A program made the position numbers and the translations under genes. Shown here in pieces: positions 1 to 33,044 of a stretch of DNA of 33,044 nucleotides. Each line of letters starts with the position of its first letter. Position 1 is the stretch's first letter. The notes beneath the pieces are model-generated. The model ran no database searches. It saw nothing but the letters and a program-made list of their open reading frames with translations, and had not been told where the DNA came from. This DNA is from Spirochaetaceae bacterium (GTDB lineage: Bacteria > Spirochaetota > Spirochaetia > DSM-2461), in the NCBI GenBank assembly GCA_016342385.1, contig JAEINM010000003.1, positions 1 through 33,044 of the forward strand, read 5' to 3'.

Positions 1-2
1 AG

Positions 3-1121
3 ATGTTTTCCCTGAGGATTATTGTCCGGGATAATCATGGGAAAACACTCTACAATAGTTTCACAGATCTGGTTCAAAGAGACGATTCGCCATTAATCGA
101 AGGTGATTCAGTACGAATTGTAGACTATGATACATTTGAGATTACCGGGACAATTACTGTTTATATCAACCAGGATTTTCTCGAAAGGGAAACGGGAGAA
201 TATATCCTGGGGATTCTAAAGCCGAGAATTATTCAGGGTTTCCTTACCATAGTCATTGCTCTGGTAGCCGCCGCTTTGTTGTCCCGTCGCATTACATCAC
301 CTATCAAAGCACTCACAAGAGCTACACGAGGTATTTCACAACGAGGAAAAACTCAGCTGTTACCAGTCAACTCTGCCGATGAACTGGGACAGATGAGTCA
401 GTCTTTTAATCAGATGATTACCTCTCTCCAGAAACAGAGGGAATTGCGGAAGCGCTTAATAAGCGATGTCTCTCATGAAATCAATAATCCCTTAAACGTC
501 ATTCGCCTGGAGGCGAAAGGGCTACAGGATGAAATCATAACATCTGATGAAGCTTCAGCCCGAATCATTGATGAAGTTGATACTCTGAGTAATCTCATTC
601 ATGATCTGGACTGGCTTGCAGAAACTGATTCCGGTGAATTTAAATTGAAGAAAGACTATTATCCCATTGGGAAAATCATACAAACTGAAGTAGACCGTTG
701 GCAGCTCAATGCGCAAATAGCAGAGCTGAGGCTTGAATTGACTCCTCTGCCTCGGGATTTACCGATTTTATACATTGATGCTATGCGTATCAGTCAGGTT
801 CTGGGAAATCTTTTAGAAAACGGATTAAAATATAGCAAGGCCCATGGTTCTGTGACTGTCTCCTGCGAAGTGGAAAATCAAAAAGTTGTCATTTCCATAG
901 CCGATACCGGTCCGGGAATTCCCGCAGTAGATCTTCCCTATGTCTTTGAACGGTTTTACCGGGTAGATCAGTCCCGTGTCCGGAGTAAAGGGGGGCGGGG
1001 TCTGGGATTATCCATAGTGAAACAGATAGTGGAAATGCATAATGGTTGTGTCTGGGCTGAAAGTCGAAAAGGTGAAGGGAGCTGTTTCTATTTCAGTCTC
1101 CCTGCGCCCCAGCAAAGTTAA
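3..1121 (+). CDS. HAMP-domain sensor histidine kinase (BaeS-like), probably 5'-truncated by the window edge
   Basis: TM segment followed by HAMP (RRITSPIKALTRATRGIS), H-box SDVSHEINNPLNVIR, N-box QVLGNLLENGLKYS, G-boxes DTGPGIP and GGRGLGLSIV. Confidence 0.9.
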   Translation: MFSLRIIVRDNHGKTLYNSFTDLVQRDDSPLIEGDSVRIVDYDTFEITGTITVYINQDFLERETGEYILGILKPRIIQGFLTIVIALVAAALLSRRITSPIKALTRATRGISQRGKTQLLPVNSADELGQMSQSFNQMITSLQKQRELRKRLISDVSHEINNPLNVIRLEAKGLQDEIITSDEASARIIDEVDTLSNLIHDLDWLAETDSGEFKLKKDYYPIGKIIQTEVDRWQLNAQIAELRLELTPLPRDLPILYIDAMRISQVLGNLLENGLKYSKAHGSVTVSCEVENQKVVISIADTGPGIPAVDLPYVFERFYRVDQSRVRSKGGRGLGLSIVKQIVEMHNGCVWAESRKGEGSCFYFSLPAPQQS

Positions 1122-1233
1122 ATCCCGTCATCAGGATTTCATGAGTCTCGATTCTCAGGGTTGCCATCTGCGGTTTATCTTTGTATGATATATCTGACTG
1201 TCCATTTTTTAGATTAGAGAGGATTAGAAATAC

Positions 1234-1731
1234 ATGGATATATATAATGCCGGTATAGAAGAAGAACTGGCGGTACTGAGAAAAACAGCTGTTCCTGTAG
1301 AGGAATTTAACGATGAGCTTAAGAGCTTTATCGATATAATGATTGAATCAATGAAGGAAAATAAAGGGATTGGTCTGGCGGCTCCCCAGGTGGGAGATAT
1401 GAGAAGAATTTTTGTCTGTTCTATCGATGACAGGGAGCCCCTGGTTTTTATCAATCCTGAAATCATAGAAACGTCTATGGAGACTTCAGTCTATGAAGAA
1501 GGCTGTCTCAGCCTACCGGGAATCTATGCCGATGTGGAAAGACCAGAGAGAATAAAAGTCCAGGCCTGGAACCGAAAGGGAAGACCTTTTAAAGTTGAGG
1601 CCGATGGGCTTATGTCCACCTGCATTCAGCATGAAATTGATCATCTCAATGGAGTTCTTTTTGTTGATTATCTTCCGGAAAAGAAGAAGTTGAAATTCCT
1701 TAAAAAACTGGAAAAGGCCAACAGTAAATAA
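1234..1731 (+). CDS. def: Peptide deformylase
   Basis: Motifs GIGLAAPQVG, EGCLSLPG and QHEIDHLNGVLF are the three deformylase signatures. Confidence 0.97.
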   Translation: MDIYNAGIEEELAVLRKTAVPVEEFNDELKSFIDIMIESMKENKGIGLAAPQVGDMRRIFVCSIDDREPLVFINPEIIETSMETSVYEEGCLSLPGIYADVERPERIKVQAWNRKGRPFKVEADGLMSTCIQHEIDHLNGVLFVDYLPEKKKLKFLKKLEKANSK

Positions 1732-2681
1732 TGAGAATAATCTTTGCCGGTACACCGGAAATTGCTGTTCCTTCTCTTATTGCCTTAAGTGAAAAATTTA
1801 CTATATGCGCTGTCCTGACAAATCCCGACAGAGCTACGGGAAGGGGACGAAAAATTGTCTCTTCACCTGTAAAGGAAGCAGCTGAGCGATTGGGGTTGAA
1901 AGTCCTGCAGCCTGAGAAATTCGATGAGACGTTTTTTGAGGAGGTTCGTAGTCTGAATGCCGACCTCCTGGCTGTCATTGCCTTCGGCAGAATCTTCAGG
2001 AAAAGCTTTCTCGATCTTTTTCCCATGGGGGGAATTAATCTTCACCCGTCTCTTCTTCCCCGGTACAGGGGACCTTCTCCCATTACAGAGGCCATAAAAA
2101 ACGGTGATACCAGGACCGGGATCTCCGTTCAGAAACTAGCTCTGAAAATGGATAGCGGCGATATTCTGCTTCAGCCCGAACTGGTACTTGATGGCAGAGA
2201 AACCACAGGTTCCCTCACAGAGAAAGTCGCTCTTCTGGGTGCCCCTCTTATGGTGGAAGCGGTTGAAATCCTCGGAAATGACATTCAGGCCGGTACTCCT
2301 CAGGATGAATCCAAAGCGACATTCTGTAAACTTATTCAGAAAGGTGATGGCCTGATAGACTGGAATAAAACATCTGAGGTCATAGATCGGGAGATCCGCG
2401 CCTTTTCTCCCTGGCCAGGCTCATTTACCTATTTCGGGGATAAAAAACTGAACATTATCGAGGCTGAATTATACGATGAAGAGATTGAAAATGTCTGTTC
2501 AGGAACGGTACTGGCTCTTGATAAACAAGCGGGAATAATTATAAAAACCGGAGATTCAGCCATAGCAGTAAAAAGACTTCAGCTGCAATCAAAAAAACCT
2601 ATGGATTTCAAATCCTTTATTAACGGCAACCGTGATTTTGTCGGATCAACACTTAGAATTGAATCAGGAGATAATACATGA
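1731..2681 (+). CDS. fmt: Methionyl-tRNA formyltransferase
   Basis: N-terminus MRIIFAGTPEIAVPSL; INLHPSLLPRYRGPSPI formyltransferase signature; adjacent to def and overlapping its last base. Confidence 0.97.
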   Translation: MRIIFAGTPEIAVPSLIALSEKFTICAVLTNPDRATGRGRKIVSSPVKEAAERLGLKVLQPEKFDETFFEEVRSLNADLLAVIAFGRIFRKSFLDLFPMGGINLHPSLLPRYRGPSPITEAIKNGDTRTGISVQKLALKMDSGDILLQPELVLDGRETTGSLTEKVALLGAPLMVEAVEILGNDIQAGTPQDESKATFCKLIQKGDGLIDWNKTSEVIDREIRAFSPWPGSFTYFGDKKLNIIEAELYDEEIENVCSGTVLALDKQAGIIIKTGDSAIAVKRLQLQSKKPMDFKSFINGNRDFVGSTLRIESGDNT

Positions 2682-3748
2682 ACATAAAATCATTATTCAG
2701 CAGAAAGGAAGATGATAATAACAATGATAAAGAACGGGAAAAGGATTCCCTCAATGTAAAATCCGATAATATCACAGAACAGGAGACAACTTTTTTTAAA
2801 TATGCCCTTTATGTGATTATTGCTGTTTTTGTCATTATGTTCTTTTCTTTTTCTGTTACATTTTTCCTGTCTCTGAGAGGGGCAGAAAAGACAATGGTAC
2901 CCGATCTGGAAGGGATGGAACTTGTGGAGGCACTAATTGATCTGCAGGTTAAGGAACTTTATCCCAGGGTTCAGGTGCGTTATTCCGAAGATCCTATGAC
3001 AAAAGGTACTATTATTAAGCAGGATCCTCCAGCCGGATCTATTGTTAAGGCGGGGAAAAGGGTCACTATTACTATCAGTAAAGGAGCTGTTGTCGATAAA
3101 GTGGGTGATTATATCGGTCAGGATCTCAATGATGTGAAAATGAATTTTATGATTCAATTTACTACCTATAAACCGAATATGAAAATCAAAGAACCAGTTA
3201 TTTATGAATATGATTCTACACCTCCCGGTACAATTATTGCTCAGAAACCTGATCCCGGTACATCCATTTCGGGCTTAACCGAGGTTGAATTCATTGTGAG
3301 CCGCGGAGAAACCGGAGAAGAGATGATTGTGGGAGATTACCTCACCTTAGCTTATGGAGAAGTCATCAAACGACTGACCAGAGCCAATATTCCCTTCCTT
3401 TTCACGATTGATGAAGAATCGGAGGGCAACGGAACTATTATTGAGCAGGATCCGATTCCCGGTGAGTCTATTGAAACCGGTTCCCTGCTGAACTTTACCA
3501 TTGCTCCTCCTGAAGAGACTGCAGATGACATGGTTTTTAACCTGTTTGAATATTCAATCCCTGAATATCCTGTTTACGTGGATATGAAATTTGAATCTGT
3601 TTCTCCTTCAAGAGAGAGAAAAACCATATTCGAAACGAAGCATCCCGGAGGGAAAATCTCCATACCTTATAAAGTTCCCGTTGATACAGAGCTGATCCTG
3701 TCAATTCTTGATAAAGAAGTTATACGCTATAAAGTCACAGCCGAGTAG
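2678..3748 (+). CDS. Membrane-anchored PASTA-repeat protein without a kinase domain
   Basis: Single N-terminal TM (YALYVIIAVFVIMFFSFSVTFFLSL) followed by PASTA-like repeats (MVPDLEGMELVEALIDLQ...GTIIKQDPPAGSIVKAGKRVTITIS; PPGTIIAQKPDPGTSI; GTIIEQDPIPGESI); starts inside the fmt stop region. Confidence 0.85.
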   Translation: MNIKSLFSRKEDDNNNDKEREKDSLNVKSDNITEQETTFFKYALYVIIAVFVIMFFSFSVTFFLSLRGAEKTMVPDLEGMELVEALIDLQVKELYPRVQVRYSEDPMTKGTIIKQDPPAGSIVKAGKRVTITISKGAVVDKVGDYIGQDLNDVKMNFMIQFTTYKPNMKIKEPVIYEYDSTPPGTIIAQKPDPGTSISGLTEVEFIVSRGETGEEMIVGDYLTLAYGEVIKRLTRANIPFLFTIDEESEGNGTIIEQDPIPGESIETGSLLNFTIAPPEETADDMVFNLFEYSIPEYPVYVDMKFESVSPSRERKTIFETKHPGGKISIPYKVPVDTELILSILDKEVIRYKVTAE

Positions 3749-3757
3749 CCATTCTGC

Positions 3758-3781
3758 CGGGGCGGGGATTAACCCGCCCCG
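3758..3781 (+). terminator. GC-rich hairpin after the def-fmt-PASTA genes
   Basis: CGGGGCGGG-(GATTAA)-CCCGCCCCG, perfect 9-bp stem with 6-nt loop, 10 nt after the stop; T-run is weak, so intrinsic termination is plausible rather than certain. Confidence 0.65.
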
Positions 3782-3853
3782 TATTAAATTTGACGGACAT
3801 TTCTTTCTGATTAATACTTTAAATAGAAAGTTCTTATCTGAAGGAGGTTAAAA

Positions 3854-5590
3854 TTGTTTCTGAAATCAGTTCAGATAAAAATTTCTGCAGTGGTCCTTGT
3901 CTTACTATTGTTAAATACTGCCGCTACAGTCCTGATCATGGCAATAATCAACTCTCCAGTTCTGAAGGTTATTTTTCTCCTCTCGGCTTTACTATTACTG
4001 TTGTTTGTTATTTTCGTCGTACTCCGCCTTGTAGTTCTCAATAAAATATATCAGCTGGAAAGAGAGGTCGATATTGTCGCCGGTGGAACTTTGGATCATA
4101 CCTTTTACTTTAAATCAGATGATGAGTTTGAAGATTTAGCCGATCGTCTCAATAATATGTTTTCTACAATTAAAAAGCGAAATATCGATGAGAGAGCCGC
4201 TCTCATCGATGAAATAACAGCTCTTGAAAATGAGAAATATCTTCTCAATGTTAATGACGGGCTATTGTTTATCGATTACGGTCAGATCATCTCCGATTAT
4301 TATTCCCAATCTCTTGTAGAAATTTTTGACAGAGATGAGATTGGAGGTCAGCACCTCTCGGACTTTCTTTTCCCTTTGAAAGAGGAACAAAGAGAGAAAA
4401 GGAAGACTCTTGAAAAATTCATTATTGGTCTGTTTAATAATCCCGATCTTTTTGATTCCATTGATAAGGGGAATAATCCTCTCCACAATATCTGGATTTC
4501 CCGGAATGATGGCAGACGGATCCTTATCGACGGAACTTATCACAAAGTGGAGGATAAAGGTGAACTCGTCCAGATTATGATAATTTTTAAAGAAAGAACT
4601 GAGGAGGGACTGCTGGAGAAAAAACTGGATGAAAAGGATATGAGGTCCAGCTTTGAACTGGAGAGTATCATTTCCATTCTTCGTGCCGGTCCCGGTCCAT
4701 TCCTTCAGTTTATACAGGAAAGTGATGGTCTTCTGGGGCAGTTCCGCTCCAATATCCTTGATATTCACAGTAAAGATGTTATAGAACACTCCTTTCGGGT
4801 TATAAATTCCATGAAGTGTTCCGCTTCATATTTTGATTTTAAATCAGTGGAAAAACTTTGTCACAATCTTGAGGACATTCTCTCTGAATTCAGGAAGGGA
4901 GATTTTGAGAGAAAAGAAGCTCTGGATATTATCATAGATGATATATACATCCAGTTTGAACATATTAATCATTTAATAAACCGCTTTGGAGAATTCCTTT
5001 CTTCGGAAGAGGGTAAAATTTATGATACCCATAAAAATGAGCAGGACCATTTTTTTGATTCTCTTAAAATTATGATGACCCGGAATGCCGATTATCTCAA
5101 CAAGGAGATCGAATTTTCCTTTCACAGTGATTTTGAAAATTTCCCATTAATTAATGAGATAAAAAATCCTGTCATTCATCTCTTGCGAAATGCTGTTGAT
5201 TTTGGAATAGAGCTTCCTTCTGAAAGGAGAAATGCCGGTAAGGGTGAGAAAGGGAAAATCGATATCTCAATAAGCGAAACCAAAGAAAGGGGCGCAAGAA
5301 TCACCATAGAGGACGATGGCCGGGGCATTGATTTTGAGAAACTCAGAGAAATTGCTATTTTAAAGGGTTTTATCAAGAAAGAGGAAAATCCCGGTCAGGG
5401 AAATCTGATCAGAACTCTTTTTAAAAGCGGATTTTCATCTCGCGATGATATCTCTGGATTATCCGGGCGTGGAGTCGGTCTTGATGCTGTTAAAGAAGAT
5501 ATAAGCAGATTGGGTGGAAAAATCTCTATTAAAACGGACCATCTAAGAGGAAGCCGTTTTACAATTTTACTTCCTCCAGGCCTGTATTAA
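3854..5590 (+). CDS. CheA-like histidine kinase: 2 TM + HAMP + PAS-like + degenerate Hpt + CheA-type ATPase, no CheW domain
   Basis: TTG start with AAGGAGG at 3841-3847; HLLRNAVDFGIELPSERR (N box), EDDGRGIDFEKL, LFKSGFSSRDDISGLSGRGVGLDAV, GSRFTILLP; Hpt-like FRVINSMKCSASYFDFKSVEKLCHNLED. Confidence 0.85.
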   Translation: MFLKSVQIKISAVVLVLLLLNTAATVLIMAIINSPVLKVIFLLSALLLLLFVIFVVLRLVVLNKIYQLEREVDIVAGGTLDHTFYFKSDDEFEDLADRLNNMFSTIKKRNIDERAALIDEITALENEKYLLNVNDGLLFIDYGQIISDYYSQSLVEIFDRDEIGGQHLSDFLFPLKEEQREKRKTLEKFIIGLFNNPDLFDSIDKGNNPLHNIWISRNDGRRILIDGTYHKVEDKGELVQIMIIFKERTEEGLLEKKLDEKDMRSSFELESIISILRAGPGPFLQFIQESDGLLGQFRSNILDIHSKDVIEHSFRVINSMKCSASYFDFKSVEKLCHNLEDILSEFRKGDFERKEALDIIIDDIYIQFEHINHLINRFGEFLSSEEGKIYDTHKNEQDHFFDSLKIMMTRNADYLNKEIEFSFHSDFENFPLINEIKNPVIHLLRNAVDFGIELPSERRNAGKGEKGKIDISISETKERGARITIEDDGRGIDFEKLREIAILKGFIKKEENPGQGNLIRTLFKSGFSSRDDISGLSGRGVGLDAVKEDISRLGGKISIKTDHLRGSRFTILLPPGLY

Positions 5591-6361
5591 GTCATCTCTG
5601 TAGGTTTGCCAGAACTCCAATAGAAGTTGTTGAATATTAGAGAAAAACAGCCTCTCCATAGCAACGCCTTCACAGGTAATGAACCGATAATGCCAGCATT
5701 CCCATTTATAGCCTGTAATCTGCTCATAATCCTTAGGATATGAGAGTGAAAATCCGAATGTTCCGGCATTCCCGTAAAGCCATTTACCCTCTTCAGTCAA
5801 AGCGTATTCATCACTAATGGATCCAAAATCGACGGCAGTTCCCAGCTGGTGTTGAGATGTTCCTGGTCTGGCTGAAACCCTATCGGCTTCTTTTTGGCCC
5901 ATTTTTTCGACATAACTCTTATAGATCATTTCCTGATATTCATAGGAGCGATAACCTGAGGCAAAGACAATATCCAATCCAGCTTCTTTTGCTGAATCTG
6001 TGAGATTTTTAAGATGATCAATAATGAGTTTACTTACAGTCCTGTCATTTCTGGTTACAGAAATGCCATAATCATAGGGTTTTACAATTTCTTTTGGTGC
6101 CTGCTCTCTGCTAATCGCATTATTTTTATCGACCAGATAGAAGAGTTCCTCCGGTTGTGAGAGCATTGCATCGGCTAACTCAAGAAATTTCCGGGGATTA
6201 TTGAGAATCCTCTCCTGAATATCACTGTTCGCCCTAGTGATAATTTCTGCTAGCTGGTTCCTTGTCATATTGAATGCGGGATGAATATTCTGCTCCTCAC
6301 TGAAACCATCTGATGGCAAAAAAGATAAAAGTAAAAAGACTCTAATAAAAATTCCTATCAT
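5567..6361 (-). CDS. Secreted M15-family (VanY-type) D-alanyl-D-alanine carboxypeptidase
   Basis: N-terminal signal-like hydrophobic stretch; SGYRSYEYQ, GTSQHQLGTAVDFG and WECWHYRF carry the expected Zn ligands. Confidence 0.9.
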   Translation of the reverse strand: MIGIFIRVFLLLSFLPSDGFSEEQNIHPAFNMTRNQLAEIITRANSDIQERILNNPRKFLELADAMLSQPEELFYLVDKNNAISREQAPKEIVKPYDYGISVTRNDRTVSKLIIDHLKNLTDSAKEAGLDIVFASGYRSYEYQEMIYKSYVEKMGQKEADRVSARPGTSQHQLGTAVDFGSISDEYALTEEGKWLYGNAGTFGFSLSYPKDYEQITGYKWECWHYRFITCEGVAMERLFFSNIQQLLLEFWQTYRDDLIQAWRK

Positions 6362-6475
6362 TAGGACATAATATACAAAATTATGGAATTGGACAAATGG
6401 CTCTGTGCATTATTATCAATGAAAGAGAAAGATTCCACTTGACGGGTGGCTATGTTCTAAGGAAAATAGCAGAGC

Positions 6476-8365
6476 ATGAAAAATTTAAAGGTTTTTTTAT
6501 TCATTTTAGTTTTTTTATCAGCTCCAGTATTTATGGCAGCTGATTCAAGTATACATGTGAAACCGGAGATAATTGAGGAGGTGGATTTTAACCTCTTATA
6601 CGGAGTCTCTCTTCAGAATGGATTCCAGAAATCTCTCGATGGTGGAAAAAACTGGATTCCTGCCAATAGGGGTCTGCCTATACGAATGGTATATCCATTT
6701 GATAATCAGGGAATAAAAATGCTCACATCAATCACCTATGATGTGAATAATCCTGACAGAATATTACTCTCCTCGCCACGGGAAATATATCTCTCTGAAA
6801 ATGGCGGAGATCACTGGAATAAAGTCGATCTGAAATCTCCCTTTAAATACTCCAATTATATAACTTCTGTGGCATTAAATCCTCATAACAGGAACTCTAT
6901 GATTGTCGGAACTTCTTTCAGCGGTATATATGAAACAGGTGATAGAGGCAACAGCTGGAGGAGAATTTCCGATGCTATTCCCGAATTGTACCGAGGCGCC
7001 GGCTTTTACGAAGAGATAACAGCAATTGCCCTTTCTCCATATGATTCCAATATCCTGTACTATCTTTGCGGCCCGACCGGTGAACTCTATTCCTCCAGTG
7101 AAGATCGTACAACATGGATCAATATTGATCTTCCCTTTGATGAAGAGGAACAGGCTCAATCCATGAGCTTCACCAAATCCGGGATATTAGATGCTCCGGG
7201 TGCACCACCCTTTGTCCTGGAGATTAAAACTGACAAGTCTACATGGGTATACAATCCATTGAGGAACTGGTGGTGGCAGAAGCAGAACAAGTTCATTTCC
7301 GACATACATCTAGATGATGAGAAAAAAGAAAGGCTGAGACTGGCTTCAGATAAATATGGTATCTATATATCTTCATGGCATGCTTCCGGAGAAAGACTCG
7401 ACAATCATCTGCAGTTTGTTCTGGATCATAATCTGAATTCCATTGTTGTCGATATGAAAGATGATGATGGTTATATAACCTACAACAGCACTCTTTCTAT
7501 TGTTCAGAAGACAGGAGCGGTAAAGGCAAGATTTAATGTTGAAGCTCTCCTTGAAAAAGCTCATGAAAAAGGGATTTATGTCATTGCACGCATTCCTGTA
7601 TTCAAAGATTCGGTACTCTATCACTATGAAGAGGGAAAGTACGCCCTGAAAGATAAAAATACTGGTTTATCCTGGGGGAAAAAATTCCCGATTGATGACA
7701 GTGAAACAGGAGTCGTCTCCTGGGAGCAGAGAGAGTTCTGGGTCGATCCATTTGCCGAATTTGTCTGGCAATACAATGTGGCCATTGCTGAAGAACTTCA
7801 GAATCTCGGTGTAGATGAAGTTCAGTTTGACTACATTCGATTTCCCACCGATGGAGATCTGTCCCAAATTGACTATACATTTCAGCGGCCTCAAATGCTG
7901 AGAATAGAAGCTCTCGAATCATTTCTCGTTTTATCCCGGGAAAAGATTGAAATACCTGTCAGCACAGACCTTTATGGCTTTAATTCCTGGTACAGAATGG
8001 GGAACTGGAATGGACAGAATATTGAAATGGTCAGTCATTACGTCGACGTCATCAGCCCAATGTATTATCCATCCCATTTTCCCGGAGAATTCCTGCAGGA
8101 TCTTCCCTATCTCGACAGAGCTGAAGAGATCTATCGTGAAGGTAGTAAACGATCAGCCAGAATTGTAGGGAGCAGAAGTATAATCAGACCCTATATACAG
8201 GCATTTCTTATGGGAAATGAATTGAATATGGAAGATAATGAGTACACCATGTATCTCAACCGGCAGGTCAAAGGGAGCGAAGAATCGGAATCTTCCGGTT
8301 TTTCCCTTTGGAATTCATCTAACCGTTATTATATGGTAAGCGAAAGCTTTAAAGATTTTTTTTAA
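6476..8365 (+). CDS. Secreted putative glycoside hydrolase (DUF4015-like) with N-terminal BNR/Ycf48-like repeats
   Basis: Signal peptide MKNLKVFLFILVFLSAPVFMAA; repeats of the type SENGGDHWNKVDL and GDRGNSWRRIS; C-terminal barrel motifs NSIVVDMKDDDGYITYNS, GIYVIARIPVFKD, VDEVQFDYIRFPTDG. Confidence 0.8.
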   Translation: MKNLKVFLFILVFLSAPVFMAADSSIHVKPEIIEEVDFNLLYGVSLQNGFQKSLDGGKNWIPANRGLPIRMVYPFDNQGIKMLTSITYDVNNPDRILLSSPREIYLSENGGDHWNKVDLKSPFKYSNYITSVALNPHNRNSMIVGTSFSGIYETGDRGNSWRRISDAIPELYRGAGFYEEITAIALSPYDSNILYYLCGPTGELYSSSEDRTTWINIDLPFDEEEQAQSMSFTKSGILDAPGAPPFVLEIKTDKSTWVYNPLRNWWWQKQNKFISDIHLDDEKKERLRLASDKYGIYISSWHASGERLDNHLQFVLDHNLNSIVVDMKDDDGYITYNSTLSIVQKTGAVKARFNVEALLEKAHEKGIYVIARIPVFKDSVLYHYEEGKYALKDKNTGLSWGKKFPIDDSETGVVSWEQREFWVDPFAEFVWQYNVAIAEELQNLGVDEVQFDYIRFPTDGDLSQIDYTFQRPQMLRIEALESFLVLSREKIEIPVSTDLYGFNSWYRMGNWNGQNIEMVSHYVDVISPMYYPSHFPGEFLQDLPYLDRAEEIYREGSKRSARIVGSRSIIRPYIQAFLMGNELNMEDNEYTMYLNRQVKGSEESESSGFSLWNSSNRYYMVSESFKDFF

Positions 8366-8372
8366 AATAGAG

Positions 8373-8396
8373 ACTTCCTGCGTACACTACGCTTAT
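8373..8396. repeat. 24-bp direct repeat, copy 1
   Basis: ACTTCCTGCGTACACTACGCTTAT, identical to 8443-8466; contains internal dyad GCGTA-CAC-TACGC. Confidence 0.9.
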
Positions 8397-8440
8397 TACA
8401 GTCGAACCCCAAAAATAATCCTGCTGCAACAAGCTTTGCT

Positions 8441-8469
8441 TTACTTCCTGCGTACACTACGCTTATAAT
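8441..8469 (+). promoter_or_regulatory. Candidate sigma70-type promoter for the TPR gene
   Basis: TTACTT (8441-8446), 17-bp spacer, perfect TATAAT (8464-8469); overlaps direct repeat copy 2; start codon at 8476. Confidence 0.5.
8443..8466. repeat. 24-bp direct repeat, copy 2
   Basis: ACTTCCTGCGTACACTACGCTTAT, 70 bp downstream of copy 1. Confidence 0.9.
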
Positions 8470-8475
8470 GAGCCT

Positions 8476-9987
8476 ATGGGCAGTAAGACATTCAGAGATA
8501 AGCTAAAAAAGGCTCAGGAATTCATCGGTGGAGGACATTATCGGGAAGCTCTTAGTCTCATCATAGATGAAGAGGTCTCCAGTGTTCGGGAATTATTCAA
8601 TAAAATAGCCTCTCTTATAGATATCGGTTTTGCTCTTCGCGATGAAAAGGTGCTCCGTTATGGCATTTATCTCTTTGAAGAGCACCACAAGGAGATTATC
8701 GTACTTGTGGATTACAGAGCTCTGGTCTACTACAATCTTGCCAATCAATATGCCAATATGGCGACACTGAAGTCATTTGATAACGATTACTATAGCTGCT
8801 TTTCCCGTAGTGAACTGCAGAAGGCTAAAATGTATTATTATCTCGCCCTGGAATCTGAGAAACTGGAAGTCGGATTGAAGCGGGATATTCATATCAGTCT
8901 GGCAAACTGTTTCCGCACATTGGGCCGTTTTGAAGAAGCTCTTGAACATTACAATAATGCCCTTTTAACAGATCCCTCATCACTAATCGCTCTGGATAAT
9001 AAGACTGAACTTATGGTGGGACTCTCTTCTCTGTACTGGGATAAACGGGATGAGATTCTTAAAGAGAGCTGGGATCTGATCCAGAGCAAAGTCAATGATC
9101 AAAATGCCGCTATGAATAAAGATCTTCTGACAAAAAGCCTGACAACGATAAAAGAGCTTATTTCCAGGAAAGATTATCTGCAGGAGGAACAGATCCTACC
9201 TGTTTATACTATTGAAAGTTCCAGTGATTTCGAACATTTCTACATTTCCTGGTGTATTAAAAATAAACTGTATCTTAACTTCTGCAATTTCTGCCGAAAA
9301 TGTGATTATGCAGCAGGTGACAGAGCAGTGATTAAGAAGCAGGATATCTCTATCGGAAGAGAAGACCGCGGTCGATTTCTCCGTTTGGCATCAGCATACA
9401 ATAAACTCAAAGCTGATTATGTCAGTTCCCGGTTTCTCCTGATCCTCTCCCAGTATGAAGATCTGGATCTGGGATTTGTCAATGTAATGGCTCCCATGAT
9501 AGAAGTGCCCGGTATGGAGATCATTGATATAAAAAGTTCACTACAGAATCAGGCCTTTTTATCTCTCTGGAGGATCTGGGATAATATAGCCGCCTTTCTC
9601 AATATATACCTTTCATTCAATATGACCGGTTATATCTCAATGAAAGATATATGGTATAGCGGGGGGAATGTTAAAAAAGAAATTATTGAAAAAAAAGACC
9701 TGCTGTTAAATTCGGTGTATGATATTTACTGTGACATGTATCAGGGTAGGTTTGAAAAACTTCCTCTTTTATTTGAAATCCTCAGTGGAAAAGGTAATAG
9801 TATTAGTAAAAGTGGTTTTAACGACGAATTGAATAGAGAGGAACTGACTATAGAATTGTTTCAGGTTGTACGTCACATTCTTATGATTCTTATGCAGATG
9901 CTCGATAGCGAGGAAAAAGATGATTCAGATTTTAGAATTAATTTCCCCCTCTATTCTTTTGAAATACCCGATGCGATTAAAATATAA
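8476..9987 (+). CDS. TPR protein with possible LA2681/HEPN-like C-terminal helical domain
   Basis: TPR signature DIHISLANCFRTLGRFEEALEHYNNALLTDPSSLIALDNK; C-terminal LWRIWDNIAAFLNIYLSF...IWYSG...LLNSVYDIYCDMY reads like a HEPN_LA2681-type domain (family assignment from memory). Confidence 0.65.
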   Translation: MGSKTFRDKLKKAQEFIGGGHYREALSLIIDEEVSSVRELFNKIASLIDIGFALRDEKVLRYGIYLFEEHHKEIIVLVDYRALVYYNLANQYANMATLKSFDNDYYSCFSRSELQKAKMYYYLALESEKLEVGLKRDIHISLANCFRTLGRFEEALEHYNNALLTDPSSLIALDNKTELMVGLSSLYWDKRDEILKESWDLIQSKVNDQNAAMNKDLLTKSLTTIKELISRKDYLQEEQILPVYTIESSSDFEHFYISWCIKNKLYLNFCNFCRKCDYAAGDRAVIKKQDISIGREDRGRFLRLASAYNKLKADYVSSRFLLILSQYEDLDLGFVNVMAPMIEVPGMEIIDIKSSLQNQAFLSLWRIWDNIAAFLNIYLSFNMTGYISMKDIWYSGGNVKKEIIEKKDLLLNSVYDIYCDMYQGRFEKLPLLFEILSGKGNSISKSGFNDELNREELTIELFQVVRHILMILMQMLDSEEKDDSDFRINFPLYSFEIPDAIKI

Positions 9988-10013
9988 TAATTTTATACGA
10001 ACAGGACAATAAT

Positions 10014-12614
10014 ATGGCAACTGGATTGAACATTAAAAGAAACTCCCGGATTTTTCACATAGCAAATGAGTGTTATATCATCTATCTCGGTGTTAAGACC
10101 GATGAAGAAAAACCCTTTCTCCGTGTCGGAAATATGGAAAATATTGATAATAAAATACTCGATGTCATCTCCAATACAGTCATATCTTCACGATTTACAG
10201 GGAATCCTCTCTATGAATTGAATCTTGAGAAAACCCGGGAGATCAATTATATCGGAGATACTTCTGTTATTAACAGGATGAAAACCTATCTCGATAGTTT
10301 TCATCTTCCCTCTGAAGGTGCTGTGGATTATCATAAGATTAAAGATAGGGAAAAGAGAGATATTATTTATTTCTATAACAATGGGAATATAAAGCTCAAT
10401 TATAAAGAGGAATCTATTTTTGATCTCTACAAGCGTTCAGAAACGGATCTTCATTTTGTCAAACAATGTGACGAAATTAAAAAAAGCTTCTCCCGGAATC
10501 CCCTGCGTTATACGAAACACGATTTTCGTGAAAGTGGAATTCTTCTTTCTGGAAAGAGCCTGATTGTCTTTCATAATAGTCAGTTCTTTTCCGCTTACTT
10601 AAATAGAGACTATTTTTCAAAACTGGCAGCATCAGGTGTCGATCCCGATCAGATCACCGTTCACTATTCTCAAATCAAGGGTGGTACAGAAGATGAAGAT
10701 GCTTCATTTGCCCTGATTGAAATGCTCAAGCGCAGCAGTTACAGGGACTCGCTTTTTACAGTCCATGCCAAGTACCCCGATTACGCCCGCAAAATAGGGG
10801 CTTTATTTCCCGGTGCTCAGATCAGTAAATCAGGACCTGAATGGTGTGATGTTTTCAGTGGATTGAAGATGAGAGATCATGGAGCCGGATTGGAGATCAG
10901 TTGCAGTGGTATACCGATGAATCTGGCTATCGGCGACGAGCCGGCTTTTCCGGAGGTTCTGGCTCTTAATCATCATACCAGGACTCTCTCAATTAAAGGG
11001 GAGCATCAAACCCATGAAATAAGCATTCCCGATGGAATCCTTTGTAATATTAAAGACAAACCCTCTGACATGAGTGATCTGACTGAAGTTTACATATCAC
11101 GATTTGTACCTTTGATTAAAGGTTTTTCTTCAGAGGATGATTTTAAGGTTTCTGTAGCCATTCAGAAATTATTGAAAATGCTCGCTTCTGTGGCTGACGG
11201 TAAAGCAAAATCGGGGCTGATTATGAGAAGCTCTGTTTTTAACTTTTCCGATCTGTTAAAAAACCTTCATTTGAAAAATGACTCAATTGTAACTTTTTTT
11301 CTGCAAAATGCTCTGACCATTCTGGATCTGGCCTTAAGTCGATCAGATATGGAAGGTAAGATTGTTAAGAATATAACATCAATTAAAAGTGATATTCAAA
11401 GTATACTGACCAAATCGGAAAAAGCTGATTCTCTATTGCCCGTGGCCGCAGATATTTATATAAGGGAATTCCCCATGCTCTTATTCCGATCTGTTAAAAG
11501 TACGGCAAAAAAAGCTGATTATCTTCTGGCGGCACAGTTGGCTGACGATATTCAGGGCGAACACGATCTTTCTCCCCAGTATTATAAAGATGAAAAGATG
11601 CGCTTGTTAAAACTAATCGATATGCTGAATTCTGCAACAGACCTCGAGGTTGATAAGCTCCTGGAGAGAGAAAAACCGGCAGAACCTTACAGAGCCAGGA
11701 AAACGGAAATATTGGACAGCCGTGGTAAAAGAACAGAAAGTGTCCTAGGTGAATCAGAAAAATATGGAACCAGCCGAAAGGGCCTTAACGCGATCAGACG
11801 GAAGGACAATGGTCGATGGCCATTGTGGCTGTTGCTTCTACTCATTCCTTTCCTTCTCCTTTTATTGTGGGGCGGGTATAGAGGTATTAATTATCTGGCG
11901 AATCGCGATAAAACTGATCCTGTTGCTGTGCGGGGAGACATGGAGACAGGAGAAGGCAGACAGGAAGACGGTTCTGCAGAAGATAGTGTTGCGGATGAAG
12001 CAGCTGGGGATAGAACCACTTCGGATAGTACTGCCGCAGATAGTACTGCCGCAGATGGCACTGCCGCAGATGGCACTACCGCAGATGGTATTACCGAAAG
12101 TGAAAAAAATTCAGAAATAACGGAAACAGAATTAAAGCTTAAGGAAACTGACGCCGAAACAGATAATAGAGAGAATCAGCCTGAAGAAATTATCATGGAA
12201 ACCGATAGCCGGCCCTCTACAGTGGAAGAGGTCAAAGCCTATCTTTCTGTTGGTGATTTCTATATTTCAGAGATTGATGTTCATCTTACTTCCAATGAGA
12301 TTGCTGTGGAAAATAATTACAGAGATCTCGATTATGAAGTATATGATGGTGCCGATCCCGATTGGATATATCCGGGTAATAAAATAGTGTTGCCCGATGG
12401 AAATATCCACTATGTTAAAAAAGGTGATACTATCTGGTATATGGCAGCCAGGTATATCAGAACTACGCTGGATAGGGATATTCCTATTTATGAGATGAAT
12501 CGCGTAGATGCTGAGAACGGTAATGCAAAGGCAATATCGGTACTTGAAGAATTAATGGAAAGCACTCCCTGTGAAACTTTTCGTGAAAAAATACATGAAG
12601 TTTTAAAAAATTAA
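10014..12614 (+). CDS. Bitopic membrane protein: large N-terminal cytoplasmic region, one TM helix, low-complexity linker, LysM-like C-terminus
   Basis: No signal peptide; RRKDNGR precedes TM WPLWLLLLLIPFLLLLLWGGYRGINYLA (about 11817-11900); Ser/Thr/Ala/Asp repeats; IYPGNKIVLPDGNIHYVKKGDTIWYMAARYI is LysM-like. Confidence 0.75.
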   Translation: MATGLNIKRNSRIFHIANECYIIYLGVKTDEEKPFLRVGNMENIDNKILDVISNTVISSRFTGNPLYELNLEKTREINYIGDTSVINRMKTYLDSFHLPSEGAVDYHKIKDREKRDIIYFYNNGNIKLNYKEESIFDLYKRSETDLHFVKQCDEIKKSFSRNPLRYTKHDFRESGILLSGKSLIVFHNSQFFSAYLNRDYFSKLAASGVDPDQITVHYSQIKGGTEDEDASFALIEMLKRSSYRDSLFTVHAKYPDYARKIGALFPGAQISKSGPEWCDVFSGLKMRDHGAGLEISCSGIPMNLAIGDEPAFPEVLALNHHTRTLSIKGEHQTHEISIPDGILCNIKDKPSDMSDLTEVYISRFVPLIKGFSSEDDFKVSVAIQKLLKMLASVADGKAKSGLIMRSSVFNFSDLLKNLHLKNDSIVTFFLQNALTILDLALSRSDMEGKIVKNITSIKSDIQSILTKSEKADSLLPVAADIYIREFPMLLFRSVKSTAKKADYLLAAQLADDIQGEHDLSPQYYKDEKMRLLKLIDMLNSATDLEVDKLLEREKPAEPYRARKTEILDSRGKRTESVLGESEKYGTSRKGLNAIRRKDNGRWPLWLLLLLIPFLLLLLWGGYRGINYLANRDKTDPVAVRGDMETGEGRQEDGSAEDSVADEAAGDRTTSDSTAADSTAADGTAADGTTADGITESEKNSEITETELKLKETDAETDNRENQPEEIIMETDSRPSTVEEVKAYLSVGDFYISEIDVHLTSNEIAVENNYRDLDYEVYDGADPDWIYPGNKIVLPDGNIHYVKKGDTIWYMAARYIRTTLDRDIPIYEMNRVDAENGNAKAISVLEELMESTPCETFREKIHEVLKN
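12024..12098 (+). repeat. 15-bp in-frame tandem repeat encoding D-[SG]-[TI]-[AT]-[AE]
   Basis: GATAGTACTGCCGCA x2, GATGGCACTGCCGCA, GATGGCACTACCGCA, GATGGTATTACCGAA; preceded by a degenerate copy GATAGAACCACTTCG. Confidence 0.9.
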
Positions 12615-12737
12615 GGTTTTTTTAAGAAAAGTGTTGTATTTTGAACTTTAAAGTGGCAATTGGAAGAGCAATAAATTAAAATTCTTTTTAGTGCTTTAAA
12701 ATTGTATATATAAAAAATTTATATCGAGGAGAGTCAC

Positions 12738-14729
12738 ATGGCAGGAGATCTTCCTAGAAGTCCCAATGTATTTCATCCAACTAAACCTTCGGCAGTAGGT
12801 TCCAGAAACAGTCTTGCTCAGGAAGGACGTGAGCAAAATGAAGAATTTGATCGGTTAATAACTGAGGAAAGTGAAAAAGTTCTCAAGGAAGTAACCACAA
12901 GACTGCCACCTGAAGTTCTGAAAGAACTTGATGTGATGGGTGGTCTTAAACAAAAAGTTTATAACTACTATAACCAGAATTACCAGAACATGTTCAACCG
13001 TTATATCGTTACGACTGAAGATGAAATGGTTAAAAAAATCAGAAACTTTGTTGATAAAGAAGAAACAAAGGCTTTAGCCAGGTATACGCCTAAAGAAATT
13101 TCTGAACTTTTAGATCAGGTCGGTGGGGCAGATAAATTTAATACAGGTGAAATTGAGAAATCAATGATCAATATGTATGGTCACCTTCAGGGCCATATGC
13201 AGAGAGGTATGAATGACCTTGAAAATGAAACTAACTCACTTCTGAGACAGAAGACCGATGTTGGTGCGTTTATTCGTGGAGAGAATGCATACTCAATTGT
13301 TAAGTGTGCCTTTAAAGACAATCCGATTAAACCCAAAACTATATCCGATGTTAAACTTTCTGTTAATATTCTTGACTCTGAACTGATTTCACCGATTTTC
13401 CAGTATCAGGCTTCTGTCGAGTATATTATTAAAGATCAGATTTCCAAGACAATCATAGATATGATTGATAAAGAAGTTGAGGTTTTCCAGGATCAGCTTG
13501 TTGATGAAGGAAAAGAGGAGCTGGCTGATTCTGAAATAATGTTTGAGAGAATCAAAAGAGTTCCTGACTTTACAGATGATGACAAGGAAAATGCTGATTC
13601 CAGAAGATATACATTCATGGCAAAAGAGCTGGTTGATAAGATTGAAGGTCTTAGGGCAGAAATCCCTAAAGATGAATTTGATTCCCAGAACATTCGAGAA
13701 AATATTAAGAAAATTGTCGATATTGAGAATATTAGAAACAGGGGTTTTAATACGGCTGTCAATAATATTACCGCTATCCTCGATACGAGCAAAATGGGTT
13801 ATCAGTATATTGAAAACCTGAAGAATGGTCGTGAACTTATTATCAGAGAATATGAAGATACAAATGAACTAATGCTTCCCGATGAGCGCTATGCTATAAA
13901 GCTGAAATATTATGATCACAGCCAGCTTGTAAAAATCAGAGCGGCCTATGATCTGCAGATGGATGAATTCAGAAAAGAAATCATTCATATCTGGGATGTG
14001 GCGGAAGTCGTTTACCAGGGTACAAAGCGATTTGGAAGAATCGATGACTTCGATGATCTTGCACTGAAAACCAAAGGTAAATTGTCGAAACTGGTTGGAA
14101 ACAGAGGCATACACAATCTTCAGGGTGATACTCTTTATGAAGATGAAGTCAAACTCTGGAACGAGATTCTTCAATTAAAAGCAGAGGATACAGAAGTTGA
14201 AAAACTCAATCAGACTTATCTTCATGAAAAAGATCTTCTGAAAAAAATGTTAAGAAGAGTTCGGGCTAAAGTAAAAACTACTTTCGGTTATGAAAATCCT
14301 AAAACAAGAGTTGTTATGGATCAGAGAATTGATTTTCTGGAAAATGAATTTGAATCTTTTGATTACCAGATTAATCCTTATCACATCCAGCCGGGTATAA
14401 TCCTTGATGTAGACATTACCAGTATCAAGAGAAAGAAATTTACTCTTAACAGAATGGCTAATGTTCTCAATGAATTCCTCAATGGTGTGTCAAAAGGATT
14501 CCAGGATGCTGCATTTGCTTCATTTAAACGAAGACGGTCAACAGTTCGTGAAGATATTAATCAGAGCTTTGCTTCTGATGTTTCCGCCAGCGAGCAGTCC
14601 CAGAGCAGTTATTCCATGGATCAGTTGAAAGCTAAAGGTGCACAGTCCGATGAGGCCAAAGGCAAAGCAGACGTTACACCTAAAAGGCGTAGTAAAAAAA
14701 TAAATATGGACGAATTAAGCGAGCTTTAA
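12738..14729 (+). CDS. cfpA: Cytoplasmic filament protein A (CfpA-type)
   Basis: N-terminus [61 protein letters not shown] recognised as spirochaete CfpA; 663 aa, no TM, helical; next to a PPDK-like gene as I recall for T. pallidum; RBS GAGGAGAG. Confidence 0.85.
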
Positions 14730-14732
14730 TGT

Positions 14733-15677
14733 ATGAAAGAAGTAGACAGTGCCAATAAACTGAATCTACTTTCAAGCAGGGCGGGATTTAATCTCGCTCT
14801 GCGTCACTTTAAAAGGGTTCTGGCTTTTTCTTCAGAAGTCGACGACGGTGAAAATCTGGCCGATCTTTTAAATGAGGCGCTTGATGAAAGTGAAATTCAG
14901 GAAAACCAGATTAGACCTATCATAAACTCATTACTGATTCAGAAATTCAACTACAAATATAAATCACACAACCTTGTTGAGTCGGTTATCTTTTCAGAAA
15001 AAATCATCAATACTGTAAATCAGTGGACTGCAATAGAACTTGTTGTATTGTATTATAATCCATCGTCAGAAATCTCAGTCATAAATCCCAAAAACCGATC
15101 AAACATTGACACTGAACAGCGTCTGGTTAAGGATGAGCTGATAGTCTGTTATTCAGGAGCTGCAGAAGAAGGTGTTTCTGATACAACTCTGAGATCAGCA
15201 GCAGATGACTTTTTAAAACTCATATATGGTGAGGATGTTGCCGTCCGGGATGATTACAAAAGCTGCCGGGGAAGCTTTTCAAAAAAAACAGCTGCTCCTG
15301 AAAAAGTTGTCCTTAATAAACCTGTAGATCCTCAACCTTCAGGGAAAAGAAGGGTTACCACAAAATATGGTGTTCAGGTGACAAATGAAGTTTTTCACAA
15401 TGGGAATGTTGAAGCTTGGAAGAAAATAATCGATAGTTATACAACTGCTTATCCCGGGACTGAAATACTTGTGTGGTACGAGGATGAAAAGATAAATGAT
15501 ATTAATGCTCTATTTAAGTGGGGTAAAGTAAAACACGGGTGTCCTATTATGTTCAGTGTTGCCGGTGATGAAATAAAGGATGTTTCCAAGCTAAAAAAAT
15601 ACCTTTTTGAAGGAGCCAGTTCCCGGTTCGAGGCTTTTTTAAAGGGTGCTGTAGGAAGTGTTCTGGATCTATTTTAA
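14733..15677 (+). CDS. Conserved hypothetical protein of the cfpA cluster, likely translationally coupled
   Basis: 314-aa ORF starting 4 nt after the cfpA stop; no motif recognised. Confidence 0.8.
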   Translation: MKEVDSANKLNLLSSRAGFNLALRHFKRVLAFSSEVDDGENLADLLNEALDESEIQENQIRPIINSLLIQKFNYKYKSHNLVESVIFSEKIINTVNQWTAIELVVLYYNPSSEISVINPKNRSNIDTEQRLVKDELIVCYSGAAEEGVSDTTLRSAADDFLKLIYGEDVAVRDDYKSCRGSFSKKTAAPEKVVLNKPVDPQPSGKRRVTTKYGVQVTNEVFHNGNVEAWKKIIDSYTTAYPGTEILVWYEDEKINDINALFKWGKVKHGCPIMFSVAGDEIKDVSKLKKYLFEGASSRFEAFLKGAVGSVLDLF

Positions 15678-15692
15678 TAAAGGGTTTTACAT

Positions 15693-18323
15693 ATGAATGA
15701 GATTTATTCCTTTAGTAGCGAAGAATATACAGCAGATTCTAAAATGATTGAAACAATGGGTATCCGAGGAAAGAGGATTATGGAGCTGGCCAAACTGGGT
15801 GTTCCTACTCTTCCAGGATTTATCCTTAATAATGATTTTCTGGAAACAGAAGAAGAATCTCCTAAAGAGCATTTTACTAATTTTAAAGCAGCCATTACTA
15901 AAATCGGAAATATTCTGGATAAGAAATTTGGTGATCCACAAAATCCTCTACTGGTAAAAATGGTCGTCAGCCCCATGTTGAATATGGTGTATACAGTATT
16001 CAGCGTACATAATATCGGTCTTTGCGATTCCACGATAGATGGTTTTTCCGCCTTTGTCGGTGAGAGTTTTGCCTATCATGAATATCGAAATGTTATTTTA
16101 CGAATTATAGAACTGGATTTGAAAAGCACAGAAGAAAAAGACCGGAAAAAAACCCTAACAAGTTTACTGACAAAAGTTAAAAAAGTCAAAAGTGTCGCCA
16201 AAATAAAAGAAGTGATGGAAAATGTAAAAGAATTTTATCCTTTGGAAATTTTTACTGATGCCTGGAAACAGAGTGCCTTTGTTGAAAATCTATATAAGCG
16301 ATTTTTTATCGGAAATGAAGCTCTTAATGATTCTGCTCTTCTTGTACAGGCTATGACTTTTGGGAACTATGGAAAAGAGAGTTATTTCGGCAGTTATTAC
16401 ACGAGAAATATTGTGACAGGAAAAGGGGAGCTCTCAGGTGAATACTTTGAAAATTCCTTTGATTCCAAAGGGAAGAATGGTAAAAAGATCACCTTAATTA
16501 AAGCCCCCTATTTAGATGGCCTCAAACAGATAGCTTCTGAATTGGAGAGAAGTTATAAAGAGATCAGAAAGATAACTTTTACAATAGAAGACGGTAGATT
16601 ATGGGTCATTGACCAGTTTGAATCATCAGATAAATCAACTCAAGCAGAGATGAAAACACTTCTGGATCTACATAAAGATGAAGTAATTGATGATAATTAT
16701 CTCATTCACGCTCTTAAACCGGGGAGGTTTGCTGAAATTCTTCATCCCGTACTGGATAAAGAGGCTGCCAAAGATGTTCCTTTTGTTCAGGGAGGCATTG
16801 CCGGTGCCATGGGCGCGGCTGTGGGTAAAATTTATTTCTCAACAGATAGACTTCTCAAAGAGTATAAAATTGCACAGCAGAAAAATCTTGATCTTGATTT
16901 TATACTGATCATGTCTTCAACTTATGCAGAAGATGTTAAAGCGATTGAAGTCGCAAGAGGGGTAGTGACTCAGGAAGGTGGTTATGCATCACATGCTCCT
17001 GTTGTAGCGAGAAGCCTTGGAAAAATCGCTATGGTTTATCCGGAAATGGAATTCAAGAAAGATCATATTGTTATTGATGGAAAGAAATTAAAAGAGGGTG
17101 ATATCATAGCTCTCGATGTGCCATCATATGATAAACCCAAAATCTATTTCAGTAAATTACCACTGATTGAACCTAAGATAAAAGACTGTGGTATTTTAGA
17201 ATTCCTGGAGATAATTCAGAGGCATATTGGCGATTTTGATATCCATGCCAATGCAGATCAGCCCAAGGATGCTGAACTGGCAAAACTTTTTAAAGCTGAT
17301 GGTATTGGATTGTGTAGAACAGAACATATGTTTTTTGAAGAGAAGAGAATCGCCATTTTCAGAACCCTGATAATAGCTGATTCAAAAGAGGAAAGAATAA
17401 AAGCATTAAATAAACTGAAGCCGATGCAGGTCGGTGATTTCTACAATTTATTTAAGATAATGGAAAGTCATCCAGTCACTATCAGGCTTCTCGATGCTCC
17501 ACTACACGAGTTTCTGCCTCATACCAGACAGAGTATGATTGACTTTATTGAGTTTGCCCTAAAACAGAACCCCAAGCTCACGGAAGTAGAAATACGCGAA
17601 AGATGTGATATGCTAGGCGAACAGAATCCTATGCTTGGACACAGAGGTGTCAGAGTGGCTATTACTTATCCGGAAATTTACAACATGCAGGTTTCCGCTA
17701 TTTTTGAAGCAGCCTATAAGCTGCAGAAAGAGGGGATAGATATAGTTCCGGAAATTATGATCCCTATTATTATGGATGCCAATGAAGTCCGGGCTATTCG
17801 TTTCGGAAAAAAAATCGAAGGAACTGAAATTATCGGAATCACTGAAATAGAGAAGCAGGTTCGCGATAAAATGGGTGGCCGTGCTCTTGAATACAAAGTC
17901 GGTGTAATGATCGAACTGCCTGCGGCTGTGCTCAATGCCGACAAAATTGCTAAATATGCTGACTTTTTCAGCTTTGGAACAAATGATCTTACGCAGACAA
18001 CGAATGGTTTATCCAGAGATGATTTTAACTCCTTCTTTACAAATTATAGTGAATTTGACCTTCTGGAAAAGAATCCGTTCCAGGTGCTGGGCAAACAGGT
18101 TAAAGAGATGATTTCTATAGCTGCGGAAAGAGGTCATTTGACCAGACCGGATATATCCATGGGAATCTGCGGAGAGCATGGGGCAGAACCATCAAATCTG
18201 CCGTTTATCAGATCCTGCGGATTAAACTATGCATCCTGTTCTCCCTATGGTATTCCCATAGCAAAACTTGCTCTAGCTCAAATGAATGTTGAACCGGCAA
18301 AAGGACAACGCCGGGCCTTCTGA
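15693..18323 (+). CDS. Pyruvate phosphate dikinase-like protein with degenerate ATP-binding domain
   Basis: TQEGGYASHAPVVARSLGK (phospho-His), GIGLCRTEHMFF, VTIRLLDAPLHEFLP, EQNPMLGHRGVRVAITYPEI, FFSFGTNDLTQ, GICGEHGAEPSN conserved; N-terminal nucleotide motifs lost. Confidence 0.9.
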   Translation: MNEIYSFSSEEYTADSKMIETMGIRGKRIMELAKLGVPTLPGFILNNDFLETEEESPKEHFTNFKAAITKIGNILDKKFGDPQNPLLVKMVVSPMLNMVYTVFSVHNIGLCDSTIDGFSAFVGESFAYHEYRNVILRIIELDLKSTEEKDRKKTLTSLLTKVKKVKSVAKIKEVMENVKEFYPLEIFTDAWKQSAFVENLYKRFFIGNEALNDSALLVQAMTFGNYGKESYFGSYYTRNIVTGKGELSGEYFENSFDSKGKNGKKITLIKAPYLDGLKQIASELERSYKEIRKITFTIEDGRLWVIDQFESSDKSTQAEMKTLLDLHKDEVIDDNYLIHALKPGRFAEILHPVLDKEAAKDVPFVQGGIAGAMGAAVGKIYFSTDRLLKEYKIAQQKNLDLDFILIMSSTYAEDVKAIEVARGVVTQEGGYASHAPVVARSLGKIAMVYPEMEFKKDHIVIDGKKLKEGDIIALDVPSYDKPKIYFSKLPLIEPKIKDCGILEFLEIIQRHIGDFDIHANADQPKDAELAKLFKADGIGLCRTEHMFFEEKRIAIFRTLIIADSKEERIKALNKLKPMQVGDFYNLFKIMESHPVTIRLLDAPLHEFLPHTRQSMIDFIEFALKQNPKLTEVEIRERCDMLGEQNPMLGHRGVRVAITYPEIYNMQVSAIFEAAYKLQKEGIDIVPEIMIPIIMDANEVRAIRFGKKIEGTEIIGITEIEKQVRDKMGGRALEYKVGVMIELPAAVLNADKIAKYADFFSFGTNDLTQTTNGLSRDDFNSFFTNYSEFDLLEKNPFQVLGKQVKEMISIAAERGHLTRPDISMGICGEHGAEPSNLPFIRSCGLNYASCSPYGIPIAKLALAQMNVEPAKGQRRAF

Positions 18324-18325
18324 TC

Positions 18326-18355
18326 TGTAGTGGAGGGTCGCGATCCTCCACTACA
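18326..18355. terminator. Near-perfect palindrome between convergent genes (bidirectional terminator candidate)
   Basis: TGTAGTGGAGG-GTCGCGAT-CCTCCACTACA: 11-bp arms, inner TCGCGA; a further CCTCCACTAC at 18361-18370. Confidence 0.6.
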
Positions 18356-18374
18356 TCAACCCTCCACTACGACC

Positions 18375-19199
18375 TTAATCATATAACTCAATTAAACCCA
18401 TATCATTTAAATCTGTCATTTCAAGGAATGATAAGAGTAATCCTTTTTTTATTTCACTCTCCCTTACGCATAATGCCTGGGGATAATCGATCAATACTGT
18501 ATTGAGTTCTGCTTCTGCCAGTTTGATGTTTTCTGTCAATCTGCCTCGTTTATAGGGTTCCATAAACTCTTTGAACATAACTTCTTTCAATACACTGTCA
18601 ACCAGTTTCGAGCCACATACATAATGACGGAAAGCTTTCATTTCGTAAGAACTGTTTTCTTCTGCTCTTATGCTCTTTATATGAATACTTTTATAAAAAT
18701 AGCGTATAAAATTAACTATAATTTCCAATTGGTCTAATTCCTGTTTGCTTAAGTGTAATTCGGCTATGGGTTGTAAAAGAGCGAAACTTTTTTTTATTCT
18801 CCTGATGGATGACCTGTAACGGGTTCTACGGGTTCCTTCCTGTCTTAAAGCGATGTTTTCCAGACCATACTGGTAGTAGAGGCATATGCCTTCATGAAGG
18901 TATTTCATGGCCTGTGCTGTTCCTTCTTCAAAAGAGATATTTCCAACAGAATAATCTCTTTGTTTTTTCTCTTCTTCTATGGTGGGGACATCGATTTCTA
19001 TTTGTGGTTGTGATAGGAATTCATAGGCGGAATTATAGGCATCATTGATATAGAGCATTTGGCGGTTTGACCATTCCTGTTTATCCTGATTCAGGTCGGG
19101 ATGATACTTTTTCACGAGCTTTCGGAAAATTGAGGTGAGATCCTTTAGAGATGATTCTTCAGTGAGCCCAAGGACTCTTAATGATTTCTTATGTTCCAT
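18375..19199 (-). CDS. J-domain (DnaJ-like) protein with unknown C-terminal region
   Basis: SLRVLGLTEESSLKDLTSIFRKLVKKYHPDLNQDKQEW...INDAYNSAYEFL, HPD retained. Confidence 0.85.
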   Translation of the reverse strand: MEHKKSLRVLGLTEESSLKDLTSIFRKLVKKYHPDLNQDKQEWSNRQMLYINDAYNSAYEFLSQPQIEIDVPTIEEEKKQRDYSVGNISFEEGTAQAMKYLHEGICLYYQYGLENIALRQEGTRRTRYRSSIRRIKKSFALLQPIAELHLSKQELDQLEIIVNFIRYFYKSIHIKSIRAEENSSYEMKAFRHYVCGSKLVDSVLKEVMFKEFMEPYKRGRLTENIKLAEAELNTVLIDYPQALCVRESEIKKGLLLSFLEMTDLNDMGLIELYD

Positions 19200-19320
19200 A
19201 AAAATAACTGAAAATTATTCTATAATGTTAAATATTAAGAAACAAGCTATTTTTCTCTCCAAAATTGACATCCCGTGAATAGTATATTAAAATTCAACTT
19301 AATTCATATGGAGGGCAATA

Positions 19321-19875
19321 ATGGCAACTATAAAAGATTTATTCAGTGCCTATAAAGACAGTGAGCTGCCAATGGAAGGTGGGTATATTATTACATCTTT
19401 TTTTGATCAGAAATCCAGTTATACCAGATATGAGGTTATCGCTTATAATAATGTAAAAGATATCTATATTACAGATGAGGGAATTGTCTTTAAAGCAGAT
19501 GGCAGGAAAATCTATGTACTGGTCGAACCTGTCAGTTTTACTATGAAACAGACTGATCCCTGTTATAGAGATGATGCTCATAAAATCCCCTATAGGTTTA
19601 AAGAGTTGACAGAGTATCGCACAAAACGTCAGGATCGGCTTTATATTGCTAAGGAACCGGTTGAAACCTATACAGCTTTTACAGTTTTAAATGAAACCGG
19701 ATTAAATAATTCATATGTCTGTTATCCCACAGATGATGTTTCTTCACTTATGAATAAATTTTTTCAACAGGCACTTTATCAAAATTCGAATGTACCCCGA
19801 TCTGATGCAAAGAAAGTTAGCGAAATTATTGTGGAAGTATTTAAGAAACTCGAACTTCCGGCTAAATTTTCATAG
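19321..19875 (+). CDS. Conserved hypothetical protein
   Basis: 184-aa ORF with GGAGGG RBS upstream of ATG; no recognised domain. Confidence 0.8.
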   Translation: MATIKDLFSAYKDSELPMEGGYIITSFFDQKSSYTRYEVIAYNNVKDIYITDEGIVFKADGRKIYVLVEPVSFTMKQTDPCYRDDAHKIPYRFKELTEYRTKRQDRLYIAKEPVETYTAFTVLNETGLNNSYVCYPTDDVSSLMNKFFQQALYQNSNVPRSDAKKVSEIIVEVFKKLELPAKFS

Positions 19876-19885
19876 AGAAAAAACA

Positions 19886-19958
19886 GGAGGACCGGAGAGA
19901 AGGTGAAACGGAAGAATTTCTATAATATTTCTTCCTTTCTCCTTTTCTCCCGTCCTCC
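19886..19958. terminator. Long imperfect hairpin between convergent genes
   Basis: GGAGGACCGGAGAGAAGGTGAAACGGAAGAA ... TTCTTCCTTTCTCCTTTTCTCCCGTCCTCC; about 27 of 31 positions pair, with a C bulge and a G.U. Confidence 0.65.
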
Positions 19959-19965
19959 ATCAATT

Positions 19966-21114
19966 TTAGAAAGAAAATCCGCTACCGCTACCAGGACTGG
20001 ACAGCATTTTTATGGTCCCCTGAAGTTCTGCTATCATATCTCTCTGTTTTTTCACCAGATCAAGAAGTTTTTCCACATCGTAATCATCATTGGAAAATCC
20101 CTTACTTTTTAATAGTTCGAAATCATTTTCTGCTTCTACTTCAGTTATATCAAAAGAGCTTTCAAATTCACTCTTATCATAGGGCATTTCGGGGAAGTTC
20201 TCCGAAAGAGCGATTTTTTGTGCAATTCTAAAAATCTGTGAGGCAGAAACAGAATCATTATTTTCAACCAGATGAGGAATCCTTTCTCTCAGTGATTTTT
20301 TTACATCACTATCAAAAAATATTAATCCAAGGCATTCCAGTTCTATATTGAGATTTTTTTCAATCAAACCTCTCAGTGCGATTACCATATTGATATCATC
20401 TGGTTCTTCAGCCATATTTATTATAATCCCGGGGGTCAGAATTGATAGATAATTTTTAGCTTTTTCCGCTGCTTCTTTATTAAATTCAGCTATTCCCGAC
20501 AAAAGAGATTCAACATTCTGAGGATCTCCTGGAACATTGTCTTTTATTGTATTTTTTAGATATTTCATAATATCTTTTTCATTGGAGAATAAGCGCTGAA
20601 GAAATCTGTATACAGTATTTCTGGCAAACATATATGTATTGAGAATAGATGTTGTTTCCGGAGTAATGACCATGAAGCCCGAATTGGATATAAGAAAAAA
20701 ATCGATAACATTGTGATTACATCCTGCTCCAAGGTCGATGATAATGTAATCGGCATCGAGGTTTAGAATAGCTTTCATAATCTTTTTTTTCTGAGCAAAT
20801 GTAATATTTGCCAGATCAAAACGCATAACATCCCCGGGAATAAACTGAAGATTTGCATAGGGTGTATCTACTATCAGATCACTTAGAATTGTTGTCTTAT
20901 TGTTGAGAAACATGCCTATACCCGGATTGGAATTTTTCATTCCAAGCCATGTATGGATATTAGATCCTCCCAGATCAAGATCTATTAAAAGAACTCTTTT
21001 CCCGACTGTAGCAAGAGAGAGGGCTATACTGGTGCTAAGGAAGGATTTTCCGACACCACCTTTTCCTCCGGCTACGGGAATTATTTTACGTTCAACATTT
21101 TCATTAATTACCAT
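19966..21114 (-). CDS. MinD/ParA-superfamily ATPase (FlhG/FleN-like)
   Basis: Deviant Walker A GGKGGVGKSFLST, VLLIDLDLGGSNIHTWLG, DYIIIDLGAGCNHNVIDFF. Confidence 0.9.
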   Translation of the reverse strand: MVINENVERKIIPVAGGKGGVGKSFLSTSIALSLATVGKRVLLIDLDLGGSNIHTWLGMKNSNPGIGMFLNNKTTILSDLIVDTPYANLQFIPGDVMRFDLANITFAQKKKIMKAILNLDADYIIIDLGAGCNHNVIDFFLISNSGFMVITPETTSILNTYMFARNTVYRFLQRLFSNEKDIMKYLKNTIKDNVPGDPQNVESLLSGIAEFNKEAAEKAKNYLSILTPGIIINMAEEPDDINMVIALRGLIEKNLNIELECLGLIFFDSDVKKSLRERIPHLVENNDSVSASQIFRIAQKIALSENFPEMPYDKSEFESSFDITEVEAENDFELLKSKGFSNDDYDVEKLLDLVKKQRDMIAELQGTIKMLSSPGSGSGFSF

Positions 21115-21258
21115 GATTTTATAGTTCCATAAATATGAGGAAAATGCAAATAATATATTCTACAGGGTCAGGATAGTCTTTTCTCCGGGAAATAATCTTT
21201 CCCTGTCACATGCTTTGCGTAGACAATCTGTATATAATTCGCTTATCATTATAGTCAT

Positions 21259-22695
21259 ATGCATTCAAATGAGTCAAAAAATACTATTCTTGCTTTGCAG
21301 AAAGAGATCGAGGAGTATTATCTCCCCAAACAGCTGATCGATGCCATCTCCGACATTGGTGCTATTCCCAAAAAATCTGAAGAACGGATTGTGGGAATAG
21401 GTTTTCTCGATATCTCCGATTATTCATACTTGGCAAAATTTCTGAGCGCTCAGGAGAATCAGACCATCCTAAACGGATTATACTCGGCTTTTAACTGGGT
21501 TCTGAAAAGGCATGGGGGCTACCTGAACAAAATTGAAGGTGACAGTCTGATGTTTCATTATGGTGGTCCCATCGATCCCAAGACCAAATCGCTCAGTGAG
21601 GATAGCGAGAAACGCTATGTAGCCAGAGAGTTGTTTTACACCTGTATTGAAATGCAGAGAGTCTGTACTCTTTTTAATCATGCGAAAGAAAATTTTCTTC
21701 TCAATAACTTCGATGAAAGTACCAGAACTGATATTGAGATGGCTTATAAACTGATTAAGAGTATGAGAGACAATGATGATCTATCTTCGACTTTTAATGC
21801 CTTATTCCAGATCCGTATACGTATTGGAACCAATGTGGGCAATGTCATGATCGGGAATTTCGGTCCTGAAGGAGCCAAACAATGGGATGTTATCGGACAT
21901 CCAGTCATTGAGGCTAAAAGGATGGAATCCTCTGCTCCAGTCGGTGGATTAAGAATAACCAAAGGGATGTACGAAATCCTCAAAGAGGAAGGTGTCACCA
22001 GAATCTATCTTGAGCGTTTTCGTCGTGAGGCGGGAGCTCTCTTTGGTTCTTATCGGAATATAACAGAAGAGGAGCTCTTTAAAGAGAGCAAGGTATACCT
22101 AAAAGACAAAAAAAATGCCACTTTCGATACATACAGCGTTCAGGTTAATCCGGGCTTACCCGAAGATATTTACAGCCAGATGTCTCTGCTACTTCAAAAA
22201 GGCGAAGCCGGAGCTGATCGTATAATTGATATGTTTACCTATTACAGGGGTAACCGATTTATCGTGAATAAAGCTGAGAAGTTATTTAAATCTCTTAATA
22301 TACATATTCGAAAGAGTAATTTAATCCGACTCATTGTTCCGGAGAAATTCAAGGCATTTCTTATGAATATTGGTGGTAATGAAGACATTGCAGAAGCTAA
22401 AGTTGAAAAGAATTATTCTCTATACAAGATCTTTGAAATGCTCGGTAACCTTCAGGATAAAATCAAATTGAATGAACTGGCTAATGAAGAGCTGTTTGTC
22501 TATAAAAATTATGAAGAGTACATTGAAAAAGAGAGGGAGTGGATTATGACTCATTTTAATGATAAAATAGGTGTAATAAAACAGACAACCTATTTTTATG
22601 ATGTCATATTCCCTCTCATCTTCAAGAATATAAAATCCAGTATCCTCGAATATCAGCAGCGTATGGATGATGTCGAAGAGATGGAAGAATTGTGA
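21259..22695 (+). CDS. Class III adenylate/guanylate cyclase catalytic-domain protein
   Basis: IGFLDISDYSYLAKFLSAQE, LNKIEGDSLMFHYGG, IRIGTNVGNVMIGNFGPEGAKQWDVIGHPVIEAKRMES. Confidence 0.85.
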   Translation: MHSNESKNTILALQKEIEEYYLPKQLIDAISDIGAIPKKSEERIVGIGFLDISDYSYLAKFLSAQENQTILNGLYSAFNWVLKRHGGYLNKIEGDSLMFHYGGPIDPKTKSLSEDSEKRYVARELFYTCIEMQRVCTLFNHAKENFLLNNFDESTRTDIEMAYKLIKSMRDNDDLSSTFNALFQIRIRIGTNVGNVMIGNFGPEGAKQWDVIGHPVIEAKRMESSAPVGGLRITKGMYEILKEEGVTRIYLERFRREAGALFGSYRNITEEELFKESKVYLKDKKNATFDTYSVQVNPGLPEDIYSQMSLLLQKGEAGADRIIDMFTYYRGNRFIVNKAEKLFKSLNIHIRKSNLIRLIVPEKFKAFLMNIGGNEDIAEAKVEKNYSLYKIFEMLGNLQDKIKLNELANEELFVYKNYEEYIEKEREWIMTHFNDKIGVIKQTTYFYDVIFPLIFKNIKSSILEYQQRMDDVEEMEEL

Positions 22696-23118
22696 TTAAA
22701 CCGATCGTCCTAAGATAGATGCTCTTTTTTCCGCAACTTTCATTAGGGACTCAAGACCGATAATTTTCCTTTCATTTAATCCGTGCGATATGGATCCTAT
22801 TTCATCATAAGCTTTGATTGCAACCAGGATCTTATTGTCTTCAATCTGTTTTACCACAGCCTCAACAGTGACCATCATACCGATCAGAGTAGGCTCTTCA
22901 TGATTTATCTGTAGCATTGATCCGATACTAACCACTCCATCCTGCAGATTCTGGTCTATAACCTGAGTTGCCGCATGGAGCATCATTGTAGAAAGACTTC
23001 CCGTAGAAAAAAGATCTCTGAGATTTCCGTCACCATAGTTGATAGGACTATCTTTTGAAGTCAGTTTGTACTGACGAAGATATTTATCTCCTACTTTAAT
23101 ATTATGAAATTGTGCCAT
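22696..23118 (-). CDS. Hotdog-fold thioesterase-family protein (FlK-like)
   Basis: DLFSTGSLSTMMLHAATQVIDQNLQDGVVSIGSMLQINHEEPTLIGMMVTVEAVV; start set at 23118 (MAQFHNIK) because AAAGGAGG lies just upstream; the ORF track starts at 23139. Confidence 0.75.
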   Translation of the reverse strand: MAQFHNIKVGDKYLRQYKLTSKDSPINYGDGNLRDLFSTGSLSTMMLHAATQVIDQNLQDGVVSIGSMLQINHEEPTLIGMMVTVEAVVKQIEDNKILVAIKAYDEIGSISHGLNERKIIGLESLMKVAEKRASILGRSV

Positions 23119-23264
23119 AAAATCCTCCTTTGGCTGCATAAGCGAGCAGTAAACTCATTTACGACCAGCTTGTACTTAAATTTTAAGCACAGTTTTATAA
23201 TTTAATCCACTAAATAAAAAAATATGAAGCTTGAAACCTTTAAAAAAAACAGTATCTTTAAGGT

Positions 23265-23900
23265 ATGAAATACCGCGTAAAAAGAAAACTACTGATTTTA
23301 TTCTCTTTATTTACTCTGTTGAAACTCTTCTCACAGGAAGTTGTTGTCATTAATAAAACCGGATTTGATATCTATAATGTCTATATAAGCCCATCGGGTT
23401 TAGAGCAATGGAGCGAAGACCTTCAGCCCTTTGATGTTATTTTAAAAGATCGGTATAAGATTATCGATGTAAGTGCCTATGATGAGACGTATTTTGATTT
23501 TCGTTTTATTGATATAGACGGAGATGAGTATATTAAAAAGAATGTTGATTTAAAACTTCACCGCAAGGTTGTTGTCTCTCTTGATGATCTAGCCTATGTC
23601 ATGGATCGGATAAAAGAGGATTTTTCTGATGAATGGTTTGTTTCTATCCGGAATAATACGGGAGTTTCAATTGTAGAATTATATATATCCCCCCATAATT
23701 CCAACAGCTGGGGAACAAACCTGATGGAAAATGATTATATGGAGAACAAGTCTACAGAGCAGATATCTATGGGCGGCGGAGTGGAATCCATTGATTATGA
23801 TATTCGCATGGATAGCAGTGAAGGCGCTGTATTTATTAAGGAGAATATTCCGCTTAACAATAATGTTACAGTCGTTATTACATCATCGGATCGAGAGTAA
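23265..23900 (+). CDS. Secreted protein made of two tandem copies of a small beta-rich domain
   Basis: Signal peptide; INKTGFDIYNVYISPSGLEQWSEDLQ and RNNTGVSIVELYISPHNSNSWGTNLM align as repeats. Confidence 0.75.
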   Translation: MKYRVKRKLLILFSLFTLLKLFSQEVVVINKTGFDIYNVYISPSGLEQWSEDLQPFDVILKDRYKIIDVSAYDETYFDFRFIDIDGDEYIKKNVDLKLHRKVVVSLDDLAYVMDRIKEDFSDEWFVSIRNNTGVSIVELYISPHNSNSWGTNLMENDYMENKSTEQISMGGGVESIDYDIRMDSSEGAVFIKENIPLNNNVTVVITSSDRE

Positions 23901-23954
23901 TACAAAAAATCCAGTAGCGACAAAGCATGCTTTGTCGCTACTGGATTTTTTGTA
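23901..23954. terminator. 54-bp perfect palindrome; hairpin flanked by A6 and T6
   Basis: TACAAAAAATCCAGTAGCGACAAAGCA | TGCTTTGTCGCTACTGGATTTTTTGTA, 27-nt arms, begins at the base after the stop codon. Confidence 0.9.
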
Positions 23955-23994
23955 ACTTTTGTGTGATCTCTCTCTTTACACTATATGAGGATAT

Positions 23995-25779
23995 ATGGAT
24001 TTTTTACCTGTAAATAAAAGAGATATGAAGAACCGCGGATGGGATCAATGTGATTTCATTCTCATTTCAGGGGACGCCTATGTCGATCACCCATCATGGG
24101 GTGGAGCCGTAATTTCAAGAGTACTGGAAGATGCCGGTTTCAGAGTCGGGTTTATAGCTCAGCCGGATTGGAAGAATGTTGAAGCTTTTAAAATTCTTGG
24201 TGAACCCCGGTTGGCTTTTCTTGTTACCGCTGGAAATATCGATTCCATGGTCAATCACTATAGTGTCAATAAAAAATTCCGCAAGACCGATTTATATTCT
24301 CCCGGAGGAAAAGCCGGCTCCTGTCCCGATAGAGCCTCAATTGTCTATACCAGCCAGGCCAAGGCTGCCTACAAAGGAAAGCCGGTGATTCTCGGCGGGA
24401 TTGAAGCTTCATTGAGGCGATTGTCTCATTATGATTATTGGACTAATAAGGTTCGCCGGTCAATTCTATTCGACTCGAAAGCCGATATGCTCATTTATGG
24501 AATGGGAGAAAGACAGATTCGAAATATTGCCGGATTATTAAACAAAGGTGTCCCTCTCAGTAATTTGACTAATATCCGGGGGACTGTTTTCCGGACGTCC
24601 TCTCTTGATAAAATTAAAGAGTACACAGAGCTTCCTTCTTATGAGGAAATTTGTGAGGACAGAAAATCTTATGCTGCGAGTTTTGCTGTTCAGTATAGGA
24701 ATACAGATCCCTTTTACAGTAAGATCCTGGTGGAAAAAGCGGGGAATCAGTGGGCTGTTCAAAATCCTCCCGAATTCCCTCTATCGACGGAAGAATTTGA
24801 CCGTGTCTATGAATTGCCCTATAGGAAAACAGCTCATCCTTCCTACGAAAAGATGGGGGGAATCCCTGCTCTGAAAGAGATTCAGTTTTCACTTATCCAT
24901 AATAGAGGATGTTTTGGCGGCTGCAGCTTTTGTGCTCTGACTTTTCATCAGGGGAGAATTGTATCGGCCAGAAGTAATGAGTCAGTTATCAGAGAGGCGA
25001 AAAAGTTAACAGAGATAAAAGGGTTTAAGGGTAATATTCATGATGTGGGTGGTCCCACGGCTGATTTTACTGGTCCCTCATGTAAAAGACAGGAGACTGC
25101 AGGTTCCTGTCCCGATAAACAGTGTCTTTTTCCTCATCCCTGTAAAAACCTGAGGACAGATCACAGTTCTTATCTGGAGCTGCTTCGGGGATTGAGGAAA
25201 GTTGAAGGCATTAAGAAGGTGTTCATCCGTTCTGGAGTCCGTTTTGATTATATGCTGGCGGAAAATGACGATACTTTTTTCCGTGAAATCTGCAAATTCC
25301 ATATTAGCGGTCAGTTAAAGATAGCTCCTGAACATGTCTCATCAAAAGTATTGAGACTTATGGGTAAGCCGGATCATAAGGTTTTTGAACGGTTTATTTC
25401 AAAATACAAAAAAATAAATCAAGAACTGGGGAAAGATCAGTTTTTCGTCCCATATTTTATTTCTTCCCATCCCGGAGCGGGATTAAAAGAAGCCATTGAG
25501 CTGGCAGAGTATTTAAAAGAGCTTCATTTTATACCCGAGCAGGTTCAGGATTTTTACCCCACACCGGGCACTCTTTCTACAGCTATGTATCATACGGGGA
25601 TTCATCCTCTTACGGGAGAAAAAGTTTTTGTGGCTAAAAATCCGGAGGAGAAACAGATGCAGAGAGCTCTGCTTCAGTTTTCCAAAAGGGAAAATATGAT
25701 ACTGGTCCGTAAGGCTCTGAATAAAGCCGGGAGGACTGATCTTATTGGAAAAGGACCGAAATGTCTGATTCCTAATTGA
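23995..25779 (+). CDS. YgiQ-family (UPF0313) radical SAM protein
   Basis: N-terminus FLPVNKRDMKNRGWDQCDFILISGDAYVDHPSWGGAVI; radical SAM cluster CFGGCSFC; SHPGAGLKEAIELAEYLK, VQDFYPTPGTLSTAMYHTG. Confidence 0.95.
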   Translation: MDFLPVNKRDMKNRGWDQCDFILISGDAYVDHPSWGGAVISRVLEDAGFRVGFIAQPDWKNVEAFKILGEPRLAFLVTAGNIDSMVNHYSVNKKFRKTDLYSPGGKAGSCPDRASIVYTSQAKAAYKGKPVILGGIEASLRRLSHYDYWTNKVRRSILFDSKADMLIYGMGERQIRNIAGLLNKGVPLSNLTNIRGTVFRTSSLDKIKEYTELPSYEEICEDRKSYAASFAVQYRNTDPFYSKILVEKAGNQWAVQNPPEFPLSTEEFDRVYELPYRKTAHPSYEKMGGIPALKEIQFSLIHNRGCFGGCSFCALTFHQGRIVSARSNESVIREAKKLTEIKGFKGNIHDVGGPTADFTGPSCKRQETAGSCPDKQCLFPHPCKNLRTDHSSYLELLRGLRKVEGIKKVFIRSGVRFDYMLAENDDTFFREICKFHISGQLKIAPEHVSSKVLRLMGKPDHKVFERFISKYKKINQELGKDQFFVPYFISSHPGAGLKEAIELAEYLKELHFIPEQVQDFYPTPGTLSTAMYHTGIHPLTGEKVFVAKNPEEKQMQRALLQFSKRENMILVRKALNKAGRTDLIGKGPKCLIPN

Positions 25780-25797
25780 GTTTTCATGAGAGAACTC
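25778..25797 (+). terminator. Weak terminator-like hairpin overlapping the stop codon
   Basis: GAGTTTTC-ATGA-GAGAACTC, 8-bp stem with one G.U, followed by TTTACCTTTT. Confidence 0.4.
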
Positions 25798-25900
25798 TTT
25801 ACCTTTTATATAAGAAATATTACTTTATCTTTTTAGATAATTGTTACAGCCATAGTTTTGTCGAAAATAAATACCGGCAAAGCACCCTGAGGAGTTATTT

Positions 25901-26746
25901 TTGTTTGCATTTGGTGGATTAATAGGCGGCTTTATTGGATTTTTACTCGGATCAATGGTTGGGGGACCTCTTGTAGGAATCATTGGAGCTGTTATAGGCA
26001 GTTCTCTCGGTAGAGGACTTAACGTTACTCAGGCACGAGGTGGTTTTGGATCTCAAGCTGGCACAACAGGTTCGGATAACCTGTTTTTTATCTCTCTCTT
26101 CTCCATGTTGGGGAAAATGGCAAAAGCAGATGGTCAAGTCTCTGATTCTGAAATGAATACGGTCAGACAATTTATGCTGAGGGATCTCAATCTTGACCCG
26201 CAGCTTCAGTCTCAGGCTATGATTATATTTAATAACGCCCTCAATTCCAGCGAGAGTTTTGAGCAGTATGCCCAACAGTTTTATATTCGTTTCAGAAATA
26301 GACCTCAGTTTATAGAACTGATGCTTGATGCCCTTATCCGTGTGGCTTATGCCGACAATCAACTCCATCCGGCGGAGCAGCATCTTCTCGAATCAGCCGT
26401 CCGTATATTCAGGGTTCCCTCCTATACTTTTGAAAGTATAAAAAACCGTTATAGTGCCGGAAACCGTTACAGGAGTAGCTCATCTTCAGGTTCTAGCGGG
26501 AACTCAGGGAGTTCATACAGCTCATACGGCAGCAGTGCCTCCCATCTCAATTATGCGGTTCTGGGATGTACAAGCAGCAGTAGTGACTCAGAAGTGAAGA
26601 AAGCCTACAGGAAAAAAGTATCTGAATTCCATCCCGATAAGATTGCAGCTAAGGGACTTCCTGAAGAATTCAGCAAATTTGCCAATGATAAGTTCAGGGA
26701 GATACAGGAAGCTTATGAAGAGATAAAAATAGTTCGGAAATTCTAA
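25901..26746 (+). CDS. TerB-like plus C-terminal J-domain protein (DjlA-like)
   Basis: Gly-rich N-terminal TM; LFFISLFSMLGKMAKADGQVSDSEMNTVRQF (TerB); YAVLGCTSSSSDSEVKKAYRKKVSEFHPDKIAAKG (J domain); TTG start. Confidence 0.85.
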   Translation: MFAFGGLIGGFIGFLLGSMVGGPLVGIIGAVIGSSLGRGLNVTQARGGFGSQAGTTGSDNLFFISLFSMLGKMAKADGQVSDSEMNTVRQFMLRDLNLDPQLQSQAMIIFNNALNSSESFEQYAQQFYIRFRNRPQFIELMLDALIRVAYADNQLHPAEQHLLESAVRIFRVPSYTFESIKNRYSAGNRYRSSSSSGSSGNSGSSYSSYGSSASHLNYAVLGCTSSSSDSEVKKAYRKKVSEFHPDKIAAKGLPEEFSKFANDKFREIQEAYEEIKIVRKF

Positions 26747-26749
26747 ATC

Positions 26750-27625
26750 ATGGTACATCGTTTTAAAAATAGTCTTATTAAAGTGCTGAAAGACTGGAAA
26801 AGTTATCTGACGGTGCTGACTGGTGCGATTATTTTATCTCTGGGAGTTAATCTTTTTCTTGTCCCCAACAGAATTGCCGCTGGTGGTCTAACGGGAATGG
26901 CAACTGTTATTTATCATTTATCGGGAATGCCTGTCGGTACTCTTATGCTCCTTCTGAACATTCCCCTTTTTCTTCTGGGTATAAAAATCCTGGGGAGGAA
27001 TTTCGGAGTCAAGACCCTTTTTGCCACGGTGACTCTTTCGCTGGCTATTGACCTGTTGGCTCCCTTTCTTGGTTCACTGACCGATGACCTTCTGCTAGCC
27101 TCTATTTTCGGAGGTCTCCTGGTAGGATTGGGTCTCGGGTTGGTTCTTAAACAGGATGCCAGTACGGGGGGGACGGATCTGGGAGCAAAAATAATCCATA
27201 AGGTCATTCCCTATATCTCTGTAGGGCAACTGCTTCTCGTGATTGATGCTCTGGTGGTATTAAGTGCAGCGATTGTTTTCAGGAACTATGAACTGGGATT
27301 GTATGCGGCCATTACCCTGTTTATTACTTCTAGAGTGATAGATACAGTCATCGTCGGTGTAAATTATACCAAAGCGGTGCATATCATCTCGGATAATCCC
27401 GGTGAGATCTCAAAAAAACTTGTTTATGAGATGAATCACGGAATGACAAGTCTGAAGGGGAAGGGCATGTATACGGGAAAGGAAAAAAATATTCTGCTTT
27501 GCATTATCAGAAGAAGAGATCTTCCCCATTTGAAATCAGTGGTCAGTCAAATAGACAAGAATGCCTTTATTTTTGTGACAGATGTCAGAGAAGTTCTGGG
27601 CGAAGGATTTTCAAGTCATGTCTAA
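26750..27625 (+). CDS. YitT-family membrane protein (DUF161 + DUF2179)
   Basis: LFLVPNRIAAGGLTGMATVIYHLSGMPVGTLMLLLNIPLF, ASTGGTDLGAKII, C-terminal GKGMYTGKEKNILLCIIRRRDLPHLK. Confidence 0.9.
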   Translation: MVHRFKNSLIKVLKDWKSYLTVLTGAIILSLGVNLFLVPNRIAAGGLTGMATVIYHLSGMPVGTLMLLLNIPLFLLGIKILGRNFGVKTLFATVTLSLAIDLLAPFLGSLTDDLLLASIFGGLLVGLGLGLVLKQDASTGGTDLGAKIIHKVIPYISVGQLLLVIDALVVLSAAIVFRNYELGLYAAITLFITSRVIDTVIVGVNYTKAVHIISDNPGEISKKLVYEMNHGMTSLKGKGMYTGKEKNILLCIIRRRDLPHLKSVVSQIDKNAFIFVTDVREVLGEGFSSHV

Positions 27626-28298
27626 AGTCTTATGGAAACCGGGAACCATGGTGTATCCCGTCCCTGCCGTTATGGTTAGTTGTGGTAATCAAACCGATGG
27701 ATACAATATTATAACCATTGCCTGGACCGGGACCATCTGTACCGATCCGGCAATGGCTTATATATCAGTCAGACCCGATCGATATTCCTATGATATTATT
27801 AAAAAAAATGGTGATTTTGTTATCAATTTAACGACTAAAGATCTCGCGAGAGCTACTGATTGGTGCGGTGTCAAATCGGGTAGAGATTACGACAAATTTA
27901 AAGAGATGAATCTTACTCCTATAGCGGCTACAAAAGTACGTTCTCCTCTAATCGAAGAATGTCCTCTTAATATAGAATGCAAAGTGACGGAGATTAAAGA
28001 GCTTGGAAGTCATCACATGTTTCTGGCGGAAGTTGTTGCGGTCAATGCTTCAAAAGAATATCTCGATGAAACAACTCAAAGTTTTAATATGGAGAAGGCT
28101 GGACTAATTTCCTATATCCATGGAAAATATTATGGTACTTCCTCACCGGTAGGCAAATTCGGATATTCTATCCAGAAAAAGAAAAAAGAAAGATGGAAAA
28201 AAAAGATGAGAGACGAGACTCGCAGCCTCGAACAGGACAAAGGCCATAAAACCTTTCATAGGAAGAGTGATAAGAAGAAAGGGAATTTCAGAAAATAA
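27618..28298 (+). CDS. Flavin reductase-like, FMN-binding split-barrel protein
   Basis: PVPAVMVSCGNQTDGYNIITIAWTGTICTDPAMAYISVRPDRYSYDII; start taken at ATG 27618 (MSKVLWKPGTM), overlapping the YitT end. Confidence 0.85.
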   Translation: MSKVLWKPGTMVYPVPAVMVSCGNQTDGYNIITIAWTGTICTDPAMAYISVRPDRYSYDIIKKNGDFVINLTTKDLARATDWCGVKSGRDYDKFKEMNLTPIAATKVRSPLIEECPLNIECKVTEIKELGSHHMFLAEVVAVNASKEYLDETTQSFNMEKAGLISYIHGKYYGTSSPVGKFGYSIQKKKKERWKKKMRDETRSLEQDKGHKTFHRKSDKKKGNFRK

Positions 28299-28299
28299 G

Positions 28300-29076
28300 A
28301 TGAGTAAAATAAACAAAAAAACAGACAAAGTCTTCTCAGAAAAAATTCCCAGCATACGTCCTTTTGAGTTTAATGATAAAGTGGCGCATGTTTTTGATGA
28401 TATGGCAGAGAGAAGCATCCCCTTTTACAAAGAAGTTCAGAAAATGGTTACCGGATTAACTCTAACCTATTTTCAGGAGGGCAGTACAATTTATGATCTG
28501 GGAAGTTCCACAGCTACTACCATCAGTCTTATCAGCCAGGGCTTGAAAGATCACAATATTGAGGATTATACCATTGTGGGAATCGATTCCTCTTCAGCCA
28601 TGTGCCGGGAGGCCGATACTAAACTGAAATCGATTGATGGGGATATGAAGAAGATCTATATTAAAGAAGGCGACCTCTTTGATTGTCCTATTGAAAATGC
28701 TTCCGTTGTTATTATGAACTACACTCTGCAGTTTATTGATCCTCTAAAACGGGAGAAACTGATTCAGCATATTTACAAAGGTCTACGTCACAATGGGATT
28801 CTTCTGGTCAGTGATAAGATGCTGCAGTCCAATACCGATACGAGTCGTATTTTTATAGAAAACTATTATGAAATGAAGCGGACTAACGGCTACAGTGATC
28901 TGGAGATCAGCCAGAAGAGGGAAGCCCTGGAGAATGTGCTGATTCCCTACAGTGTGAAAGAGGAAGTGGCTCTGTTTAGAAATTGTGGTTTTGAAGCGGT
29001 TGATATGTTTTTTACATGGTACAATTTCTCATCATTTATCTGTATGAAAAAAAATGACCAGGTGGGTGATTACTAA
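28300..29076 (+). CDS. cmoA: Carboxy-S-adenosyl-L-methionine synthase CmoA
   Basis: VAHVFDDMAERSIPFYKEVQKMV, IYDLGSSTATTI, IVGIDSSSAMCREA; followed directly by a CmoB-type gene; ATG at 28300 preferred over 28267. Confidence 0.9.
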   Translation: MSKINKKTDKVFSEKIPSIRPFEFNDKVAHVFDDMAERSIPFYKEVQKMVTGLTLTYFQEGSTIYDLGSSTATTISLISQGLKDHNIEDYTIVGIDSSSAMCREADTKLKSIDGDMKKIYIKEGDLFDCPIENASVVIMNYTLQFIDPLKREKLIQHIYKGLRHNGILLVSDKMLQSNTDTSRIFIENYYEMKRTNGYSDLEISQKREALENVLIPYSVKEEVALFRNCGFEAVDMFFTWYNFSSFICMKKNDQVGDY

Positions 29077-30063
29077 ATGGTTAAGTATTCTGAAATTTAT
29101 TGGAGGGACAACTTTTATGAGAAATGGAAAGATCAGCTGCCCTCATATGATCTGATACAACAGGCGAGAGAGGACATAGCTCCCAAACTTGACAGGGCAA
29201 CTGTGGAACCATTCTATAAAACCCTTGTTCAGCTTCCTCAGTTTCAGAGTAAATTGAGGGATTATCGAGGTGATTCTGTCATTATCGGTGACAGAGAGGA
29301 ACTGACTGATGAACAGTTTAAGCTGGTCTATCAGTGTCTTGAGGAATTTATCCCCTGGAGAAAAGGTCCTTTTGAGATTTTTGGAACTCATATTGATGCT
29401 GAGTGGCGCAGTAATCTTAAATGGGATAGGGTGAGATCTGTTCTTCCCGATTTAAAGTACAAAAAAATATGTGATGTGGGCTGTAACAATTCCTACTATA
29501 TGTACCGTATGCTGGAGCATCAGCCGGAATTCGTTCTGGGAATTGATCCCATGATGAAATACTATTTTAATTATCTTCTCCTACAGCGTTTTGCTGCTGA
29601 ACCCAATATCCACTTCGATATGCTTGGAGTGGAACACATGAACCTCTTTGAAGATTTTTTTGATGTTGTTTTCTTCATGGGAATCATTTATCACAGAAGA
29701 AATCCCATACAGACTCTGATGGATATAAATACATCGATGAAGAGAGGGGGAACCCTTATATTGGAAGTGAGCGGAATCGACGGAGACGAGGCTTACTGTC
29801 TTTTTCCAGAAGATCGTTATATGAAAGCCCGTGGTTACTGGTTTCTTCCGACCTGGAAAGCCATGGAGAATATGCTGAAGAAGACCAATTTCAGCGAAAT
29901 CGAAATTTTTGATAAATTCCCACTGGATTTTCATGAGCAGAGAAAAACCGACTGGTCACGCTGGGAATCTCTCGAAGATTTCCTGGACCCCGATGATCCG
30001 ACAAAGACTGTTGAAGGATATCCGGCACCTCACAGGATATATATTAAGGCCGTTAAGAAATAA
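29077..30063 (+). CDS. cmoB: tRNA U34 carboxymethyltransferase CmoB
   Basis: RKGPFEIFGTHIDAEWRSNLKWDRV, ICDVGCNNSYYMYRML, GIIYHRRNPIQTLMDI; adjacent to cmoA. Confidence 0.93.
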   Translation: MVKYSEIYWRDNFYEKWKDQLPSYDLIQQAREDIAPKLDRATVEPFYKTLVQLPQFQSKLRDYRGDSVIIGDREELTDEQFKLVYQCLEEFIPWRKGPFEIFGTHIDAEWRSNLKWDRVRSVLPDLKYKKICDVGCNNSYYMYRMLEHQPEFVLGIDPMMKYYFNYLLLQRFAAEPNIHFDMLGVEHMNLFEDFFDVVFFMGIIYHRRNPIQTLMDINTSMKRGGTLILEVSGIDGDEAYCLFPEDRYMKARGYWFLPTWKAMENMLKKTNFSEIEIFDKFPLDFHEQRKTDWSRWESLEDFLDPDDPTKTVEGYPAPHRIYIKAVKK

Positions 30064-30097
30064 GGTAAGGGACGGTCGCGACCGTCCCTTACCTTAT
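30060..30097. terminator. 38-bp perfect palindrome overlapping the cmoB stop codon
   Basis: ATAAGGTAAGGGACGGTCG | CGACCGTCCCTTACCTTAT, 19-nt arms with no spacer; contains the TAA stop at 30061-30063. Confidence 0.8.
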
Positions 30098-30154
30098 AAA
30101 ATTGGCGATTTTTTCCACAGCGTTTATACTTTTATATGTGGAGGGTTTGTCGCT

Positions 30155-32224
30155 ATGATATTGGAATTATCTCTTCTTGCTACACTTCTCGGCAGCTTGA
30201 TTGCCCTGTTTTATTCACTTATACGCAGCAGATGGATATATAAGCAGCCTGTACATGATGAAAAACTGAAAAAAATAGGGAATGCTATTGCCAGTGGTGC
30301 TATGGCATTTCTTTCGAGGGAATATAAAGTTCTTGTTCCTTTTGTGATGGTAGCCGGGATTTTTCTGGCTATTGGGAATGAAGGTGCTCTCCGGTATCAG
30401 TCTCTGGCCTTTGTGTTGGGGGCGTCTTTTTCAGCCCTGGCCGGTTTTATCGGTATGAAAGTGGCAACAGCTTCTAACAGTCGTACAACAGAAGCCGCAA
30501 GAACGGGAATAACTGAAGCCCTGAAAATTGCTTTTTCCGGTGGGAGTATTATGGGGATGACCGTTGTCGGACTGGCTCTCATCGGTATTTTCACCATTCT
30601 TGCTATTTCCCTCTTTCTCATTGATGGATCTATTCATAATCTTCGGGAGACCATTCTTCCTGTATTGTCGGGTTTTAGCCTCGGGGCTTCTTCTATGGCT
30701 CTCTTCGCCCGTGTCGGTGGGGGAATCTTTACGAAAGCCGCCGATGTCGGTGCCGATCTTGTGGGCAAAGTCGAAGCCGGAATCCCTGAAGATGATCATA
30801 GAAACCCTGCCACAATAGCCGATAATGTCGGGGATAATGTCGGGGATGTTGCCGGAATGGGAGCTGACCTGTTTGAATCTTATGTCGGTTCTCTCGTGGG
30901 AGCTATGATTCTGGGAGCTGCCGTTAAAGCGGAATCTTCTCTCCAGTTGAAACTTGTTTCTTTCCCTCTACTGATTGCGGCGGCAGGTGTACTGGCCTCT
31001 CTTCTCGGGATTAAACTAGTCCGGGTGAAAAAGGGACAATCTCCCCAGAAAGCCCTGAATAGGGGAACATTTGGAGCTGCGGCCATCGCATCACTCTTCA
31101 TTTTTCTCATGAGTTCATTCTTTTTTGCCCATGAGGTATTTCCTGCTGACATGAGTTCAAACAGAATTTTCTTTTCGGCCCTGCTTGGGATGATTGCCGG
31201 TGTTGCCATCGGTCTTATTACTGAATATTTCACCGGGGTTGATACAAAACCTGTCAATGCTATTGTAAAAGCCTGTGAGACAGGCCCGGCTACAACATTG
31301 ATTACAGGTCTGGGAATGGGGATGTTATCGGCTCTGCCCCCTGTTTTGATCATTGTAACAGCTATTTTGGCAGGAGATGCTCTGGCAGGATTATACGGTA
31401 TAGCGATTGCTGCATTGGGGATGCTTATGACTTTGGGTGTCCAGCTGGCTGTCGATGCCTATGGGCCCATTGCCGACAATGCCGGTGGACTGGCGGAAAT
31501 GGCCGAGTTTCCCCGCAGTGTCAGAGAGATTACCGATGAACTCGACGCTGTGGGTAATACGACCGCTGCAATCGGGAAAGGCTTTGCTATTGGGTCAGCG
31601 GCCCTGACTTCAATCATTCTCTTTACAGCTTTCCGCGAACAATTGGGCATTAGAATAATTGATCTGATGGATGTGAAAACACTCTCTGGCGTATTTATCG
31701 GAGCTGTTATTCCCTATCTTTTTTCCTCTATGGCTATGAATGCCATTGGAGATGCTGCTTTTACCATGATTGAGGAAGTCAGGCGGCAGTTTCATGAAAG
31801 GCCGGGAATCCTCAATGAAACAGAGGAGCCGGATTACAAAAAATGTATTGATATCAGCACTGCCGCCGCCCTGAAAAAAATGATATTACCTGGACTGACT
31901 GCGGTTCTCTCTCCTGTTCTTATAGGATTTACAGGGGGTGTGTTTATGCTCTCCGGTCTTCTTATCGGAGTGACTGTTTCCGGTGTGGTTCTGGCCATAT
32001 TTATGTCCAATGCCGGAGGGGCCTGGGATAATGCAAAGAAGATGATCGAAAATGGTGCTGCCGGAGGTAAAGGGTCGGCATCCCATAAGGCTTCTGTTGT
32101 CGGGGATACAGTAGGGGACCCTTTCAAGGACACGGCGGGTCCATCATTAAATATTTTGATTAAACTAATGGCTGTTGTTTCATTGGTTCTAGCACCAATG
32201 CTGAAAACATTTTGGAGGTTGTAA
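30155..32224 (+). CDS. hppA: Membrane-bound ion-translocating pyrophosphatase, K+-dependent type
   Basis: [94 protein letters not shown] 30155 preceded by GGAGGG. Confidence 0.95.
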
Positions 32225-33010
32225 ATGGAATATGAAAATCATCTGTATAAAATACTCTATCCCAATAACGCATTAGTGGCCTCTCAATTGACTCCCGGGT
32301 TATTTGCCAATCATTACACTACAGGTTCCGATAAATACTATAATGGAAAAGTTATTTTTGCCGAACTGGACCCTTCATTTCGGAATCCCTTTCTCCCTAT
32401 TGATGATGCACTCATTCATGTTCATCCTCATCGGGACGGAAGACCGAAAGCGACAAAATTTATTGCCAATTACAGAGTCCTGGAGCATATTGATTTTAAT
32501 GCCATAGACAAATTGTATCTTTGTACTGCCCAGGGCTACCTGCTGCCTTTGCAATCAAAGGAATACGATAGTCTGGAAGAAAAAGGGCATATCAGAATCT
32601 ATGCGGAAATATCCCCCATGAGGATGCTGATCCTATCGGATCTGGATTTTGCTCATTTTGGTAAGTTTATAACTGATCCTGCTGATTTTAAAAGTGCCCC
32701 TGCTCAGTTCTATACTCAGATGAATGTTGATGTAGGTGATTTTCTAAAATTTCTTCATAAAAATCCATTCACAAATTCACCAATAACCAGTATTCATCCA
32801 TCGTGCCTGAGAGATGCTTTTCATGATCTGAAAAAGTATAAGGATAAGCATAATAAAGGACTCTGCCTGAACAGCACATTGTCTACTATCTCCTATAAAC
32901 TGATTAGGAGAGGTTATATGTTCGCTTCTCAGAAACAGATGAAGTTTTTCCAAATGCCCGATCTGGATTACATTGAACATAACCACTACAAGTTTTTCCG
33001 CAATATGTAA
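32225..33010 (+). CDS. Conserved hypothetical protein
   Basis: 261-aa complete ORF directly after hppA; no recognised domain. Confidence 0.8.
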
Positions 33011-33034
33011 TCCCGCATAAATCCCGGGATTACA
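33006..33034 (+). terminator. Hairpin overlapping the last stop codon
   Basis: TGTAATCCCG-(CATAAATCC)-CGGGATTACA, perfect 10-bp arms; contains TAA stop 33008-33010. Confidence 0.6.
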
Positions 33035-33044
33035 AAGGCTCCGA

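Follow-up and report, generated by a model that had tools for sequence, protein, structure and literature searches.

LINK, a predicted membrane-to-wall linker protein co-inherited with the cytoplasmic filament protein CfpA in most CfpA-bearing spirochetes

CfpA ribbons run the whole length of the cell beneath the inner membrane, and we know of no molecular tie between them and the envelope. Could the gene next to cfpA encode such a tie? The question is raised by contig JAEINM010000003.1 of a Spirochaetaceae bacterium (GCA_016342385.1), of which we analyzed positions 1–33,044; this whole 33,044-nt stretch is called the window, and all positions follow its numbering. The initial annotation had described an 866-aa protein without a signal peptide, encoded directly upstream of cfpA, and had proposed that it links the filament to peptidoglycan. 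The reading frame (10014–12614, + strand) is open throughout from its ATG, and we use the working name LINK for its product, a single-pass membrane protein as judged from translation and family alignments. No hydrophobic stretch was present at the N-terminus, and the downstream gene (12738–14729, +) was identified as that of CfpA, here 663 aa long, by NF040882 (1060 bits vs. a cut-off of 500). By consensus matches only, a sigma-70-like promoter match (11/12) was located 5′ of LINK at 9959–9988, and no terminator-like site was detected between LINK and cfpA on the same strand. Farther upstream, the window encodes a histidine kinase-like protein (3854–5590) whose single chain combines HAMP, PAS, Hpt and CheA-like ATPase parts.

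Relatives of LINK were collected from the order of the source organism, from the phylum and from named species genomes, the last of which gave 50 LINK loci, all in Spirochaetota groups and all from MAGs or an uncultured symbiont. The family alignment displayed a conserved N-domain, a variable middle, one transmembrane (TM) helix and a conserved C-domain. When 33 diverse members were aligned, the invariant positions of the N-domain included R12, E19, C20, G26, P34, F35, R37, G39, G63, E68 and G81. Of the lineages examined, even those that have diverged most still mostly encode the N-domain together with the LysM-like domain in one reading frame. Three relatives of 649–679 aa located near cfpA (L143:1737–3749, L144:10012–12048 and L153:911–2857) lack the LysM-like end, and two of them, the f49 members L143 and L144, also lack the TM helix. 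Stand-alone LINK-type N-domains of ~300 aa, with neither TM helix nor LysM, were observed as well (L147:3085–3984 and L149:3426–4334), and the genomes that encode them (G026 and G040) additionally carry full-length LINK. Literature searches returned no description of the family. Judging from the alignments, LINK is an uncharacterized Spirochaetota family of constant architecture.

What do the individual parts of the protein resemble? The N-terminal ~600 residues had been regarded as being of unrecognized fold. In a full-length AlphaFold2 model built on a 58-sequence alignment, 525 of the 866 residues had a pLDDT of at least 90, and values above 90 covered most of residues 10–540 and 737–865. 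Residues 5–356 (N-domain; 10026–11081, +), modeled separately, gave a mean pLDDT of 90.9 and a pTM of 0.88. When this model was compared with the PDB by Foldseek, the top-50 matches were mostly of the metallo-beta-lactamase (MBL) fold (best E 9e-5), and the earlier view of an unrecognized fold had to be revised. Among the matches listed, the target-normalized TM-scores were at most 0.43 and the identities 6–14%. Sequence searches of the PDB with the whole protein and with N-domain profiles returned nothing credible, only the fold comparison giving matches, and PHROGs gave no match to LINK. None of the 58 family members has the metal-binding motif HxHxDH, and no His position exceeds 55% conservation. 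Many members read TDxxTGNP in the loop that is probably equivalent to the motif. The N-domain is predicted to be a distant, metal-free MBL-like domain, which would resemble the MBL superfamily in the predicted fold of residues 5–356 but differs from it in lacking both HxHxDH and a sequence-level match. Residues 353–552 (11070–11669, +) were assigned to a helical domain from the secondary structure and confidence of the AlphaFold2 model. Both domains are predicted to be cytoplasmic.

Exactly one TM helix was found in LINK, at residues 604–622 by hydropathy and 604–628 (11823–11897, +) by AlphaFold2, in agreement with the single helix annotated initially at 11817–11900. The basic stretch RRKDNGR sits immediately N-terminal of it, as had been noted. 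An excess of Lys and Arg in the 20 residues before the helix over the 20 residues after it was counted in 46 of 58 family members (9 were ties), and this positive-inside bias, present in LINK itself and in the 46 relatives, supports the earlier placement of the large domain inside and of the LysM-like end outside. By prediction, LINK is probably an N-in single-pass protein with a wall-binding-like end outside. The helix is followed by an acidic linker rich in Ser, Thr, Ala and Asp (residues 629–728; 11898–12197, +), which carries a net charge of about −20 and is disordered in the AlphaFold2 model. A 15-bp tandem repeat in 4.5 copies (12024–12090) was detected in the DNA of this linker, which had been described correctly as acidic and repetitive.

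The C-terminal domain (residues 736–866; 12219–12611, +), predicted to be periplasmic, was analyzed by Pfam, PDB profile search, alignment and AlphaFold2. The two LysM-like pieces reported by the initial annotation, WIYPGNKIVLPDG at residues 784–796 and YVKKGDTIWYMA at residues 800–811, are present in their places, but the halves stand in inverted order. Across the family Y.VKKGDTIW, with which a normal LysM begins, follows DPDWIYPGN..LPD, with which it would end; the canonical beta-alpha-alpha-beta order, with the GDT-W half first and the PG-IP half last, was not found in the LINK family. The Pfam LysM model (PF01476) scored 19.9 bits on whole LINK vs. a cut-off of 20.9, and 26.0 bits on the isolated segment. 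When the halves were swapped by hand in five members, one gave a full-length LysM match, and the other four changed little. A circularly permuted LysM is a possible, if weakly supported, reading of these sequences. As the order of the halves is unusual, glycan binding is not assured. By sequence comparison, the architecture with a LysM-like end is more than chance, because it turns up again in relatives with identities as low as about 20%.

How closely is LINK tied to CfpA? Among 26 genomes of the order of the source organism, LINK and cfpA were both present in 22 and both absent from 4, with no mixed case. Three of the 4 joint absences make up a whole genus, which belongs to the family of the source organism, and one of these three genomes is 96% complete. 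Across 395 genomes of the phylum, 93 carried both genes, 46 cfpA only, 3 LINK only and 253 neither; the three LINK-only genomes were 69–77% complete. A Fisher p-value calculated for these counts takes no account of phylogeny and is not to be read literally. Outside the class of the source organism LINK was present in 84 of 85 cfpA genomes, the exception being 76% complete. The count of 93 includes one genome (G241) added from searches with the full profile and the N-domain profile, and the count of 3 leaves out seven weak LINK matches (E 1e-6 to 1e-3) from genomes without cfpA. One of these (L155, in G224) was rejected as a LINK since it gave no match to the profile of the N-domain or of the C-domain, and the other six were treated in the same manner without separate inspection. 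With the weak matches counted, the table became 92 both, 47 cfpA only, 10 LINK only and 246 neither, and the conclusion was unchanged. Absence from most cfpA-bearing genomes had been named in advance as evidence against the proposal; LINK was found in 93 of 139.

Gene order points in the same direction. The order LINK, cfpA, W314, pyruvate phosphate dikinase (PPDK)-like gene (the last two are described below) recurs in several families, and cfpA came next on the same strand in all 39 LINK loci of named genomes with enough downstream sequence, a set that is biased by having been found via similarity to the linked form. On its own, such an order is weak evidence because the cluster also holds the PPDK-like metabolic gene. 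In many genomes outside the class of the source organism LINK and cfpA lie on different contigs (in G138, for example, cfpA is on C6 and LINK on C39), and this unlinked co-occurrence weighs more than gene order for a tie between the two proteins. A second TM-LysM family, A6, served as a control and was found in genomes with or without cfpA. It might be argued that nothing but phylogeny and an ancient gene cluster connects LINK with CfpA, and that LINK has an unrelated role in the envelope. LINK-lacking and LINK-bearing genomes are clustered on the CfpA tree, with one change between the two states, so that counts of genomes suggest more independence than there is, and 46 cfpA genomes do lack LINK. 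Against this stand the lack of both genes from one genus of the same family as the source organism, the retention of LINK where it lies far from cfpA, and the lack in our sample of any complete cfpA-negative genome with LINK, and we hold mere shared descent to be very improbable. The association with cfpA, as proposed initially, was upheld within the order, outside the class and in the unlinked state, far more strongly than the neighboring position of the genes could do, and LINK is very probably tied functionally to CfpA.

Co-inheritance with cfpA was observed except in one LINK-lacking clade. Nearly all of the 46 cfpA genomes without LINK fall into it, including the lineages whose ribbons were actually studied. 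In a CfpA tree of 45 genomes, the 16 LINK-lacking genomes formed one clade (100/99), which holds the Treponema-like genomes and is nested among LINK-bearing genomes under midpoint rooting. A single loss of LINK in the Treponema-like clade would be the simplest account of this tree. Searches of the LINK-lacking cfpA genomes with the full profile and the N-domain profile uncovered no hidden member, and the only N-domain match from that search in the class of the source organism was in G326 (16 bits, E 0.004). One genome of the clade, G082, has gene surroundings that we take to be those of T. pallidum. The initial annotation drew on treponemes, but Treponema-like cfpA genomes are without LINK, which is for this reason probably a different protein from the treponemal anchor. 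The ribbons of LINK-bearing spirochetes are themselves deduced from CfpA.

The accompanying statement that no described anchor was known calls for caution, since a 2004 tomography study by Izard et al. reported 'novel bridging and anchoring components' of treponemal filaments, to go by its title as cited in PMC3398590 and PMC13398306. As far as that title tells, these components are similar to LINK in the role proposed for it and differ in having been described in treponemes; Treponema-like genomes lack LINK. To our knowledge, no protein identity has been assigned to them. T. denticola without CfpA displays filamentation and chromosome condensation (PMC3398590). We also considered A6 as a cfpA-specific replacement anchor in Treponema and rejected it, since it is present in genomes without cfpA as well. 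A6 shares with LINK the succession of cytoplasmic domain, TM helix, linker and LysM, but its N-domain is unrelated (HSP70-like), its LysM is canonical, and it occurs with or without cfpA. Its members in Treponema-like genomes are L088, L090, L092, L097 and L101, and the N-part of one of them matches the HSP70 Pfam model. The absence of LINK from Treponema-like genomes calls for caution in carrying treponeme results to other spirochetes, and vice versa.

Downstream of cfpA lies the gene for W314 (14733–15677, +), a soluble 314-aa protein with no Pfam family, which we followed by presence counts and synteny. W314 was present in 134 of 139 cfpA genomes, Treponema-like ones included, and in only 3 other genomes. 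Its C-terminal part is very conserved (VTNELFHNGNVEAWK...LFKWGKVKHG), and in some families (e.g., in G057 and G078) it is encoded on a different contig from cfpA. W314 tracks CfpA more tightly than LINK does, as a near-obligate companion, and makes, of the two, the stronger candidate for a universal companion of the filament. The conserved cluster is closed by the PPDK-like gene (15693–18323, +), assigned by TIGR01828 and synteny. Its product scored 651 bits vs. a cut-off of 843, and the only Pfam matches were to PEP-utilizers domains, none to the N-terminal domain of PPDK; the protein is possibly divergent. One genome, G339, has two cfpA genes ~2 Mb apart (L082 and L083), and W314 and the PPDK-like gene stand beside only one of them.

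What would LINK do at the filament? We favor, with slightly better than even confidence, a CfpA-associated linker that reaches from the membrane to peptidoglycan and physically anchors the ribbon, where contact with both CfpA and peptidoglycan is what we infer. The inner domains would bind the CfpA ribbon, either directly or via a protein on it such as W314, the LysM-like end would grip the glycan strands of peptidoglycan, and the flexible outer linker would set the reach. In this manner LINK would keep the ribbon beneath the inner membrane and couple it to the wall, such that filament and wall would bend and divide together; the Treponema-like clade, in which LINK was apparently lost once, would have to use another means. 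The architecture and the co-inheritance would also fit a sensor or regulator of wall state, whose LysM end reads peptidoglycan and whose metal-free MBL-like domain signals to a cytoplasmic partner controlling CfpA assembly, division or metabolism, with no mechanical hold. Enzyme-derived domains often act as signaling modules, and a PPDK-like gene is part of the cluster. Yet no known signaling domain was detected in LINK by Pfam or NCBIfam, and a long disordered linker would suit reach over tight signal coupling, which leaves a sensor unlikely in our estimate.

LINK might also position wall-synthesis or division enzymes along the filament, as a scaffold like LmdC or RodZ, and not anchor the ribbon as such. 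Filament-guided bitopic proteins exist (PMC10945521), and the loss of CfpA in T. denticola results in filamentation, a division defect (PMC3398590), but Pfam and NCBIfam found no hydrolase or synthase domain in LINK and the conserved cluster contains no wall gene; we consider such a scaffold improbable. The anchoring linker can be placed in a broader picture, which we put forward tentatively and with somewhat less than even confidence. LINK would be the ancestral cytoskeleton-to-wall coupler of most CfpA-bearing spirochetes, combining a metal-free MBL-like filament-binding head with a rearranged LysM wall grip, and would form the CfpA filament apparatus together with W314; it would have been lost in the Treponema-like clade, where another anchor serves. 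LINK, with its clear domain borders, and W314 make the tie between ribbon and envelope directly testable.

Two known systems come close to this layout. FimV/HubP, polar organizers of Pseudomonas, Vibrio and Shewanella, are like LINK bitopic, with a periplasmic LysM-like domain, one TM helix and a large cytoplasmic part. FimV has a signal peptide and an N-terminal LysM, and its cytoplasmic part is acidic and terminates in a TPR-like FimV domain, whereas LINK has the reversed orientation, an MBL-like cytoplasmic domain and its acidic stretch outside. LINK is not a member of the FimV/HubP group: it has no signal peptide-like stretch, no TPR/FimV family was found by Pfam or NCBIfam, and its LysM-like end is C-terminal. 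LmdC, a bitopic M23 peptidase, is also a single-pass N-in protein encoded beside a cytoskeletal filament gene, and its periplasmic part acts on the wall while its cytoplasmic part binds the filament (PMC10945521). LmdC carries an M23 enzyme and a tail in the cytoplasm that is short, in contrast to the ~600 residues inside and no recognized enzyme domain of LINK, which gave no M23 match in Pfam or NCBIfam and falls outside the LmdC type. Both systems nevertheless provide precedents for the proposed contacts. FimV attaches to sacculi through its LysM (PMC12918733), a case of sacculus binding by the LysM-like domain of a bitopic protein. Likewise, a bitopic protein can bind, by its cytoplasmic portion, the filament whose gene neighbors its own, as LmdC does with bactofilin through its cytoplasmic tail (PMC10945521).

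Follow-up and report, generated by a model that had tools for sequence, protein, structure and literature searches.

The stretch of DNA considered here (the window, 33,044 nucleotides from a Spirochaetaceae bacterium) carries three consecutive genes on the forward strand: cfpA, encoding cytoplasmic filament protein A; a gene that we call D; and a gene for a relative of PPDK that we term pseudo-PPDK (Table 1). The start of D lies 3 nt past the cfpA stop, while that of pseudo-PPDK lies 15 nt past D and is preceded by an AAAGGG stretch, so that the three genes look like one transcription unit. The pseudo-PPDK frame is a genuine open reading frame with no internal stops, and all the motifs quoted from it in the initial annotation are indeed present, including the Arg25 codon (15765-15767) at the position equivalent to K22.

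Table 1. Genes, domains and key codons of the cfpA cluster (positions are those of the window)
Feature	Position	Strand	Basis and remarks
cfpA, cytoplasmic filament protein A (663 aa)	12738..14729	+	NCBIfam NF040882 cfpA_ASD, 1060 bits (cut-off 500)
Gene D (314 aa): N-terminal domain and predicted HPr-like C-terminal domain	14733..15677	+	ORF, predicted model
Predicted HPr-like C-terminal domain of D, residues 207-314, beta-alpha-beta-beta-alpha-beta-alpha	15351..15674	+	AlphaFold2, Foldseek, hhalign
D His222 codon, proposed phosphoacceptor (= HPr His15 position)	15396..15398	+	Immediately precedes helix 223-239; invariant (128/128)
Pseudo-PPDK (876 aa), EI-like phosphotransferase proposed to use PEP	15693..18323	+	PPDK homology, residue comparison
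Degenerate ATP-grasp (nucleotide-binding) domain, residues 1-340	15693..16712	+	K22, R92, D321, E323 and R337 equivalents gone; Q335 equivalent retained (Q308)
Swivelling-domain His434 codon (= His455 of C. symbiosum PPDK), within GGYASHAPVVAR	16992..16994	+	Retained in 121/121 homologues; Pfam PF00391 at residues 403-475
PEP/pyruvate-binding domain, residues 513-865	17229..18287	+	Pfam PF02896, E=8e-69; R542, R598, R651, E741, N764, D765, C826 intact

The pseudo-PPDK protein is, on the evidence of the alignments, PPDK-derived. Solved PPDKs align with it over its full length (phmmer E ~1e-140 to Clostridium symbiosum PPDK, 1kbl/1dik), and the predicted structure (mean pLDDT 85.8) shows a three-domain fold for which the top matches are PPDK structures, EI structures also being found among the fold matches. 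It shares with PPDK an end-to-end homology, the three domains, the swivelling His and the PEP site, but differs in its linkage to cfpA, in forming a separate clade and in scoring below the cut-off of the PPDK equivalog family TIGR01828 (651 against 843 bits). The mobile His and PEP-binding domains are recognised by Pfam, whereas neither the nucleotide-binding domain of PPDK nor the N-terminal HPr-binding helical domain of EI (PEP-utilisers N, PF05524) has a Pfam match in the protein.

The difference is most pronounced in the nucleotide site. The ATP half-reaction of PPDK reportedly depends on K22, R92, D321, E323, Q335 and R337, an assignment credited to Ye et al. 2001. Using the numbering of C. 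symbiosum PPDK (its sequence being taken from the 1ggo alignment and verified at known sites), the substitutions in pseudo-PPDK are K22 to R25, R92 to V91, G94 to S93, D321 to K293, E323 to T295 and R337 to E310, while His455 (H434), R561, R617, R665, E745, T767-N768-D769 and C831 are retained. This pattern extends across the phylum. Each of K22, R92, D321, E323 and R337 is kept in none of 121 homologues, compared with all five in 9 of 9 canonical PPDKs: the K22 equivalent is R in 117 of the 121 (the other four being gaps), that of R92 is V in 114, that of E323 is never E, being R or K in 113, and those of D321 (Q, R, E, N and others) and R337 (P, E, S, D, A and others) never restore the original residue. 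On the other hand, the H455 equivalent occurs in all 121, and R561, R617, R665, E745, T767, N768, D769 and C831 show no variation at ungapped positions. Such a combination of a lost ATP site with a retained His and PEP site is far from chance. The K22A and R337A mutants of PPDK occur among the solved structures matched. In PMC4844700, Ye et al. 2001 stands as reference 34.

Two details of the initial annotation have to be modified in the light of this comparison. It held that Q335 was replaced together with the other five residues; replacement of those five holds throughout the family, but the Q335 equivalent is Q in 119 of the 121 homologues, Q308 being aligned to it by a one-residue gap in FTIEDGRLWVID, on which phmmer and MAFFT concur. 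Similarly, the PEP-domain motifs were described as intact, and this is correct for every PEP-site residue checked, except that MIELPAA, while retaining E745, has Ala in place of Arg748 of the canonical MIEIPRA. The broader proposal, that PEP-to-His transfer was kept while ATP/AMP chemistry was lost in an EI-like protein that is linked to CfpA and would not be a metabolic dikinase, is consistent with every comparative test; the alignment with solved PPDKs and spirochaete homologues that it called for extends both the loss and the retention to the whole family, and homologues with intact ATP motifs, named beforehand as refuting, were sought among the 121 and none was found.

The domains of pseudo-PPDK also differ in their rates of divergence. 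Within the family the mean pairwise identity is 0.40 for the N-terminal, 0.61 for the His and 0.64 for the PEP domain, as against 0.67, 0.65 and 0.63, respectively, in canonical PPDKs, so that faster N-terminal evolution is confined to the pseudo-PPDK family. In two homologues the erosion has gone further, one beginning past the ATP-grasp domain altogether (L078, with matches from residue 311) and another having an ATP-grasp domain that is barely recognisable (L091), yet both retain the His and each adjoins a D with the motif VTN[DE]LFHNGNVEAWKRII. The pseudo-PPDKs constitute a single clade (116 sequences; stem 0.81 substitutions/site, support 0.80), and belong neither to the functional PPDKs, whose defining ATP-site residues they lack, nor to the EI family. 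A second, canonical PPDK, which the initial annotation had suggested looking for, is encoded by the same genome on a different contig (G000:C535, L003), and therefore pseudo-PPDK represents neither an assembly error nor decay; an assembly error or recent pseudogene is likewise ruled out by the identical loss across the 121 homologues. Ordinary EI-like proteins are encoded in this genome apart from pseudo-PPDK. Elsewhere the distribution of canonical PPDK is independent: numerous carriers of the pseudo form have a separate canonical enzyme, some genomes have the pseudo form alone (e.g. G056, G130 and G096) and many the canonical form alone.

In its distribution pseudo-PPDK follows cfpA and D. 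Among 393 Spirochaetota genomes searched, CfpA is found in 138, D in 133 and pseudo-PPDK in 136 (two of these being divergent or fragmented copies), and all three occur in 130 of the 142 genomes having at least one of them. The co-occurrence of CfpA and pseudo-PPDK has a Fisher p of ~3e-88 when genomes are treated as independent and kinship is ignored. Since the same families (f1, f3, f6, f8, f9 and f11) include both genomes with all three genes and genomes with none, joint loss must have occurred on at least two occasions. When 84,980 species were scanned independently for the C-terminal domain of D, 344 relatives emerged. The best 80 of these 344 come from spirochaete records or unnamed bacteria, and in their neighbourhoods D is followed on the same strand by pseudo-PPDK in all 80, with at most 316 nt between the open frames, CfpA being also in view at 74; rarer carriers of D outside Spirochaetota may exist beyond these best 80. 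The association is not without exceptions. In family f49 (L072, L073, L093, L094) cfpA and D remain together while pseudo-PPDK lies ~5-6 kb from D, so that the cluster is partly dispersed; in f47 each of the three lies on a different contig; and in G344 (L095, L096) D and pseudo-PPDK stay together, cfpA lying elsewhere. CfpA occurs without pseudo-PPDK in the incomplete genomes G114, G210, G214 and G222, and a search of G122 (93% complete, with CfpA) found no pseudo-PPDK homologue. D and pseudo-PPDK are both absent from G304, which encodes a divergent 803-aa CfpA-like protein (31-41% identity; L088, 3899-6337). In one Treponema genome (G288) pseudo-PPDK is read in two frames (L092, 7394-10077), reflecting either a sequencing error or a real frameshift. 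The co-occurrence of the three genes denotes functional linkage and is not proof of phosphotransfer.

The same three genes are found in the same order at the cfpA locus of Treponema (TP0748-TP0746; TDE0842-TDE0844; L042, L043), where, in the literature that we found, the third gene is by contrast taken for a PPDK of glycolysis and the second for a hypothetical gene. In T. denticola the expression of TDE0842-0844 changes jointly (PMC3914990), and a cfpA mutant has defects in chromosome condensation and cell division (PMC3398590), which is where a relay phenotype might be looked for. For TP0747, TDE0843 and TDE0844 the literature found amounts to one expression study. In the literature searched we found no phosphorelay proposed for this locus, no description of such a PPDK pseudoenzyme and no account of how the spirochaete cytoplasmic filament is regulated.

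One question then is what could receive a phosphoryl group from pseudo-PPDK, and here the structure of D is suggestive. No Pfam or NCBIfam family was found for D, none of 38 members has PF00381 among the families listed, and profile searches of the PDB did not find HPr, yielding one unrelated weak match at 6e-4. Because HPr is thus missed by plain sequence search, the comparison, proposed from the D sequence ahead of the structure model, was made by fold and by profile-profile alignment with shuffled and natural-slice controls. In the AlphaFold2 model of D (mean pLDDT 86.7, pTM 0.57) residues 212-294 are predicted to follow the HPr order of secondary structure, with strand-helix-strand-strand-helix-strand-helix and His222 placed directly before the first helix, matching the location of the HPr His at the head of helix A. 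The best PDB match of the C-terminal domain in Foldseek is HPr 1ka5 (prob 1.00, E 0.014, TM 0.59 on target), and the top 50 are mostly HPr or Crh, with TM on target of 0.46-0.66 and E-values above 0.001. In hhalign the domain scores 30.4 against an HPr alignment (E 7e-5 for a single comparison) and 27.4 against a spirochaete-only HPr profile, the controls reaching at most 23.4 in 100 column-shuffled HPr alignments and 20.3 over 61 segments cut from unrelated alignments; single HPr sequences of E. coli or B. subtilis type, taken in approximate form, give 14.3 and 16.9, which is background, so that only the profile stood out. Given the failure of Pfam and PDB profiles and the Foldseek E-values, the assignment depends on the modelled fold together with a profile match that is weak. 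His222 is conserved in 128 of 128 D sequences, within a nearly fixed segment FHNGNVEAWK. However, D differs from HPr and NPr in lacking the HARPA motif, in having HNGN where HPr has its His and the Arg at +2 (R17), and in being fused to an N-terminal domain. The HPr-like domain with its invariant His, absent from the initial annotation, provides the strongest support for its EI-like reading.

Taking these observations together, we think it somewhat probable that pseudo-PPDK and D constitute a PEP-driven, EI/HPr-like phosphorelay module linked to CfpA filaments. Judging from its intact residues, the C-terminal barrel would bind PEP and the phosphoryl group would pass to the swivelling His434 with release of pyruvate; with the nucleotide site destroyed, the phosphate could not then pass on to AMP and PPi. 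The swivelling domain would instead donate the phosphate to another protein, most likely to His222 of D, as EI does to HPr, with the former ATP-grasp domain now serving for scaffolding or docking. CfpA filaments could in turn respond to whether D is phosphorylated, and hence to the PEP/pyruvate ratio, either through binding or through a further transfer of the phosphate. By analogy with PTS Enzyme I and EI-Ntr (PtsI, PtsP), which share with pseudo-PPDK a common ancestry of the PEP barrel and swivelling domain, the proposed function would be transfer from PEP to a protein His; unlike EI, pseudo-PPDK derives from PPDK. That the His and the neighbouring D motif persist where the ATP-grasp domain is lost (L078) or eroded (L091) appears to favour the relay, while the absence from D of the HPr R17 and from pseudo-PPDK of the HPr-binding helical domain would count against it, as do the separation of the genes in f49 and their dispersal in f47. 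In its widest form the proposal would be that a PEP-driven His phosphorelay, comprising a PPDK-derived analogue of EI and a divergent HPr and evolved apart from the PTS, controls cytoplasmic filament assembly and so ties the division and architecture of the cell to its glycolytic state (PEP/pyruvate), the 'PPDK' of T. pallidum being a regulator and not a glycolytic enzyme; this we offer tentatively, at somewhat less than even odds.

The case of T. pallidum, the agent of syphilis, deserves attention in this context. TP0746 has been described as an ATP-forming PPDK (PMC10013896), and its coordinates there are those of the homologue in G056 (810731-813337, L042), which carries the residues of the pseudo-PPDK family; by these residues TP0746 belongs to that family, and its published role as an ATP-forming step is called into question. 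In G056 we found neither a PF00224 pyruvate kinase nor a canonical PPDK, and since TP0746 lacks the ATP site the route from PEP to pyruvate in T. pallidum would need reassessment. This genome encodes a GTP-type PEP carboxykinase and an oxaloacetate decarboxylase beta subunit (L201, L202), which together make a candidate route.

How strongly do these data argue against other functions? That pseudo-PPDK is still a metabolic enzyme with an altered nucleotide site, converting PEP, AMP and PPi to pyruvate, ATP and Pi, is the reaction assigned to TP0746 in the literature, and the need of G056 for a route from PEP to pyruvate would be accommodated by it. We nonetheless regard this as very unlikely, since all 121 homologues have lost all five ATP-site residues, the ATP-grasp domain is lost or eroded in two lineages, many carriers possess a separate canonical PPDK, the gene co-varies with cfpA, and the carboxykinase and decarboxylase of G056 could bypass the step. 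The same metabolic need would be served by a PEP phosphatase, or by transfer of the phosphate to a small molecule, yielding pyruvate without ATP at the intact PEP site and His, with D and CfpA serving to localise the enzyme; but the energy of PEP would be wasted, pyruvate kinase is also present in 11 of 12 sampled carriers and the conserved HPr-like surface of D would be left unexplained, so that this too is very improbable.

Other readings reassign the part of D. A PEP-gated switch, in which phosphorylation by PEP changes the conformation of pseudo-PPDK, D and CfpA bind one of the states and His222 is structural, is compatible with all the residue data for pseudo-PPDK and with the missing Arg17 equivalent in D; it is however unlikely, as the HPr-like fold and the invariant His at the start of the first helix would then be a coincidence. 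Alternatively, the phosphate could pass directly from pseudo-PPDK to CfpA, with D as an adaptor presenting the filament, in keeping with the shared operon-like cluster and the co-occurrence. The HPr-like fold and the His belong to D, though, CfpA contains no known acceptor motif, and D and pseudo-PPDK stay paired in G344, where cfpA is elsewhere, making direct transfer a distinctly remote prospect. If the relay from pseudo-PPDK to D is real, it would provide a testable metabolic input for the spirochaete cytoplasmic filament and would mean that an EI/HPr-type relay has arisen a second time, in this instance from a dikinase.

The cluster is flanked by further genes. Directly 5' of cfpA, a forward-strand gene (10014-12614) encodes a possible wall or membrane anchor of the filament, a protein that has a hydrophobic segment internally and a LysM-like stretch at its C-terminus; weakly conserved homologues lie 5' of cfpA in families f1, f7, f11, f17, f18, f21, f24, f42 and f45. 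Upstream of this (8476-9987, forward strand) is encoded a TPR protein with a LA2681-like HEPN domain; in G350 and G362, too, homologues of it lie 5' of the cluster. On the 3' side of pseudo-PPDK, a convergent gene on the reverse strand (18375-19199) encodes a J-domain protein that occupies the same place in families f1, f7, f11, f17, f18, f21 and f24.
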